Source of the DNA: Actinomycetes bacterium
GTDB taxonomy: Bacteria > Actinomycetota > Acidimicrobiia > Acidimicrobiales > Ilumatobacteraceae
Length of the DNA stretch: 64,000 bases
Assembly (NCBI GenBank): GCA_021414085.1
Contig: JAIOPC010000007.1
Span: forward strand, 186,001 to 250,000
Direction of reading: 5' to 3'
In this document: positions 1-64,000 of the stretch, piece after piece
Layout of the letters: the number at the start of each line of letters is the position of its first letter
How positions within the stretch are numbered: the stretch's first letter is position 1
Program-made: the position numbers and the translations under genes
The notes under the pieces: model-generated
Seen by the model: the letters and a program-made list of their open reading frames with translations, nothing else
Databases searched by the model: none
Told to the model about the DNA's origin: nothing

Positions 1-836
1 TGCCACCCCATAAGCGCAACATGGGAATGGTCTTCCAGAGCTACAGCTTGTTTCCCAACCTCACCGTGGCGGGCAACGTCGAGTACGGCCTGCGCACACG
101 ACGTATCGCCAAGCCCGAGCGCGACCGACGCGTTGCTGAGGTTCTCGAACTCGTGCAATTGACAGCCCTCGGCGCGCGCTACGCCCACCAACTGTCAGGC
201 GGGCAACAACAACGTGTTGCCCTCGCTCGCGCATTGGCGGTTCGACCGAGCGTCTTGCTGCTTGACGAACCGCTGAGCGCCCTTGATGCCAAAGTGCGGA
301 CAACGCTGCGCGACGAAATACGTCGCATCCAAACCGAAGTGGGCATCACCACCTTGTTCGTCACCCACGACCAAGAAGAAGCCTTGGCGATCAGCGATCG
401 CATTTGCGTGATGTCGCAGGGTCAGATTGAGCAGATCGGTTCCCCGACGGAGGTGTATCGCAAGCCGGCAACAGCATTTGTGGCCCGTTTCGTGGGCACC
501 ATGAACGAGTTACCCGGAGTCGTCAGTGGTGCCAGCGAAGTAACCGTGATGGACAACCGTCTCAGCACACCGGCCGCCAAGGGCCTCGCCAAAGGTTCGT
601 CGGTCAAGCTGCTCGTCCGCCCGGAGGACTTGACGATCGACGCGAACGGGATGCCCGGGTCGGTGACTTCCGTGACCTTTCAGGGTGCCAGCACGCTTGT
701 AGGTGTGCGTCTTGATGTCATCGACCGTTTGGTGAGCATCGATGTCGGTCAGGGCGTCGCCGATTCCTTGACGATTGGTGATCGCATCGGCGTCGGGGTC
801 AACGGATCCCACGCCGTGTGCGAGCCCGAAGAGTGA
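1..836 (+). CDS. ABC transporter ATP-binding protein (5' truncated by window start)
   Basis: The reading frame is open from base 3, so the gene begins before the window and the Walker A loop is missing. From the methionine at base 21 one sees the Q-loop (VFQSYSLFP), the ABC signature LSGGQQQR (residues 58-65), Walker B VLLLDEP (78-84), D-loop SALD and the switch His in VTHDQEEA (117). A C-terminal part of about 100 residues looks like a TOBE regulatory domain. This layout is that of the PotA/FbpC/UgpC-type importers for small solutes such as polyamines, iron or sugars. The substrate cannot be told because the permease and binding protein lie outside. It overlaps the next gene by 19 bases. Confidence 0.9.
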   Translation, partial: PPHKRNMGMVFQSYSLFPNLTVAGNVEYGLRTRRIAKPERDRRVAEVLELVQLTALGARYAHQLSGGQQQRVALARALAVRPSVLLLDEPLSALDAKVRTTLRDEIRRIQTEVGITTLFVTHDQEEALAISDRICVMSQGQIEQIGSPTEVYRKPATAFVARFVGTMNELPGVVSGASEVTVMDNRLSTPAAKGLAKGSSVKLLVRPEDLTIDANGMPGSVTSVTFQGASTLVGVRLDVIDRLVSIDVGQGVADSLTIGDRIGVGVNGSHAVCEPEE

Positions 837-1321
837 GGTTTTCGACCTTCACCCTCGCCGATCAGGCGTGGATGGTGGCGCGAGTCAGCTTCGCTGCCGC
901 CCTCGGTGGGTTGATCGGTTTCGAGCGTCGCAATGCGGGCAAGAGTGCTGGCATCCGGACACACATGTTGGTCGCCGCCGCCTCTGCGCTCGCCGTGGGT
1001 TTGGGTGAACTCGTCCGCATCCAGGCCGGCACCGGCGATCCCACCCGCATGATGCACGCGGTCGTCACCGGAATTGGTTTCATCGGCGGCGGCATGATCT
1101 ATGTGCAGAAGCGAGCTCGCGGGCCGTACGGCCTGACGAGCGCCGCGACCGTTGTGCTGGTCGCTGGCCTCGGCATGGCGGCGGGCGCAGGGGCACCACT
1201 ACTTGCTGCTGCGGGCACGGTGCTGGCGCTCATCACGCTTCGCGGCGTACAGACAGTTGAGGACCGGATTCATTTGCGAACGTCTGGGGAAGACGAGCGA
1301 GACGAGGTTGACGACGACTGA
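818..1321 (+). CDS. MgtC/SapB family membrane protein
   Basis: A 167-residue membrane protein starting at GTG inside the end of the ABC ATPase gene. Conserved MgtC blocks are visible: GLIGFERR (31-38), GIRTHMLVAAASAL (45-58), GIGFIGGGMI (85-94) and GLTSAATVV (105-113), followed by another hydrophobic stretch and a very acidic tail. MgtC proteins sit in the inner membrane; pathogen homologues inhibit the F-ATPase and support growth at low Mg2+, while the role in environmental bacteria is unclear. Only the N-terminal membrane domain is present; no ACT-like C-terminal domain is seen. GTG at 833 is an alternative start. The overlap with the ABC ATPase suggests co-transcription. Confidence 0.85.
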   Translation: MRARRVRFSTFTLADQAWMVARVSFAAALGGLIGFERRNAGKSAGIRTHMLVAAASALAVGLGELVRIQAGTGDPTRMMHAVVTGIGFIGGGMIYVQKRARGPYGLTSAATVVLVAGLGMAAGAGAPLLAAAGTVLALITLRGVQTVEDRIHLRTSGEDERDEVDDD

Positions 1322-1347
1322 CCTCGTCGCCGACACTGGGACACCGC

Positions 1348-2751
1348 ATGCTCACCAATCCGACTCAGCAACACGCCCGCCGCTCGCTGGGCACTATCAC
1401 CGAGGCGGCGCGTGCGGTTGACGTGATTCACGAGACCGATGTACTAGTCGTCGGGTCTGGCCCCGCCGGGTTGTCCGCCGCACTCGCCGCCGCCCGTGCT
1501 GGCGTCGACGTCACGATGGTCGAGCGCTACGGCTGCTTCGGCGGCAACATCACCGCCGTCGGCGTTGAGGGCATGGCCTGGTACCGCCACGAGCAGACGG
1601 TCGAAGCCAATGGCATCGGCCGCGAGTTCGAGACACGCGCATTCGAAATGGGTGCCGCCGTGCAGGAGAGCCAGTCGCAGTCCTACGAGCTGGATGCCGA
1701 AGGATTCAAGGTCGTCGCCGATCGCATGGTTGAAGAGTCCGGCATGCGCGCGATGCTGCACCGCACCTTCGTCGCCCCGATCATGGACGGCGACGCAGTT
1801 GTGGGCATCATCACCGAGTCGAAGGCTGGTCGGGAGGCGATCCGCGCCCGGCGAGTGATCGATGCATCGGGCGATGCCGATGTCGCGTTTCGCGCTGGCG
1901 CTCCGACGCATCACACCCCTCGGGAACAGATGATGGCCGCTTCGGTCATGTTCCATATCTCTGGTGTCGACAAGCACGCCTTCATCGAGGGCATCAAGGC
2001 CGACCCGCAGACCTACAAGGATTGGGCCGGCGGCGGTGAGTGGAACATCGAGACCGGGGGCAAGGAGGACGACATGTTCTCGCCGTTCTTGCGCAAGCCC
2101 TTTCAGCAAGCCATCGACGACGGCCTGATCCCCGCACACCTCAGCACGCTTGCCGGAACCTGGGGCGCAGTCCACGACACCGGTGAGCTGACCTACATGA
2201 ACCTGGTGCACCTCGCCAACATCGACGGCACCGACCCCGACGATCTCACTCGCGGCGAAATCGAGGGTCGACGCCAAGCGATGTACGCGCTGGACGCGCT
2301 GCGCGCCTACACGGCGGGCTGCACTGGCGCACGGCTACGTAACTTCGGAATGACGCTTGGTATTCGCGACACACGCAAGATCGACGCGCAGTACAACATG
2401 ACCGAACACGACGTGCGCGAGCAGGCGCGCTTCGATGACTCGATCGGCATTTACCCCGAGTTCATCGACGGCTACGGCATTCTCATTCTGCCGACCACCG
2501 GTCGCTACTTCCAGCTCCCCTACCGCAACCTGCTACCGAAGGGCGTGCGTAACCTGCTCGTCGCCGGCCGTAGTTCAGGTGGCGATCGCGTGTCACACGC
2601 TGCAACGCGCAATATGTCGTGTTGCGCAGTGTTGGGTCAGGGTGCCGGTATTGCGGCGGCTCGGTCGATTCACGATGGCAGCGAGTTGGCCGACGTCGAC
2701 ATCGCCGCGGTGCAGAAGGAACTCGACCGCCAGGGCGTTCGCTTCAGCTAG
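1348..2751 (+). CDS. FAD-dependent oxidoreductase (FAD_oxidored family)
   Basis: A 467-residue flavoprotein. The ADP-binding beta-alpha-beta fold is at residues 31-60 with the dinucleotide motif GSGPAG (36-41) and terminal acidic residue in VER. It is followed by the CFGGN segment (63-67) typical of the FAD_oxidored (PF12831) family. Near the C-terminus AGRSSGGDRVSHAATRNM and LGQGAGIAAA form the second FAD-contact region. Substrate is not predictable; family members oxidise various organic acids or act in polyketide and sugar metabolism. It converges on the pdxA-like gene with only four bases between the stops, and may share a catabolic theme with it. Confidence 0.85.
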   Translation: MLTNPTQQHARRSLGTITEAARAVDVIHETDVLVVGSGPAGLSAALAAARAGVDVTMVERYGCFGGNITAVGVEGMAWYRHEQTVEANGIGREFETRAFEMGAAVQESQSQSYELDAEGFKVVADRMVEESGMRAMLHRTFVAPIMDGDAVVGIITESKAGREAIRARRVIDASGDADVAFRAGAPTHHTPREQMMAASVMFHISGVDKHAFIEGIKADPQTYKDWAGGGEWNIETGGKEDDMFSPFLRKPFQQAIDDGLIPAHLSTLAGTWGAVHDTGELTYMNLVHLANIDGTDPDDLTRGEIEGRRQAMYALDALRAYTAGCTGARLRNFGMTLGIRDTRKIDAQYNMTEHDVREQARFDDSIGIYPEFIDGYGILILPTTGRYFQLPYRNLLPKGVRNLLVAGRSSGGDRVSHAATRNMSCCAVLGQGAGIAAARSIHDGSELADVDIAAVQKELDRQGVRFS

Positions 2752-2755
2752 GCCG

Positions 2756-3703
2756 TCACGAGGCCAGCTTGCGTGCGTAAGCGACAGCATGCTGCACCGA
2801 GTCGGTGAATGCCTGGCCGGTCCACGCGATATCGAACGCGGTCCCGTGATCGACTGATGTGCGCACAATCGGCAGCCCGAGCGTGACGTTGACCGCACTA
2901 TCGAATGCCAGCAGCTTCATTGGGGCGTGACCCTGATCGTGGTACATACACACGATCGCGTCGTGGCGGTCGCGATAGACCGCTTGGTGGAACACAGTGT
3001 CAGCAGGGTGCGGACCAGTGGCGTCGACACCCTCTGCTACCGCAGCTTCGATGGCTGGCGCGATGTGTTCGATGTCTTCGTCACCGAATAGGCCGTGCTC
3101 GCCGGCATGCGGGTTGAGTCCGCACACTGCGATCCGCGGTCGCTCAAGAAATCGACACAGCACATCGTTGGTGAGGTGAATGACATCAAGCACACGATCG
3201 GCGCGCACCCGTCGTATCGCCTCGCTGAGGGAACAATGAGTGCTGACGTGAGTGACGGCGAGCGGACCGTTGGTCAGCATCATCGTCACTTTCGTCGCAC
3301 CGCAAAGGGCGGCGATGAACTCGGTGTGGCCGACGAAGCCTGGATCGGTGAGCTGAGTCGCTTCCTTGTTCATCGGCATAGTGACAACACCGGCGACCGT
3401 GCCACTCAGCGCGTCGTGGGTTGCGCGCTCGACATACGCGCGGGCCGCAGCACCGCTGGCAGCATCGAGCACGCCCGGTCGGTGATCACTCGCCTTCAAC
3501 AATCCAACGTCAACGATCGGCAGTCGATCCCAGTTGATGGTCAGGTTCAGCAGCTCCGCGCCGTGGTGCAGAATCGCTTCGTCCCCGTACACGACGACGC
3601 CTTCCCCGAGTTCGCCGGCTGCGAACGAGCGCAGCACGATTTCCGGTCCAACGCCAGATGCATCGCCCATTGTGATTGCCAGAGGCCGATCCACGTCACC
3701 CAT
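2756..3703 (-). CDS. PdxA-family 4-phosphohydroxy-acid dehydrogenase (PdxA/PdxA2)
   Basis: A 315-residue member of the PdxA family, NAD-dependent and metal-dependent oxidative decarboxylases. Likely metal-binding histidines are H156 (VSTHCS), H199 (NPHAGEHG) and H255 (YHDQGH), at spacing like that of E. coli PdxA; the closing motif RTSVDHGTAFDIA (281-293) is intact. I chose ATG at 3703, which gives an 8-base overlap with the DUF1537 gene upstream; an open extension to 3742 lacks family similarity. The PdxA-DUF1537 pairing is known from D-threonate, L-threonate and D-erythronate catabolism, where the enzyme (PdxA2) oxidises the 4-phosphate made by the kinase. That role is therefore more likely than vitamin B6 synthesis, but it is inferred from context. 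Confidence 0.88.
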   Translation of the reverse strand: MGDVDRPLAITMGDASGVGPEIVLRSFAAGELGEGVVVYGDEAILHHGAELLNLTINWDRLPIVDVGLLKASDHRPGVLDAASGAAARAYVERATHDALSGTVAGVVTMPMNKEATQLTDPGFVGHTEFIAALCGATKVTMMLTNGPLAVTHVSTHCSLSEAIRRVRADRVLDVIHLTNDVLCRFLERPRIAVCGLNPHAGEHGLFGDEDIEHIAPAIEAAVAEGVDATGPHPADTVFHQAVYRDRHDAIVCMYHDQGHAPMKLLAFDSAVNVTLGLPIVRTSVDHGTAFDIAWTGQAFTDSVQHAVAYARKLAS

Positions 3704-4685
3704 TCTCGCCACCAAGCAGGTCGACCAGAGCATTTGGCCCACCGAAGCCGCCAGCCTTCGTAATCACCAGCGGTCCGTCGCGTTGTGGGCGGATGAACGG
3801 CATGCCAGCGGCAGCGAAGCCATCGATCAGACGCAGCGTGTCCCCAAGCAACGCGGCCACCGTGTCGCCGCCGATGATCACCACCGTTCGCGATTGCTCC
3901 ATGAGTGGGCGTGCGCGAACGGTCAGGGCCTCAACGGCTCTCGCGTGCAAGTCTCCATCAGGCACGTCGGTCGCGACAACCTCGACATCAGGTCGGGCGG
4001 CGCGCAGCCGATTGAGTTGATCATGAGCAACCGGGTTCGCGCTGCCACATACAACCAGCACAGGTCCGGCGATCGCCGCGGGGCTGGCCGATGTGGAGGC
4101 TCGATGACTCGCCGCGAAAACGGCACCCAGCGGGCCAGCCGGGCCAGCGATGAGCACATCGTGACCAGCGAGCACCTGCGCAGCAACGTGCATCGCCTCA
4201 GTGTCTGGAATGTCGCAAATCGCGATTGCGGCGTCGCCTTCGAGCCATCTGTGCACTGCCGCAGCGTCGGCGAGTGAGTCAGCATCGGCAAGGTGCTCAA
4301 GCACATTGCCAACGGCGACACCGTTGACGAGCACAACTCCCCCGACGCAGGTTCGCCCCAGCTCCGGCCATCCGGGCAATACGACCACGCGCCGACGAGT
4401 CGCGCGTTGACGCGAGCGCAATTCCGCTGCCCAATTGCCGCGCAACGTCGAGTCCATCTTGTGCGCTACCCATGTCGACGGCGTGGCGTCAATCGCAGCT
4501 GCGACGCGCGCCGCCTCAGTCGCCACCAATGCGCGTGACCCGAGATCGACAACTCCCGATCCATCGGGTGCCGCACCAACCGTCACCGTCACCGGGCCAA
4601 CAACCTGTGCAAACAACGCGGCGACCTCAAACGCGCCGGTGCGATCGTCGGCAGCGACCAGCCATTCCCTTACTCCGTCGCCCAC
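3696..4685 (-). CDS. Four-carbon acid sugar kinase family protein (DUF1537)
   Basis: About 329 residues from a GTG start at 4685. Family signatures are AADDRTGA near the N-terminus (canonical ADDxTGA), KMDSTLRGN around residue 76, IGGDT in the nucleotide-binding half, and KAGGFG near the C-terminus. These proteins phosphorylate C4 sugar acids (threonate, erythronate) for a following PdxA2 dehydrogenase, and the pdxA-like gene overlaps this one by 8 bases. An ATG at 4736 is in frame but lies inside a palindromic repeat cluster, and an AAGG run sits about 9 bases before the GTG, so I prefer 4685. It is shorter than most family members (about 420 residues). Confidence 0.85.
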   Translation of the reverse strand: MGDGVREWLVAADDRTGAFEVAALFAQVVGPVTVTVGAAPDGSGVVDLGSRALVATEAARVAAAIDATPSTWVAHKMDSTLRGNWAAELRSRQRATRRRVVVLPGWPELGRTCVGGVVLVNGVAVGNVLEHLADADSLADAAAVHRWLEGDAAIAICDIPDTEAMHVAAQVLAGHDVLIAGPAGPLGAVFAASHRASTSASPAAIAGPVLVVCGSANPVAHDQLNRLRAARPDVEVVATDVPDGDLHARAVEALTVRARPLMEQSRTVVIIGGDTVAALLGDTLRLIDGFAAAGMPFIRPQRDGPLVITKAGGFGGPNALVDLLGGENG

Positions 4686-4699
4686 CGACGGGACCTTAT

Positions 4700-4791
4700 C
4701 CGCGCCCACGGGCGCGAAATCGGGCGCTCGTGACACCGAACCGCTCCCGTGGGCGCGAAAGCGGGCGCTACTGGCACCAAATCGCGCCCAA
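4700..4791. repeat. Cluster of GC-rich palindromic repeat units
   Basis: The gap between the DUF1537 gene and the acyl-CoA ligase gene holds an imperfect tandem repeat of period 41. GGGCGCGAAATCGGGCGCT at 4710-4728 recurs as GGGCGCGAAAGCGGGCGCT at 4751-4769, each followed by a related ...GACACC/GGCACC. CGCGCCC at 4701-4707 and GGGCGCG at 4710-4716 form a perfect 7-base inverted repeat with a 2-base loop, and another CGCGCCCAA is at 4783-4791. The units resemble the arms of the repeats at 61.46 and 62.54 kb, so this may be one dispersed REP-like family. Function is unknown. Confidence 0.6.
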
Positions 4792-4807
4792 CCAAGTTCG
4801 AGTTAGG

Positions 4808-6367
4808 TCAGTTGACCTTGCGCTCGTGGCCTTCCCAATATGGCGCCCGCAGGTCCTTCTTCAATACCTTCATCGCACCCGACAAGGGCAACGGCTCGGC
4901 TCGGAACTCGATGCTCTTGGGCAGCTTGTAGCCAGCGATCCATTCGCGACAGTGAGCGATGATCTCCTCCTGCGTGGCGGTGGCGCCTTCCTTCAGGACC
5001 ACAATCGCCAGCACAGCCTCACCCCATTGTTCGCTGGGGATACCGATGACAGCTACCTGCAGCACGGCCGGGTGCAAGGCAACGGCGTTTTCAACCTCGG
5101 TTGAATACACGTTCTCGCCACCGGTGACGATCATGTCCTTGACCCGATCAACGAGATAGAGGTAACCGTCGGCATCCAGGTATCCCGCGTCGCCGGTGTG
5201 GTACCAGCCGTCGCGGAACACCTCGGCAGTGGCCTCTGGTTTGTTCCAATACTCGATCATGAAGTTGCCCGCACGCGCGCACACCTCGCCCGGCTCGCCA
5301 GGCGGCAACATGTTGCCTTCCTCGTCCTGAATCGACAGCACAACACCCGGCAACGGTCGACCCGCGGCACGCAGGTACTTGCCGCCAGCGCGATGCTCGT
5401 CGGGGCCGAGGAAAGCGAGCACGCTGGAGCTCTCGGTCATGCCGTAGCCCTGCCAGATGTCGGTGTCGGGATATAGCGCGAGCAACTTCTCGAGCAGTGC
5501 TTGCGGCATCGGTGACGCGCCGTACACGAGGTCGGTAAAGCTCCCCAGCCCCTCCGGCGTGAAGTCGGGGTGCGCCATCGTCATACCGATCATCGTCGGC
5601 ACCATCACCGTTGTGGTCGGCTGATACGCCTTCACCACTTTCATCACCGCCGCCGGGTCGAACAGCGGCAGAATCACCGTGTGCGCACCCTGCGCCGGGC
5701 CGCCCAGCACCGCGAACATCGACGCCGCGTGGAACATCGGAGTCTGGATCAGGTTGGTCGAGTTGCGATCGAATTGCAGGCGCATCATCACGTGGTAGGC
5801 GTTCAGTAGTTCGGCGCGCTGATCGAGCAGCACTCCCTTCGGTAGCCCGGTAGTGCCGCCGGTGTACATCAGCACGACTGGATCGGTTTCTTCGCCCTCA
5901 TCTGGAATCACCGGCTTAGCTGCGGCAAGCAGGTCGGCGTGATTCACCGTGTGCGGCACATCGCCCGCGCCGATCAGCACCACGTGCTCTAACCCAGCCT
6001 CCTCTTTCACCGAGTCGATCAGCTTGGCGAAAAACGCATCGACAAAGCAGACTTTGGTTCCCGAGTCGCGCAGGACATACGCCAACTCCTTCGGTGCGAA
6101 GCGAAGGTTCAGTGGGTTGACCACACCGCCACCGAGGAACGCCGCGTGATACAGCTCTAGGTACTCCAGCGAGTTCAGCGTCATGATCGCGAATCGGTCG
6201 CTACGGCCAACCCCGAGGCTTTGCAGCGCGCCAATCGTGCGCCCGACGCGATCAAGGTGCTCGGCGAATGTCGTGGTGACACCGGTGCCCGAGTTAGTGG
6301 CGCAGGGTCGATCGGCATTTTGAGCCACGGCCGGCAACAACATGCGGTGATAGATGAGTTCCTTCAT
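4808..6367 (-). CDS. Long-chain acyl-CoA ligase (AMP-binding enzyme)
   Basis: A full-length 519-residue ANL-superfamily adenylating enzyme. The phosphate-binding loop TGGTTGLPKG is at 169-178, the A5 motif YGMTES at 308-313, HTGD at 390-393, the hinge and A8 motif DRVKDMIVTGGENV at 407-420, and the catalytic lysine K500 sits in a slightly unusual A10 motif (PLSGAMKVLKKDL rather than the common TGKxxRxxL). It would activate a carboxylic acid, most likely a fatty or aryl acid, to its CoA thioester in the cytoplasm. The exact substrate cannot be read from sequence. It is transcribed towards the DUF1537 gene and divergently from the next gene. Confidence 0.92.
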   Translation of the reverse strand: MKELIYHRMLLPAVAQNADRPCATNSGTGVTTTFAEHLDRVGRTIGALQSLGVGRSDRFAIMTLNSLEYLELYHAAFLGGGVVNPLNLRFAPKELAYVLRDSGTKVCFVDAFFAKLIDSVKEEAGLEHVVLIGAGDVPHTVNHADLLAAAKPVIPDEGEETDPVVLMYTGGTTGLPKGVLLDQRAELLNAYHVMMRLQFDRNSTNLIQTPMFHAASMFAVLGGPAQGAHTVILPLFDPAAVMKVVKAYQPTTTVMVPTMIGMTMAHPDFTPEGLGSFTDLVYGASPMPQALLEKLLALYPDTDIWQGYGMTESSSVLAFLGPDEHRAGGKYLRAAGRPLPGVVLSIQDEEGNMLPPGEPGEVCARAGNFMIEYWNKPEATAEVFRDGWYHTGDAGYLDADGYLYLVDRVKDMIVTGGENVYSTEVENAVALHPAVLQVAVIGIPSEQWGEAVLAIVVLKEGATATQEEIIAHCREWIAGYKLPKSIEFRAEPLPLSGAMKVLKKDLRAPYWEGHERKVN

Positions 6368-6444
6368 CCCGCCACCCTATTCCAAAGTCGTAGACGGGTC
6401 AGCCGGGCGGCGCCCAACTCAGCTTCATGGTTCAATGGGGCGCT

Positions 6445-8916
6445 ATGAGTCAGCCCCTACCGGCACGAGCACGCGTCGTCATCATCGGCGGCGGTGTGAT
6501 CGGAGCGTCGATTGCATATCACCTCGGCCATTTGGGCTGGACCGACACCGTGCTCGTCGAGCGCGACCAACTCACCTCCGGTACCACGTGGCACGCAGCC
6601 GGCCTGATGGAAACGCTGGGCTCGATGTCGGCAACCTCCACCGAGCTGCGGATGTACACGCGCGACCTCTACGCACGACTGGAAGCCGAGACTGGCCTGG
6701 CCACCGGTTTCGTTGCCAACGGCTTCATCGAGCTTGCAACCGATCGTGGGCGGCTGGAGGAGTTTCGGCGGACGGCCGCATTCAACCGCTATTGCGGCGT
6801 CGACGTGCACGAGATCTCCCCGAGGGAGGTCGCGGATCTGTTTCCGTTGGCCCGCACCGACGACTTGCTTGCGGGCTTCTACGTCGCCGAGGACGGGCGG
6901 GTCAATCCGGTCGACGTCACGATGTCGATGGCTCGCGGTGCGCGCCAACTTGGTGTCACCATTGTTCAAGGCGTCAGCGCAACGGGTGTCGAGCTGCGCG
7001 ACGGTGCCGTGCACGCGGTCGTCACCGACAGCGGCACGATCGAGTGCGAATACGTAGTCAACGCTGCCGGCATGTGGGCCCGCCAGCTGGGCGCGTTGTC
7101 CGGCGTGTCGATTCCACTCCAAGCTGCCGAGCACTACTACCTGATCACCGAGCACATGGACGGCATCGAGGCGTCGTGGCCAGTGATCGAAGACCCTGCC
7201 AACTTCGGTTACTACCGCGAAGAGGTTGGCGGCTTGATGATCGGGTTGTTCGAGACAGTTTGCGCACCGTGGAAGGTCGAAGGCATTCCGCACGACACGT
7301 CGTTCACGACGTTGCAGCCCGACTGGGATCGCATGGGTCCGTATGTGGAAGCGGCGATGAGCCGCGTGCCGAAATCACTGGAGACGGGTATCCGCACGTT
7401 CTTTTGTGGGCCGGAGAGTTTCACGCCCGATCTGAGCCCGATAGTTGGCCCGGCGCCGGAAGTGCGTAACTACTTCATCGCCGCCGGATTGAACTCGGTC
7501 GGCATCCTCACCGGCGGCGGCATCGGTCGCCTGGTTGCACACTGGATCGTCGACGACGACCCGGGCGTGGATGTCACCGGCATGCACCCGGCCCGCTTGC
7601 ACCCGTACCAGGCGAACCCGGACTACCGGCGCACGCGCACCGTCGAGTCGTTGGGCATGGTGTACCAAACACACTTCCCCGACCGCTCGTTGCAAACCGC
7701 GCGCAACGCAAAAATTTCGCCGTTGCACCATCGGTTGGCCGAACAGGGCGCGCACTTCAAGGATGTCAGTGGTTGGGAAGGTGCCGACTGGTATGCCGGG
7801 CGCGGCGATGTCGCCGATCCTGGCCCGCTCTCGTGGGAGCGACCGATCTTTTGGAAGCAGTGGGAGCAAGAACACAAGGCATGCCGCGAAGGCGTGATCT
7901 TGATGGACATGAGCTTCATGTCGAAGTTCCGGGTGCAAGGCCGCGACGCTGGCCGACTACTCGACTCGCTGTCGGGCAACTCTGTCAACGGTGCGGTTGG
8001 AGAAATCACTTACACGCAATGGCTGAACGAGCGCGGCACGCTGGAAGCCGACCTCACGGTCACCAAACTTCCTTCATCATCTCCGGCGGGCGACGATTTC
8101 TTCGTCGTCGCCACCGACACGGCGCATCGCCACGTGGAATCGCAGATGCGGCGGCATTTCGGCGACGCGCACGCAATCGTCACCGATGTCACCGGCGGCT
8201 ATGCGCAGATCAACGTGCAAGGCCCGCGGTCGCGCGAACTGCTGCAGTCGCTCACGACGGTCGACGTGTCCAACGAAGCCTTTCCGTTCCGAGCCGCACG
8301 CGAGATCGACATCGGATTCGCGCGGGTGTTGTGCATTCGCATCACCTATCTCGGCGAGTTGGGCTACGAGTTGTATGTGGCGAGCGAGCAAGCGGTGCAC
8401 GTGTACGACCGGTTGACCGAAGCTGGCGCCGCGCTCGATCTGCGCCACGCTGGGTTGAAGGCCTTGGCGAGTTTGCGCATGGAGAAGGGCTACCGCGACT
8501 ACGGCCACGACATCGACAACACCGACGGCCCGCTGGAAGCCGGCTTTGGGTTTGCAATGGCGCTCGACAAACCGGGCGGCTTCATCGGGCGCGACGCCGT
8601 TGTCGCGCACAAGGCCGCTGGAGCGTTGACCGAGCGATTGGTGCAGGTGCTCGTGCTCGACCCGGAACCGCTGATGTTCCATGCCGAGGTCGTGCGCCGC
8701 GATGGCACGGCAGTCGGATACCTACGGGCGGCGTCGTACGGCCACACGCTTGGTGGGGCGGTTGGCCTCGCGATGGTGAAGAACGATGGCGCACCGGTGA
8801 CTGCCGACTGGCTGGCGTCGGGCACGTGGACGGTCGAGATCGCTGATCGGCACTACCCGGCGCGTGTTTCGTTGCGTCCGTTGTACGACCCGAGCAACGC
8901 CCGCATCAAAATGTAG
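6445..8916 (+). CDS. Dimethylglycine/sarcosine dehydrogenase-like flavoprotein (DAO-GcvT fusion)
   Basis: An 823-residue two-part enzyme. The N-terminal half is a D-amino-acid-oxidase-type FAD domain with GGGVIG (15-20) and TWHAAG, whose His (H50) corresponds to the one that covalently holds FAD in dimethylglycine and sarcosine dehydrogenases. The C-terminal half is a GcvT aminomethyltransferase fold, roughly residues 430-815, which in relatives passes the formaldehyde-level carbon to tetrahydrofolate. The likely role is oxidative N-demethylation of glycine derivatives (betaine breakdown) or a related amine. ATG at 6445 has a GGGG run seven bases upstream; an ATG at 6427 is also possible. Its stop abuts the stop of the convergent lipoprotein gene. 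Confidence 0.88.
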   Translation: MSQPLPARARVVIIGGGVIGASIAYHLGHLGWTDTVLVERDQLTSGTTWHAAGLMETLGSMSATSTELRMYTRDLYARLEAETGLATGFVANGFIELATDRGRLEEFRRTAAFNRYCGVDVHEISPREVADLFPLARTDDLLAGFYVAEDGRVNPVDVTMSMARGARQLGVTIVQGVSATGVELRDGAVHAVVTDSGTIECEYVVNAAGMWARQLGALSGVSIPLQAAEHYYLITEHMDGIEASWPVIEDPANFGYYREEVGGLMIGLFETVCAPWKVEGIPHDTSFTTLQPDWDRMGPYVEAAMSRVPKSLETGIRTFFCGPESFTPDLSPIVGPAPEVRNYFIAAGLNSVGILTGGGIGRLVAHWIVDDDPGVDVTGMHPARLHPYQANPDYRRTRTVESLGMVYQTHFPDRSLQTARNAKISPLHHRLAEQGAHFKDVSGWEGADWYAGRGDVADPGPLSWERPIFWKQWEQEHKACREGVILMDMSFMSKFRVQGRDAGRLLDSLSGNSVNGAVGEITYTQWLNERGTLEADLTVTKLPSSSPAGDDFFVVATDTAHRHVESQMRRHFGDAHAIVTDVTGGYAQINVQGPRSRELLQSLTTVDVSNEAFPFRAAREIDIGFARVLCIRITYLGELGYELYVASEQAVHVYDRLTEAGAALDLRHAGLKALASLRMEKGYRDYGHDIDNTDGPLEAGFGFAMALDKPGGFIGRDAVVAHKAAGALTERLVQVLVLDPEPLMFHAEVVRRDGTAVGYLRAASYGHTLGGAVGLAMVKNDGAPVTADWLASGTWTVEIADRHYPARVSLRPLYDPSNARIKM

Positions 8917-11646
8917 CTAGACCGGTTCCACCCTGGTTGCGAGAACCACCAGTGTCGGCGTCGACTGGGCGCCGATGGGGACACGATCGAAGACGACGTG
9001 GATCGTCGCGCCCGCCGGTATCACCACACCGGCCGGTAACAGCGCAGCGATCTCGGTGAAGGTGCGCCCGGATACATCGACAGCCACGGCATTGGGATTG
9101 GTGAGCGTTGCTGAAATCACCCGTCCAGAGTCGTCAAGCGACTCCACCGTTGCAACGATGTCGGGAGTTCCATCCTGAGCAGGCGGCAAGAACTCGCGCT
9201 CGAAGTAGCGGTTGCGCTGTGGAACGACGTACTTCTCCAACAGGATCGTCTGCGCTTCCGCCATGGTCTGCTGGTCGCCAACCTGACCCCACGCCGCCCG
9301 ATCGAGCGCCGCATCCGGCGCCATCATCGCCAACAGTTCGTCCAATCGTGACTCGATAAGTCCCGGAGCGAAGAACGCATCGGCCAATGTACGGGTGCGA
9401 CGATCCACCATCTCGCGGAGCACGTCGTTACGCAGCAGCACTCGAAGTAGCTGATTGTGATCCGGGTAGTTCGGCCAATACAGAACTTGCACGTCGTCGC
9501 AACGCGCGGCACATGGCGAGTGAAACAGCCGACCAAAGTTGAGGTCGAAATCGATCGGGATCAGCCGCCACTTCTCGTCCTGCGGGTCGTACATCAAGAA
9601 GTAGTTCTTGTGCTGCCACTCGCTGTGCTGCACGACCCTCATCGTCGCCAGCGCCTCGACGACCTGTGGAATGTCGATGTGCTGATACGCGAACGCGGTG
9701 AGCTCGTCGCCTTTCAAGGTCTTAAGCGTGGTGATGAGATCGCGGAGCTGTTGGTCGTTGTCGTCGAGATAGGTCAAGGAGTAGCGCTCGTACTGGCGGC
9801 GAAAGTTCTCTTGACCATGAGCAAGGTCGCCTGCCTCCAGCTGCGCAAACCCTTCGGCCTTGTAGACAAGCGTGCCGTCCGAGAATCCGTATCGGTTGCG
9901 CCAATCACCATCGACAGGCTCGCCGAACATGTACAACCCGAAGAAGGCGTTGTTACGTTCAACTCGCATAGGGAAGACCTGCTGTGCATATCCGCCCGAC
10001 AGTGCTTGCATGTCGGCAGTGAGGATCTCGCGTGAATACGACTTGTCGGTCGCAGCCGACAACAGATCGAACTGATCCACCGGCGATGTGAGGCGACCGC
10101 CCGCATCCCAATCGTGACCCGCTGGCAGCATCACCCGCCACTTCTTCTTCGGGTTGGAGCGCGCCTGATTTCCCTTGATGCGCATCAGGGCGTTGTCGAA
10201 CACCTCGCCCTCAAATGCGAACACAACCGGATATCCCTCGTTGCCAAACAGCGAAGTGTCGGTGCTTGCTTGGGCGTACACATCGTCGGGCATGAACATT
10301 TGGAAGCGCGGCAGTACCGATGCCTCGGCCGGCTCGCTTTGCACCACCGTGCCGCCGTACTGCGACCCATCGCCCTGTCGGGGCCAAGTTCCCTCGCCGC
10401 CGGGACCGGTGGCGACCAGGCGAAAGCGAATCAACGTGCCCGCCGGTTGACCGGGAATGGTCGCCAACACTTCTCCGTCGGTCACGTCCGCCGACACAAC
10501 ACGCTCAGCGGAAAAACCAATCACGTACGCGAGCGAAACGCGTTCAGCGTCTTCGACCCGCGCCGTGACCACTAGATCGGTGTCAGCCGCTGGCGATAAC
10601 TCGAAATCGACCTTATGAAAGGTGGGCATCAGCGCGTCGGCTGTCGACGGCACGAAGGCGCCCGGGCTGGGCTCGGCCGAAATCCAGTTACCAGGAGCCA
10701 GCCCCGACAGCGACGAACTAAGTCGTTGCAGTGATTGCCCAAAGCCGTCGGCCATCGCCGGCCACTGACCCGAATCGCCAAAGCGCATGACGTCCTGCAC
10801 AGTGCCGGCAGCATCAAGCAATCGCAATCGATCCTTGGAGTGCGACAGATCCGTGTCGTCGAAGACGCCTTGTAGAACGAATATTCCTTCGGCCGCCACA
10901 GGGGTGGGAGTTGTCCAGCACCACTCGATTCCTTCGACGCACCACCCGTTGAGATCGATCTCGGCGGTAGTCGTGTTCATGACCTCGACAAACGCAGCAG
11001 CTGGATTGTCGTCGGCCGCGTGATAGTGCACCTCGGTGAACACCATCTCGCCAGCAAGCTCGGTCGCGACCACCTCATTCGAGGCGCCAGGAGTGGGTTC
11101 GGCCGCGATCCACGACGCAGGGTCGTCGGCATCGCCCAACAAATCAACTCGTTGCAACGACTGGCCAGCGCCATCGGCGAACTCCGGCCAGGGCGGACCG
11201 TCGTCGTAGGTGACCTCGTCGCGAATCTGGTCGAGCGGATCGATCAGGCGCAGCCGATCCGACTTATTCGACAGCGAACCTTCGTACTCCGGTTGCCCTA
11301 CCGCGACAAACGCTCCGGCCTCCAGTGAGAACGCCTCCACGAAGCAGAACTTGATACCTGAAATGCACCAGCCCTGCAATTGGGCAGGCTCATCGCCGAC
11401 GTTGACGAGTTCAACGAACTCGTCGGCTTCAGCTTCGCCTGCTGCGTGGTAGTAGATCTCGCTGAACCGAACATCGGCGCCCTGAATCAGCTCGTCTTGA
11501 GAGAGCGTCGGCGACGCGGCGGTGCCACCGATACCGCCACTCGAATTGCCACTCGAGTTTCCCGTGGACGCATCGTTGCCGGAACACGCTGATGCGAATA
11601 GGCCGACCAGCACCAGCAGTGCGCGTGATGTGGTCGGTCGCTGCAT
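8917..11646 (-). CDS. CotH-kinase-like lipoprotein with two lamin-tail domains
   Basis: A 909-residue exported protein. Residues 1-20 form a lipoprotein signal peptide ending LFASA with the lipidated C21, then a Ser/Gly/Asn-rich linker. Two similar segments follow (about 53-170 and 200-330), each with the pattern FSEIYYHAA/FTEVHYHAA ... FVELVNV/FVEVMNT ... GWC, typical of lamin-tail (LTD) domains. Residues about 460-800 match the CotH spore-coat kinase family, including a segment RIKGNQARSNPKKKWRV. CotH of Bacillus phosphorylates coat proteins; in non-sporing bacteria its role is unknown. The divergent DUF4956 and VTC genes are frequent partners of CotH, which suggests a surface polyphosphate or phosphorylation system. 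GGGGAG lies 5' of the ATG. Confidence 0.85.
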   Translation of the reverse strand: MQRPTTSRALLVLVGLFASACSGNDASTGNSSGNSSGGIGGTAASPTLSQDELIQGADVRFSEIYYHAAGEAEADEFVELVNVGDEPAQLQGWCISGIKFCFVEAFSLEAGAFVAVGQPEYEGSLSNKSDRLRLIDPLDQIRDEVTYDDGPPWPEFADGAGQSLQRVDLLGDADDPASWIAAEPTPGASNEVVATELAGEMVFTEVHYHAADDNPAAAFVEVMNTTTAEIDLNGWCVEGIEWCWTTPTPVAAEGIFVLQGVFDDTDLSHSKDRLRLLDAAGTVQDVMRFGDSGQWPAMADGFGQSLQRLSSSLSGLAPGNWISAEPSPGAFVPSTADALMPTFHKVDFELSPAADTDLVVTARVEDAERVSLAYVIGFSAERVVSADVTDGEVLATIPGQPAGTLIRFRLVATGPGGEGTWPRQGDGSQYGGTVVQSEPAEASVLPRFQMFMPDDVYAQASTDTSLFGNEGYPVVFAFEGEVFDNALMRIKGNQARSNPKKKWRVMLPAGHDWDAGGRLTSPVDQFDLLSAATDKSYSREILTADMQALSGGYAQQVFPMRVERNNAFFGLYMFGEPVDGDWRNRYGFSDGTLVYKAEGFAQLEAGDLAHGQENFRRQYERYSLTYLDDNDQQLRDLITTLKTLKGDELTAFAYQHIDIPQVVEALATMRVVQHSEWQHKNYFLMYDPQDEKWRLIPIDFDLNFGRLFHSPCAARCDDVQVLYWPNYPDHNQLLRVLLRNDVLREMVDRRTRTLADAFFAPGLIESRLDELLAMMAPDAALDRAAWGQVGDQQTMAEAQTILLEKYVVPQRNRYFEREFLPPAQDGTPDIVATVESLDDSGRVISATLTNPNAVAVDVSGRTFTEIAALLPAGVVIPAGATIHVVFDRVPIGAQSTPTLVVLATRVEPV

Positions 11647-11659
11647 CGGTTCTCCCCAG

Positions 11660-11702
11660 AGCCGTTCACTATCTAGCCGTTCACTACAAGCCGTTCACTA
11701 CA
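11660..11702. repeat. Three tandem AGCCGTTCACTA repeats in a divergent promoter
   Basis: AGCCGTTCACTA occurs at 11660-11671, 11675-11686 and 11689-11700, with spacing 15 and 14. The copies start 13 bases upstream of the CotH-lipoprotein start codon and end about 70 bases before the DUF4956 start. Direct repeats of this period in the only space between divergent genes suggest an operator for a regulator binding successive sites, or a slippage-prone tract. The regulator is unknown. Confidence 0.7.
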
Positions 11703-11772
11703 AATTCGGCGAAAAGCCAGGGCACGGTAACACAAGGGTCGACAGTTAGACTCGCGGCCCGGGAGGAAGAAA

Positions 11773-12348
11773 ATGCTTGGTCTCAATGTCCGCGAGCTGC
11801 TGCGCGACGTCGGTCTCGACGCTGGGGCGTTGTTCGTCTTGGTGTACCTCGTCTACTTCCGCCGTCATCGCCGCTGGGATCAACTCGTCGGACTCGTCGC
11901 GTTCAACGTCTGCCTCTTCACCGTTTCGGCTGCTCTCGGCGCTTCGGGCCCGGTGAACGTCGGCGTCGGCTTTGGCCTTTTCGCCGTGTTGTCGATCGTT
12001 CGTCTGCGCTCGGAAGAAGCGTCGCAGGTCGAAATCGGCTACACGATGGTTGCGCTGGTACTTGGGTTGATGGCCGGGCTGCCCGGCATGGACTTCCCGC
12101 TCAAGGGCATCTTCGCGGCCTTCCTGATCGCGACGATGTTCCTCGTCGATAACCAGCGGCTCGACCAAGCAAGCCGCTACACGAAGGTACGCGTCGAGCT
12201 TGATCGCGTCATCCACGACGACCAGGCGCTCGCGCTCCACCTCGAGCAAACACTGAACCGACCGATCCTGGCAACGCAGGTGCGCGAGATCGACTTCGTG
12301 CGCGAAACAATGCGCCTCGACGTGCAGACCGGTCCGCGGAAGTCGTAG
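11773..12348 (+). CDS. DUF4956 domain membrane protein
   Basis: A 191-residue protein with about four or five hydrophobic segments in the first 130 residues and a charged cytoplasmic tail. The segment FGLFAVLSIVRLRSEE followed by EIGYTMVALVLGL is characteristic of DUF4956. A strong ribosome-binding site GGGAGGAAG precedes the ATG. Function is not established; genes of this family regularly sit next to VTC-domain polyphosphate polymerase genes, as here (the next gene starts three bases after this stop), so it is probably the membrane partner of that polymerase. The CotH lipoprotein is transcribed divergently. Confidence 0.85.
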   Translation: MLGLNVRELLRDVGLDAGALFVLVYLVYFRRHRRWDQLVGLVAFNVCLFTVSAALGASGPVNVGVGFGLFAVLSIVRLRSEEASQVEIGYTMVALVLGLMAGLPGMDFPLKGIFAAFLIATMFLVDNQRLDQASRYTKVRVELDRVIHDDQALALHLEQTLNRPILATQVREIDFVRETMRLDVQTGPRKS

Positions 12349-12351
12349 AAC

Positions 12352-13122
12352 GTGTTCGCGACGATCGACGAGATTCTTCTCGGACGAGCCACAACCGATC
12401 TCGACACTCTGCGAGCAGCTGGCGATCTGCAAGAGCGTTACGACACAAAGTATGTGCTGACGGTTGGTGTGACCGTCGAGCTACTACAAGCGCTCGATCC
12501 GCACTGGCAGGTGCTGGAGGTCGATCGCAAGCGTTCCACGGCGTACCAATCGTCGTACTACGACGATTCGGATTTCGGGCTCTTTCACGACCACGTGAAG
12601 GGTCGCCGTCTGCGCTACAAGGTGCGCACCCGTCGCTACGGCAACGACCCAGAAGAAATGCTGGAAGTGAAGTTGAAGACAGGTCGCGGTGGCACCGACA
12701 AGCGACGCGTTCAGCGCGCGGTGGCATTCGGGACCGAACTCACCAACACTGAACGGCAGTGGCTCTCCGACACCGTGCTCGACGCCTACGGCCGCCGTCC
12801 GGCCACGGCGTTGAAGTACACGCTCGGGCTGAACTACGAGCGCCGGACCATGTTCAACCCCATGAGCGGCGACCGGCTGACGATCGACAGCGGCGTAATC
12901 GCCCAGGCAGATTCGGGCACTGCTTCCCCAGTCGGCAATGCCGTGGTAATCGAGGTGAAGAGCGCAGCCTGGTGCTGCCCAACCGTGCGACTCCTGCATC
13001 GGCACTCCATCCGGCCGCTCAATTTCAGCAAGTACTGCGCAGCCGCCTCTGCATTGCACCCCGAACTCGACCGCCGAGCGCGGCTGCGGGCCGAGCGTTC
13101 ATTCGCCCACTATCAGACGTAA
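12352..13122 (+). CDS. VTC-domain polyphosphate polymerase-like protein
   Basis: A 256-residue protein with the VTC tunnel-fold signature: RYDTKY (29-34), paired acidic residues in YYDDSD (69-74), a basic strand RRLRYKVRTRRY (85-96), EVKLKTGRG (105-113), FNPMSGDRLTID (168-179) and VVIEVKS (198-204). Yeast Vtc4 uses such basic residues and a metal-binding Glu to make polyphosphate from ATP; the conserved Lys/Arg/Glu pattern suggests the protein is active, though this is inferred. It starts at GTG three bases after the DUF4956 stop, so the two are surely co-transcribed. The C-terminus runs to within 30 bases of the helicase gene. Confidence 0.85.
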   Translation: MFATIDEILLGRATTDLDTLRAAGDLQERYDTKYVLTVGVTVELLQALDPHWQVLEVDRKRSTAYQSSYYDDSDFGLFHDHVKGRRLRYKVRTRRYGNDPEEMLEVKLKTGRGGTDKRRVQRAVAFGTELTNTERQWLSDTVLDAYGRRPATALKYTLGLNYERRTMFNPMSGDRLTIDSGVIAQADSGTASPVGNAVVIEVKSAAWCCPTVRLLHRHSIRPLNFSKYCAAASALHPELDRRARLRAERSFAHYQT

Positions 13123-13151
13123 CCGGCGGTCTCGCCGTATCGTTGAACAAC

Positions 13152-14840
13152 GTGGAAGAGCAAACTGATCATGCAGGCGGGTTCGCAGCGCTGGGCCTGC
13201 GCCCCGAACTGCTGACGGCGCTCGAGGAATTGGGTTACGAGGAGCCGACGCCCATCCAGCGCGAGACCATCCCGCTGCTGATGGCTGGGCGCGACTTGCT
13301 GGGCCAGGCGGCCACCGGCACGGGCAAGACTGCCGCATTCGCGCTGCCCGCGCTGCAACTGATCGACGGTCGCTCCGCATCAAAGCCGATCGCGCTGGTA
13401 CTCGTTCCCACACGTGAGTTGGCGATGCAGGTCAGCGAAGCCTTCTTTCGGTACGGCAAGACCCTGGGCGCGAAGTGCGTGCCGGTCTACGGCGGCCAAC
13501 CAATCTTTCGTCAGTTGCAAGCGCTCGACCGCGGCGTGCACATCGTTGTCGGTACGCCCGGCCGCATTATCGATCACATTGGTCGCGGCTCGCTGCAGCT
13601 CGATGCGATCCGCCTGGTTGTTCTCGACGAGGCCGACGAGATGCTGGATATGGGTTTCGCCGACGACATCGAAAGCATTTTGCAAACGATCTCGCAGCCG
13701 CACCAAACGGTGCTGTTCTCGGCAACCATGCCTTCGCGTATCAACGCGATCGCCAAGCGTTATCAAACCGATCCGGTGCGAATCAACGTGGTGCGCGGCG
13801 ACACAGTCGCCAGCAAGGGCAAGGTGCGGCAGTGCGCGTACATCGTGCAACGTAACCACAAGCCCGCAGCCCTCGGTCGCATTCTCGACATCGAGTCTCC
13901 GGGTGGCGCGCTCGTCTTCTGTCGAACTCGTGTCGAAGTCGACCAACTCACCGAAACGATGAACGGTCGCGGCTACCGCGCCGAGGCATTGCATGGTGGC
14001 ATGGATCAGCTACAGCGCGACCGAGTGATGGCGCGCTTGCGCGAAGGCACCACCGAGCTGCTCGTGGCCACCGATGTGGCTGCACGCGGGCTCGACGTCG
14101 ACACGTTGACCCACGTCGTCAACTACGACGTGCCATCCGCCCCCGATAGTTATGTTCACCGGATTGGCCGCGTAGGTCGTGCCGGTCGCGAAGGCGTAGC
14201 GATCACCCTCGCCGAGCCGCGCGAGCAACGACTGCTCGCCAACATCGAGCGCCTCACGAAGCAAGCGATCACGATCGAGAAGGTTCCTTCGGTCACCGAC
14301 TTACGCGCGGCGCAGATGGCACAAACGGTCAGCTCGATCCGCGAATCGATGGCCGCCGACGACCTCGACGACTTCTACCCGGTGCTCAACGCACTCTCCG
14401 GCGACGGCAATCCACAGCGAATCGCGCTCGCCACGATTCGCCTGTTTCACGAACTCGCGGGCAACGTCGTCGACGAGACCGAAATCCCCGACATCAGCCA
14501 TCGCGTCGACCGCCGGCCAGATGGCGGCGATTCCACACGCCCCGGCAAACCCGGACAGGGCTCGGGTGCACGCGGCACTGGCGGGCGACCCGACAAAGGC
14601 GCTCCCACCGGCTTTGTGTACATCGGCCTCGGTCGCGCGGCGGGCATCCGCCCCGGCGATCTGGTTGGGGCGATTGCAAACGAGACCGAGCTCGTGGGCC
14701 GCGAGATCGGACCGATCAGAATCACCGAGAAGTTCGCTGTCGTCGGGGTTCCGGATCGCAGTGTCGACACCGTGCTCGCGGCACTCAAGAAGACAACCAT
14801 CAAAGGCAAGAAGCCGACAGTTCGTCGCTACACCGATTAA
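13152..14840 (+). CDS. DEAD-box RNA helicase with DbpA-type RNA-binding tail
   Basis: A 562-residue helicase from a GTG start at 13152; the open frame runs further upstream but through the VTC gene and without similarity. In order: Q motif (FAALGL...EPTPIQ), motif I AATGTGKT, Ia PTRELA, Ib GTPGR, II DEAD in VLDEADEMLDMGF, III SAT, IV VFCRTR, V ATDVAARGLDV, VI HRIGRVGRAG. A Gly/Arg/Pro-rich linker precedes a C-terminal DbpA-like RNA-binding domain (FVYIGLGRAAGIRPGDLVGAI to the end). Proteins of this form (DeaD/CsdA) remodel RNA in ribosome assembly, mRNA decay and cold adaptation. Confidence 0.93.
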   Translation: MEEQTDHAGGFAALGLRPELLTALEELGYEEPTPIQRETIPLLMAGRDLLGQAATGTGKTAAFALPALQLIDGRSASKPIALVLVPTRELAMQVSEAFFRYGKTLGAKCVPVYGGQPIFRQLQALDRGVHIVVGTPGRIIDHIGRGSLQLDAIRLVVLDEADEMLDMGFADDIESILQTISQPHQTVLFSATMPSRINAIAKRYQTDPVRINVVRGDTVASKGKVRQCAYIVQRNHKPAALGRILDIESPGGALVFCRTRVEVDQLTETMNGRGYRAEALHGGMDQLQRDRVMARLREGTTELLVATDVAARGLDVDTLTHVVNYDVPSAPDSYVHRIGRVGRAGREGVAITLAEPREQRLLANIERLTKQAITIEKVPSVTDLRAAQMAQTVSSIRESMAADDLDDFYPVLNALSGDGNPQRIALATIRLFHELAGNVVDETEIPDISHRVDRRPDGGDSTRPGKPGQGSGARGTGGRPDKGAPTGFVYIGLGRAAGIRPGDLVGAIANETELVGREIGPIRITEKFAVVGVPDRSVDTVLAALKKTTIKGKKPTVRRYTD

Positions 14841-14851
14841 CGCTCGACCTC

Positions 14852-16846
14852 TTAGGAGTGTGACCGACGCGGTCTGCCGCTGGCAGTGAGTGTGAGGGCG
14901 CCCTCCACGAACATCTCCAGTCCGCCGAGGTCGACCACGTTCTCGAACCAGGTCTCGTTGGTTTCAAACACGGGCGCTCCGGCGGCAACCATCTCCGTGG
15001 CCAACCCAGCGCTGAGATGATCACGCGCGAAAGAACGTGCGTCGTCGAGGTTGACGAACATCTTCGGATGTTCGCTATCGAGGTGTGCGACGTATTGACC
15101 TTGCTGCGGCGCGCTGATCACGCATTGGCGCGACAGCCGCACGCGACCAACGACCGCCCCCACGGCATTCGCGACATCGGCATCGGCGGGGATTCGCGAC
15201 TCGGCGTCGAGTAGCGCCGCCACGAGCGGGTAGTACGCCGGCGCGGAAGCACCAAGGCCAATCAACGGCAATTGCAGCCCAACAGTTGCGTTGGCAACAC
15301 CGAACCCGCGGTTGAGCGCGACCTGCACAACCTTCTGCTCAACTGTCTCGGGCGGCAACCCGTCGTGGACAAATGCCGCTGCTAACACCGCTTCGGCGCT
15401 GCGACGAACCAGAGTGTCGATTACCGTCTGCGCGATCGCGGCCGCGTCCACCGCGATCGGCTTGCCGAGTCGGTCGCGGCGGCGCGCGAATAGCTCGGCC
15501 GCCTTGCCTGCCGCCACCGAGTCGTACATCGCCTGCATGCCCAACACGTGTGCGGCATCGGTTGGTGTGAACGCGGCTAGTTGCAAGATCCCACGCTGCA
15601 CGAGCCGCTCCATCACCCGCCGCAGCTGCAACGTGGTGAGCGCTGTTGCCGCCGCACAAACGCGCCCGCCCATCGCCTGCAAGAGCGTTCGCTCGACACC
15701 GTCGAGCGTGGCGACCCTGTCGTCGAAGTTCTCCGCGATCAAGACCATGCCGTCGAGCTCGCCGGGCAGCGAATTAGTCAACTGCTGATCGAGCATCGTG
15801 TGCACTAGCCGTGCGTGCTCGACCGCCAGCTGGCAAAGCGGCACGACCTTGCGCGGGCCCAGGCGCACAACAGCGCCGGCAGCCCGCTCGTCGTGACGCA
15901 CATGGCTGTCGCCGCCCAAGCCGTGCGTTCGCATCGCGACTGCCGCGACCATCGTTTGATGGCCACCCACCGACGCACCGTCGGCGCTGATGATGGGCAG
16001 CCCGGAACGCAACACCGCAATGTCGGTAGTGGTGCCTCCGATGTCGGAGACCATCGCATCGGTCGCGCCGGTGAGGTGCGCCGCGCCGACCAGACTTGCG
16101 GCCGGCCCGGAGAGGATCGTTTCGATCGGCCGCTCGCGCACGAATGCTGCCGACACCAACGAACCGTCGCCGCGCACAACCATCAGCGGCGCATTGACGT
16201 CGTGAGCAAGCAATGTGCGCTCTGTCGTGCGGACGAGGCCGTCGATGATCGAGATGAGCCGGGCGTTGAGTACCGCTGTTACCGCGCGCTTAGGACCGTT
16301 GAGGCGGGCTGAGAGATGGTGGCTGAGCGTGACCGGTTTGTCGGTGATCGAACGAATGACTTCCGCGGCTGCCTGCTCGTGCTCGGCGTTACGAACGCTG
16401 AATTGGGCGGTGACCGCGAACGCTTCCACCTGTGCGTCGACCGCAGAAACCTGGGTCGCCAGCAACTGCCGATCAAGCGGAGACAATTCGTTGCCGTGCG
16501 GATCGTGACCGCCGGCGAGGATGATCGCGGGGTCGTTGCCGAGCGCCTCGCCGAGCCCGGCACGTTCCAAGACGTCGCCATCGAACCCGACGATGACGGC
16601 ACACACCGGGCGGCCTTTGCCTTCGACGAGTGCATTGGTGGCCAAGGTCGTCGACAGTGAGACCAACTCGATCGCGGCCGGAGCGATGGCGGCGCCGCGC
16701 AACACGGCATCGATCGCGCCGCTGATCCCGATCGAGAGGTCGTGGTGCGTCGTCGGGGCCTTCGCCTTTGCGATCACCGTGCGGCTGGCATCGTCGTAAA
16801 TGACGGCATCGGTGTAGGTGCCGCCGGTGTCGATGCCTAAGAGCAT
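14852..16846 (-). CDS. Hydantoinase/oxoprolinase family protein (HyuA-like)
   Basis: A 664-residue protein of the hydantoinase A/oxoprolinase family. The N-terminal phosphate-binding motif GIDTGGTYTD (4-13) and the second actin-fold motif SDIGGTTTDIAVL are clear, as is TTLATNALVEGKG. These enzymes use ATP to open cyclic amides such as hydantoins or 5-oxoproline, usually with a HyuB partner subunit. No hyuB gene is adjacent, so it may act alone or its partner lies elsewhere. It is convergent with the helicase gene (11 bases between stops) and divergent from the LLM oxidoreductase gene. Substrate remains unassigned. Confidence 0.85.
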   Translation of the reverse strand: MLLGIDTGGTYTDAVIYDDASRTVIAKAKAPTTHHDLSIGISGAIDAVLRGAAIAPAAIELVSLSTTLATNALVEGKGRPVCAVIVGFDGDVLERAGLGEALGNDPAIILAGGHDPHGNELSPLDRQLLATQVSAVDAQVEAFAVTAQFSVRNAEHEQAAAEVIRSITDKPVTLSHHLSARLNGPKRAVTAVLNARLISIIDGLVRTTERTLLAHDVNAPLMVVRGDGSLVSAAFVRERPIETILSGPAASLVGAAHLTGATDAMVSDIGGTTTDIAVLRSGLPIISADGASVGGHQTMVAAVAMRTHGLGGDSHVRHDERAAGAVVRLGPRKVVPLCQLAVEHARLVHTMLDQQLTNSLPGELDGMVLIAENFDDRVATLDGVERTLLQAMGGRVCAAATALTTLQLRRVMERLVQRGILQLAAFTPTDAAHVLGMQAMYDSVAAGKAAELFARRRDRLGKPIAVDAAAIAQTVIDTLVRRSAEAVLAAAFVHDGLPPETVEQKVVQVALNRGFGVANATVGLQLPLIGLGASAPAYYPLVAALLDAESRIPADADVANAVGAVVGRVRLSRQCVISAPQQGQYVAHLDSEHPKMFVNLDDARSFARDHLSAGLATEMVAAGAPVFETNETWFENVVDLGGLEMFVEGALTLTASGRPRRSHS

Positions 16847-16898
16847 CGACTCAAGCTACAAGTGACGACGCCACCAAACTTGACTACGGTGTCGCGAC

Positions 16899-18059
16899 AT
16901 GAGACTTGGAGCGTTCTTCTTCGGTGGTGTCGAGATGACCGACGCTGGGGCTGGCCCGCCGAACCCGATGGACCGCCGATTCGACAACGCCGCGTGCTGG
17001 GACGCAACTCTGAAGTACGTAGAGGCCGCGATCGCGGCCGACGGATTGGGTTACGACAGCTTTTGGACGACCGAGCATCACTTCCAGTACGAAGGGTACG
17101 AGGTCATCCCGAACGGCGTGCTGCTCAACACCTGGATTGCGGCACGCACCACCAAGCTGCGACTGGGCACGATGTTCAATGTTGTTCCGCAGTGGAACCC
17201 GATGCGACTTGCCGAAGATTTCGCGACGATGCACAACCTCAGCGGTGGTCGCGGCATTCTCGGCGTCGGCCGCGGCACAGTGCCGCGCGAGATACAGCAC
17301 TTCAACGAGCGCCACGTTTCGGTGGGCTCACACGACAACCCGGAACAAGCCGCCGATGATGCGAAGAATCGCGAGTACTTCGAGGAGCAGATGGAGATCG
17401 TTCGTCGCTCGCTGAGCAGCGACAAATTCTCGTTCTCCGGCAAGTACTTCGAAATTCCGGTACCGGGGATTCCCGACCGCGGCACCACGGTGCAGCACCT
17501 CACGCTGGTGCCCCGCCCCGTGTTTCCTTACGAGATCTGGCAAGCAGTTACCAGTCCACCAACCGTGGAGTACGTGCCGGTCGTCGATCACGGCGCCGTG
17601 TTCTGGAATCAGCACCCCAGCTTCATCAAGCGGATGTGGGACCGCTATGGCGAGTTGCACGAACAACACCATCATCGCAACCTTGCCCGCGGCGACAAGC
17701 GCATGCTGGTTGTCAGCGTGCGCGTGGAAGACACGCACGAGTTGGCGATGAAGTCGGCGCGCAACGGCCACGACGAGTTCTGGAAGTTTCTCGGCCCCTA
17801 CGGGTGGAGTCGGGGCTACATGGGCGACGATGGCAAACCCGCGAAGCCTGGCCTGATCCCCTCGCTAGAGGAGTCAATGAAGCAACGCACGATCTTGGTC
17901 GGCTCACCGGCGGAGGTTGCCGAGCACGTGCAGTTCTTCCACGACGAACTTGGTGTCGAGAACCTCGTGATCTTTCCGCACCTGATCGGCGATCCGTACA
18001 CGAAAGCCATCGAACAGATGGATCGCTTCCGCAACGAAGTGCTCCCGCTCGTCTCGTGA
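16899..18059 (+). CDS. LLM class flavin-dependent oxidoreductase
   Basis: A 386-residue luciferase-like TIM-barrel protein. Features typical of the family are the N-terminal strand MRLGAFFFGG, FWTTEHHF near residue 52, LRLGTMFNVVPQWNP, and GRGILGVGRGTVPRE. It would oxidise or hydroxylate an organic substrate with FMNH2 or F420H2. F420 use is possible because cofE is encoded 5 kb downstream, but nothing in this gene decides between cofactors. Its stop TGA overlaps the GTG start of the DUF6027-like gene, so the two are translationally coupled. Confidence 0.88.
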   Translation: MRLGAFFFGGVEMTDAGAGPPNPMDRRFDNAACWDATLKYVEAAIAADGLGYDSFWTTEHHFQYEGYEVIPNGVLLNTWIAARTTKLRLGTMFNVVPQWNPMRLAEDFATMHNLSGGRGILGVGRGTVPREIQHFNERHVSVGSHDNPEQAADDAKNREYFEEQMEIVRRSLSSDKFSFSGKYFEIPVPGIPDRGTTVQHLTLVPRPVFPYEIWQAVTSPPTVEYVPVVDHGAVFWNQHPSFIKRMWDRYGELHEQHHHRNLARGDKRMLVVSVRVEDTHELAMKSARNGHDEFWKFLGPYGWSRGYMGDDGKPAKPGLIPSLEESMKQRTILVGSPAEVAEHVQFFHDELGVENLVIFPHLIGDPYTKAIEQMDRFRNEVLPLVS

Positions 18060-18448
18060 CGGCAGACGGCGATCCGAACGACGAGCCAGTTGTACATCTG
18101 ACGCGCTATGTGGGCCCGTGGCCCGACGACGACAAGGATGGCAACTTCAAGGCCGACGTTGCGTTGTACGCGCGCACCAACCCAATGCGCACGATTCGCA
18201 ACCTCGCCTCGGCAATCGACGTGCCGGAAGGCGCGATCGTGCGTTATGTGCTGGCCAAATGGGCTAGCGAGGGCGCGTCCGGTCTACTTGAGCTAGGCCC
18301 AACCATGACCCGCCGACTGCACGCGGTGTGCACCGAAGCGGAAGCCGCCGCAAATGATGACGCGCGACTCGCTGCGTATCACCAGTTGCGCCAGATGCTG
18401 TCGTGGCTGCATCACCCCCTCGAGCACCCTGACGTTTACGACACATGA
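18056..18448 (+). CDS. DUF6027-like small protein
   Basis: A 130-residue acidic cytoplasmic protein. GTG at 18056 overlaps the preceding stop (GTGA), which decides the start. The run VGPWPDDDKDGNFKADVALYA at the N-terminus, IDVPEGAIVRYVLAKWAS, LLELGPTM and LRQMLSWLHHPLEHPDVY are what I recall of the actinobacterial DUF6027 family. The middle resembles a small helix-turn-helix, but no function is known. The coding end lies inside a 16-base tandem repeat, which fixes the last residues DVYDT. It may serve the upstream LLM oxidoreductase, with which it is coupled. Confidence 0.75.
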   Translation: MTADGDPNDEPVVHLTRYVGPWPDDDKDGNFKADVALYARTNPMRTIRNLASAIDVPEGAIVRYVLAKWASEGASGLLELGPTMTRRLHAVCTEAEAAANDDARLAAYHQLRQMLSWLHHPLEHPDVYDT

Positions 18449-18478
18449 CGTTTACGACACATGAGGTCTACGACCTCT
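18431..18478. repeat. 16-base tandem repeat at the end of the DUF6027-like gene
   Basis: GACGTTTACGACACAT occurs at 18431-18446 and again, perfectly, at 18447-18462. A decayed third copy GAGGTCTACGACCTCT follows at 18463-18478. The stop codon of the DUF6027-like gene (TGA, 18446-18448) spans the first junction. Because the unit is 16 bases, each copy shifts frame, so gain or loss of a copy does not simply lengthen the protein. It ends 16 bases before the next gene. Confidence 0.8.
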
Positions 18479-18494
18479 GAACTACGCTCGGCCC

Positions 18495-18968
18495 ATGAAC
18501 CGTGCGCTCACGTTCCTGGTCGGCATGTCCATCGCCTCGGCAACATTGGTTGCCTGTGGCGATTCGGCCGAGAAGAAGGCGGCCGACTTCTGCACCGTGG
18601 TGGAGCAAACGGCCACCGCGCAGCAGGCCATCGTTGCGCTCTTGAACAGCGGTGAGGCCCCGCCTCCAGCAGAGGTGAAGACGTCTCTCGACACGTTCCG
18701 ACGTCGTCTGAGCGAGATGTCCGCCGCGGCACCGGAGGTCTTGGCCGACGACATGATCTTGGTGGTTAACGGCTTCACCGCATTCGATTTAGGGCTCCAA
18801 AAGGTGGAGTACGACTACCTGCGCTTGCTGAGCGACGATGCAGCGGCGGAGCAAGCCCAGGCCGATATGGCGGCGATGGACGCGCCAGAGACGCAGGATG
18901 CGATGGCAGCGGTCGACGACTACGCACTTGCCAACTGCGGCATCGCTCTCGACACCAGCGGCGACTAA
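18495..18968 (+). CDS. Small secreted lipoprotein, unknown function
   Basis: A 157-residue protein with a signal peptide (residues 1-20) ending in a lipobox-like LVAC, so it is probably anchored to the outer face of the membrane through C21. The mature part is Ala/Glu/Asp-rich and mainly helical, with one further pair of cysteines at the ends (FCTVVEQ and ANCGIALD) that could form a disulphide. I do not recognise a domain. It lies 12 bases before the aminotransferase gene and may be read with it. Confidence 0.7.
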   Translation: MNRALTFLVGMSIASATLVACGDSAEKKAADFCTVVEQTATAQQAIVALLNSGEAPPPAEVKTSLDTFRRRLSEMSAAAPEVLADDMILVVNGFTAFDLGLQKVEYDYLRLLSDDAAAEQAQADMAAMDAPETQDAMAAVDDYALANCGIALDTSGD

Positions 18969-18980
18969 CGCGTTCGGCTT

Positions 18981-20363
18981 ATGTCTCTCTCCGATGACGC
19001 GCAACGACATCTGTGGATGCATTTCACGCGGCTCGATGCTTTCGCGAGCGGCGAGGTGCCCATCATCTCCCGCGGCGAGGGCTGCTACGTGTTCGACGAG
19101 CATGGGAAGCGTTACCTCGACGGCCTTTCGGGACTCTTCACTGTTCAGGTTGGGCACGGTCGAGCGGAGCTCGCCGAAGCGGCACGCCACCAAGCCGAGA
19201 CCCTCGCCTACTTCCCCGTATGGGGGTTCGCTCACGAACCAGCGATCACTCTCGCCACCCGCCTTGCCGAGTACGCGCCCGGCGACCTGAATCGGGTCTT
19301 CTTCACACCAACAGGCGGCGACGCTGTCGAGACCGCCATCAAGCTGTCGCGGCAGTATTGGAAGCTGCGTGGTCAACACGGTCGCACCAAGGTGATCTCG
19401 CGCTATCTCGCTTATCACGGCACCTCGATCGGCGCGCTCAGCCTCACCGGGGTGCCCTCGATCAAGACACCGTTCGAGCCCTTGATGCCCGGGGCGATCA
19501 AGGTGCAAACGCCTTACCGCTTCCGCTGCGGCGATTGCATGAACCTCGATGCGTGCACCCTGCGTTGTGCCGACGATCTCGCCCTGCGGATCGAGATGGA
19601 AGGCCCCGAGTCCGTCGCCGCCGTCTTCATGGAGCCTGTGCAGAACACCGGCGGCGCGTTCACTCCGCCCGATGGTTATTGGCGGCGTGTGCGTGAAATC
19701 TGCGACGAGTACGACGTGCTGTTGGTCAGTGACGAAGTCATTGCTGCGTTCGGACGCTTCGGGCACATGTTTGGCAGCGAGCGCTACGGCTATCAGCCAG
19801 ATCTGATCACCTTCGCAAAGGGTGTGACCTCCGGGTACTCGCCACTCGGTGGACTGATGGTGAGTGATCGAATCGCGTCGGTGTTTCTCGATTCCGACGA
19901 CAGCGACGCCCCAGCGTTCTTGCAGGGCCAAACATTTGGAGCGCATCCGGTCTCGTGCGCTGTCGCCAACGCCAACCTCGACATTCTCGAACGCGAGGAG
20001 CTCTGCGCTCACGTGTTGGCCAACGAGGATCGCTTCAAGCAGTTGATCGACGGACTACGCGACATTCCACTCGTCGGCGATGTGCGTGGTGCTGGGTACT
20101 TCTTGGCCATCGAACTCGTGCCGGAACAGGGTTCCCGCGGTGTCTTTACTCCCGAACAATCAAACTGGCTACTCCGTGATTACTTGTCACCGCGGTTGTA
20201 CGAGGCGGGTCTCATCTGTCGTGCCGACGATCGCGGCGAACCGGTGATCACATTGTCGCCCCCACTCATCGCTGGCGAGACCGAGTTTGCGTTTATCGAG
20301 TCGGTGCTGCGGCGCACGCTCACCGACGCTTCGCTCGCATTCGCACAGCAACGGGATCGGTGA
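18981..20363 (+). CDS. Class III (omega) aminotransferase
   Basis: A 460-residue fold-type I PLP enzyme. The PLP lysine is K280 in FAKGVTSGYSPLGG, and the pyridine-nitrogen aspartate is D251 in VSDEVIAAFGR. TPTGGDAVETAIKLSR forms the phosphate-binding region. A short cysteine-rich insert with CGDC...C...C (about residues 177-195) could bind a metal or be structural; comparable Cys clusters occur in some omega-aminotransferases. It probably transfers the omega amino group of an amine or beta-amino acid to pyruvate or a keto acid. It overlaps psuG by four bases (GTGA). Confidence 0.9.
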   Translation: MSLSDDAQRHLWMHFTRLDAFASGEVPIISRGEGCYVFDEHGKRYLDGLSGLFTVQVGHGRAELAEAARHQAETLAYFPVWGFAHEPAITLATRLAEYAPGDLNRVFFTPTGGDAVETAIKLSRQYWKLRGQHGRTKVISRYLAYHGTSIGALSLTGVPSIKTPFEPLMPGAIKVQTPYRFRCGDCMNLDACTLRCADDLALRIEMEGPESVAAVFMEPVQNTGGAFTPPDGYWRRVREICDEYDVLLVSDEVIAAFGRFGHMFGSERYGYQPDLITFAKGVTSGYSPLGGLMVSDRIASVFLDSDDSDAPAFLQGQTFGAHPVSCAVANANLDILEREELCAHVLANEDRFKQLIDGLRDIPLVGDVRGAGYFLAIELVPEQGSRGVFTPEQSNWLLRDYLSPRLYEAGLICRADDRGEPVITLSPPLIAGETEFAFIESVLRRTLTDASLAFAQQRDR

Positions 20364-21274
20364 CCGTGTTACTGAGCAACGACGTATCAAAGGCTCTCGC
20401 CAACAAAGCTCCAGTGGTCGCTCTGGAGAGCACCATCATCAGTCACGGCATGCCGTATCCGCAGAACGTGGCGCTGGCCACCGAGGTAGAAGCCATCGTG
20501 CGCGACCACGGCGCGACGCCGGCAACAATTGCGGTGCTCGACGGCGTGTGCTGCGTCGGTCTCGAACCAGCGCAGCTCGAGCGGTTGGCGAAGGAACCAG
20601 GCGTCTACAAGGCGACCACGCGCGACCTGCCGTGGTTGATGGCCTCTGCTTCCACGGGCGCCACGACCGTCGCAGCGACAATGCGCATCGCCGCGCTGTG
20701 CGGTATCCGAGTGTTCGCGACCGGCGGTGTCGGCGGCGTGCACCGCGGCGCAGCCACCAGCTTCGACATCTCGGCCGACCTCACCGAACTGGCCGTCACC
20801 CCGGTGGCCGTCGTTTCCGCAGGCATCAAGAGCATTCTCGACATTGGATTGACGCTCGAGCGGCTCGAGACACTTGGCGTGCCGGTTGTCGTCAACGGCA
20901 GCGACGAATTCCCATCCTTCTATAGCCGTGCGAGCGGTCTTCCAGCGCCGCGCCGGCTAGATGGCGCCAGCGCCTTGGCTCGCTACTTGCACGCAACCTG
21001 GAACGAATTGGGGCTCACGACGGGCGTCAGCATCGCCAACCCAATTCCAGTTGCCGACGAGATTCCCGCCGCCGAGATCGCTGATTTGATCGAGGAGGCT
21101 CTGACCGAGCTGGATGCACGTGGGATCAGCGGGCAGGAGGTCACACCGTTTCTCCTGGCGCGCATCGTCGAACGCAGCCAAGGTCGCAGCCTGACGGCCA
21201 ACCTGGCATTGGTGCGCAACAACGCTGCCACGGCTGCGCAGATCGCGGTCGAATACGCGAAGATGCAGGCATGA
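20360..21274 (+). CDS. psuG: Pseudouridine-5'-phosphate glycosidase
   Basis: A 304-residue PsuG. Family blocks: VALESTIISHGMPYPQN (N-terminal), ATIAVLDGVCCVGL, a lysine in YKATTRDLPW, FATGGVGGVHRG and SAGIKSILDI, close to the E. coli YeiN sequence. It cleaves the C-glycosidic bond of pseudouridine 5'-phosphate to uracil and ribose 5-phosphate. No psuK kinase gene is next to it, so the phosphate must come from an unlinked kinase or from RNA turnover. GTG at 20360 overlaps the aminotransferase stop, and its own TGA overlaps the next ATG, making a three-gene coupled operon. Confidence 0.92.
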   Translation: MTVLLSNDVSKALANKAPVVALESTIISHGMPYPQNVALATEVEAIVRDHGATPATIAVLDGVCCVGLEPAQLERLAKEPGVYKATTRDLPWLMASASTGATTVAATMRIAALCGIRVFATGGVGGVHRGAATSFDISADLTELAVTPVAVVSAGIKSILDIGLTLERLETLGVPVVVNGSDEFPSFYSRASGLPAPRRLDGASALARYLHATWNELGLTTGVSIANPIPVADEIPAAEIADLIEEALTELDARGISGQEVTPFLLARIVERSQGRSLTANLALVRNNAATAAQIAVEYAKMQA

Positions 21275-22326
21275 AACGAGCCGCTTTACTCACCGTTCTG
21301 GGACTGCTCGCCGCCTGCTCCGACAGCGGTGACGCATCCACCACGTCGAGCCCGGAGGCGACAACCGCTTCGACGACGGTTGCTGACGAACCCACCACCA
21401 CCGTCGAAGCGACCACGACGACCACTATCCCGGCACCGCCTGCTCGACCGCAAACGATCGACGAGTTGTTGGAGCTTGGTCGTCCGATCGTGCTCGCGCA
21501 TACTGCTGGCGAGGATCAGTACCCGGGCAGCACGCTCTTCGGGTTCGCCGAGAGCGTCGCCGATGGTGCCGACATGTTGGATATGAACGTGCTGCTCACT
21601 GCCGACGGCGTGCTCATCGTCCAGCACGACCTCACGGTTGATCGCACGACGAGTGGCACGGGCGCACTCGCCGACCTGACCTACGACGAAGTCGCCGCAC
21701 TCGACAATGCGTACTGGTTCACCGCGGATTGTGGAGTGTGCACTGACCAGCCCGACGACGCCTACATCTACCGCGGCATTCGAACCGGCGAGCAACCAGC
21801 CCCCGAGGGTTACACGGCCGACGACTTCGCGATTCCGACCTTCCGCGAATTGGTCACGCGCTTTCCCGACCTGCCGTTGAACATCGAGATCAAGGGCGAG
21901 GGCGAGCCGGCACTCGCCGCGGCGCAAGTACTTGCCGACGAGTTGGTCGAGTTGGGTCGCGCCGACGCGTCAGTGGTGACCTCGTTCGATGATGCGACGG
22001 TGGCCGCGTTCCACGAGCTGCTGCCCGATGTCGAGCTCTCCCCAAGTCTTGGGCCGACCTCGGATTGGGTGCTCAACGGCGTCGCTCTTCCCGATGGAAT
22101 GCGCATCCTGCAGATTCCGCCGTCGTACGGCGACCTGGTTGTCATCACGCCAGAACTCATTGCGAAGGCGACTGAGGCTGGCTACGTCATCTGGGTGTGG
22201 CCCAACAATCGCGACCTCGAGAACTACGACTCGTATCTCGCGTTCCTCGAGAGTGGCATTGCGGGATTGAACATCAACTTCCCGGAGCAAGCCGTCAAGG
22301 CATTGCAAGACTTCATCGCGAAGTAG
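21271..22326 (+). CDS. Divergent glycerophosphodiester phosphodiesterase-like lipoprotein
   Basis: A 351-residue exported protein: signal peptide with lipobox ...LLAAC (C16), a Thr/Ser-rich linker to about residue 55, then a GDPD-like TIM barrel. H77, H119-D120 and the E206-x-K208 pair of the family are kept. Other catalytic positions differ: the usual HRG reads HTA (77-79), PENT reads PGST (85-88), and the metal-binding E-x-D reads D104-x-N106. It may therefore hydrolyse another phosphodiester, use no Ca2+, or be non-catalytic. Its ATG overlaps the psuG stop (ATGA). Confidence 0.82.
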   Translation: MKRAALLTVLGLLAACSDSGDASTTSSPEATTASTTVADEPTTTVEATTTTTIPAPPARPQTIDELLELGRPIVLAHTAGEDQYPGSTLFGFAESVADGADMLDMNVLLTADGVLIVQHDLTVDRTTSGTGALADLTYDEVAALDNAYWFTADCGVCTDQPDDAYIYRGIRTGEQPAPEGYTADDFAIPTFRELVTRFPDLPLNIEIKGEGEPALAAAQVLADELVELGRADASVVTSFDDATVAAFHELLPDVELSPSLGPTSDWVLNGVALPDGMRILQIPPSYGDLVVITPELIAKATEAGYVIWVWPNNRDLENYDSYLAFLESGIAGLNINFPEQAVKALQDFIAK

Positions 22327-22332
22327 CAGGCG

Positions 22333-22803
22333 CTACTCCGCCGCGGCGGCCAGCCGTTCCAGCGTTTGTTCCATGCCAACGCGATTGAACTCGGCGCGGT
22401 TGTGCACGCCAACAGCCGTGCTACTGAGCTTGGCGAACAGGCTGGAGCGGTTGTCGTACCACGTCTCGGTGACTTTGGTACCGCCGGCCACCGGCTCGAG
22501 GACGTAGCCCCACTTGGCGACGGGAAAGCCGCGACTCGTGACCACAAAGACGAACTCGCGCGGCGGGTCGGCGGTGATCACTTTGGCGACGGTGGTCCAT
22601 CGGCGCCAGCCATTTCGATTCCTGCCCTTGAAGCGCGCATTCATCGCCGGTCCACTGGCACCATTCATCCAGCGACCGCCTTGGTTCTCGGGCGACCACT
22701 CCCCCATGCGAGTCAGGTCGCTGATCAGTGCATAAAGACGCTCGGGCGTCGCGGCGATGACTCGCGACACGCTGACCGTGGCGACCTTGGTTGTAGCAGT
22801 CAT
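22333..22803 (-). CDS. SRPBCC family (polyketide cyclase/dehydrase-like) protein
   Basis: A 156-residue START/Bet v1-like lipid-binding fold. Typical blocks are VSRVIAATPERLYALISDLTRMGEWSPE at the N-terminus, a basic middle KGRNRNGWRRW, and the strand-rich FVVTSRGFPVAKWGYVLEP before a long C-terminal helix. ATG at 22803 has AGGG eight bases upstream; the ATG at 22809 would place it only two bases away. It probably binds a hydrophobic ligand or membrane lipid. It follows cofE by ten bases on the same strand, so the two likely form one transcript. Confidence 0.83.
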   Translation of the reverse strand: MTATTKVATVSVSRVIAATPERLYALISDLTRMGEWSPENQGGRWMNGASGPAMNARFKGRNRNGWRRWTTVAKVITADPPREFVFVVTSRGFPVAKWGYVLEPVAGGTKVTETWYDNRSSLFAKLSSTAVGVHNRAEFNRVGMEQTLERLAAAAE

Positions 22804-22813
22804 GTTCATCGCC

Positions 22814-23563
22814 CTATCTGAACAGATCGCGGGACTGATCGCGTAGCACGGGGGCAATCGTGGCACTTTCATCGACTTCCCACGAGTAGCCACGGATCAC
22901 CGCTACAGGCACGCGCGACAAGTTGCCCTTCACCAACTCGGCGGCACCAGCGAGCTCATCGGCCGTGCAGAGCGCTTGCACTTGGAACTCGTGACCGTGG
23001 GGGTCGACCTGGCCGATGTAGCTGAGGATCGGTTGCATGCCAGCAATTCCGATCGCGATGTCGGTCTGGCCCTCGCGCCACGCCCGTCCAAACGTGTCGG
23101 AGACGATGACAGCCGCGTTGGCCCCTTTCGCGGCGAGGGCCGAGCGAATTGCGCGGGCCGAGGCGTCGGGGTCGGCGGGCAGCAACACTGCACGGCCATG
23201 CGCCCCTGACGACGACTGGTCGACGCCGCTATTCGCACACACAAATCCGTGGTGCGTTTCTGTGATCAGGATCGGGCCAAGTTGGCGGACGATGCGCTTG
23301 GCCTCGAGCAGCACAACTTCGGTGATCGCGGCATCCTTACCCCAGCGCGCCGACCATTCGCGCGCAAACGACGACGGCTCGACGGTGGCCAGCTCGACGG
23401 TGCGGCCTTCCGCTTTGGAGACGATCTTCGATGTAACCACAACGATGTCGCCATCAATGATCGGTGTGCCGTTTGCCGCCGCCACCGTGCTGATGACCGA
23501 ACCGAGATCAATGCCCGCCTCAATCTCGGGCAGACCTGTAACTCCGAAGATCTCCAAGGGCAT
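22814..23563 (-). CDS. cofE: Coenzyme F420-0:L-glutamate ligase
   Basis: A 249-residue CofE. Signatures include VVVTSKIVSKAEGR, ETHHGFVCANSGVDQSS, VLLPADPDASAR and SDTFGRAWREGQTDIAIG, all close to archaeal CofE and the N-terminal domain of mycobacterial FbiB. It adds gamma-linked glutamates to F420-0 in a GTP- and metal-dependent reaction, completing the redox cofactor F420. The FbiB C-terminal nitroreductase-like domain is absent, so this is a stand-alone ligase, and the other F420 genes (fbiA/cofD, fbiC) are not in the window. It is divergent from menB with a 49-base gap. Confidence 0.92.
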   Translation of the reverse strand: MPLEIFGVTGLPEIEAGIDLGSVISTVAAANGTPIIDGDIVVVTSKIVSKAEGRTVELATVEPSSFAREWSARWGKDAAITEVVLLEAKRIVRQLGPILITETHHGFVCANSGVDQSSSGAHGRAVLLPADPDASARAIRSALAAKGANAAVIVSDTFGRAWREGQTDIAIGIAGMQPILSYIGQVDPHGHEFQVQALCTADELAGAAELVKGNLSRVPVAVIRGYSWEVDESATIAPVLRDQSRDLFR

Positions 23564-23612
23564 GAACTTGACGGTACCAGAGGGTGGGTTGGGCGGTCCC
23601 TAGAGTGGCGGC

Positions 23613-24512
23613 ATGGTCTCCGAAATCTTCGACCCCGCCGCTTGGCGCGAGGTCCCCGGGTTCGAATTCGACGACATCACGTACCATCGCTCAGTCGAGC
23701 ACGGCACCGTGCGCGTTGCGTTCAATCGACCCGAGGTGCGCAACGCGTTCCGTCCGCGCACCGTCGATCAGCTGTACACCGCGCTCGACCATGCGCGCAT
23801 GAGCACCGACGTGGGCTGCGTGCTGCTCACCGGCAATGGTCCTTCACCCAAGGATGGCGGGTGGGCGTTCTGTAGCGGTGGCGACCAACGCATCCGGGGT
23901 CGCGATGGGTACAAGTACGCGGCTGGCGACGAACGCGATTCCATCGAGGCCGGTCGACCGGGTCGCCTGCACATTCTCGAGGTGCAACGCCTGATTCGTT
24001 TCATGCCCAAGGTGGTCATCTGCGTGGTTCCAGGTTGGGCCGCCGGTGGTGGGCACAGTCTCCATGTGGTCAGCGACCTCACGCTTGCCAGTCGCGAGCA
24101 CGCACGCTTCAAACAGACCGATGCGGACGTGGCCAGCTTCGACGGCGGCTTCGGCAGCGCCTACCTCGCTCGCCAGGTCGGTCAGAAGTTCGCCCGCGAA
24201 ATCTTCTTTCTCGGTCGCGAGTACAGCGCCGATGATGCGCACCGTATGGGCATGGTCAACGCGTCGGTGCCACACGCGGAGCTTGAGGCCACTGCGCTGC
24301 AGTGGGCGAAGGAGATCAACGGCAAGAGCCCGACCGCGCAACGAATGTTGAAGTTCGCGTTCAACATGATCGACGACGGGCTAGTCGGCCAGCAGATTTT
24401 CGCTGGCGAGGCCACTCGCCTCGCCTATGCGAGCGACGAAGCCGAAGAAGGGCGCTCGTCGTTTGTCGACAAGCGCCCGCCTAATTGGGACGCGTTTCCC
24501 TGGCAGTACTGA
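23613..24512 (+). CDS. menB: 1,4-Dihydroxy-2-naphthoyl-CoA synthase
   Basis: A 299-residue crotonase-fold enzyme with MenB-specific features: GGWAFCSGGDQRIRGRDGY in the oxyanion and substrate region, VPGWAAGGGHSLHVVSDLTLAS, TDADVASFDGGFGSAYLARQ, and the C-terminal EGRSSFVDKRPPNW. It closes o-succinylbenzoyl-CoA to the naphthoyl-CoA ring of menaquinone. Menaquinone would be the substrate of the respiratory complexes encoded at 41-61 kb. Other men genes are not nearby. The last 32 bases overlap the convergent globin gene. Confidence 0.95.
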   Translation: MVSEIFDPAAWREVPGFEFDDITYHRSVEHGTVRVAFNRPEVRNAFRPRTVDQLYTALDHARMSTDVGCVLLTGNGPSPKDGGWAFCSGGDQRIRGRDGYKYAAGDERDSIEAGRPGRLHILEVQRLIRFMPKVVICVVPGWAAGGGHSLHVVSDLTLASREHARFKQTDADVASFDGGFGSAYLARQVGQKFAREIFFLGREYSADDAHRMGMVNASVPHAELEATALQWAKEINGKSPTAQRMLKFAFNMIDDGLVGQQIFAGEATRLAYASDEAEEGRSSFVDKRPPNWDAFPWQY

Positions 24513-24900
24513 TCGGAAGGCCCGTGTCGTTGCGCAAGTGTTCCGCCGCTGGCACGAAGTAGTTCATCAACGTCGCTCGCACCGATGGCGAGCCGGTCGT
24601 GCGTTCAACGGCGGCGGCCATGTGCAGCAACCAGTGATCACGCTCGGCAGGACCGACATGGAAGGGCATATGGCGCAGGCGCAGTCGCGGATGGCCACGC
24701 TCTTCGGAGTAGGTCTGTGGGCCACCCCAGTACTGCGCGAGGAACAAGGCGAGATGTCGGCGCGACTCGGCAAGATCGTCGGGTGGATAGAGCGGCCGCA
24801 ATAGCGCATCGCTCACAACGCCTTCATAAAACGCATCGACAAGCGCTTCGAAGAACGGCATCCCGCCGGCGGTTTCGTAGAACGAGGTGGCTTCCACCAC
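24481..24900 (-). CDS. glbO: Group II truncated haemoglobin (trHbO-like)
   Basis: A 139-residue 2-on-2 globin. FYETAGGMPFFEALVDAFYEGV begins the fold, YPPDDLAESRRHLALFLAQYWGGP gives the E helix and the group II Trp-Gly-Gly-Pro, and HPRLRLRHMPFHVGPAERDHWL carries the proximal His in the typical RxxHxPFxI/V context. Group II globins of actinobacteria bind O2 tightly and are linked to redox or respiration under low oxygen. Coding end overlaps menB by 32 bases tail to tail, with no room for a terminator. Confidence 0.9.
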   Translation of the reverse strand: MVEATSFYETAGGMPFFEALVDAFYEGVVSDALLRPLYPPDDLAESRRHLALFLAQYWGGPQTYSEERGHPRLRLRHMPFHVGPAERDHWLLHMAAAVERTTGSPSVRATLMNYFVPAAEHLRNDTGLPISTARETRPN

Positions 24901-24919
24901 TTCAAGTGTACGGCGGGGC

Positions 24920-25147
24920 TTAGCGAGGGTCGAAGACGCGCACCGGGCCGAGGTCGACCAGGCGCACTACGACGGGTGTACTGCCATCGCACATATCGAG
25001 GATGACCGCGTCGCCAGCGGCGAGTAGAACGAGTGCGGAAACCGCGACACCCTCAACATCCAGTTCGACGACATTGCCGGTGCGGATTCGCGGTACGGCA
25101 GCGGTTTCGGTCACCGTTGCTTTGATTGCTGTCATCGTGCTTGCCAT
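24920..25147 (-). CDS. Small hypothetical protein
   Basis: A 75-residue protein from ATG at 25147. It is Val/Ala-rich with short alternating hydrophobic stretches (VVELDVEGVAVSALVLLAAGDAV, then VVVRLVDLGPVRVF), suggesting a small beta-rich fold. I recognise no family. It sits between the enoyl-CoA hydratase and globin genes on the same strand with gaps of 32 and 19 bases, which favours a real gene in that unit. The evidence is only codon pattern and position. Confidence 0.5.
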   Translation of the reverse strand: MASTMTAIKATVTETAAVPRIRTGNVVELDVEGVAVSALVLLAAGDAVILDMCDGSTPVVVRLVDLGPVRVFDPR

Positions 25148-25179
25148 GCCTATTCATTCGGCACGCACGGTGACAACCT

Positions 25180-26040
25180 TTACGAAAACTTGGGACTTTC
25201 CTGAGAGGGAAAGATGTCGGGCAAATCGGTGCTGACCTTGCCCGGAAACACGGGTGGGCGCTTCTCGAGGAAACTCGTGATGCCTTCACGGGCATCCGCG
25301 CTCGCACCCTGCAGCAGAATTCCGCGAGAGTCGGCCCGATGCGCTTCCATCGGGTGACTGGCGCCCAGCATGCGCCACAACAGCTGCCGAGTGAGCGCGA
25401 CGCTGACCGGTGCGGTGTTCTCTACAATCTCGGCCGCGATCGCCCGTGCCGCGGGCAGCAGCTCGTCGGCGGGGTGAATCGAGCGGATCAGTCCTCCGGC
25501 GAGAGCTTCCGTCGCCGGAAACACGCGACCGGAATAACACCATTCGGCCGCCTGGCTGATGCCAACTAGCCGCGGCAGAAACCACGAGCTGCACGCCTCG
25601 GGCACAATGCCGCGCCTGGCGAACACGAAACCGAACTTGGCGGTTTCGCTTGCTAGGCGAATGTCCATCGGAAGTGTCATCGTGACTCCGACGCCGACGG
25701 CGGCGCCGTTGATCGCCCCGATCACCGGCTTCTTGCATTCGAAGATACGCAGCGACACCATGCCACCGCCGTCGCGCGGAACACCCTCTGGCCCAATCAC
25801 GTCGCTGCCGCCGGCGCTGAACGTTTGGCTTCCACCGGAAAGGTCGGCCCCGGCGCAGAATCCCCTGCCAGCACCAGTCACGATGACAACACGCACGTCG
25901 TCGTCGGCGTCGACGACATCGAAGGCGTCGACCAGCTCGTGATTCATCCGATTGGTGTTCGCGTTGAGCTTCTCGGGCCGGTTCAGCGTGATAGTGGCGA
26001 TGCCGTCCGCAACCTCGTACAGGATTTGGGTGTAGTCCAT
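25180..26040 (-). CDS. Enoyl-CoA hydratase/isomerase family protein
   Basis: A 286-residue crotonase-fold protein. ITLNRPEKLNANT and GAGRGFCAGADLSGG form the first oxyanion-hole half, and KPVIGAINGAAVGVGVTMTLPMDIRLAS the second. The position of the catalytic Glu in the helix FGFVFARRGIVPEACSSWFLPRLVG is kept (PE). It likely hydrates or isomerises a 2-enoyl-CoA in fatty-acid breakdown, though the class is functionally broad. It follows ftsX on the same strand with a 23-base gap, in the place where smpB often sits in actinobacteria. Confidence 0.88.
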   Translation of the reverse strand: MDYTQILYEVADGIATITLNRPEKLNANTNRMNHELVDAFDVVDADDDVRVVIVTGAGRGFCAGADLSGGSQTFSAGGSDVIGPEGVPRDGGGMVSLRIFECKKPVIGAINGAAVGVGVTMTLPMDIRLASETAKFGFVFARRGIVPEACSSWFLPRLVGISQAAEWCYSGRVFPATEALAGGLIRSIHPADELLPAARAIAAEIVENTAPVSVALTRQLLWRMLGASHPMEAHRADSRGILLQGASADAREGITSFLEKRPPVFPGKVSTDLPDIFPSQESPKFS

Positions 26041-26063
26041 TCCAGGGACGCTAGATGGCGGCG

Positions 26064-26963
26064 TCAGACGTCGAGGAAGCGGCTAGCCGCGGTTGCTGAA
26101 CCAACGGCACCGACGAGCGCGCCGAGCACGATCATCGCAAAACAGACCCAGACCGGGTAACTGTCCGTCACCACGAAACCGGCGAGCCCAGAGTTATCTG
26201 GGAAGCCGCGGACACCCTTCGTCCAATCGTTGTTGACGAAGAGCAGGAACGCACTGCCGAGCGTGGCACCCGCGATTCCCTGCAGCAGGCCCTCGAGCAT
26301 GAATGGCAATCGAATGAACCAGTTGGTGGCACCGACCAGCTTCATCACTTCGATTTCACGCCGCCGCGCGAACATCGCTGTACGAATCGTGTTCCAGATC
26401 AGCAACGCCGATGCAAGCAGCAGCACCACCGACATGACCAGTGTGCGCACACCAAAGAAGCTCTTCAGCTGACTGAGCGTCTCGACCGCTTCGTCGGGGG
26501 TCTTCACATCGACGACGTTCGGAAGCGACTCGAACTCTGCCTTCAGTGACCGCAGAACGGCACCACTGCCCTGATCGATTGGCGTCACTTTGAAGAGCGA
26601 GGGAATGCCGGGCAGCAGTTGTTCGAGTGCGCCTGGGTCGCCTGCCAGCAGGGTGGTGGCGAGGTCGGCCGAGCAGGCTTCGTCGCAGTACTCCGCCGAC
26701 TGGACCACGCTTGTCTGGCTGAGCAACGCGCCTTCAAGGTACGTGATCTGATCTGGTGTTGCGCCGTGCTTGACGTAGACGATCATCTCGACTCCGCCCG
26801 TCCACTCGCTGAGCTGGTTGTCGAACCCCTCTTGAATCAGCAAGGTCATGCCAAAGAGAAAGAGCGAGACGGTTGACGTGATCACCGCCGCAAAGGTGAG
26901 CGTGAGGTTGCGCGAGAGGCTCGCCCACATCTCTCGGAACGTGTAACGCAGGCGAGAGATCAT
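26064..26963 (-). CDS. ftsX: Cell division permease-like protein FtsX
   Basis: A 299-residue membrane protein with one N-terminal transmembrane helix, an extracellular domain of about 120 residues, and three C-terminal helices, the FtsX order. The extracellular domain has a Cys pair (YCDEACSAD) that may form a disulphide. FtsX with FtsE controls cell-wall hydrolases at the septum. Its start overlaps the ftsE stop by four bases on the same strand (ATGA). Confidence 0.93.
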   Translation of the reverse strand: MISRLRYTFREMWASLSRNLTLTFAAVITSTVSLFLFGMTLLIQEGFDNQLSEWTGGVEMIVYVKHGATPDQITYLEGALLSQTSVVQSAEYCDEACSADLATTLLAGDPGALEQLLPGIPSLFKVTPIDQGSGAVLRSLKAEFESLPNVVDVKTPDEAVETLSQLKSFFGVRTLVMSVVLLLASALLIWNTIRTAMFARRREIEVMKLVGATNWFIRLPFMLEGLLQGIAGATLGSAFLLFVNNDWTKGVRGFPDNSGLAGFVVTDSYPVWVCFAMIVLGALVGAVGSATAASRFLDV

Positions 26964-27637
26964 TCGTACACCCCGCGTGCTTGGTCGCGCACGATCGTGC
27001 CGCGGTCCAGCTGAATTACTCGTTTGCGCATCATGTTCACGATGCGTTGATCGTGGGTGGCCATCACCACAGTGGTGCCGGTCTTGTTGATGCGATCGAG
27101 CAACCGCATGATGCCTTCGCCCGTGGCTGGGTCGAGGTTGCCGGTTGGCTCGTCGGCCAACAGAATTAGCGGCCGGTTAACGAACGCACGAGCGATCGAC
27201 ACGCGCTGCTGCTCGCCACCGGAGAGCTGGTGCGGGAAGCGTTCCTGCTTGCCACCGAGGCCCACGAGGTCGAGCACCGCCGGCACCTGCTGGCGGATCA
27301 CGTGACGAGGCCGACCAATTACTTCGAGAGCGAAGGCGATGTTCTCGAACACCGTCTTGTTCGCGAGCAACTTGTAGTCCTGAAAGATGTTGCCCAGATT
27401 GCGGCGCAGGTACGGCACCTTCGCATCGGGCATGTCGTTGATGTTGCGGCCGGCGACCAGCACCGCACCGCGCTCCGGGCGCTCTTGCCGGTTCATCAGG
27501 CGTAGCAGCGTGCTCTTACCGGACCCCGAAGGACCCACCAAGAAGACGAACTCGCCCTTGGCGATCTCGAAGGTGGCATCGCGCAGGGCGGTGACCTCGG
27601 TGGAATAGATCTTGTGGACGTTCTCGAGTTTGATCAT
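26960..27637 (-). CDS. ftsE: Cell division ATP-binding protein FtsE
   Basis: A 225-residue ABC ATPase. Walker A GPSGSGKS (35-42), Q-loop IFQDYKLL, signature LSGGEQQR (138-145), Walker B LILLADEP (157-164) and switch His in MATHDQRIV are all intact; IYSTEVTALRDATFEI at the N-terminus and QDYKLLANKTVFENI are FtsE-like. It drives FtsX-dependent activation of peptidoglycan hydrolysis. It lies 49 bases downstream of prfB and overlaps ftsX. Confidence 0.95.
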   Translation of the reverse strand: MIKLENVHKIYSTEVTALRDATFEIAKGEFVFLVGPSGSGKSTLLRLMNRQERPERGAVLVAGRNINDMPDAKVPYLRRNLGNIFQDYKLLANKTVFENIAFALEVIGRPRHVIRQQVPAVLDLVGLGGKQERFPHQLSGGEQQRVSIARAFVNRPLILLADEPTGNLDPATGEGIMRLLDRINKTGTTVVMATHDQRIVNMMRKRVIQLDRGTIVRDQARGVYE

Positions 27638-27686
27638 GCGCGTTTTTCTGTGAGTCGATCCGTCCGCCGGATAAACGGTAGCTCAG

Positions 27687-28787
27687 TCACTCGGCCTCAC
27701 GGCGTCGCCACCGCAAGTAGCCCTCCATGAAATCGTCGAGATCACCGTCGAGTACCGCTTCAATTTGGCTGGTCTCGACCTCCGTACGCAGGTCTTTCAC
27801 CATTTGGTAGGGCTGAACAACGTACGAGCGGATCTGGCTGCCCCAGCCCACCTGTGCCTGACGACCGGCGATGGAGGCGAGCTCGGCCTCGTGGTCTTCT
27901 TCGATTTTGGCGGCGACCATCGCCTTCAGCCGATTGAGCGCCTTCTCACGGTTTTGCAGCTGACTGCGCTCTTCTTGGCTGCTGGCCACCATGCCCGTCG
28001 GACGATGGATCAGGCGCACCGCCGACGACGTCTTGTTGATGTGCTGACCGCCGGCGCCGCTGGCCCGAAACACTTGCATATCGATGTCGCTGTCGTTGAT
28101 CTCGACATCGGGCGCGTCCATCACCGGCCACACCTGTACGCCCGCGAAGCTCGTCTGTCGGCGGCCCTGATTGTCGAAGGGACTGATGCGCACCAAGCGA
28201 TGCGTGCCGCGCTCGCCGGTCATCAACCCGTACGCGTAGCGCCCGGTGATGGTGAATTCCGCCGACATGATGCCGGCCTCCGTACCTTGACTGATCTCGT
28301 CGATCTCCAACGAGAACTTGCGCCGTTCCGCCCAACGCGAATACATGCGCAGCAGGATCTCGCTCCAGTCCTGCGCGTCGACACCGCCGTCTTTGGCATT
28401 GATCTGCACGATGCAGTCGGCCTCGTCGTGCTCGCCGGTGAAAAGACTGCGCAGATCGAGCTGACGCAACTGGGTGCCAATCGATGCGATCGCGTTTTGA
28501 ATGTCCGATTCCTGTGACTCGTCGTCGACCTCGCGAGCCATCTCGTGCAGCAGTTCGACGTCTTCCAATTCTCCGCTCAGCGCGTCGAAGGTGTCGAGGT
28601 CGCCCTTCACGTTGGAGTACTCAGCGTTGACCTTCTTCGCCAACTCTTGGTCGTCCCACAGATCGGGGCGAGCAACCTCCATCTCCAACTCGGAAAGCCG
28701 AGAGCGCCCGGCGGCAACCTTCAGGTAACCCTCCGCTTCGCCGAGACGGCGCCGGAGATCCTTTAAGTCGTCACCAAAATCACGCAT
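27687..28787 (-). CDS. prfB: Peptide chain release factor 2
   Basis: A 366-residue class I release factor. The stop-codon reading tripeptide SPF is at 202-204 and the catalytic GGQ at 246-248 (RASGAGGQHINKTSSAVRL), so it terminates at UGA and UAA. The gene is open from ATG to stop with no in-frame UGA near codon 25, so the programmed +1 frameshift used by many bacteria is absent. It is 21 bases downstream of secA and followed by ftsEX, a conserved actinobacterial order. Confidence 0.96.
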   Translation of the reverse strand: MRDFGDDLKDLRRRLGEAEGYLKVAAGRSRLSELEMEVARPDLWDDQELAKKVNAEYSNVKGDLDTFDALSGELEDVELLHEMAREVDDESQESDIQNAIASIGTQLRQLDLRSLFTGEHDEADCIVQINAKDGGVDAQDWSEILLRMYSRWAERRKFSLEIDEISQGTEAGIMSAEFTITGRYAYGLMTGERGTHRLVRISPFDNQGRRQTSFAGVQVWPVMDAPDVEINDSDIDMQVFRASGAGGQHINKTSSAVRLIHRPTGMVASSQEERSQLQNREKALNRLKAMVAAKIEEDHEAELASIAGRQAQVGWGSQIRSYVVQPYQMVKDLRTEVETSQIEAVLDGDLDDFMEGYLRWRRREAE

Positions 28788-28808
28788 AACGGCAGTCGCA
28801 CACGCGGC

Positions 28809-31607
28809 TCACAGCGTGGCGCCGTGGCACATCTTGAACTTCTTGCCACTGCCACATGGGCACGGAGCGTTACGCGGGGTCTTGGCAAACTCGTCCTTGA
28901 CGACGGTTTGCTGCTTCGCCGGCGCCGGACGAGCGGGTGCCGCAGCGCCGCCAGCGCCCGGCATCGCGCCCGCACCACCTGCCGCCTGCGCCGCGGCCGC
29001 GATGCCATCGGTCTGCTGATTGTCGCTGGAGGTCTGCTGCACATTCTGCACGACCTGCTGCGGCGCATCCTTGCGTACGACCTGCACGTGCATGACGTAC
29101 TTGACGAAGTCCTGCGCGATGCCCTTCATTAGTGAGCCGAACATCTCGTAGCCCTCGCGCTGCCACTCGGTGAGCGGATCCTTCTGACCCATCGCCCGCA
29201 GGTTGATGCCCTCCTGCAGGTAGTCCATCTCTTCGAGGTGCTCGCGCCAGCGCTGATCGATAATGCGCAGCATCACTTGGCGCTCGACATCGCGCATGAC
29301 GGTCGGGGTTAGCTCGGCCTCGCGCTGCTCGTAGTACGCCTTGGCATTGTCGGTGACAAGGTCGAAGATGTCGTCGGCGTCGTCGAAGTCCGCCAGTGCG
29401 GCCACTTCGATGTCGTTTGGCCAGTACGTCTTCAGTTCCTTCACCAAGCCATCGAGATCCCACTCGTCGTTGGCCTCGCTGACGCAATGCGTGTCGATGA
29501 GGGCATCGACAGCATCGGACAAATACTCCATGGCCGCCGACTTGAGGTCGAGACCCTCAAGAATCTGATCGCGCCGTGCATAGATGACCTTGCGCTGCTG
29601 GTTCATCACTTCGTCGTACTTCAGCACGTTCTTGCGAATCTCGGCGTTGCGTTGTTCCACCGTCGATTGCGCGCGCTCGATCGCCTTCGTCACCATCTTT
29701 GCTTCGATGGCTTCGTCGTCGGGCAGCGCCCGATTCATCACCCAGCTGAGCGCACCGGTTGCGAACAACCGCATCAGCTCGTCGTCGAGGCTGAGATAGA
29801 AGCGGCTCTCACCCGGGTCGCCCTGGCGACCACCACGGCCACGCAGCTGGTTATCGATGCGGCGGCTTTCGTGACGCTCGGTACCAAGCACGTAAAGGCC
29901 GCCAAGTTCGCGCACCTTGTCGCCCTCGATTTGGCACTCGACCTTCAACTGCGCGAGCAGCTCGTCGTAGCGCGCCATCGCCTTCGTGCGCGCCTCTTGG
30001 AATTCCTCGGGCATCTGGTCGAGCGGCATCGGCAGCGTGAAGTGATCGACCATGACCGCCGGGTCGTGGCCTTCCTTTTGCGTTTCGTGGAGCGCAAGAC
30101 CCTCGGGGTTACCGCCGAGAAGAATGTCGACTCCGCGGCCAGCCATGTTGGTGGAGACGGTGACCGAGTTCAGACGACCTGCCTGCGTGACGATGTGCGC
30201 CTCACGTGTGTGCTGCTTGGCGTTGAGAACCTCGTGCGGGATACCGCGCTTCTGCAACAGGCGCGAAAGGTGCTCGCTCTTTTCGACGCTGATCGTGCCC
30301 ACCAGCACCGGTTGGCCGCGCTCGTACTTCTCGGCGATGTCGTCGGCTACGGATTGGAACTTGGCGGCCTCGCTCTTGAAGATCTGATCAGGCTGGTCGG
30401 CACGAATGACGGTCTTGTTGGTGGGGATCGGAACGACCTGCAACTCGTAGGTGTTCGCCAGTTCCGCGGCCTCGGTCGATGCCGTACCGGTCATGCCGGC
30501 GAGCTTGTCGTACATCCGGAAGTAGTTCTGCAGCGTGATCGTGGCGAGCGTTTGGTTCTCTTCCTTGATCTTGACGCCCTCTTTGGCCTCCACCGCTTGG
30601 TGGATGCCCTCGCTCCAGCGGCGACCTTCCAGCACGCGGCCGGTGAACTCGTCGACGATCTTCACCTCGCCATTGGCGATGATGTAGTCCTTGTCGCGCT
30701 TGTAGAGCTCTTTCGCCTTCAGCGCCACCGACATTTGGTGCACCAGGTTCTGTTGCACTTCGTCGTACAGGTTGTCGATGCCGAGCGCTGCTTCGACTTT
30801 GTCGATACCGGCTTCAAGCGGCACCACTACGCGCTTGTCTTCTTCGACTTCGTAATCGACATCTCGGCGCAACGAGCGCACGATGCTGGCGAACTGGTAG
30901 TAGAGCTTCGCCGCGTCGGCGATGCGGCCTGAGATGATGAGCGGGGTGCGCGCTTCGTCGATGAGGATGCTGTCGACTTCGTCGACGATCGCAAAGTTGT
31001 GGCCGCGCTGCACCTTGTCGGCGAGCGTGCCCGCCATGTTGTCGCGCAGGTAGTCGAAGCCGAATTCGTTGTTGGTGCCGTAGGTGATGTCGGCGGCATA
31101 GTTGACGCGCTTCTCGGCCGGCTTCTCTTTGAATCCGGGAATGATGAGGCCCACTTCGAGGCCCATCCACTTGTGGATGCGACCCATCCACTCGGCGTGG
31201 AAGCGAGCGAGATAATCGTTGACCGTGACGAGGTGAACGCCCTTGCCCGACAGGCCGTTGAGGTAAGCCGGCAGGGTGCTGACCAGGGTCTTGCCTTCGC
31301 CGGTCTTCATTTCGGCGACCCAGCCGAAGTGCAATGCAGCGCCGCCCATCATCTGTACGTCGAAGTGGCGCTGACCGATCGTGCGCGTTGCGGCCTCGCG
31401 GACCACCGCGAACGCTTCCAGCAACAGGTCGTCCAGGCTCTCGCCGCGCTCGATGCGACCGCGGAACTCGGGGGTCTTTGCTTGCAACGCGTCGTCGGAC
31501 AGCGCCGACATCTGCGCGGAGAGCGCATTCATGTCCGGTACGAGGCCTTCGAGGGCCTTGAGTTTCTTGCCTTCACCGGCTCGGAGGATGCGATCGAGGA
31601 TGCCCAT
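28809..31607 (-). CDS. secA: Preprotein translocase ATPase SecA
   Basis: A 932-residue SecA from ATG at 31607 (MGILDRILRAGEGKK). The open frame extends further upstream but through comF without similarity. Walker A TGEGKT is at 102-107, FDYLRDNMA and VDEVDSILIDEARTPL (DEAD-like box) follow, then GTASTEA and MAGRGVDILLGGNPE of the second helicase domain. The tail is Pro/Ala/Gln-rich and ends in the zinc-binding motif CPCGSGKKFKMCH that contacts SecB or phospholipid. It powers Sec-dependent export. Only one secA is present in the window. Confidence 0.97.
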   Translation of the reverse strand: MGILDRILRAGEGKKLKALEGLVPDMNALSAQMSALSDDALQAKTPEFRGRIERGESLDDLLLEAFAVVREAATRTIGQRHFDVQMMGGAALHFGWVAEMKTGEGKTLVSTLPAYLNGLSGKGVHLVTVNDYLARFHAEWMGRIHKWMGLEVGLIIPGFKEKPAEKRVNYAADITYGTNNEFGFDYLRDNMAGTLADKVQRGHNFAIVDEVDSILIDEARTPLIISGRIADAAKLYYQFASIVRSLRRDVDYEVEEDKRVVVPLEAGIDKVEAALGIDNLYDEVQQNLVHQMSVALKAKELYKRDKDYIIANGEVKIVDEFTGRVLEGRRWSEGIHQAVEAKEGVKIKEENQTLATITLQNYFRMYDKLAGMTGTASTEAAELANTYELQVVPIPTNKTVIRADQPDQIFKSEAAKFQSVADDIAEKYERGQPVLVGTISVEKSEHLSRLLQKRGIPHEVLNAKQHTREAHIVTQAGRLNSVTVSTNMAGRGVDILLGGNPEGLALHETQKEGHDPAVMVDHFTLPMPLDQMPEEFQEARTKAMARYDELLAQLKVECQIEGDKVRELGGLYVLGTERHESRRIDNQLRGRGGRQGDPGESRFYLSLDDELMRLFATGALSWVMNRALPDDEAIEAKMVTKAIERAQSTVEQRNAEIRKNVLKYDEVMNQQRKVIYARRDQILEGLDLKSAAMEYLSDAVDALIDTHCVSEANDEWDLDGLVKELKTYWPNDIEVAALADFDDADDIFDLVTDNAKAYYEQREAELTPTVMRDVERQVMLRIIDQRWREHLEEMDYLQEGINLRAMGQKDPLTEWQREGYEMFGSLMKGIAQDFVKYVMHVQVVRKDAPQQVVQNVQQTSSDNQQTDGIAAAAQAAGGAGAMPGAGGAAAPARPAPAKQQTVVKDEFAKTPRNAPCPCGSGKKFKMCHGATL

Positions 31608-31634
31608 GCGGGTATGGAGCCTACCGGCGGGCCG

Positions 31635-31652
31635 GTTGCCAGCCTTGGCAAC
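31635..31652 (-). other. Hairpin between comF and secA
   Basis: GTTGCCA (31635-31641) and TGGCAAC (31646-31652) form a perfect 7-base stem with a 4-base loop, next to a second inverted repeat ACCGGC-GG-GCCGGT (31623-31636). There is no T-run on the minus strand, so it is not a classical terminator. It may be part of the secA leader or an attenuating structure between comF and secA. Confidence 0.4.
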
Positions 31653-31657
31653 GACGG

Positions 31658-32296
31658 TTAGCTGGCCCTGGCCAACTGCTCGTTCAGGATCACCGACGGA
31701 AGCGCTGGCAATGTCGCTGCCGCCGCAACGCACACCACCGCGGCCACACCGGCTCGTTGCAGCGCTGCCCGCGCTGCGACCAGCGTCGCACCGGTCGTGG
31801 TGACATCGTCGACGAGTAGCACCCGCAGCGAGTGCCGCAGCGAACGCGACCGGAACGAGACACCGTGCAGTCGCTCGGCGCGCGTGTGGCCGGTTTGCTG
31901 TTCGCCATGCGTGCGATAGAGCAGGCGGCGACACGGCACACCCAGCTCGTGGGCGACGGCCCTAGCCAGCAGCTCGGATTGGTCATAACCGCGCGCCCGT
32001 GCACGCGCCCCGCTGGTGGGCGCCCAGGTCACAACATCGACCGGGCCGACACGGAGGCGGCGCACCATCAGTTGCGCCAACTGGCGGGCGACGCCACGCC
32101 GATTGCGGTACTTCAGGCCATGGACCACTTGGCGCGCCACACCCTCGAACGGAAGTGCCGCCAACACCCCGTCGGCACTGACTTGCGTGGCAGCGCTGGC
32201 GAGGGAGAAACGACAGGTACGACACAACGTCGGACCCGGCTGGTTGCACCCAGCGCAAGCGGATGTGAAGGGTGCGATGAACGGGCGGGGCGGCAT
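31658..32296 (-). CDS. comF: ComF family phosphoribosyltransferase-like protein
   Basis: A 212-residue ComF/GntX protein. An N-terminal zinc-finger-like set C14, C17, C25, C28 is followed by LPFEGVARQVVHGLKYRNRRGVA and a phosphoribosyltransferase fold with the PRPP-loop motif LLVDDVTTTGAT. In naturally competent bacteria ComF acts in the cytoplasm during DNA uptake; elsewhere its role is unclear. It lies 50 bases upstream of secA on the same strand. The space upstream of its start (from 32297) runs into the IS110 element, so its native promoter may have been altered. No clear ribosome-binding site precedes the ATG. Confidence 0.85.
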   Translation of the reverse strand: MPPRPFIAPFTSACAGCNQPGPTLCRTCRFSLASAATQVSADGVLAALPFEGVARQVVHGLKYRNRRGVARQLAQLMVRRLRVGPVDVVTWAPTSGARARARGYDQSELLARAVAHELGVPCRRLLYRTHGEQQTGHTRAERLHGVSFRSRSLRHSLRVLLVDDVTTTGATLVAARAALQRAGVAAVVCVAAAATLPALPSVILNEQLARAS

Positions 32297-32368
32297 GGTG
32301 CAAGTAGTACCAGGAGGGTGCGACAGCCATTATGTGATGGCGCCCGGGGTCGACGCCTGGGGGCATGA

Positions 32369-32510
32369 TCCGGGTGGTGGTCTCGCTGTTGGGTTTGACC
32401 CTGGGTGTGACTGACCGACGTGTCTTGACTGTGAATTGTCGGCCCATCGTGCGTGACCACCACCCGGACGGCCCCGCCCGGCAAGTGACCTAATAGGAAC
32501 CTGTTGACGC
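32369..32510 (+). ncRNA. Candidate bridge RNA in the IS110 left end
   Basis: The leader contains a perfect 14-base inverted repeat, TCCGGGTGGTGGTC (32369-32382) and GACCACCACCCGGA (32455-32468), enclosing 72 bases. Inside are a small perfect hairpin GGGT-TTG-ACCC (32391-32401) and a 5-base stem CCGAC/GTCGG (32415-32419, 32438-32442). IS110 elements are known to express a structured bridge RNA from the non-coding end next to the transposase gene, with two loops that pair with target and donor DNA. Position, size and structure fit; the exact ends and the loops are not determined. Confidence 0.4.
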
Positions 32511-32595
32511 AGACCCCTGGCTGTCTTGTCCGAGCTGAGCGTGGCCCTCCCAACCCCACCCGTTGCAAGAGAGAAAATTGGAAGGACCAACCATC

Positions 32596-33816
32596 ATGAT
32601 GACATCTGTTGACCGTCGCGTCACGGGCGGCGTCGACACTCACGACGACGTTCACGTCGCCGCTGTGTGCGACAGCACCACGTCGCGCTCCCTTGGCACG
32701 GCGTCGTTCTCAACGACAGCGGCCGGTTACGCCGAACTGCTGGTGTGGATGAACGACCACGGCACACTCGACAAGGTCGGTGTTGAATCGACCGGCAGTT
32801 GGGGTGCTGGTCTCACCCGGCATCTGAGCGCTGCCGGTGTCGAGGTGATCGAGGTTGATCGCCCTGACCGCAAGGCCCGCCGGTTGGACGGCAAGACCGA
32901 CACGGTTGACGCGGTCGCAGCCGCTCGTGCAGTGATCGCTGGGCGAGCGACCGGTGTTCCGAAAACACGTGACGGAAGCGTTGAAGCGATCCGCCAGTTG
33001 GAAATCGTGTATCACGCCGCGAGCAAGGATCGCACTCGAGCGATCAATCAGTTCAGATCGATCATCGTCGCAGCTCCCGCCGCATTGAGACATCGACTCC
33101 GTGACGGCTTGTCGCTCAAGAACCAGCTCGCTAGAGCTCGTCGGTTCACGGATAACCATCCGGACCTAGTCGAACAACAGACACGGTTCGCCTTGCGTGA
33201 GATCGCCCGCCGGATCGAGTTCCTTGATGCCCACAACACCCGACTGGAAACCAGGATCAGTGAACTCGTTATCGCTCACTGCCCGGCACTGATCGGCCTG
33301 TGTGGTGTCGGACCGCACTCCGCAGCCCAGCTCCTCGCTGCCGCCGGCGACAACCCACAGCGGATCCGGTCCGAAGCGGCGTTCGCGAAACTCTGCGGGG
33401 TCTGCCCGATGTCAGCATCATCGGGCAAGACCAACCGGCACCGTCTCAACCGTGGCGGGGACCGTCGCGCGAACAACGCACTGTTCACGATTGTGCTGGT
33501 TCGGATGCGTCACGATCCGACCACTCGCGCCTACGTCGAGCGGCGCACCACCGAGGGAATGAGCAAGAAAGAGATCATGCGCTGCCTCAAGCGCTACGTC
33601 GCACGCGAGGTCTACAACACCCTCATCAACCCGCCCGCCGACCTTCCCACCGGACGCCAACTCCGAGAACTCCGCAACGAACGCAAGATCACGCTCGCCG
33701 ACGTCTGCAAACAGTTTGACACCGCCCAAATCACAATCTCGCGGCTCGAACGCGGACTCACCCACGACACCGGTCTCGCCCGACGCGTCCACAACTGGCT
33801 CCAACAAACCGATTGA
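32596..33816 (+). CDS. IS110 family transposase with an extra C-terminal HTH
   Basis: A 406-residue DEDD recombinase. The RuvC-like acidic residues are visible: D14 (GGVDTH), E64 (VGVESTG), D102 and D105 (KTDTVDA). The C-terminal Transposase_20 domain shows CPALIGLCGVGPHSAAQLLA and ASSGKTNRHRLNRGGDRRAN, where the catalytic Ser of IS110 enzymes is expected. After it, roughly the last 55 residues (LRELRNERKITLADVCKQF...ITISRLERG) look like an Xre-type helix-turn-helix, which most IS110 transposases lack. ATG at 32596 has GGAAGGA nine bases upstream. The gene is intact, so the element may be active. Confidence 0.92.
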   Translation: MMTSVDRRVTGGVDTHDDVHVAAVCDSTTSRSLGTASFSTTAAGYAELLVWMNDHGTLDKVGVESTGSWGAGLTRHLSAAGVEVIEVDRPDRKARRLDGKTDTVDAVAAARAVIAGRATGVPKTRDGSVEAIRQLEIVYHAASKDRTRAINQFRSIIVAAPAALRHRLRDGLSLKNQLARARRFTDNHPDLVEQQTRFALREIARRIEFLDAHNTRLETRISELVIAHCPALIGLCGVGPHSAAQLLAAAGDNPQRIRSEAAFAKLCGVCPMSASSGKTNRHRLNRGGDRRANNALFTIVLVRMRHDPTTRAYVERRTTEGMSKKEIMRCLKRYVAREVYNTLINPPADLPTGRQLRELRNERKITLADVCKQFDTAQITISRLERGLTHDTGLARRVHNWLQQTD

Positions 33817-33852
33817 CATCTATAGGAGCTTCAATGAGTCGTTCGGGTCGAG

Positions 33853-34643
33853 CTAGCGGCGGGTCAACGGCCGCGGCCGAAACTTGCTGGCCGCGGCGAG
33901 AGCACGGCGGCGACGTGCCTTGGCCACAAACATGATGAAGGCGATGGCGACGAGGCACCAGGCGACCAGCGCGACAAGTGCGACTGTCGATACGGTGCCC
34001 CAGATGCCGGTGCTTCCTTGCGCAATCGCAGTGGTCGCTGAGACAGCAAGGGTGGTGCCGTCGAGCGGCGCGACCCATTGCGTCGTCGAACCATCGTTCA
34101 CGGGATCGCCTGGCAGGTCCGCGGTAAGGGTGAATGAAACCGCCTCCGCCGGGGCGAGGCCCAGGTCGCGGATGGTCTGCTCGTACGGGCTGCCGCCGAT
34201 TGCACTGAGCAGGTCGGAGTCTGCGAACGCCTGCAGTTGGCCATCGACTCGCAAGCTGCCGGCGAGGAATGTTGTGAGCTGCGATTCGGTGTCGGTCTGC
34301 GTGATGGTGATGCCCTGCAACGGACCACTGGTTCCGTTGATCGACTGCAAGAGCGCAGTTGCTTCCGCCACCGTTGCGAACGTGTGCGTCAATACGACTT
34401 GCAAGCCGCCGGCGTCGGTGGGTGTTGGACCGTCGACCGTCCAGCCAGCAGCGGACGCGTCGTCGAAGCGCAGGTCCTCGGCGAGGCCTGGTGCCTGCGC
34501 GACAACTTCTGCGTCGGCGATCGCGGTAAGGGTCACCGTGCCGGAACCGTCGGCAGCAACCTGAACGTCGACCGTGAGGTCGACTTTGCACGCACCAAGC
34601 GCGAGTAACGCGCACACCGCAATCGCGGTACGCCGCAACCGCC

Positions 34644-34647
<4 letters not shown>
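33853..34647 (-). CDS. LppM-like lipoprotein with C-terminal membrane anchor
   Basis: A 264-residue exported protein: signal peptide with lipobox LALGAC (C20), then VDLTVDVQVAADGSGTVTLT, the usual opening of the LppM domain of actinobacteria (DUF3153-like), a Thr/Ser-rich beta domain, and one transmembrane helix near residues 218-241 followed by a basic cytoplasmic tail (KARRRRALAAASKFRPR). Mycobacterial LppM is linked to cell-envelope lipid handling and phagosome interaction. Its ATG overlaps the clpC stop by four bases. The IS110 element was inserted about 20-35 bases beyond its stop. Confidence 0.78.
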
Positions 34648-37202
<2,555 letters not shown>

Positions 37203-37290
37203 GGTGAAAGTGTATCGGTGGCTGTCGAACACAACGCCGCGTCTGCGGTTTGCTGACCGACCCTGTACGTATGTGACGTAGCCTGATGCC

Positions 37291-38271
37291 GTGCCGCCCG
37301 CGCCACTGTTTGCACTTCCCGGCCACGCCGCTTCGGTAGCGCGTATCGAAGCCGCGCTGAAGGAATCGGTGCACACTCCCGACCCTTACCTGCAAGACAT
37401 CGCATCGCATCTCATCGTCGCTGGTGGGAAGCGGTTGCGGCCGGTGCTGACGGTCGTCGCCGCACAGGTCGTTGGCGAAGCAGACGACGAACTGCGCGAG
37501 AAGGCTGTGCAAGGCGGCATCTCCTGCGAGCTCGTGCAAACAGGTTCGCTGTATCACGACGACGTGATGGACGAAGCGCACACACGGCGCGGCGTCGACA
37601 CGGTGAATGCGAAGTGGGGCAACCTGCAAGCGATTCTTGCTGGCGACTTCTTGCTTGCGCGCGCATCAGGAATCGCTGCGTCGCTGGGTACTGAAGTTGC
37701 TGGATTGCTGGCTCGCACGATCGGCCGGTTGTGCGAAGGTCAGATCGAGGAACTGCGCCACACCTACAACGCAGCTCGTCCCGAGGCCAGCTACCTCTCC
37801 AGCATCAGTGGCAAGACAGCGTCGCTGTTCGCCACGGCGGCGCGCATTGGTGGCCTGGTTGCGGAGCTCGATCGCTCGCTCATCGATGCGCTCACGGACT
37901 ACGGCGAAGCGTTCGGGATGGTCTTTCAGATCGTCGACGATGTGCTGGATGTCACCGCCACCGACAAACAGCTCGGCAAGCCCGCTGGCCACGACATGGT
38001 TGAGGGTGTGTACACGCTTCCGGTGTTGCGCACGCTGCAGGCCGGTGGCGTCGCTGCCGTCGAACTGCTCTCGCTGCTGGGTCGCCCGCTTGATGCGGTC
38101 GAGCAAGACAAGGCGCTTGGCATCGTGCGCTCCAACGGCGGTATCGATGCTGCGATCACGGTCGCTCGCGAGTGGGCCGATCGCGCGGAGGCCGCCTGTC
38201 ACCTGCTGCCAGCGTCGGCCGCGACGGAAGCGATGCGAATCGCACCGTCGGCACTCCTCGCGACGCTCTGA
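37291..38271 (+). CDS. Long-chain polyprenyl diphosphate synthase
   Basis: A 326-residue trans-prenyltransferase starting at GTG. The first aspartate-rich motif DDVMDEAHTRRG starts at D90, and the second DDVLD is at 216-220, with GGKRLRP upstream and a basic TDKQLGKPAGHD segment downstream. The residues four and five before the first DD are small (S, G), which in this family allows long products (about C35-C50), so it likely makes the side chain of menaquinone. It starts 88 bases from divergent clpC. Confidence 0.92.
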   Translation: MPPAPLFALPGHAASVARIEAALKESVHTPDPYLQDIASHLIVAGGKRLRPVLTVVAAQVVGEADDELREKAVQGGISCELVQTGSLYHDDVMDEAHTRRGVDTVNAKWGNLQAILAGDFLLARASGIAASLGTEVAGLLARTIGRLCEGQIEELRHTYNAARPEASYLSSISGKTASLFATAARIGGLVAELDRSLIDALTDYGEAFGMVFQIVDDVLDVTATDKQLGKPAGHDMVEGVYTLPVLRTLQAGGVAAVELLSLLGRPLDAVEQDKALGIVRSNGGIDAAITVAREWADRAEAACHLLPASAATEAMRIAPSALLATL

Positions 38272-38353
38272 CCTACGAACCATCCGACACCCCTTCAATA
38301 GCGTTCGCGGTACGGCTTCCCCGCTGGACGTAATTTTTGAGAGGAGTAGCCTG

Positions 38354-39061
38354 ATGTCCATGCCCGTCATCGAAACCGACACGGAGCACGGCGATGTCAT
38401 CTACCCGGAAGGTGATGGCAAGCCCATGGCGGAGAACCCGTTGCAACACCTCGTGATTCGCACGTTGGTGTGCGGATTCGAACGCCACTTCGCTGGCCGC
38501 GACGACGTGTTCGTCGGCGGCGACTTCTTCTGGTATCCGATCGAGGGAGACAACAAGACGGTGACTGCCCCCGACGTCACCGTCATCGCCGACCTTCCGC
38601 AGCCAGTCGACATCCGCGCAATGGGCAGCTATCGACAATGGGTCTTCGGTGGCCAAGTGCTGGTAGCGATCGAAGTGTTGTCGCCCAGCAACACCTGGTC
38701 GGAAATGGCCCGCAAGCTCGAGTTCTATAGACGCCATGGTGTGGCCGAGTACTGGATGTTCGATCCGTTGGGTGGCGCACTTGCAGTGTTCGTGCGCGAA
38801 GGCGACAACTTCCTCGTCATCGCCGATGCAGCGTCGGGCTGGACCAGCCCGAATACCGGCGTGCACGTGTCAGTCGACGATCTCGAATTGGTGGTTCACG
38901 GTGCGGATGGCCGTCGTTGGCTGGCACCCGCCGAAGAGGCCAGGCGAGCCGACGAGATGGCAACGCGAGCCGACGAGATGGCGGCGCGAGCCGAGGTGGC
39001 AGAAGCCGAGAGTGCAGCGCTGCGCGAGGAACTTGCTCGACTACGTGGCGGGTCCGAGTAG
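38354..39061 (+). CDS. Uma2 family endonuclease-like protein
   Basis: A 235-residue protein from ATG at 38354, with GAGAGGAG upstream. The Uma2 PD-(D/E)xK nuclease core shows PDVTVIAD and AIEVLSPSNTWSEMARKLEFYRRHGVAEYWMFDP, keeping the acidic and Glu-x-x residues. The C-terminal 45 residues form a charged helix with repeated ADEMATR/ADEMAAR heptads, probably a coiled coil. Uma2 proteins are widespread but little characterised, and are thought to be restriction-like or mobile nucleases. The upstream open frame is a shadow of the polyprenyl synthase gene. Confidence 0.85.
   Translation: MSMPVIETDTEHGDVIYPEGDGKPMAENPLQHLVIRTLVCGFERHFAGRDDVFVGGDFFWYPIEGDNKTVTAPDVTVIADLPQPVDIRAMGSYRQWVFGGQVLVAIEVLSPSNTWSEMARKLEFYRRHGVAEYWMFDPLGGALAVFVREGDNFLVIADAASGWTSPNTGVHVSVDDLELVVHGADGRRWLAPAEEARRADEMATRADEMAARAEVAEAESAALREELARLRGGSE
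38944..38982 (+). repeat. 21-base tandem repeat encoding a coiled-coil heptad
   Basis: GCGAGCCGACGAGATGGC occurs at 38944-38961 and 38965-38982, period 21, so each unit adds exactly one seven-residue turn (ADEMATR, ADEMAAR). A third partial copy follows. Copy-number change would lengthen the coiled coil of the Uma2 protein without shifting frame. Confidence 0.8.
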
Positions 39062-39070
39062 CGGGTTCGT

Positions 39071-40312
39071 TCAGGCGTTGGGTGCGAGCTTGACGATTTT
39101 GGCGGCGGCTTTGTACGCCAGCTCCGCCGGACCAAGCTCGTCGGGGCGCAACAGGTTGGCCATGATGCGCAGCACCCATTCCATCAACGTGCGGCTGTGC
39201 ATGCCGGCACGCGTGAGTTCACGCATGAGCACAGGCTTACCGATCACACGCGCGAACAGTCGCGCGACCTTGAAGTAGTCGCCGTACTCGTCATCGAGCA
39301 TCTTCGTGTAGCCCTGCAGCAGCGTCGGGTCGCCGGTCACGAGCGCTTCATGCAAGATCTGCGCGGCCATGCGCGCGGTCTCGTAGGCGTAGTCGATGCC
39401 CTCACCGTTGAACGGATTGACGCTGCCGGAAGCGTCGCCAACTACTAAGTAGCTCGGCCCCGCTTTCGGCCCCACCGATCCGCCCATCGGGATGCGACCG
39501 CTCGTCGGTTTGCGTTCGGGGTTGCCAGGGTCGATCTCCCAGCGCTCGGCGACCTGATGTGCGTAGGCGTCGAGCAGGTGGGTGGTGTTGACGCTCTTGA
39601 AATCGCGGAACGTGCTGAGCAAACCAACACCGATGTTGACGGTGCCATCGCCCACCGGAAAGATCCAGCCGTAACCCGGCATCGGATTGCCGTTGCGATC
39701 CTTTACGTCGAGCGCGGATTCGATCCATGGCTCGGCATGACGCGGCGTCGTCCAGTACGTGCGGATGGCGGTGCCATAGGGCCACTCGCGCGTGCGGAAC
39801 GTGCCCAGTGCGCGACCGAAGCGACTGTTCGCCCCGTCGGCGACGACCACGTACTTGGCGTAGATGTCCTTCGTTTCGCCGCCGTACGTCTGCACTGTTG
39901 CGCCGCGCACGAAGCCGCGCTCAACGATCGGTTGCACCGCTTCGTGACCGAGCAGCAACGTCGCGCCTTGCTGTTGCGCATTCTCGGCCACCATCTGATC
40001 GAGTTCGCGTCGTCGCACGACATATCCGTACCGCGGGTACACCGGGTGGCTCGGCCACTCAAGTTCAAGCTCGCGGCCCATGCCAGTGGCGCGCAGCCCG
40101 TTGTAACGGTGGTACTTCGTGAGCTGTTCGCTCAGACCCATCTCGTTGAGCTGGTGCACCGCTCGCGGTGTGAGCCCATCGCCACAGGTCTTCTCGCGCG
40201 GAAACGTCTTGCGTTCGACGATCGTGACGGCGTGTCCGTGCCGGGCCAGCCAGTACGCGGCCGCGGCACCTGCCGGACCGCCGCCGATAACAAGTACGTC
40301 GGTGTCAGCCAT
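39071..40312 (-). CDS. Geranylgeranyl reductase family flavoprotein
   Basis: A 413-residue FAD enzyme from ATG at 40312. GGGPAG near residue 9 and a following VER give the Rossmann fold; KTCGDGLTPRAVHQLNEMG is the Cys-Gly motif typical of the family; VVADGANSRFGRALG and VGDASGSVNPFNGEGIDYAYETARMAA complete the FAD contacts. Such enzymes saturate prenyl chains, and in menaquinone organisms some reduce one isoprene unit of menaquinone. The 8-base overlap with the cytochrome c gene upstream and the nearby polyprenyl synthase gene support a link to quinone or respiration. Confidence 0.87.
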   Translation of the reverse strand: MADTDVLVIGGGPAGAAAAYWLARHGHAVTIVERKTFPREKTCGDGLTPRAVHQLNEMGLSEQLTKYHRYNGLRATGMGRELELEWPSHPVYPRYGYVVRRRELDQMVAENAQQQGATLLLGHEAVQPIVERGFVRGATVQTYGGETKDIYAKYVVVADGANSRFGRALGTFRTREWPYGTAIRTYWTTPRHAEPWIESALDVKDRNGNPMPGYGWIFPVGDGTVNIGVGLLSTFRDFKSVNTTHLLDAYAHQVAERWEIDPGNPERKPTSGRIPMGGSVGPKAGPSYLVVGDASGSVNPFNGEGIDYAYETARMAAQILHEALVTGDPTLLQGYTKMLDDEYGDYFKVARLFARVIGKPVLMRELTRAGMHSRTLMEWVLRIMANLLRPDELGPAELAYKAAAKIVKLAPNA

Positions 40313-41117
40313 TGGCAGAGGCGCCGGCCAGCGGAGCCTCGCCGATCTGCAACACACCTTCGAACTGCTCGTGGACATTCGCAAATGTGGCCGTGCCCGC
40401 TTCGAGCGCCAGGAAGATTGCGCTGGTCGGACTGCACCAAGTGTCGTACTCGGTTCCCTCGTGCGCGACGCCCGCGAGGTCGAAGCGTTCGTGACACACC
40501 ACCGCAAGAATCTCAACATCGCTGAGACCGAGCGCGGCCGCGGCCGCCGGCATGACGCCGGTTGCACCGGCGATGTGCGCGCCGCCTGCACGGTTCGGGT
40601 CGCCGGCAATGGTGACGCCCGCGGCGACGTACGCCTCGGATCCAAACTTCACCCAGCGCAGTTGATCTTCGATGTGCGGGAAGGTGGCGATTACCGATCC
40701 GGCTTGAAACGAGTAGCCGACACCACCCTCGCCGCTGCCGCCGTGGCAGCTCGCGCACTGGTTGTACACGGTGGCACCCTCACCAAGAGGACCTGTGGCG
40801 ACAACGGTTTCCGGTTGCAGCGCGCGCACGTACATGAATGCCCACACCGGCAAGATGCTGAGTGTGAGCATCGCCCACACGGGAATCTTCTTGCGCGCCT
40901 TGTAGGCCGCGACAACTGGCGAGTCTGGCTGGGCGGGCGGGGGGCCTACCGGTGCGGCACTTTCGGTGCGCACGGCCTTGCCGGCTGGTTCGACCGCAGC
41001 ACCCGCCGCGGCGGGTGTGGTTGGTGTGGTGGTGGCGACGGCAGTTCCGGGTGTCTCGCCCGCGGCGCCACGCCGTTCCTTGCTGCGCTTCAGCAGGTGC
41101 TCGGGGATCTCAGTCAC
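40305..41117 (-). CDS. Membrane-anchored mono-haem cytochrome c
   Basis: A 270-residue protein starting GTG at 41117. It opens with [16 protein letters not shown], then a Pro/Ala/Thr-rich disordered stretch to about residue 70, a basic KARKK and one transmembrane helix (79-98), so the N-terminus faces the cytoplasm and the haem domain the outside. One haem motif CASCH (121-125) is present. Two further Cys (VVCHERFDL, TWCSPTS) may form a disulphide. The same opening peptide is found on subunit IV at 43023, suggesting that this cytochrome belongs to the b6f-type complex whose genes diverge from it. It overlaps the reductase gene by eight bases. Confidence 0.85.
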   Translation of the reverse strand: MTEIPEHLLKRSKERRGAAGETPGTAVATTTPTTPAAAGAAVEPAGKAVRTESAAPVGPPPAQPDSPVVAAYKARKKIPVWAMLTLSILPVWAFMYVRALQPETVVATGPLGEGATVYNQCASCHGGSGEGGVGYSFQAGSVIATFPHIEDQLRWVKFGSEAYVAAGVTIAGDPNRAGGAHIAGATGVMPAAAAALGLSDVEILAVVCHERFDLAGVAHEGTEYDTWCSPTSAIFLALEAGTATFANVHEQFEGVLQIGEAPLAGASANG

Positions 41118-41307
41118 ACGTGGAACGATAGACGGCGAGACAGCAATAGAGGTAAATCCCCTCGTATGGCGGGGCGGTGCACGAGTTCACAACCGGGTGG
41201 GCCGAGATCACCCCGCGTGGTAGACCGATGAACGAACTGGCATCGACAGGTGCCGCGGTGGCTACAGTTTGTGCAGCGGTTCACGAGACAAGGAAGGGAC
41301 AGGCGCG
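41118..41307. promoter_or_regulatory. Divergent control region of the respiratory block
   Basis: This 190-base gap separates the cytochrome c gene (minus) from the b6f/complex I block (plus) and is the largest non-coding stretch in that half of the window besides the IS leader. It must hold the main promoter for both directions. I see AAGGAAGGGA (41290-41299) as ribosome-binding site of the next gene and no unambiguous -35/-10 pair, operator or riboswitch. Confidence 0.45.
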
Positions 41308-41796
41308 TTGTTGATTGCATTCGATACCAACGTGTTGCACTGGCCTGGTGTCAATGTCGCATTTTTGTTCTCATTCTTTTTGTCCTCCGGCCTCGCGCTG
41401 CTCGCCATTCCGTACGCGAAGCGGCGCCCGAAGGGCACACCGACATCGTGGGGCGAAGCGATGCTCGCCGCGGTGTTTGTGTTCGGAATCATGTTCATGG
41501 CGTTCGGCGTTGTGCCGCACCAGTTCATCGATCATGCCGACAAGGAATTGGGCTGGAACAAGAGCCTCATCATCTACGGCCCATTCGACCTGCTGAAGCC
41601 GAAGGCGCTTGGCGGTCCGTTTCCGTTCACGATGTCGTACGAAGCGATTCGCGACATCATCGTTGTCACGATTCACGTGTGGTACTTCGGCCTCATGATC
41701 TCACTGTGGGGTCGCTGGCAGCGGCGCGGCGACGCGAAGCCGGGAACTGAAGTGGCAACCAGCAGCTTTGGTCGTCCGTTGGTGAAGAAGAGCTAA
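41308..41796 (+). CDS. Membrane protein of unknown function, first gene of the b6f-type cluster
   Basis: A 162-residue protein starting TTG at 41308, eight bases after AAGGAAGGGA. Three hydrophobic helices are predicted: VAFLFSFFLSSGLALLAIPYA, the AAVFVFGIMFMAFGVV segment, and IIVVTIHVWYFGLMISLW. The loop HQFIDHADKELGWNKS carries two His near the membrane surface, and the tail is basic. I do not recognise the family. Its place two bases before the ferredoxin gene suggests a small subunit or anchor of the quinol oxidoreductase, perhaps the docking site of that ferredoxin; this is inference. Confidence 0.75.
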   Translation: MLIAFDTNVLHWPGVNVAFLFSFFLSSGLALLAIPYAKRRPKGTPTSWGEAMLAAVFVFGIMFMAFGVVPHQFIDHADKELGWNKSLIIYGPFDLLKPKALGGPFPFTMSYEAIRDIIVVTIHVWYFGLMISLWGRWQRRGDAKPGTEVATSSFGRPLVKKS

Positions 41797-41798
41797 CG

Positions 41799-42212
41799 AT
41801 GGCCAAGACCGACGCCAATCCTCCGATGATGCCGTACACCGACGAGTACTCACTCGTCGAGGTCGATGCCGAGTATCTGTCCAAGGCTGTCAAGCCGAAG
41901 CAGTTCATCCACATCGATCAGACCGAATGCATCTTGTGTGAGGGCTGTGTCGATATCTGCCCGTGGAAGTGCATCCACATGGTGTCGCCCGATGCGATCG
42001 CCGAGGCCACCGGCACCGAGCGACCAGGGCTCGACCCCAGCGATAGCGTCGTGTTCATCATCGACGACGACATCTGCACGCGCTGTCAGTTGTGCGTCGA
42101 TCGTTGTCCAACCGGTGTGATCATCATGGGCAAGGTTGGGGCGCCAACAATCTCCGGCGACTCGCACGTGCGTACGAACAGCCATGGCTATGCCTACGGC
42201 CTGAGGTTCTGA
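41799..42212 (+). CDS. 2[4Fe-4S] ferredoxin-type protein in the b6f-type cluster
   Basis: A 137-residue soluble protein. Two CxxCxxCxxxCP cluster motifs are complete: C44, C47, C50, C54 ([13 protein letters not shown]) and C93, C96, C99, C103 ([14 protein letters not shown]), so it should bind two [4Fe-4S] clusters. The motifs look like those of complex I subunit NuoI, which is also encoded in this block, so it may be a NuoI paralogue. There is no signal peptide, so it acts on the cytoplasmic side. Its position between a membrane protein gene and the cytochrome b gene suggests it delivers electrons to, or takes them from, the quinone site on that side. Confidence 0.9.
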
Positions 42213-42237
42213 GGAAACACCCTTAAGGGAAACGACT

Positions 42238-43023
42238 ATGGCCAAAATTCTTGACGAGACACCACGCCCTACCCTGAAGGACCGCATGACCAAGATGGTC
42301 GACGGTCTGCAGGGCAGCCAGGCGTGGGCCAGCATCTTCCGCCCGGGCAGCATCTTCCGTAAGGGCTACACCGATAGCCCGCGTAACCGCAGCTACGTCG
42401 TCATGAACTCGGTGCTGTATCACCTGCACCCGGTGAAGGTGAAGCGTCACGCAGTGAAGGTGAGTTACACGCTGTGCCTCGGCGGGCTCAGCTTCTTCCT
42501 CTTCATCTTGCTCACGGTCACCGGCATCTTCTTGATGTTCTTCTACCGACCCACCGATGTCAGCGCGTGGAACGACATCTCCAACCTGCAGACCTCGGTC
42601 GCGTTTGGGTTACTTGTCCGCAACATGCATCGATGGGGCGCGCACCTCATGGTGCTCACCGTCTTCTTGCATATGGCGCGCGTGTTCTACCACGGTGCCT
42701 ACAAGCCGCCGCGCGAGTTCAACTGGGTGATCGGTGTCGTGTTGTTGATGCTCACTCTGTTGCTCTCCTTCACCGGCTATCTGTTGCCATGGGACCAACT
42801 TGCGCTGTGGGCCGTCACGGTCGGTACGAACATGATGGGATACAGCCCTGTCATCGGCGATCAGGTGCGCTTCGTGTTGTTGGGTGGCAAGGAGATCAGC
42901 GGCGACACCCTGCTCCGATGGTATGTGCTGCACGTTTTGATGTTGCCCTTTGTCATTGTGATCTTTATGGCCGTGCACTTCTGGCGAGTCCGTAAAGACG
43001 GCGGAATCTCAGGACCTCTCTGA
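42238..43023 (+). CDS. Cytochrome b6-type subunit of a quinol:cytochrome c oxidoreductase
   Basis: A 261-residue four-helix cytochrome b. Haem ligands are H131/H145 ([17 protein letters not shown]) and H232/H247 (LHVLML, VHFWRV); the 15-residue step in the second pair is the b6f spacing, one more than in bc1. C80 in TLCLGG aligns with the Cys that holds haem c(i) (c(n)) in cytochrome b6. The PWDQ motif (184-187) and the ending [10 protein letters not shown] are also b6-like. AGGGAAA precedes the ATG. It should oxidise menaquinol at the outer site and carry electrons through two haems b. The gene ends at the start of subunit IV (one-base overlap). Confidence 0.93.
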
Positions 43024-43694
43024 TGACCGAAATCCCCGAACACCTTCTGAAGCGTGCAAAGGCAGCTCGCGCGCAGACCTCGGATGCTCCTGCGGACGCC
43101 GACGCGCCCGCTGGTGGTGGCGTAGCTGTCAAGGAGAAAGTTGCGAGCGCAGTTTCGGCCGCACCAGCTCGCAGTGGGCCGCTTGGTACAGGCCCGGGGG
43201 GCAACACCCAGCGCCTGCTGACGGTTGTCAAGAGCGGCAGCATCCAAGACGTCAAGGCGTCGCCGGTCGACAAGGTGCACACCTGGCCGCACCTGCTCGC
43301 CGCCGAGTTCGTGGCCGCCCTCGCCTGTATGTCGTTTACGTTCTTCTTCTCGGTGTTCGTCAACGCCCCGCTGCTGCAGCAGGCCAACATCAACAAGACG
43401 CCGAACCCGTCGAAGGCACCGTGGTACTTCTTGGGCCTGCAGGAATTGCTCACGATGTTCCACCCAATGATCGCGGGCGTGACGATTCCTGGCGTTGGCC
43501 TGGTCGCGCTGATCTTCGCCCCGTACATCGACAAGAACCCTTCCAACAAGCCCGAAGATCGCAAGTTCGCGATATCGCTGATGACCGTGCACCTGATGTT
43601 CTGGGCCGTGTTGGTCATCATCGGTTCGTTCTTCCGTGGCCCCGGCTTCAACTTCACGCTCCCCTGGCGTGACGGACTGTTCTTCGAATTGTGA
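43023..43694 (+). CDS. Subunit IV-like cytochrome b C-terminal protein
   Basis: A 223-residue protein. The C-terminal 150 residues carry three helices and NPSKAPWYFLGLQELL, the quinol-site segment of subunit IV-type proteins (here without the Glu of the PEWY motif), plus APYIDKNPSNKPEDRK. The first 70 residues are an added Ala/Asp-rich cytoplasmic stretch beginning [16 protein letters not shown], nearly the same as the start of the divergent cytochrome c. With the preceding b6-type gene it makes a complete split cytochrome b. Typical actinobacterial qcrB is a single fused gene with a different architecture. Confidence 0.9.
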   Translation: MTEIPEHLLKRAKAARAQTSDAPADADAPAGGGVAVKEKVASAVSAAPARSGPLGTGPGGNTQRLLTVVKSGSIQDVKASPVDKVHTWPHLLAAEFVAALACMSFTFFFSVFVNAPLLQQANINKTPNPSKAPWYFLGLQELLTMFHPMIAGVTIPGVGLVALIFAPYIDKNPSNKPEDRKFAISLMTVHLMFWAVLVIIGSFFRGPGFNFTLPWRDGLFFEL

Positions 43695-43701
43695 GGCTGT
43701 C

Positions 43702-44562
43702 ATGAGTTCCGCTGTCACCATTGCAATCGCCGTTGGCGCCGTCACCGTTCTCGCGGCTGTCGTCATGCTCACCGCCGCGCGGCGCAGCGACGTACGTGGC
43801 GCTGGCGCGCTGAGTCGCGAGACGGTTCGTCGCGACAAAGACGCCGACATCGATCTTCCGGTCGCACCCACGGGCCGCGCAGTCGAGCGTGCTGCCGTCG
43901 AGGCTCGCCACTCCGCACTGGTCGCCAGTGCTGGCGGCCCACCGGTGATCTGGACACCACCCGACGCGGAGGAAGTCGGTGTCAACCGTCGCCAATTCCT
44001 CAATCGCGCCAGCGTTACGTTGATGAGCACGAGCTTGGCAACGTTCGGATTGGCATGCATCGCCTTCCTCTGGCCGACCTCGGCACCGATCTTCGGTGGC
44101 AAGGTCAACCTCGGCAAGCTCGACGACATCTTGTCGAGCATCCGAAGCAACAGCGGCTTCTTCTATGCGTCGAACGCTCGCTCGTACGTCACCGTCTACC
44201 CATCAGAAGCGTTGCCCAAGGCGCGTGGTGTGAAGGAGTACACGCAACTCATCAGCGGCATGGAGAGCGGCGTCGTCGCGCTGTACCAGAAGTGCCCGCA
44301 CCTGGGTTGCCGTGTTCCGCAGTGCCCCAGCAGCCAGTGGTTCGAATGCCCCTGCCACGGTTCGCAATACAACCGCGTTGGCGAGAAGAAGGGTGGGCCG
44401 GCCCCGCGGGGAATGTCCCACTTCGCGGTTGCTGTCACACCTGGTGGCGACGTCATCGTCGACACGTCGACGGTGATCGCCGGCGCTCCGATTGGCACGA
44501 ATACCACCGGGCAAGAGGCTGAAGGTCCGCACTGCCTCAGTGGCGGCGGTGGTCACGGATGA
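43702..44562 (+). CDS. Rieske iron-sulfur subunit
   Basis: A 286-residue Rieske protein. Box I CPHLGC gives C198 and H200, box II CPCHGS gives C216 and H219 as [2Fe-2S] ligands, with C203-C218 as the stabilising disulphide. A hydrophobic helix at residues 4-24 and a second one at 105-124 preceded by the twin-arginine stretch NRRQFLNRA suggest Tat-dependent insertion of the folded domain with two membrane passes. It passes one electron of menaquinol to cytochrome c. Its stop overlaps the start of the cytochrome c gene. Confidence 0.94.
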   Translation: MSSAVTIAIAVGAVTVLAAVVMLTAARRSDVRGAGALSRETVRRDKDADIDLPVAPTGRAVERAAVEARHSALVASAGGPPVIWTPPDAEEVGVNRRQFLNRASVTLMSTSLATFGLACIAFLWPTSAPIFGGKVNLGKLDDILSSIRSNSGFFYASNARSYVTVYPSEALPKARGVKEYTQLISGMESGVVALYQKCPHLGCRVPQCPSSQWFECPCHGSQYNRVGEKKGGPAPRGMSHFAVAVTPGGDVIVDTSTVIAGAPIGTNTTGQEAEGPHCLSGGGGHG

Positions 44563-45644
44563 TGGCACCTACTCTCGGGCTTACCACCGTTGTCGTCGGA
44601 TGGGTGCTCTTCGCGTTCATCACCATCGGCTGGATCACCTACTTCTTTCTGAGCAAGGCTGCTGCGCGTAGTGAGTTGGGCTCCGAAGCCGAAGTCGCGC
44701 CGAACCGCAAGCCGTACTACGACGACGACAAGCTGGAAGGTCCCCGCCTCGAGCGCATGCAGTTCTTGGGTGTGTTGCTGCTGATCACCATGGTGATCGG
44801 GTTGCCGCTCTATTGGGTGCTCGAGCCTGGTCGCCAAGCGGGTGCCGTCGCCGCCAAGGAAGCACAGTTCCGCGGTTGGGGCGAAGGCCTGTTCCGCACG
44901 ACTGCCGACGGCGGGTTCAACTGTGCCGGTTGCCACGGTGGCATGAAGGCAGCCGGTGGTGCCGCGCCATATCCGTTGACCGACAACACCGGCAAGGTGA
45001 CGGTCGTGTCATGGAACGCTCCTGCGCTCAACACCATCTTCTATCGCTACAGCCGCGACGAGATCAGGTTCATCCTCAACTACGGCCGCCCGTTTTCGCC
45101 GATGCCGGCGTGGGGTGCGCCTGGTGGTGGCCCGATGACCGAGCAGGAAATCGAGACGCTGATCGTCTATCTCGAGAGCATTCAGCTGCGGCCGGAAGGT
45201 TGCACCACCAACGACGAGTTCAGCGACAAGGGCGACCCGATTGTGTGCGACGGCGGTGTACTGCCGGAAGCGACACGGGTCGAAATCGCAACCGCGGTAG
45301 AGCGCTACCAGACGGACAACCCTGGTGCCAGCGAAGGCGAAGCGCTGTTCAACCTCAGCATTTCCAGTGGCGCCTACAGCTGTGCTCGCTGCCACACGCC
45401 CGGCTGGAGCTACGGAAACCCCGGCGTTGATGCGCAGGGTGCGTTCGGGTGGAACCTCACCGGCGGCGCTACCAACTCGCACTTCGCCAACGAGGAAGAC
45501 ATGATCGCATTTGTGAAGGCTGGGTCTAAGAACGGCGCCCGCTATGGCCTGCAGAGCCAAGGCAGTGGCCGTATGCCCGGCTTTGGTCACGTGCTGACCG
45601 ACGAACAAATCAAGGCCGTTGTCGAATATGTGCGGGGGCTGTGA
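44559..45644 (+). CDS. Di-haem cytochrome c of the quinol oxidoreductase
   Basis: A 361-residue protein with two N-terminal membrane helices (about 6-30 and 68-88) and two cytochrome c domains. Haem motifs are CAGCH (122-126) and CARCH (275-279); a likely axial Met lies in RPFSPMPAWG for the first domain and in GRMPGFG for the second. A Cys pair (CTTNDE, VCDGG) between the domains may be a disulphide. Di-haem c subunits replace cytochrome f/c1 in actinobacterial and heliobacterial complexes. ATG at 44559 overlaps the Rieske stop. Confidence 0.92.
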   Translation: MMAPTLGLTTVVVGWVLFAFITIGWITYFFLSKAAARSELGSEAEVAPNRKPYYDDDKLEGPRLERMQFLGVLLLITMVIGLPLYWVLEPGRQAGAVAAKEAQFRGWGEGLFRTTADGGFNCAGCHGGMKAAGGAAPYPLTDNTGKVTVVSWNAPALNTIFYRYSRDEIRFILNYGRPFSPMPAWGAPGGGPMTEQEIETLIVYLESIQLRPEGCTTNDEFSDKGDPIVCDGGVLPEATRVEIATAVERYQTDNPGASEGEALFNLSISSGAYSCARCHTPGWSYGNPGVDAQGAFGWNLTGGATNSHFANEEDMIAFVKAGSKNGARYGLQSQGSGRMPGFGHVLTDEQIKAVVEYVRGL

Positions 45645-46459
45645 TGAACGCGTTGTTGGCAATCAACTGGGAACCTGAACTTCGCGGCATCATCATCGTC
45701 ATCATCGCGGTCGGCACGTTGTGCGGCAGCGTGTATCTCATCCTCGGTACCAACCTTGGTGCCCGCTTGGGTTTACTTGTCGCGTTGGCCGGGCTCGCTG
45801 GCTGGATGTTCATCCTCGGCGCAACGTGGTGGACGTATAGCAAAGGTCTGCTCGGCGACGAGCCTTCGTGGAAACCGGTGGCTGGCAAGACGATCATTCG
45901 CGAGTACGAGGCGCTCTCGGAACTCGGATTGCTCGACGCACCGTTCACGGCAACCGACGATGTCACCGCCGACGCCGACAGCGTTGAGGCGCTGCTCGTC
46001 GACCAGGACTGGGCCAAGCTCGATTCTGCGTTGCCGTCTTTCCAGCAGGCGGCGTCTGCTGGCACTGAGGTTGTGATTGCAGCCGAGACGTTCGCAGCTG
46101 GCGAGTTCCAGGTTGTCAACGTGTTCGACATCGGTGGCGAGCGCAGCCCAATTCTCTTCGACGGCAAGATCGACTTCATTGCCTTCTTCCACAAGCCGCA
46201 CTACGTGCTCGTCGAAATCGCACCGTTGGTTCCGCAGCGCACCGAGCCGGGTCGTGCCCCGGCGCGCTCGGTGATCGACACGTCGCGTCCGCACGAGTAC
46301 GTGTACATGATTCGCGACCTTGGCTCGAAGCGAGTGCCCGCCGCGATCATCACGATCTCATCACTGGTTATCTTGCTGCTGACTTGTTGGCTGCTACACA
46401 CTCGCGACCAACGCGTACGCGAGAACCGGTCGGCCAAGGCGCTGCCGGCGGGGGTATGA
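45644..46459 (+). CDS. Membrane protein of unknown function, last gene of the b6f-type cluster
   Basis: A 271-residue protein. Two N-terminal helices (IIIVIIAVGTLCGSVYLIL and LGLLVALAGLAGWMFILG), an outer domain of about 150 residues with many acidic positions, and one C-terminal helix (AIITISSLVILLLTCWLL) with a basic tail. FFHKPHYVLVEIAPLVPQRTEPG in the outer domain is the most distinctive part. No haem, iron-sulfur or metal motif is seen. I do not recognise the family. It overlaps the cytochrome c stop and ends four bases before nuoA, so it could be an accessory subunit or an assembly factor. Confidence 0.75.
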   Translation: MNALLAINWEPELRGIIIVIIAVGTLCGSVYLILGTNLGARLGLLVALAGLAGWMFILGATWWTYSKGLLGDEPSWKPVAGKTIIREYEALSELGLLDAPFTATDDVTADADSVEALLVDQDWAKLDSALPSFQQAASAGTEVVIAAETFAAGEFQVVNVFDIGGERSPILFDGKIDFIAFFHKPHYVLVEIAPLVPQRTEPGRAPARSVIDTSRPHEYVYMIRDLGSKRVPAAIITISSLVILLLTCWLLHTRDQRVRENRSAKALPAGV

Positions 46460-46463
46460 CTCG

Positions 46464-46934
46464 ATGGGTCAGTACTTGCCCATCGTCTGCCTGCTCGTGC
46501 TGGCCACGCTTTTTGGCGCGCTGAGTTTTTTCGCATCGGGCTTGTTGGCGCCAAGGCGTCCCTCGTCGGCGAAGTCGGCCCCGTATGAATGCGGCATCGT
46601 GCCCAGCCGCGAGCCACCAGATCGCTTTCCCGTCACGTTCTACGTCGTTGCGATGCTCTTCATCATGTTCGATATCGAACTGATCTTCATTTACCCGTTT
46701 GCAGTCGACCGCAAGTTCCTCGGTGCCTACGCCCTGTGGGAAATGATCGGGTTCAGCGCGGTGTTCTTCGCAGCCTTCGTTTACGTCGTTGCGCGTGGCG
46801 CTCTTGATTGGGGCCCGGTTGCCCAGCATCGTCAGTTGCAGCAGGCCGCCAGGGATCAACACACTCCGACCGGATCGGTTCGTGTCGTCGGACTTGAGGG
46901 TCGTGCTGACCGGTCCATTGAAACGGCAGCATGA
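46464..46934 (+). CDS. nuoA: NADH-quinone oxidoreductase subunit A
   Basis: A 156-residue three-helix subunit. [39 protein letters not shown] contains the quinone-loop Cys and the conserved FDIE. It forms part of the membrane arm near the quinone chamber. The C-terminus has a charged extension of about 40 residues beyond the usual end. It begins a complete 14-gene complex I operon and lies four bases after the b6f-type cluster. The stop overlaps the nuoB ATG. Confidence 0.95.
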
Positions 46935-47518
46935 GCCTCATCAAAGACATCCAAGCCGACGGCTTCGGTGGCATCCCACACAACGCAATCACCGCCAAGT
47001 TGGAAGACCTGGTCGGGTGGGCGCGTAGTCGCAGTTCGTGGCCGGCGTCGTTCGGTCTCGCCTGTTGTGCCATCGAGATGATGGCCACCGGCGCTGCGCA
47101 TTACGACATCAGTCGCTTTGGCATGGAAGTGTTTCGCGCCTCGCCGCGGCAGGCCGACATCATGATCGTCGCTGGTCGCGTCAGCCAGAAGATGGCACCG
47201 GTATTGCGGCAGGTCTACGACCAGATGATGGAACCGAAGTGGGTCATCAGCATGGGTGTGTGCGCCAGCAGCGGTGGCATGTTCAACAACTACGCGATCG
47301 TGCAGGGCGTCGACCAGGTTGTACCAGTCGACGTGTACGCGCCGGGTTGCCCGCCTACCCCCGAGACGTTGATCCATGCGATCGAGACGTTGCACCAGAA
47401 GATCGAGGACGGCGAGTTACTGAAGCGACGCAGCGCCAACGGCGGCGGCGCCCACATGCACGTCACCGAGATTCCGCAGGGCGCGCGGCCGATGCCGGTC
47501 ATCCTGGGGCGTCGATAG
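46931..47518 (+). CDS. nuoB: NADH-quinone oxidoreductase subunit B
   Basis: A 195-residue subunit carrying cluster N2. Ligands are the vicinal C45-C46 ([11 protein letters not shown]), C111 ([10 protein letters not shown]) and C140 (APGCPPTPE). It is the last iron-sulfur protein before the quinone. The N-terminus [10 protein letters not shown] is slightly shorter than in E. coli. ATG overlaps the nuoA stop (ATGA). Confidence 0.96.
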
Positions 47519-47520
47519 TC

Positions 47521-48000
47521 GTGTCAGGTCCAGGCGTGTCGACCGATTTCAGTCGCGAGCAACGGGTGGTGCATTGCACGCGCGCCGAGTACGTCGCCAC
47601 CGTTCGCGCACTGCTCGCAGACACATTCTCGATGTGTGTCGACCTGACCGCTGTCGACTACCTGACCTACGCCGGCGACCGGTCGTTGCCCACCGGGGTC
47701 GCCGCCGAGCGCTTCGAAGTCGTCGTCAACCTGCTTTCAATCGAGAAGCGCGAACGAGCGCGGGTGCGCGTGCAGGTGCCAGCCGACGACGCATCCATTG
47801 CAACGTTGTTCGACATGTATCCCGGCAGCGAGGCGATGGAGCGCGAGGTGTACGACATGTTCGGCATCGTGTTCACTGATCACCCAGACCTCACTCGCAT
47901 TCTGATGCCCGAGGATTGGGACGGCTTTCCGCTGCGCAAGGATTACGACCAAGGTCGCATTCCGGTGCAGTTCAGCGGCGACTTTGCGGTCCAGTCGTGA
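47521..48000 (+). CDS. nuoC: NADH-quinone oxidoreductase subunit C
   Basis: A 159-residue 30-kDa-type subunit from GTG at 47521, two bases after nuoB; no ATG lies near. MCVDLTAVDYL, RFEVVVNLLSI and MEREVYDMFGIVFTDHPDLTRILMPEDWDGFPLRKDY are the family blocks, including the ERE.D.FG signature. It helps hold the NuoB-NuoD core. The gene is separate from nuoD, unlike the fused nuoCD of E. coli. Its stop overlaps the nuoD start. Confidence 0.93.
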   Translation: MSGPGVSTDFSREQRVVHCTRAEYVATVRALLADTFSMCVDLTAVDYLTYAGDRSLPTGVAAERFEVVVNLLSIEKRERARVRVQVPADDASIATLFDMYPGSEAMEREVYDMFGIVFTDHPDLTRILMPEDWDGFPLRKDYDQGRIPVQFSGDFAVQS

Positions 48001-49334
48001 CAGACATTCTCGCGACCATTGAAGGTGGCAACGAGGCTGAGCAGGGCCTCAAGCCGCGCAGCGAACTGACCGCGCGCGAGTTGATGCGCGAGGTCGGCGC
48101 GGTGCTCCGCATGAGCGAGGCCGAGGTCGCCAAGCTCGGCGACGCGCCCGACGACCCATCCGACGATCAGACGATGATCATCAACATGGGGCCGCAACAT
48201 CCAAGCACCCATGGTGTGCTGCGCTTGATGCTCGAACTGCAGGGCGAAACCGTGTTGCGCTGCAAGCCTGTGATCGGGTACTTGCACACCGGCATGGAGA
48301 AGACCGGTGAGGCGCTGACCTACATGCAAGGTGGCACCAACGTCACCCGCATGGACTACGTGAGCCCGCTGAACAACGAGCTCGTGTTCTCGATGGCAAC
48401 CGAGAAGTTGCTCGGGATCGAGAACGACATTCCGGAGCGCGCGGTCTGGATGCGCATGCTGCTCAGCGAACTGAACCGCATGTCATCGCATCTGTTGTTC
48501 CTGGCAACCAACGGTATGGACCTTGGCGCCGTCAGCATGATGATCTACGGCTGGCGCGAACGCGAGGAAGTGTTGCGCTTCTTCCAGAAGGTCACCGGGC
48601 TGCGCATGAACCACAACTTCATTCGTCCCGGTGGCGTCGCTGCCGATCTTCCCGACGGATGGCGCGACGACGTGCTGCGGTTACTCAACCTGATTCCGTC
48701 GCGACTCGACGAATACGACACCCTGATGACCGGTCAGCCGATCTGGCGCGAACGTTTGCAGGGAGTGGGCGTCATCACCGCGCAGGAGGCGATGGCCCTC
48801 GGCGCGACTGGCCCGATTCTGCGCGCCACCGGGGTCGCGTGGGACCTTCGCCGCGATCAGCCGTACCTGCATTACGACCAGGTCGAGTTCGACGTCGTCG
48901 TTGGCGAGTACGGCGATGCGTTCGACCGTTACAGCATTCGCCTCAACGAGGTACGCGAGAGCATGCGCATCGTGCACCAAATCCTCGACCGCATGCCCGG
49001 CGGCGACTACCGCATCCAGAACAAGAAGGTGACGCCACCGCCACGTGCTCGTATCAACGAGAGCATGGAAGCGTTGATTCATCACTTCAAGCTGTTCACC
49101 GAAGGCTTCAAGGTCCCCGAGGGTGAGGTGTACGTCGCGATCGAGAGTCCGCGTGGTGAGATCGGCTGCTACATCGCCAGCGATGGTTCCGCGACGCCGT
49201 ATCGCATGCACGTGCGCGCGCCATCGTTCGTCAACATCCAATGCCTGCCGCACATGATGCGCGGCGGACTCATCGCCGACGCGGTGGCCATCATCTCGTC
49301 GACCGACCCCGTTCTTGGTGAGGTCGACCGATGA
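47997..49334 (+). CDS. nuoD: NADH-quinone oxidoreductase subunit D
   Basis: A 445-residue 49-kDa subunit from GTG at 47997, overlapping the nuoC stop. NMGPQHPSTHGVLRL carries the quinone-binding His in the family HPSTHG motif; GYLHTGMEKTGE, RMDYVSPLNNELVF and the closing SFVNIQCLPHMMRGGLIADAVAII are intact. The first 55 residues are an acidic extension not needed for the fold. It forms the quinone-reducing site with NuoB. Confidence 0.95.
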   Translation: MTDILATIEGGNEAEQGLKPRSELTARELMREVGAVLRMSEAEVAKLGDAPDDPSDDQTMIINMGPQHPSTHGVLRLMLELQGETVLRCKPVIGYLHTGMEKTGEALTYMQGGTNVTRMDYVSPLNNELVFSMATEKLLGIENDIPERAVWMRMLLSELNRMSSHLLFLATNGMDLGAVSMMIYGWREREEVLRFFQKVTGLRMNHNFIRPGGVAADLPDGWRDDVLRLLNLIPSRLDEYDTLMTGQPIWRERLQGVGVITAQEAMALGATGPILRATGVAWDLRRDQPYLHYDQVEFDVVVGEYGDAFDRYSIRLNEVRESMRIVHQILDRMPGGDYRIQNKKVTPPPRARINESMEALIHHFKLFTEGFKVPEGEVYVAIESPRGEIGCYIASDGSATPYRMHVRAPSFVNIQCLPHMMRGGLIADAVAIISSTDPVLGEVDR

Positions 49335-49945
49335 GTCGACTGAACGACGCCAACGAAGTCTTGGCCAAGGAGATCATCGGGCGTTACCCGAAGGCGCGCT
49401 CGGCCACCATCCCGTTGTTGCATGTCGCGCAACAGCAGAACGGCTACATCACCAACGAAGCCATCGCGCACATCGCCGAGCTCGTCGGCGCCACCTCGGC
49501 CGAGGTGTTAGGCACGTGCACGTTCTACGAGATGTTCAAGATGCAGCCCGTCGGCAAGTACTTGATCAATATCTGTACGACGATGAGCTGCGCGTTGCTG
49601 GGTGCCGAGCAGTTGGTGCAACATGCCGAGCAACATCTCGGCATTAAGGCCGGTGGCACCACACCCGACGGTCTGTTCACTCTCGAACGTGCCGAGTGTC
49701 AGGCGGCCTGTACCGAAGCGCCGTGCCTGCAGGCCAACTACCGCTACCGCTACCGAGTCACACCGGCACAGCTTGATCAGTTCCTCGACGATCTCGCCGA
49801 TGGGCGACTCGATGCAGAGATTCCTCCGCACGGTGTCGTGGCCCGCGTGCGTCAGAGCATTCCTGTCGATCGCGGAGTAGGCGCGGTAGCGCCCGACGAA
49901 GTGCACGAGGCGCCAGCCTGGATGTCGTTAGGTGAAAAGTCATGA
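49331..49945 (+). CDS. nuoE: NADH-quinone oxidoreductase subunit E
   Basis: A 204-residue thioredoxin-like subunit. The [2Fe-2S] ligands of N1a are C82 and C87 (CTTMSC) and C123 and C127 (CQAAC). It is part of the NADH-oxidising tip with NuoF and NuoG. The C-terminal 40 residues after the fold are Ala/Val-rich and appear disordered. ATG overlaps the nuoD stop and its TGA overlaps the nuoF ATG. Confidence 0.94.
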   Translation: MSRLNDANEVLAKEIIGRYPKARSATIPLLHVAQQQNGYITNEAIAHIAELVGATSAEVLGTCTFYEMFKMQPVGKYLINICTTMSCALLGAEQLVQHAEQHLGIKAGGTTPDGLFTLERAECQAACTEAPCLQANYRYRYRVTPAQLDQFLDDLADGRLDAEIPPHGVVARVRQSIPVDRGVGAVAPDEVHEAPAWMSLGEKS

Positions 49946-51348
49946 GTAGCTACACCTGGGCTCCCGGCTTCATCGACGACGGCGACCGTCCGCAGATCGT
50001 GACCTCGCGCTTTCAATACGAAGATGGCCACACGCTGGAGCGCTATCTCGCGACCGGTGGTTACGCGGGCTTGAAGGCGGCGTTGGCGCGCACGCCGGTG
50101 CAAGTTCATGACGAAGTGAAAGCCGCAACTGTGCTTGGTCGCGGCGGTGCTGGCTTCCCGGCGGGAACCAAGTGGGGCCTCACGCCGGTGGAAGTGTGGC
50201 CGCGTTACTTGGTTGTCAACGGCGACGAAAGCGAGCCGGGCACATACAAGGACCGGTTGTTGATGGAACGCGATCCGCATCAACTGATCGAGGGCTGCCT
50301 GATCGCCTGCTACGCGGCTGGTCTTTCGCAATGCTTCCTCTACATACGCGGCGAGATGGCGTTGGCACAGGAACGCGTCGCCACCGCGCTCAACGATGCG
50401 TACGCAGCGGGCTACATCGGTCGCAACATCCTGGGCAGCAAGTTCAGCGTTGATGTCGTGTTGCACTGGGGCGCCGGCGCCTACGTGGTCGGCGAGGAAA
50501 CGGCTCTCATCGAATCGTTGGAAGGCAACCGCGGCATGCCGCGCTTGAAACCGCCGTTCTTTCCGGCGGCGATCGGCCTGTACGGCAAGCCGACGATCGT
50601 CAACAACGTCGAGACGCTCGCCAACTTGCCGTGGCTGCTCACCCATAGCGCAGCCGAGTACACCGCGATCGGTACCGCAACGTCGCCGGGCACGCGCATG
50701 GTGGCGGTCTCGGGTCATGTGAAGCGCCCAGGCGTCTTCGAGATCGTTAACGGCACCACGACGTTTCGCGACTTGTTGTACGGCGCCGAGTTCTGCCAAG
50801 GCATTCGCGACGGTAACGAGTTGAAGGCGTTCGTACCGGGTGGCGGTTCCGCTCCATGGTTCCTGCCCGATCAACTCGATCTTCCATTCGAAGCGAAGTT
50901 GGTGGGCGCTGCTGGCAGCATGCTCGGCTCGGGTGCTGTCATGGTGATGGACGAAACAACCGACATCCCGACGGCTGCCCACACGCTGACGCGCTTTTAC
51001 GCACATGAGTCGTGCGGGAAGTGTGTGCCCTGTCGCGAAGGCGGAACGTGGCTGGAACGAATCATGGAGCGACTGGCCGATGGTCGTGGCACCGAGAGCG
51101 ATCTCGCCCAGTTGTTGGAGATCGGCCAAACGATTTGTCCCGGGCCGTTCCCGCATGCGGCCAGTGAACGGCTCGGCTTGGAGGCGGCTCCGTTTCCATT
51201 CAAGATGACCACGATCTGCTTCGTCGGCCCCTCCGCGTACACCTCTGTGCACTCGGCGATCACCCTGTTCCGCAGCGAGTTCGAAGCCAAGTTGATCAAG
51301 CGCAAACTCATTCCAGTCTCAGTAGGGGCGACCGATGACGGACACTAA
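49942..51348 (+). CDS. nuoF: NADH-quinone oxidoreductase subunit F
   Basis: A 468-residue flavoprotein that oxidises NADH. GRGGAGFPAGTKWG is the NADH/FMN loop, GDESEPGTYKDRLLME the FMN-binding stretch, and ESCGKCVPCREG with a later Cys binds the [4Fe-4S] cluster N3. It overlaps the next gene nuoG by 14 bases, the largest overlap in the operon. Confidence 0.96.
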   Translation: MSSYTWAPGFIDDGDRPQIVTSRFQYEDGHTLERYLATGGYAGLKAALARTPVQVHDEVKAATVLGRGGAGFPAGTKWGLTPVEVWPRYLVVNGDESEPGTYKDRLLMERDPHQLIEGCLIACYAAGLSQCFLYIRGEMALAQERVATALNDAYAAGYIGRNILGSKFSVDVVLHWGAGAYVVGEETALIESLEGNRGMPRLKPPFFPAAIGLYGKPTIVNNVETLANLPWLLTHSAAEYTAIGTATSPGTRMVAVSGHVKRPGVFEIVNGTTTFRDLLYGAEFCQGIRDGNELKAFVPGGGSAPWFLPDQLDLPFEAKLVGAAGSMLGSGAVMVMDETTDIPTAAHTLTRFYAHESCGKCVPCREGGTWLERIMERLADGRGTESDLAQLLEIGQTICPGPFPHAASERLGLEAAPFPFKMTTICFVGPSAYTSVHSAITLFRSEFEAKLIKRKLIPVSVGATDDGH

Positions 51349-53728
51349 ATCAGGCACTGAACCTGAAGCAGCTGTGCCCGTCGACCCGAATGTCGTGTCG
51401 GTCACGCTCAACGGTCGCGCCATAGAAGCGCAAAAAGGCGAACTGGTCATCGCCGCCGCCCAGCGTCACGGCGTGTACATCCCGCGCTTCTGCTACCACG
51501 AGCGGATGAGCTCGGTTGGCATGTGCCGCATGTGCATCTGCGAGGTCGATACTGGTCGCGGTCCTCAGCTGACTCCGACGTGCATGGTGGCCGTTGCTCC
51601 CAACATGGTGATCGACACCGAGAGCGAGATGACCAAGAACGTGCAGCAGGGAATTTTGGAACTGCTGCTCGCCAACCATCCACTGGACTGCCCCGTGTGC
51701 GACAAGGGTGGCGAATGTCCGTTGCAGGACCAAGCGTTCAGCCACGGTCCTGGCGAGAGTCGCTACATCGAAGAGAAGCGCCATTTCGAAAAGCCGATTC
51801 CGATCAGCGACCTCGTCTACCTCGATCGCGAGCGTTGCATTCTGTGCGATCGCTGCACCCGTTTCGCCGACGAAGTTGCGGGCGACGCGCTGATTTCATT
51901 CACGAGCCGCGGCAACGAGACGCACATCACGACCTTCCCCGACGAACCGTTTAGCAGCTACTTCAGCGGCAACACGGTGCAGATTTGTCCCGTCGGCGCG
52001 CTCACTGCCAAGCCGTATCGCTTCAAGGCGCGCCCGTGGGACCTGGCGCAGCAGGAGAGCACTTGCACCACGTGCTCAGTCGGTTGCCGAATTGTTATCG
52101 ACAGCAGCCGCGACGAAGTGCTGCGTTACATGGGCGTCGACAGCGAACCGGTGAACCATGGCTGGTTGTGCGATCGCGGTCGCTTCAACTTCGAGTCGAC
52201 GAAGAGCGCCGATCGCGTGTTGCAACCGTTGGTGCGCGAGCACGACGAACTGCATGAGGTTTCGTGGAACGAAGCACTCGCCGCAGCAGCATCGATCATC
52301 GAGGAAGCGAAGGCGGCCGGCGGTGCCGCCGGTGTCGCCGTCATTGGTGGAGCACGTGGAACCAACGAAGACGCATACGCGTGGGCGCGCCTCGCGCACG
52401 AGGTGATCGGCACTCCGAACGTGTACTCACAGATGGGCGATGGTTTACCCGCCGATCTGTTGCGGCTCGACCGCGCCACGATCGACGAGACCGCAAGTGC
52501 GACCACGATCGTGTTGCTGGCACCGGACCTGAAAGAGGAGCTGCCGGTCCTCTATCTGCGTCTGCGTGAAGCGGCAGAAAAGAAGCGCAGTCGAATCATT
52601 GAGTTCACGCCGAAGCAGACCGGCCTCACGCGCCACGCGTGGCGATCGATCAGTTACGAACCCGGCTCACAAGTCGCTGCTGTCAACGAGGCGCTCGCGG
52701 ATGCGGAGATCGCGGCGCAGTTGGCCAAGGGCGATGTTGTCGTGGTGTTCGGCCGGGCCAATCTGGCCGAAACCATCACTGCCAGCGTCCAGGCGTTACA
52801 TCGCTTGTTGGCCGCGGCACCGGGAACGAAGCTCTTGCCCGCGTTTCGGCGGGGCAACTCCGTAGGTGCATTGCAGGTCGGCCTGCGCCCCGGGGCTGGC
52901 GGACTTGATACGCGTGGAGTACTGCAGGCGGCCGCCGATGGGAAGATCGATTGTCTGGTCTTGGTCGGCGCCGATCCACTCGCCGACTTCCCCGACACCG
53001 AGCTCGCTCGTCGCGGGCTGGCGGGAGCGCGACGCACGATCGCCGTCGACACATTCCTGACTGGCTCCTCGGCGCGCGCCGACGTGGTGCTGCCCGCGTG
53101 TGCGTTTGGTGAGAAGGACGGTACGACGACCAACCTTGAGGGTCGTGTCAGCAACGTGGTTCGCCAGGTGTCGCCCGCGGGCAATACTCGACCCGACTGG
53201 ATGATCGCCTCCGGATTGGCGACAGCGCTGGGTAGCGATCTCGGTTACGCCAACGTGGGCGAGATCACGCTCGACATCGCGATCAACGTGCCCGGTTTCG
53301 ACCACGTCACGTCCGCCGCGCTGGCTGCGAGCGCCGACGGTGTGCTGTCCGGAACTCCGACCGCAATCTGGCCAGTGACGCTCCTTGAGGGAACTGCACC
53401 AGAGCGCAACTCGTACGACCTGCGCTTGGTGATCAGCCGCACGCTCTACGACCAGGCAGTTGGCACGGCGACTTCCCCCTCGCTGGCGCATCTGCCCCGC
53501 GGCTCGGCAGTCCACTTGCACCCGTTGGATCTTGCTCGCGTCGGGACTGCCGACGGCGTGGAAGTCAAGGTGCGCAGCGCTCGTGCGACGATCGTGTTGC
53601 CCGTCGTCGCCGACGCTTCGGTGGTGCGCGGCACGGCGTGGTTGCCGTGGAACAACCCTGGTCCTAACCCCGGTGAGCTGATCGACTGCTTCGCAGCGGT
53701 CAACGACGTTCGAATCGAGAATCTGTAG
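51335..53728 (+). CDS. nuoG: NADH-quinone oxidoreductase subunit G
   Basis: A 797-residue iron-sulfur subunit. The N-terminal [2Fe-2S] domain shows CYHERMSSVGMCRMCICEV; HPLDCPVCDKGGECPLQD and ILCDRCTRF follow, and CTTCSVGCRI starts a molybdopterin-oxidoreductase-like region that is kept for structure but is not expected to bind Mo. It passes electrons from NuoF to NuoI. The large C-terminal domain is typical for the long actinobacterial form. Its stop shares one base with the nuoH GTG. Confidence 0.94.
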   Translation: MTDTKSGTEPEAAVPVDPNVVSVTLNGRAIEAQKGELVIAAAQRHGVYIPRFCYHERMSSVGMCRMCICEVDTGRGPQLTPTCMVAVAPNMVIDTESEMTKNVQQGILELLLANHPLDCPVCDKGGECPLQDQAFSHGPGESRYIEEKRHFEKPIPISDLVYLDRERCILCDRCTRFADEVAGDALISFTSRGNETHITTFPDEPFSSYFSGNTVQICPVGALTAKPYRFKARPWDLAQQESTCTTCSVGCRIVIDSSRDEVLRYMGVDSEPVNHGWLCDRGRFNFESTKSADRVLQPLVREHDELHEVSWNEALAAAASIIEEAKAAGGAAGVAVIGGARGTNEDAYAWARLAHEVIGTPNVYSQMGDGLPADLLRLDRATIDETASATTIVLLAPDLKEELPVLYLRLREAAEKKRSRIIEFTPKQTGLTRHAWRSISYEPGSQVAAVNEALADAEIAAQLAKGDVVVVFGRANLAETITASVQALHRLLAAAPGTKLLPAFRRGNSVGALQVGLRPGAGGLDTRGVLQAAADGKIDCLVLVGADPLADFPDTELARRGLAGARRTIAVDTFLTGSSARADVVLPACAFGEKDGTTTNLEGRVSNVVRQVSPAGNTRPDWMIASGLATALGSDLGYANVGEITLDIAINVPGFDHVTSAALAASADGVLSGTPTAIWPVTLLEGTAPERNSYDLRLVISRTLYDQAVGTATSPSLAHLPRGSAVHLHPLDLARVGTADGVEVKVRSARATIVLPVVADASVVRGTAWLPWNNPGPNPGELIDCFAAVNDVRIENL

Positions 53729-54939
53729 TGCTCGCGCTCGACGTGCTGCTCGACGACTTGTCCTTCCGGGCGATCCTCATCATCATCATCAAGGTGCTCG
53801 TGATCTTCGTTGTCGGGCTCGTCGGCACGATGCTGATGGTGTGGTTTGAGCGCAAGGTGATCGCGTTCATGCAGAACCGGATCGGCCCCGACAAAGCCGG
53901 CCCGAAGGGTTTGCTGCAGACGCTTGCGGATGGCATCAAGTTGTTCTTCAAGGAAGACCTGGTTCCCGACAAGGGTGACCGTTTCGTGTTCAAGCTCGCG
54001 CCGTACCTTGCGTTTGTGCCTGCATTCTTGGTCTGGTCGGTCATCCCACTGGGCGGCGACTTCTCCAACGGTAAGGACGGCACCGTTCAGATTCTGGGCC
54101 GCGCGACGAAACTGCAGCTTGCCGATCCGCCGGTCGGTGTGCTGATGCTGCTGGCACTCAGCAGCGTCGCCGTTTACGGCATCATGCTCGCCGGGTGGAG
54201 TTCGGGTTCGAAGTATCCGCTGCTTGGGTCCGTCCGGGCCTCCGCGCAGATGGTCAGCTACGAAGCAGCGCTTGGCCTCAGCTTGGCGACGGTTGTGCTG
54301 ATTGCGGGAACACTCAGCACCAGCGGCATTGTTGCGTCGCAGACCAGTTTCTCGCGCTGGCACGTGGTGGCTACCGGTGTCTTGCCGTTCATCATCTTTC
54401 TGGTGGCCGCCACCGCCGAGCTCAATCGGCCACCGTTCGACTTGGTTGAGGCAGAACAGGAACTGGTTGGCGGCTTCAACACTGAATACTCCAGTATTCG
54501 CTTCGCATTGTTCTTCCTAGCCGAGTTCATGAACACGATCACCATGAGCGGCGTCATCGTCACGCTCTTCTTCGGTGGCCCGCAGCCACTTCCGATCGGC
54601 AACTATGAGAATGTCTTGTCGTTCCTCGGTCCGCTCAGTGGCACGGTGTGGTTGCTGCTGAAGGTGCTGGTGTTCCTCTACATCTACGTGTGGTTCCGTG
54701 CCACGCTGCCGCGCCTGCGCTACGACCAGCTGATGAACCTCGGTTGGCGAATCATGATCCCGTTGTCGCTCGGGTGGTTCATGTTGCTGGCCGCGTTTCG
54801 CATCGGCAAAGACGAGGGCTGGAGTCGTTGGTACGTGCTGGCCGGTGGCATCGCAGTGATCGGCCTCGGTTCATCGCTGCTTCAGCGCGCTGGCAAAGTG
54901 AGTGCCCGCAACCGCGAGCGCGAGGGGGCGATGTTCTAG
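53728..54939 (+). CDS. nuoH: NADH-quinone oxidoreductase subunit H
   Basis: A 403-residue membrane subunit starting [42 protein letters not shown] and [16 protein letters not shown] are the quinone-channel and E-channel segments that couple electron transfer to proton pumping. About eight helices are visible, with a short basic tail. It shares one base with nuoG and one with nuoI. Confidence 0.95.
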
Positions 54940-55574
54940 TGGGATACCTCGACGGATTCCTGGTCACGCTCCGCCAGCACCGCTTCTTGGGCGGCGACAA
55001 AGTCACCACCTCGTACTCAGGCGGTCGCGTCTTTAGGAAGCGAAAGAATGTTGTCGGCCGCGACGAGAAGATCGCGAAGCCGGAACGGCTGCATGGTCGC
55101 CATGTACTGAACCGCTACGAGGACGGCATGGAGAAGTGCATCGGCTGCGAACTCTGCGCAGGCGTGTGCCCGGCGAAGTGCATTCACGTGCGTGGCGCCG
55201 ACAACGACCCGCAGAACCCGACCTCTCCCGGCGAGCGGTTCGGCTTCGTGTACGAGATCAACTACCTGCGCTGCATCCACTGCGATCTGTGCGTTGAGGC
55301 GTGCCCGACCGAAGCGATCACCGAAAGCAAGTTGTTCGAGTTCAGCTTCACCAATCGACGCGACGCTGTGTACACCAAGGCAGAACTGGTTGTCGACGAC
55401 GACGGCAAACCGCAGCACATGCCGTGGGAGGACTGGCGCGAAGGCGAGGATCTACTCACCAGTGGCTGGATGCGCGCGACCGCTTCAGCAGGCGACGCAT
55501 CCTTCGTCGGTGAAGTTGGCTGGAGTGGCGAGCTTGGTTACGGCGTTCGCGCGGCCGAAAGACCGGCGGACTAA
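54939..55574 (+). CDS. nuoI: NADH-quinone oxidoreductase subunit I
   Basis: A 211-residue subunit from GTG at 54939 with two [4Fe-4S] motifs: C67, C70, C73, C77 ([15 protein letters not shown]) and C112, C115, C118, C122 ([15 protein letters not shown]), carrying N6a and N6b. The C-terminal 60 residues are acidic with aromatic stretches ([10 protein letters not shown]). Its motifs are close to those of the ferredoxin at 41.8 kb, which may have been copied from it or from a common ancestor. The stop overlaps the nuoJ ATG. Confidence 0.95.
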
Positions 55575-56119
55575 TGGAACTGTTCGTCTTCGTTGTGGCG
55601 GCCGCCATGGTGCTGGGCGGTGCGGTTGGCGTCGTACTGCGCAGCCATCCCGTGCACGCCGCGCTCAGTCTCGTGCTCACCCTGTTTGGCGTCTCGGTGC
55701 TCTTCGTCGCGCAAGAAGCGAACTTCTTGGCGGCAGTGCAGGTCATTGTCTATGCCGGCGCGATCGTCGTGCTGTTCCTGTTCGTGATCATGCTGCTCGG
55801 CGTCGACAAGGTCGAGGATCTGCAGATCGAGCCGTTCAAGATTCAGCGCCCGGCGGCAGTCGCGGTCGGCGCCGGACTCTTGTCGCTGATTTCGATGGCG
55901 ATCATCGTGGCCCGCGATGCGAACGCGCCCACCGTCACGCCGAGCGATGCGGTGCAAGCTGCTCTCGATGGTTCGCACGACAACAACATTCGTGCAATCG
56001 CGCGCGACGTCTTCAGCGACCACGTGTTGGCGTTCGAACTGACCTCCGTGCTGCTCGTCATCGCCGTGGTCGCGACCGTCATGCTGGCGCGCAAGCCGCG
56101 CAAGGGCGAGACGACATGA
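55574..56119 (+). CDS. nuoJ: NADH-quinone oxidoreductase subunit J
   Basis: A 181-residue membrane subunit with five helices. HAALSLVLTLFGVSVLFVAQEANFLAAVQVIVYAGAIVVLFLFVIMLL matches the family, including the pi-bulge helix and conserved Tyr-Ala-Gly. It connects the quinone site to the antiporter-like subunits. Its stop overlaps the nuoK start (ATGA). Confidence 0.94.
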   Translation: MELFVFVVAAAMVLGGAVGVVLRSHPVHAALSLVLTLFGVSVLFVAQEANFLAAVQVIVYAGAIVVLFLFVIMLLGVDKVEDLQIEPFKIQRPAAVAVGAGLLSLISMAIIVARDANAPTVTPSDAVQAALDGSHDNNIRAIARDVFSDHVLAFELTSVLLVIAVVATVMLARKPRKGETT

Positions 56120-56442
56120 CTTCCTTCATTACCGCCGTGACCGTCACGACAACCTGGTACTTGTTGTTGGCCGCGATGCTCTTCGCGATCGGTGTTGTGG
56201 GCGTGATGGTGCGGCGCAACCCGTTGATCCTGTTTATGTGCATCGAACTCATGCTCAATGCGGTGAACCTCACCTTTGTCGCCCTCGCTCGCCGCCTCGG
56301 CGATATCGGCGGGCAGAGCACCGTGTTCTTCGTGATGGTGGTGGCCGCAGCCGAAGTGGTGGTTGGCCTCGGCATCATCGTTGCCATCTTGCGCCGCAAG
56401 CCGGGCGCCACCACCGACGACCTCGCCGAGTTGAAGGGCTGA
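56116..56442 (+). CDS. nuoK: NADH-quinone oxidoreductase subunit K
   Basis: A 108-residue three-helix subunit. The two helix glutamates of the proton path are in IELMLNAVNL and AAAEVVVGLG. RRNPLILFMCIELMLNAVNLTFVAL is the family core. ATG overlaps nuoJ; the gene lies inside a longer open frame that is otherwise a shadow of nuoI/nuoJ. Confidence 0.94.
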   Translation: MTSFITAVTVTTTWYLLLAAMLFAIGVVGVMVRRNPLILFMCIELMLNAVNLTFVALARRLGDIGGQSTVFFVMVVAAAEVVVGLGIIVAILRRKPGATTDDLAELKG

Positions 56443-56446
56443 CCCG

Positions 56447-58369
56447 ATGCTCGATCTTGTTTGGCTCATCCCCGCGCTACCGCTCACCGGGTTTCTTGTC
56501 GTCTTGCTGTTCGGACGCAAACTCGGCGATCCGCGCTCGGGTTACTTCGCCACCGCAATGGTCGCTCTCTCGTTCGCAGTCACAGTCGGGGTGTACTTCG
56601 ACCTGATGTCGCTGACGACCGAGGAACGCAGCGGCCACGTGCAGCGGCTGTTCTCCTGGATTCCGTCGGGCGCGCTGCACGTCGACCTCGCCTTCCTGGC
56701 AGATCCGCTCAGCCTCACGATGTGCCTGTTCGTCACTGGCATCGGCTCGCTCATCCATCTCTATGCGGTGGGTTACATGCATGGCGACCCGCGGTTTAGC
56801 AAGTTCTTCCTCTACCTCAACCTGTTCGCGTTCAGCATGTTGATGCTGGTGCTCGGCTCGAACATGCTGGTCACCTTCCTTGGTTGGGAGGGCGTCGGAA
56901 CCTGCAGCTACTTCCTGATTGCTTTTTGGCACGAGAAGGAAAGCGCCGCAACCGCTGGCAAGAAAGCGTTCATCACCAACCGAGTCGGCGACTGGGGCTT
57001 CATGATGGCGATGTTCATCGCCTTCTGGGCGGTCGGGTCGCTCGACTACTCGGTGGTGAATGGCGGCGCAGCCGGAATGTCGACCACCACCTCGACGGCG
57101 ATTGCGTTGTTCTGTTTCGTTGGTGCCTGTGGCAAGAGCGCGCAGTTGCCGCTGTATCTCTGGCTACCCGACGCAATGGAGGGCCCTACGCCCGTCTCGG
57201 CGTTGATTCATGCTGCGACGATGGTGACCGCCGGCGTGTACCTCATGGTACGCATCAACCCACTGCTCGGCGCTGCCGATTCGTACGCGCCGACGATCAT
57301 TGCGATAGTGGGCGCGGCGACGGCTCTGTTCGCGGCAACAATTGCGGTTGCGCAAAACGACATCAAGAAGGTGTTGGCGTACTCGACGATTAGCCAACTC
57401 GGCTACATGTTCCTCGCCGTCGGTTCCGGCGCTTACGTCGCTGCCATCTTCCACATGGTGACGCATGCATTCTTCAAGGCGCTCCTGTTCCTTGGTGCTG
57501 GTTCGGTCATTCACGGTATGCATCACCAGCAGGACATGCGCTTCATGGGCGCGCTGCGCAAGTTGATGCCGATCACCGCGATCACGTTCATCGTCGGTTG
57601 GCTGGCGATCGCTGGCGTGCCGCCGTTCGCGGGCTTTTGGAGCAAGGACGAGATCCTGCTGTTCGCCTACGACAAGAGTCCGATTCTGTACGCGGTGGGA
57701 CTTGTCACCGCTTTGCTCACCGCTTACTACATGACGCGCCAGGTGATCATGGTGTTCTTCGGAAAGGCGCGCTGGCACGACGCGCACGAAGAACACAGCG
57801 CACACGGCGATCTCACACCGCACGAGAGCCCCCCGACAATGGTGCTGCCGTTGGTAGTGCTTGCCGGCCTGTCGATTGTCGGCGGTCTCATCCAGCTGCC
57901 ATCGTGGTCGTGGATTCCACACGATCTCACGCATCGATTGGAGAGTTGGTTGGAGCCGGTCGTGCACGCGCACGAGCACGAGCTGACGACCAGCGCGCAC
58001 GATCTCAGCGGCATCCTCGCGCTCGTCGCGATTGCATGTGCGGTCGCCGGCATCACCGCCGCCTTCCTCATTTACGCGAAACACAAGGCCAAGCCGATCG
58101 AGCCGCAACTGCTCGCCGATGGCTGGGGCTACGACCGTGCAGTGAGTTGGGTAATGGGCGGCCCGGGCCGACAAGCCTTTGACGGGATTGCCTGGGCCGA
58201 CGCCAACATCATCGACGGCGCAGTCAACGGTTCCGGTTCGCTGGTGAGTGGCGCGGCGCGCCAGTTCCGCAAGGTGCAGAGTGGCAACGTGCGCAACTAC
58301 GCGGCGGCAATCAGTGCCGGCGTTGTCCTGCTGCTGTTGTGGTTCGTCGTCGGGCGGGGATTGCTGTGA
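56447..58369 (+). CDS. nuoL: NADH-quinone oxidoreductase subunit L
   Basis: A 640-residue antiporter-like subunit. FLGWEGVGTCSYFLIAFWHEKESAATAGKKAFITNRVGDWG, LPDAMEGPTPVSALIHAATMVTAGVYL and AYSTISQLGYMF give the pumping Glu, Lys and His positions. The long C-terminal part includes the lateral helix and an extra His-rich loop (HDAHEEHSAHGD). It pumps protons at the far end of the membrane arm. The stop overlaps the nuoM GTG. Confidence 0.95.
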   Translation: MLDLVWLIPALPLTGFLVVLLFGRKLGDPRSGYFATAMVALSFAVTVGVYFDLMSLTTEERSGHVQRLFSWIPSGALHVDLAFLADPLSLTMCLFVTGIGSLIHLYAVGYMHGDPRFSKFFLYLNLFAFSMLMLVLGSNMLVTFLGWEGVGTCSYFLIAFWHEKESAATAGKKAFITNRVGDWGFMMAMFIAFWAVGSLDYSVVNGGAAGMSTTTSTAIALFCFVGACGKSAQLPLYLWLPDAMEGPTPVSALIHAATMVTAGVYLMVRINPLLGAADSYAPTIIAIVGAATALFAATIAVAQNDIKKVLAYSTISQLGYMFLAVGSGAYVAAIFHMVTHAFFKALLFLGAGSVIHGMHHQQDMRFMGALRKLMPITAITFIVGWLAIAGVPPFAGFWSKDEILLFAYDKSPILYAVGLVTALLTAYYMTRQVIMVFFGKARWHDAHEEHSAHGDLTPHESPPTMVLPLVVLAGLSIVGGLIQLPSWSWIPHDLTHRLESWLEPVVHAHEHELTTSAHDLSGILALVAIACAVAGITAAFLIYAKHKAKPIEPQLLADGWGYDRAVSWVMGGPGRQAFDGIAWADANIIDGAVNGSGSLVSGAARQFRKVQSGNVRNYAAAISAGVVLLLLWFVVGRGLL

Positions 58370-59913
58370 CCGAGTTTCCGATTCTCACGCTGCTGGTGCT
58401 GACACCGGCGATCGGCGCTGCGCTGGTGGCATTGGCATCGAAGCGCCACCCCGACCTCGTCAAGATCACTGCGCTCGGCTCGAGCGTGCTCACCGGTGGC
58501 TTCTCGCTGTGGGTGCTGTTCGCGTTCGAGAAGGGCAACGCTGGGTTTCAATTCACGTCGCAGCACGCATGGATTCGGCCGTGGGGAATCTCGTGGCACC
58601 TCGGTATCGACGGCATCTCGCTGTTCCTTGTCGTCCTCACAGGCATTCTCTTTCCGTTGGTGATCGTCGGTATCGATTCGCACTCGAAGTCGATGGCGGA
58701 TCAGAAGCGATATCTCTCGTGGATGCTGCTCTTGGAAGCAGGCGTGATGGGAAGCTTCATCAGCCTCGACCTCTTCTTGTTCTTCGTCTTCTTCGAGATC
58801 GTGCTAGTTCCGATGTACTTCCTGATCGGTGGCTGGGGCTACGAGAAGCGCGTGTACGCGGCGACCAAGTTCTTCCTGTTCACGATGGTGGGCTCGGCCT
58901 TCATGTTGGTAGGCATCATCGCCACTGCGATCTTGGCGAAGGCTGACGACGGGCGGGTGACGTTCGATCTGATCAAGATCGCCGAGAACGCCGATTTCGC
59001 GGCCAGTACCGGCAGGTGGCTGTTCTTTGCTTTCGCAATCGCGTTCGCGGTGAAGGTGCCGCTGTTCCCGTTGCACACCTGGTTGCCCGACGCGCACACG
59101 CAGGCGCCCACTGGCGGCTCGGTGATCTTGGCTGCAGTGCTGCTGAAGATGGGCACCTACGGTCTGCTGCGCTTCGGCATTTACCTGTTCCCCGAGGCGG
59201 CAGTGTGGTCGCGGCCGCTGTTCTTCACCTTGGCGACGGTCGGCATCCTTTGGGGCGCGATCGCCGCAACGATGCAGAAAGATCTCAAGCGGGTCGTCGC
59301 CTATTCGTCGGTGGCGCACCTTGGCTTCATCGTGCTCGGCACATTCGCGCTCACGACCACCGCCGTGACCGGTGGCGTGATGCAGAACATCAACCACGGA
59401 CTGTCCACGGGAGCGCTCTTCATCCTGGTCGGCATGATCTACGAGCGGCGTCACACCCGACAGATCGCGGAGCTGAAGGGTCTGCAAAAGGTTGCACCGA
59501 TCTTCGCTGGCGTGTTCATGATCGTGATGCTGTCCAGCATCGGCGTGCCCGGCCTCAACGGCTTCGTCGGCGAATTCATGGTGTTGATCGGTTCGTTCGC
59601 CACGGCACGTTGGTGGGTGACGGTCGCTGCCGCAGGTGTGATTCTCGCCGCGCTCTACCTGCTGTGGGCCTACCAGCGCGTGTTCCACGGCGAACCCGAC
59701 GAGGCAAACAAGGACTTCGCCGAGTTGAAGTGGAAGGAAGCGTCGTTGCTCTTGCCAATCATCGGGCTGATCGTTTTCACCGGCGTCTATCCGAAGCCGA
59801 TGCTCGACCGCATCGAACCTTCGGTGAAGGCGTTCATTGAACACGTCGAGCAGCACAGCGATTACCAGCAGCCGGCACCTTCTGAACCCGTCCTCGAAGT
59901 AGGTGAAGGCTGA
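58366..59913 (+). CDS. nuoM: NADH-quinone oxidoreductase subunit M
   Basis: A 515-residue antiporter-like subunit from GTG at 58366 (overlap with the nuoL stop). FFVFFEIVLVPMYFLIGGWG holds the conserved Glu, VKVPLFPLHTWLPDAHTQAPTGGSVILA and AYSSVAHLGFIVLG the proton-channel Lys and His. Fourteen helices are expected. Its TGA overlaps the nuoN ATG. Confidence 0.95.
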   Translation: MTEFPILTLLVLTPAIGAALVALASKRHPDLVKITALGSSVLTGGFSLWVLFAFEKGNAGFQFTSQHAWIRPWGISWHLGIDGISLFLVVLTGILFPLVIVGIDSHSKSMADQKRYLSWMLLLEAGVMGSFISLDLFLFFVFFEIVLVPMYFLIGGWGYEKRVYAATKFFLFTMVGSAFMLVGIIATAILAKADDGRVTFDLIKIAENADFAASTGRWLFFAFAIAFAVKVPLFPLHTWLPDAHTQAPTGGSVILAAVLLKMGTYGLLRFGIYLFPEAAVWSRPLFFTLATVGILWGAIAATMQKDLKRVVAYSSVAHLGFIVLGTFALTTTAVTGGVMQNINHGLSTGALFILVGMIYERRHTRQIAELKGLQKVAPIFAGVFMIVMLSSIGVPGLNGFVGEFMVLIGSFATARWWVTVAAAGVILAALYLLWAYQRVFHGEPDEANKDFAELKWKEASLLLPIIGLIVFTGVYPKPMLDRIEPSVKAFIEHVEQHSDYQQPAPSEPVLEVGEG

Positions 59914-61412
59914 TGTTCGCCGACACATTGCAGGGACCTTCGGTCGACTGGTTTGCGATGAGCCCGTTGCTGGTCCTGTTGGGCGGCGCGTTGGTGCTGT
60001 TGTTGGTTGCGTCGCTCACGCCGCCGTGGCCGAAGCGGTGGTATGCGATCTTCGCCGCCAAGTGTGCGATTGGTGCCGGTGTTCTCTCGCTGCTGTTGTG
60101 GCATCAGATCGACAAGGAGGGCGCGACGACCCTGGTTGGCGGCGCGCTAGTGCTCGACAAGCCGGCGGTTTGGATCGCGATAACGATCTGTGTCGCCGTC
60201 TTCCTGTGCGCGCTTGTCACCGACGACTACCTGCGACGTGAAGGCATCGACGGCCCCGAGCTCTATGCGCTCTACTTGCTTGCCGCGGTCGGCGGCGTGG
60301 TCATGGCCGCCGCCAACGACCTGATCGTGCTGTTCCTCGGGTTAGAGATTCTCTCCATCGCTCTCTACGTGATGGCCGCCAGTCATCGCAAACGATCGGA
60401 GAGCCAGGAGAGCGGCATCAAGTACTTCGTGCTCGGCGGCTTCTCCTCCGCCTTCTTTCTCTACGGCGTGGCACTGATCTACGGCGGGGCGGGCAGTACC
60501 AACTTCAACAAGATCGTCGCCGTGCTCGAACCGACGACCGGCTCGGATCGCACGAATGATGCGTTGGTGCTTGCGGGTATCGCGCTCTTGCTGGTGGGAC
60601 TCGCCTTCAAGGTGGCCGCCGTGCCGTTCCACTTCTGGACGCCCGATGTCTACCAAGGTGCACCCACTCCGGTCACCGCGTTCATGGCGTCGGCGGGCAA
60701 AGCGGCCGCCTTCGGCGCCATGCTGCGGGTGTTGCTAGAGGCGCTGCCGAATTGGAGCGACGACTACCGGCCCGCGGTATGGATGATCGCGCTACTCACC
60801 CTCGTCGGCGGTTCGGTGATGGCCGTCGTGCAGACGAACGTCAAACGCATGCTTGCGTTCTCCAGTGTCAGTCACGCTGGTTTCATCCTCGTCGGTGTCG
60901 AAGCTGCTGCGCATCGACCGGGTGCGCCGATGGGTGGCGACGGAGTGTCATCGGTCCTCATGTACCTGATGATCTACTCGGTGCTCGTCATCGGCACTTT
61001 TGCTGTCGTGACGGCGGTCGGCCGTACCGGCGACGCGGCCACTGACCTCGCTGGGTTCCGTGGTCTTGCCAAGCACAAGCCAACGCTTGCTCTCGCGATG
61101 ACTGTGCTGTTGCTCGCACAGGCCGGTGTTCCACTGACCAGCGGGTTCATCGCCAAGTTCGGAGTCATCACAGCTGCTGTCGACGTGCACAGCTACGCGA
61201 TCGCCATTGCGGCGATGGTGTCGGCCGTGATTGCGGCGTTCGTCTACCTACGCATCATGGTCAGCATGTGGATCACCGACGAGGAAGCGAGCGACGCTGC
61301 CCGCGAAGAGGTGCGAGTGCCCGCACTGCTGTGGGTAGCCATCGGCGCCTCGGTGGCCTTCACCCTCGCGGTCGGCTTCTTCCCCGGCTGGCTGATCAAC
61401 ATCACGCCCTGA
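59913..61412 (+). CDS. nuoN: NADH-quinone oxidoreductase subunit N
   Basis: A 499-residue antiporter-like subunit, the last of the complex I operon. LGLEILSIALYVMAA has the conserved Glu; FKVAAVPFHFWTPDVYQGAPTPVTAFMA and AFSSVSHAGFILVG are the channel segments. The gene stops at 61412. No rho-independent terminator is visible in the following 110 bases, which lead into a palindromic repeat that may serve as the operon end. Confidence 0.95.
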   Translation: MFADTLQGPSVDWFAMSPLLVLLGGALVLLLVASLTPPWPKRWYAIFAAKCAIGAGVLSLLLWHQIDKEGATTLVGGALVLDKPAVWIAITICVAVFLCALVTDDYLRREGIDGPELYALYLLAAVGGVVMAAANDLIVLFLGLEILSIALYVMAASHRKRSESQESGIKYFVLGGFSSAFFLYGVALIYGGAGSTNFNKIVAVLEPTTGSDRTNDALVLAGIALLLVGLAFKVAAVPFHFWTPDVYQGAPTPVTAFMASAGKAAAFGAMLRVLLEALPNWSDDYRPAVWMIALLTLVGGSVMAVVQTNVKRMLAFSSVSHAGFILVGVEAAAHRPGAPMGGDGVSSVLMYLMIYSVLVIGTFAVVTAVGRTGDAATDLAGFRGLAKHKPTLALAMTVLLLAQAGVPLTSGFIAKFGVITAAVDVHSYAIAIAAMVSAVIAAFVYLRIMVSMWITDEEASDAAREEVRVPALLWVAIGASVAFTLAVGFFPGWLINITP

Positions 61413-61457
61413 AAAGGTCCACAATCGGCGGTGTTGTGTTCTGCTCCTGACACCCTC

Positions 61458-61513
61458 CCGCGCCCAAGTGTGCGCCACTGCGTCGATTGCGACATCTCGG
61501 CGCACCCATGGGC
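61458..61513. repeat. Palindromic repeat, copy 1 (flanks the AbiEi-like gene)
   Basis: Left arm CCGCGCCCAAGTGTGCGCC (61458-61476), a 22-base centre, and right arm GGCGCACCCATGGGC (61499-61513). TGCGCC and GGCGCA at the inner ends pair, and each arm also contains its own short palindrome. A copy with 32 of 34 arm bases the same, in the opposite orientation, lies at 62537-62592, on the other side of the AbiEi-like gene. It starts 45 bases after nuoN and could also act as the operon's 3' structure. Confidence 0.75.
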
Positions 61514-61524
61514 ACCTCAGCGGT

Positions 61525-62451
61525 TCACGCCGCTTGCCGCGTCGCGAGGATGGTCGCCACATCACAGATCGCGTCGGCCAGCGCGCCATTGACGTCGATC
61601 TTCGAGATCCTCACGATTGCCCACCCGAGCGTCGTCGCTTTGCGATCACGATGAGCGTCGCGGTGGCGTTCGCGGCTCCCTTCGTGCCAGGTTGGATCAT
61701 CGACCTCCAATCCAACCTTCCATTCTGGCCAGCCGAAGTCGAGGTGAATTGTCTGTCCCGCGGGTAAGGCCACTGGACACTGCGCCGCCGGCGTCGGGAG
61801 ACTCTGTCGCTCGATCTCACCCAGTACCCGCTGCTCAAGGTCTGAGTGGAGTGCCTTGCGCCACTTCGGACGAGACGCGATGACATCGATCATTGTGCGC
61901 GTGCCTAGGCGATGCGGATGCGCGAGTCGCACGAAGGTGTCGACCACCGTCCCGATTGTGCATCTTCTGTCGTGAAGCATCTGTTCCAACACTGATCGTG
62001 CCGAGTCCAAACCGAGATAGAAAGCGCCGTCGAAGAGGGTTCGAGGCGGACTTGTGACGCGGATGCCGTCGGGGCGTTGCACGATGTCGACGGCGTCGAT
62101 TCTCCGACAGCGGTGCACGGTCGCACCGGCTAGAGCGGGTGATGCGCCATGAGGTACCAACACGTGAATCTCACGATCCTCAACGTTGCGAAAGCCCCAC
62201 AGCCTGGCCGCCGTCGTGAACGCGATGACTGCTTCGGGATTTCGGACACAGATGGCGGTCATTCGCTGGAGTTCGTCGTCGGGCCACTGTCGACCGCGAT
62301 ACACGCCAGATTGCATTCGAAGTAGGTCCTGTCGAGCGACCATGCGCTGCAAGGTGCTCTTGGAGCATCCCAGTCCGATCAGCTGTGTTGCTCCAATCAC
62401 GCCGTTGTGTGTGCGTAGCCAATCGTCGAAGGAGTTCTTCCACGTGGGCAT
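61525..62451 (-). CDS. AbiEi-like HTH protein fused to a DUF559/Vsr-like nuclease domain
   Basis: A 308-residue protein. ATG at 62451 has GGAGGAAG eight bases upstream. The N-terminal 70 residues form an AbiEi-type winged helix (GVIGATQLIGLGCSKSTLQRMVARQDLLRMQSGVYR). The middle matches the usual AbiEi_4 fold (PEAVIAFTTAARLWGF). The last 90 residues have IHLDFGWPEWKVGLEVDD...RHRDAHRDRKATTLGW, which looks like the acidic core of Vsr/DUF559 PD-(D/E)xK nucleases. Such proteins are usually annotated as type IV toxin-antitoxin antitoxins, but no AbiEii nucleotidyltransferase gene is adjacent. It is flanked by two inverted repeat copies. Confidence 0.82.
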   Translation of the reverse strand: MPTWKNSFDDWLRTHNGVIGATQLIGLGCSKSTLQRMVARQDLLRMQSGVYRGRQWPDDELQRMTAICVRNPEAVIAFTTAARLWGFRNVEDREIHVLVPHGASPALAGATVHRCRRIDAVDIVQRPDGIRVTSPPRTLFDGAFYLGLDSARSVLEQMLHDRRCTIGTVVDTFVRLAHPHRLGTRTMIDVIASRPKWRKALHSDLEQRVLGEIERQSLPTPAAQCPVALPAGQTIHLDFGWPEWKVGLEVDDPTWHEGSRERHRDAHRDRKATTLGWAIVRISKIDVNGALADAICDVATILATRQAA

Positions 62452-62536
62452 CTTGACTTCCTCCAAATCCGAATAGCGGGGAAGCCAAGGCGCAACATAT
62501 CGATTCGAGGAGATGATCGTTCTGACTCTCCGTCGC

Positions 62537-62592
62537 GCTCATGGGTGCGCCGCGAAGGCAGATTCGAGTACCGGGCGCACCCTTGGGCGCGG
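62537..62592. repeat. Palindromic repeat, copy 2 (inverted, flanks the AbiEi-like gene)
   Basis: GCTCATGGGTGCGCC (62537-62551), a 22-base centre, and GGCGCACCCTTGGGCGCGG (62574-62592). GGGTGCGCC (62543-62551) and GGCGCACCC (62574-62582) make a perfect 9-base stem. As reverse complement it matches copy 1 at 61458-61513 in 18 of 19 and 14 of 15 arm bases, with the same 22-base spacer length but a different spacer sequence sharing only a central TCGA. Confidence 0.75.
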
Positions 62593-62635
62593 AGGAGGTT
62601 CACATGTTCGACGGTCGGGTTGCCGCGACGCTCGG

Positions 62636-63325
62636 CTAGCAGTTGTCGACTAGGCCTTGGAAGAGGGCTTGCTGCTCGGGGTCGGTGGCGGCGGTGTCTT
62701 CCGGGTGCCACTGTGTCGCGACGACCCACTGAGCGCTGTCGAGCTCGCAGGCGTGCACGATGCCATCAGTGGTGCGTCCAACCACGGTGAGCCCGTCGGC
62801 GACCCGATCGAGCGCCTGATGATGCACGCAGTGACACTTCGCGACCAGCTCGTGGCCAACCGCCTTGGCGAGCCGTGAGCCAGCATCGAGAGTTACCGAG
62901 TGATGCGCGAACCAATGCGACTCGGTGCCGATGTCTTGCTGCAGCGTTCCGCCAAGGGCGACGTTGAGCACCTGCATGCCGCGGCAGATGGCGAGCATCG
63001 GCGTGTTGGTCGCAATCGCCGCGTTCACCACGGCGAGTTCGACTTCATCGTGTTCCTGCACGATCCCGTACAGCTGCTCGGCAGTGGGCGACTGACCGTA
63101 GCGACGGGGGTCGACATCGCCCCCACCATGCAGCACGACGCCATCGATCTTGCCTAACAGGGCGGGCATGTCGTCGACCATCGCAGTGATCGGTGGCAAC
63201 ATCAGGGGCACCCCGCCCGCCTGAACGATGGCTTCGAAGTAGCGGCGCCCGGCGGCGAAGGGTTCGCCACGAACGCCCTTCGCATCGGTGGCTAAGCGAC
63301 CGACAATCAGCACTAGCGGTTTCAC
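62636..63325 (-). CDS. Class I glutamine amidotransferase, gamma-glutamyl-GABA hydrolase-like (peptidase C26)
   Basis: A 229-residue protein from GTG at 63325. LAICRGMQVLNVALGG is the nucleophile elbow with the catalytic Cys, and HPED near the C-terminus supplies the His-Glu pair; LHGGGDVDPRRYG is the PuuD-family signature. It likely hydrolyses a gamma-glutamyl amide in polyamine breakdown or an unknown gamma-glutamyl compound. The ABC transporter ATPase of the first kilobase is of a type that can import polyamines but is 62 kb away. Divergent from the next gene with 19 bases between starts. Confidence 0.9.
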   Translation of the reverse strand: MKPLVLIVGRLATDAKGVRGEPFAAGRRYFEAIVQAGGVPLMLPPITAMVDDMPALLGKIDGVVLHGGGDVDPRRYGQSPTAEQLYGIVQEHDEVELAVVNAAIATNTPMLAICRGMQVLNVALGGTLQQDIGTESHWFAHHSVTLDAGSRLAKAVGHELVAKCHCVHHQALDRVADGLTVVGRTTDGIVHACELDSAQWVVATQWHPEDTAATDPEQQALFQGLVDNC

Positions 63326-63344
63326 GCGACTACCGTACCGGACC

Positions 63345-64000
63345 GTGCGCGCCCTGCTCATCGCCAACGCCAACGACGCGGACCCTGGGTTTGTTGGCGA
63401 ACGATTTCGCTCGCATGGTTATGCGTTCACCGAGTGTCATCGCGAGACACCGAGCGAGTGGCCCAGCCTCGAAGGCCACGAATTGGTGCTGCTGCTGGGC
63501 AGCGAGTGGAGCGTCTACTGGCCGGCCGTCGCCGACAGCGTGCAAGCCGAGGTGGCAGTCATTCACGAAGCGGCCCGCCGCGGCGTGCCGGTCTACGGCA
63601 TTTGCTTTGGCAACCAGGTGATGGCGCACGCGCTTGGCGGCACCGTCGAGAAGGCGCGCGAGGCCGAGATCGGCTGGATGGACGTGGTCAGCGACGAGCC
63701 AATGGTGATCGCCGAGGGGCCGTGGATGCAGTGGCACTACGACGTGGTTACCGTGCCCGGCCACGCAACCGAGTTGGCCCGAAGCGCGGTCGGCCCGCAG
63801 GCGTGGCGTTTGGGCCGGATGTTCAGCACACAGTTCCACCCGGAAGCGACTGAGACGATGCTGCGGCGCTGGGCCACGGGTTTCGGTGCTGAAGAGTTAC
63901 TACGCATTGGTTCCAGCTCTGAAGAGTTGTTAGCAACCACTCGCGCCGCCGTGCAGGAGAGTCGGCCGAACGCGGAACGGATCGTTGATTGGTTCTGCGA
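63345..64000 (+). CDS. Class I glutamine amidotransferase (3' end cut by window)
   Basis: Open from GTG at 63345 to the window edge, at least 218 residues. The N-terminus VRALLIANANDADPGFVGERF, the nucleophile elbow YGICFGNQVMAHALGG and FHPEATETML near residue 165 define a GATase1 domain like stand-alone GMP-synthase-type amidotransferases. It is not fused to another domain in the part visible. Partner and substrate are unknown. It starts 19 bases from the divergent peptidase C26-like gene. Confidence 0.87.
   Translation, partial: MRALLIANANDADPGFVGERFRSHGYAFTECHRETPSEWPSLEGHELVLLLGSEWSVYWPAVADSVQAEVAVIHEAARRGVPVYGICFGNQVMAHALGGTVEKAREAEIGWMDVVSDEPMVIAEGPWMQWHYDVVTVPGHATELARSAVGPQAWRLGRMFSTQFHPEATETMLRRWATGFGAEELLRIGSSSEELLATTRAAVQESRPNAERIVDWFC

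What the first reader, a model, noticed from the sequence alone, without database searches (positions are those of the whole stretch)
41308..46459. b6f-type quinol oxidoreductase with an embedded 2[4Fe-4S] ferredoxin gene
The cytochrome b gene is split and b6-like: histidine steps of 14 and 15 residues, C80 in TLCLGG at the position that holds haem c(i), and an ending GISGPL as in plant b6. Typical actinobacterial bcc complexes use a fused QcrB and carry no ferredoxin. Here a two-cluster ferredoxin gene sits directly upstream of cytochrome b, between two unrecognised membrane proteins, in one coupled unit. The haem c(i) site faces the cytoplasm, where a ferredoxin could dock. I infer a complex that can take electrons from ferredoxin into menaquinone (or the reverse) as well as oxidise menaquinol. 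A role like cyclic electron flow in b6f has long been proposed but not with a dedicated ferredoxin subunit in this setting.
Basis: partly seen in the sequence, partly recalled or inferred. Interest (0 to 1): 0.8.

Follow-up and report, generated by a model that had tools for sequence, protein, structure and literature searches.

The report
Respiratory b6-type complex with own ferredoxin
In this bacterium and most sampled members of its class, the genes for a respiratory complex related to the plant photosynthetic b6f complex include a conserved ferredoxin gene, which suggests that the complex exchanges electrons with the cell interior as well as doing its usual job.

Summary
The operon is mem1, 2[4Fe-4S] ferredoxin (fd), split b6-like cytochrome b, subunit IV, Rieske, dihaem cytochrome c, mem2, then nuoA. 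C80 aligns with the haem c(i) cysteine of cyanobacterial b6 and is Cys in 126 of 126 aligned relatives. Of 148 sampled genomes of the class, 124 have this b6 and 120 of those have fd directly upstream. The pair also stands in 20 of 20 loci fetched from elsewhere in the phylum, although 240 of 346 phylum genomes had no fd match. fd follows this complex, not 2-oxoacid:ferredoxin oxidoreductases or the neighbouring geranylgeranyl reductase. It is dispensable: one genome in each of three families lost it cleanly. A paralogous operon has the fd domain fused to an NfnL/GltD-like FAD/NAD(P) module; there the haem c(i) Cys, a subunit IV Glu and a Rieske Tyr are all replaced. That module resembles the NAD(P) reductase of anammox Rieske/cytochrome b complexes (PMC12954380). 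Best reading: fd is a dedicated cytoplasmic-side electron partner, more likely feeding menaquinone than drawing from it. Association and direction are unproven.

The parts
41308..41796 (+). mem1: three-helix membrane protein of unknown family; kept in all three operons that lost fd
   Evidence: no Pfam or NCBIfam match; AlphaFold2 model with three helices, pLDDT 80; no Foldseek match with E 0.001 or better; weakly similar proteins (13-25% identity) upstream of fd in the six loci outside the class whose upstream ORFs were read
41799..42212 (+). 2[4Fe-4S] ferredoxin (fd), 137 aa, with a CPWxC motif
   Evidence: Pfam Fer4 families; cluster cysteines 128 of 128, C58 127 of 128; Foldseek closest to FwdF, on a model of modest confidence
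42238..43023 (+). b6-like cytochrome b with haem c(i) cysteine C80 and a basic N-terminal extension of about 45 residues
   Evidence: phmmer to cytochrome b6 structures, E 5e-47; C80 126 of 126; H62 and H64 126 of 126; residues 31-76 net charge +7 to +9 in 130 loci
43023..43694 (+). subunit IV-like C-terminal half of cytochrome b; Qo motif KAPWYF; conserved Glu in the WPHLL stretch
   Evidence: PF00032; Glu in 120 loci, His in 5 of 5 fused-type loci, 2 of 127 not scored
43702..44562 (+). Rieske [2Fe-2S] subunit, CPHLGC ... CPCHGSQY
   Evidence: PF00355; Tyr in 47 of 47 fd-type rows, Phe in 5 of 5 fused-type rows
44559..45644 (+). membrane-anchored dihaem cytochrome c (anchor inferred from sequence by eye)
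   Evidence: PF13442 and PF00034; two CxxCH
45641..46459 (+). mem2: membrane protein of unknown family, last gene before nuoA
   Evidence: no Pfam or NCBIfam match; aligned with 12 relatives, 26-70% identity
40305..41117 (-). divergent cytochrome c with one CxxCH, neighbour
   Evidence: PF00034; one CxxCH; matches nearby in many class loci
39071..40318 (-). geranylgeranyl reductase / MenJ-like flavoprotein (GGR), neighbour; tested as another partner for fd
   Evidence: NCBIfam GG-red-SF over its cut-off, MenJ under its cut-off; presence does not follow fd

Best explanation
The operon encodes a menaquinol:cytochrome c oxidoreductase (complex III): a split, haem c(i)-bearing b6-type Rieske/cytochrome b complex with a dihaem cytochrome c in place of cytochrome f. 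The ferredoxin is a dedicated cytoplasmic-side electron-transfer partner that meets the complex near haem c(i), plausibly on the basic N-terminal extension of b6, and exchanges electrons with the haem c(i)/b(H) pair. The more likely direction is reduced ferredoxin to haem c(i) to menaquinone, so that ferredoxin-linked oxidations enter the Q cycle. Shown here: the genes, the conserved residues, the conserved order, and that fd goes with this complex rather than with two other candidate partners. Inferred: the quinone, haem c(i) itself, docking, the electron path and its direction.
For: 120 of 124 class genomes with this b6 have fd directly upstream, median gap 124 bp; 22 of 148 have neither. 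The pair stands in 20 of 20 loci fetched outside the class, chosen by hand from 82 genomes with a match, while neighbours such as nuo and GGR move. fd is kept in genomes of about 1 Mb (family f15). C80 126 of 126. A paralogous operon has a homologous fd domain fused to an NfnL/GltD-like FAD/NAD(P) module ahead of a related b, subunit IV, Rieske and cytochrome c. There the Cys, the Glu and the Rieske Tyr change together to Arg or Tyr, His and Phe, as if the cytoplasmic-side route differs. fd core charge averages -9 and b6 extension +8. The b6f complex is already discussed as a possible ferredoxin-plastoquinone reductase through haem c(i) (PMC13287000, passages).
Against: G110, G036 and G018, in three families, have lost fd cleanly and kept mem1 and b6 with C80; where read (G110, G036) the subunit IV Glu and Rieske Tyr are kept too, and no other fd of this type was found in the three. 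G107 has a second fd copy away from b6, and contig-end pieces in four other genomes suggest the same. The b6 extension is not clearly relaxed after fd loss: 0, 3 and 1 changes at 23 conserved positions in G110, G036 and G018, and its charge is unchanged, so the charge match may be ordinary positive-inside bias. 14 of 122 fd-bearing genomes, some of them incomplete, show no PF01855 oxidoreductase to reduce fd. No complex was modelled and I found no biochemistry.
Confidence: 0.45

Rival explanations
1. Output direction: the complex oxidises menaquinol and, by bifurcation at Qo, sends one electron through b(L), b(H) and haem c(i) to fd, making low-potential ferredoxin at the expense of the high-potential chain, as proposed for NAD(P)H production in anammox complexes.
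For: Anammox b6-like complexes with an NAD(P) reductase are proposed to work this way (PMC12954380). The fd-type Rieske has Ser and Tyr in the second box in 47 of 47 rows; that these raise the potential is recalled. 14 of 122 fd-bearing genomes show no PF01855 enzyme that would reduce fd.
Against: Uphill by several hundred mV from menaquinol; a Glu ligand of haem c(i) is linked to about -50 mV, near menaquinone, though the register of the Glu here is uncertain. The paralog with the fused NAD(P) module has Phe (recalled as lower potential) and lacks the haem c(i) Cys, so the covariation does not favour output in the fd type. The potential of fd is unknown.
Confidence: 0.15
2. fd is an ordinary soluble carrier for other enzymes (2-oxoacid:ferredoxin oxidoreductases, geranylgeranyl or menaquinone reductase, others); its place in the operon is only co-regulation.
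For: One certain and four suspected copies outside the operon, natural losses, and a GGR gene next door in many class members. That an archaeal GGR uses a ferredoxin is recalled, not looked up.
Against: PF01855 enzymes are as common with as without fd: 108 of 122 against 22 of 26 (hand count). 19 of 22 genomes with neither fd nor this b6 have a GGR homologue at E 1e-40, and 19 of the 20 listed f15 genomes without one have fd (hand count; 16 more genomes without a match were not listed). fd stands before b6 in 120 of 124.
Confidence: 0.25
3. fd is an assembly factor or redox sensor of the complex, for example helping haem c(i) attachment, and is not part of electron flow.
For: Position ahead of b6 in the operon and strong conservation.
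Against: C80 is kept in all three operons without fd, so attachment presumably proceeds without it. Eight invariant cluster ligands and the fusion of a homologous domain to a flavoprotein point to electron transfer.
Confidence: 0.1

Closest known systems
Cytochrome b6f complex (cyanobacteria, plastids)
   Same: Split b6 plus subunit IV, His steps 14 and 15, haem c(i) Cys, GISGPL end; CHGSQY Rieske box in the window (its likeness to the chloroplast box is recalled)
   Different: Dihaem cytochrome c in the operon instead of cytochrome f, KAPWYF instead of PEWY, N-terminal extension of b6, a Glu in subunit IV at or next to the place of Phe40, a ferredoxin gene in the operon
Anammox Rieske/cytochrome b complexes Kuste4569-4574 and Kustd1480-1485 (PMC12954380)
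   Same: b6-like cytochrome b with subunit IV. Their NAD(P) reductases were modelled with 9bp5 (NfnABC) and 5t5i (formylmethanofuran dehydrogenase); the fused paralog here hits 9bov/9bp5 best and the free fd hits FwdF proteins best
   Different: In the window a stand-alone fd with no flavin module, and a dihaem instead of a hexa- or octahaem cytochrome c
Actinobacterial bcc complex (QcrCAB)
   Same: Rieske/cytochrome b complex with a dihaem cytochrome c (recalled for QcrC)
   Different: QcrB is one chain; the b6 here scores 118 bits against a cut-off of 500 for actinobacterial QcrB; a ferredoxin gene is not part of that complex (recalled)
ExtP/ExtQ of selenite/tellurite operons (NCBIfam NF040969, NF040970)
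   Same: b6 passes the ExtP cut-off, 309 against 290 bits
   Different: Subunit IV is under the ExtQ cut-off, 50 against 150 bits; the operon has Rieske, cytochrome c and fd
Dicluster ferredoxin domains of FwdF and NuoI
   Same: Two CxxCxxCxxxCP clusters; best sequence and fold matches
   Different: Below the cut-off of each of the 25 NCBIfam families shown; conserved CPWxC; a gene of its own

Membership tests
b6f-type (split, haem c(i)) Rieske/cytochrome b complex | Split b6 and subunit IV | tested here: met
b6f-type (split, haem c(i)) Rieske/cytochrome b complex | b-haem histidines at steps 14 and 15 | tested here: met
   H131/H145 and H232/H247
b6f-type (split, haem c(i)) Rieske/cytochrome b complex | Cys at the haem c(i) position | tested here: met
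   C80 on C35; 126 of 126
b6f-type (split, haem c(i)) Rieske/cytochrome b complex | Covalent high-spin haem actually present | not testable with these tools
   needs haem stain, optical or EPR spectra
Photosynthetic cytochrome b6f complex proper | Cytochrome f in the operon and PEWY motif | tested here: not met
   dihaem cytochrome c; KAPWYF
Anammox-type NAD(P) reductase Rieske/cytochrome b complex | FAD/NAD(P) oxidoreductase encoded with the complex | tested here: not met
   the window operon has only fd; present in the paralogous operons L067-L070 and L074 (domains scanned for L067 and L074)
Anammox-type NAD(P) reductase Rieske/cytochrome b complex | Hexa- or octahaem cytochrome c | tested here: not met
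   two CxxCH
Anammox-type NAD(P) reductase Rieske/cytochrome b complex | b-type haem at the dimer interface held by a His of cytochrome b | tested here: inconclusive
   H62 and H64 are invariant, 126 of 126, but Kuenenia sequences were not at hand to align
Actinobacterial bcc complex | Cytochrome b in one chain (QcrB) | tested here: not met
   separate b6 and subunit IV genes; 118 bits against cut-off 500
ExtP/ExtQ | ExtP and ExtQ both over their cut-offs | tested here: not met
   ExtP yes, ExtQ no
2[4Fe-4S] ferredoxin | Two CxxCxxCxxxCP motifs | tested here: met
Subunit of the complex | Physical association of fd with the complex | not testable with these tools
   no complex modelling was on offer, and the papers listed in the searches made show no biochemistry of it

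The most novel reading that the evidence does not exclude
Complex III of much of a bacterial class, and of other parts of its phylum, has a second, cytoplasmic-side redox port: a dedicated ferredoxin that either feeds electrons into the Q cycle at haem c(i) or is reduced there by menaquinol bifurcation during respiration. A paralogous line replaced haem c(i) by a fused NAD(P)H module.
Probability: 0.35. Interest if true: 0.85.

Novelty: new variant of a known kind. Interest (0 to 1): 0.62.

Why it matters
Whether ferredoxin enters b6-type complexes at haem c(i) is a long-standing question of cyclic electron flow. Here is a family, not tied to photosynthesis as far as the operon shows, in which a ferredoxin gene is bound to the complex by gene order across much of a class and in further lineages of the phylum. 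Three natural fd losses and a flavoprotein-fused paralog without the haem c(i) cysteine give ready comparisons. If the port is real, complex III of these bacteria handles ferredoxin electrons, which changes energy budgets for those that run the TCA cycle through 2-oxoglutarate:ferredoxin oxidoreductase; a genome study of the order UBA5794 reports that enzyme in most genomes and no 2-oxoglutarate dehydrogenase (PMC12008989, passages).

Tried and rejected
mem1 fold search gave no match with E 0.001 or better. GGR and 2-oxoacid:ferredoxin oxidoreductases as the true partners of fd: rejected as exclusive partners by presence and absence. Relaxed constraint on the b6 N-terminal extension after fd loss: 3 changes in G036, 1 in G018, 0 in G110 at 23 conserved positions; Y44H occurs in G036 and G018 but also in fd-bearing L086 and L098, so inconclusive. 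Charge complementarity is present but also in fd-less operons. An apparent fd-b6 fusion in G127 (L073): fd lies in two frames, probably a sequencing frameshift. Contig ends inside fd in G096, G111, G139 and G131: first taken for an insertion, now read as duplicate fd copies breaking the assembly, because G107 has two full copies and the pieces sit in different contexts; not proven. The Glu of subunit IV lies one residue from Phe40 of PetD in the alignment, so its identity with the Glu ligand known elsewhere is uncertain. Kao and Hunte 2014 and Baymann 2012 were not held, so what they say of actinobacterial split cytochrome b was not seen.
Full report
What is there. The window's genome is 3.2 Mb. 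Its class is Acidimicrobiia: G074, listed as of the same class, holds the same DNA as a named contig titled Acidimicrobiia bacterium (L051 and L156). Pfam and NCBIfam give ferredoxin, cytochrome b/b6, subunit IV, Rieske and cytochrome c; nothing for the two membrane proteins.

Cytochrome b. Against solved structures the best five matches are cytochromes b6, E 5e-47 to 2e-45, with query 75-261 on residues 30-215 of the best. C80 falls on C35, the haem c(i) cysteine, and the histidines on the b6 pairs with steps of 14 and 15. In an alignment of 126 relatives (117 distinct) C80 is Cys in 126; H62, H64 and H131 are His in 126, H145 and H232 in 125, H247 in 124. The chain is about 45 residues longer at the N-terminus than cyanobacterial b6, and 23 positions among residues 1-72 are the same in 93% or more of the fd-bearing rows.

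Subunit IV and Rieske. Of 127 loci with a subunit IV match, 125 read KAPWY in place of PEWY, L108 reads KVPWY and L135 does not cover it. The eighth residue of the stretch that begins WPHLL is Glu in 120 and His in the 5 fused-type loci; L071 (a third type) and L108 were not scored. The second Rieske box has Ser and Tyr in 47 of 47 fd-type rows (CHGSxY, CHSSKY in L049) and Ser and Phe in 5 of 5 fused-type rows. The cytochrome c of the window has two CxxCH.

Conservation of the pair in the class. Of 148 genomes, b6 of this kind (E below 1e-120) is in 124 and fd is directly upstream in 120; gap median 124 bp, range 8-297 (places copied). Of the four exceptions, in G084 b6 begins at a contig end; G110, G036 and G018 are clean losses, with no fd between mem1 and b6, 21 bases apart in G110 (mem1 of G018 was seen by eye in the translation). 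Twenty-two genomes have neither; G076 and G131 have fd only at contig ends and no b6 of this kind. Of 20 class loci read, 20 have fd then b6, and 19 continue with subunit IV, Rieske and cytochrome c (L043 ends at b6); a mem1 match was found in 17 and a mem2 match, often short, in 15.

Wider. In a phylum sample of 346 genomes, 106 have an fd match at 1e-12 and 240 do not. By my count 82 of the 106 lie outside the class; a few of these are only fused-type or likely contamination. I fetched 20 loci by hand from different families: 20 of 20 have fd then b6 and subunit IV, 19 with a Rieske match (L083 ends early). In the six whose upstream ORFs I read there is a mem1-like gene, 13-25% identical to the window's. 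Of 80 named contigs, found through fd, 76 have b6 within the DNA held.

Tests of other partners. PF01855 (2-oxoacid:ferredoxin oxidoreductase) at 1e-10 is in 130 of 148 genomes: 108 of 122 with fd and 22 of 26 without, by hand count; G084, among the 26, may merely be broken there. A GGR homologue at 1e-40 is in 112 of 148: 19 of the 22 genomes with neither fd nor b6 have one, and of the 20 listed f15 genomes without one 19 have fd. So fd follows the complex and neither of these.

Against an obligatory subunit. Besides the losses, G107 has a second full fd at C1:604493, and fd pieces at contig ends in G096, G111, G139 and G131 lie in other contexts, for example near lgt-like and pirin-like ORFs recognised by eye. 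The fd model is of modest confidence (best pLDDT 70, the other four models 42-44); its Foldseek matches at E 0.001 or better are FwdF chains and one complex I TYKY subunit, with NuoI-like chains and PsaC weaker.

The fused paralog. In G019, G007, G032, G062 and G030 a paralogous operon has an open frame of 606-753 codons ending in a dicluster domain that matches fd, followed by cytochrome b (47-56% identity to the window's), subunit IV, Rieske and cytochrome c. Pfam, run on two of the five, gives Fer4_20, Pyr_redox_2 and the dicluster domain; the best solved relatives of the G019 protein are 9bov/9bp5, NfnA and a formate dehydrogenase chain, then NfnI alpha. In these five, C80 is Arg or Tyr. 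The anammox paper placed the clusters of its NAD(P) reductases with 9bp5 and 5t5i, the same relatives. I read passages and sections 9 and 13 of that paper, not the whole.

Mechanism. Shown: conserved cofactor ligands, conserved order, linkage of fd to the complex, and a fusion of an fd-like domain to an NAD(P)-type flavoprotein in a sister complex. Inferred: that fd meets haem c(i)/b(H). Input to menaquinone is downhill for a typical ferredoxin; output would need an unusually low-potential b chain, as argued for anammox. Menaquinone as the quinone of this class is recalled. I put partner status at about 0.45 with input favoured, output at 0.15, unrelated carrier at 0.25, assembly or sensing at 0.1.

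Known or not. In the ten searches of the held open library the listed titles and abstract starts, often only the top part of the hits, showed no ferredoxin in an actinobacterial complex III operon. One order-level genome study (PMC12008989) annotates complex III as a menaquinol-cytochrome c reductase and, in the passages seen, names no ferredoxin subunit. The library lacks most subscription papers, so this is weak evidence of novelty.

Noticed in passing
L067, L068, L069, L070, L074 (genomes G019, G007, G032, G062, G030): Paralogous Rieske/cytochrome b operon with an NfnL/GltD-like FAD/NAD(P) protein fused to an fd-like domain; haem c(i) Cys, subunit IV Glu and Rieske Tyr all replaced. Looks like an actinobacterial counterpart of the anammox NAD(P) reductase complexes.
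   Followed up: partly
L055, L056, L072 (genomes G110, G036, G018): Three clean natural losses of fd with mem1 and b6 kept, in three different families.
   Followed up: yes
L099 (G107:C1:604493), and contig ends in L058, L060, L062, L065: One certain and several suspected fd copies away from the b6 operon.
   Followed up: partly
window 42238-43023: b6 passes the NCBIfam cut-off of ExtP (selenite/tellurite operon), so automatic annotation may misname complex III here.
   Followed up: partly
L071:6267-7874 and L074:4890-6465: A third, more distant b6/subunit IV pair (43-45% identity over b6), beside a Rieske-like gene in L074; possibly the true ExtP type.
   Followed up: no
L128, L154, L155: MAG records titled Bifidobacterium breve carry the fd of this family; the titles look wrong.
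   Followed up: no
G187:C115: A genome listed as of the same phylum only has an fd 68% identical to the window's plus a second, 41% identical one; probably contamination.
   Followed up: no
class families f2, f4, f5: All sampled members lack both fd and this b6 and match the b6 query only weakly (E about 1e-21 to 1e-29), perhaps a one-chain actinobacterial QcrB.
   Followed up: no
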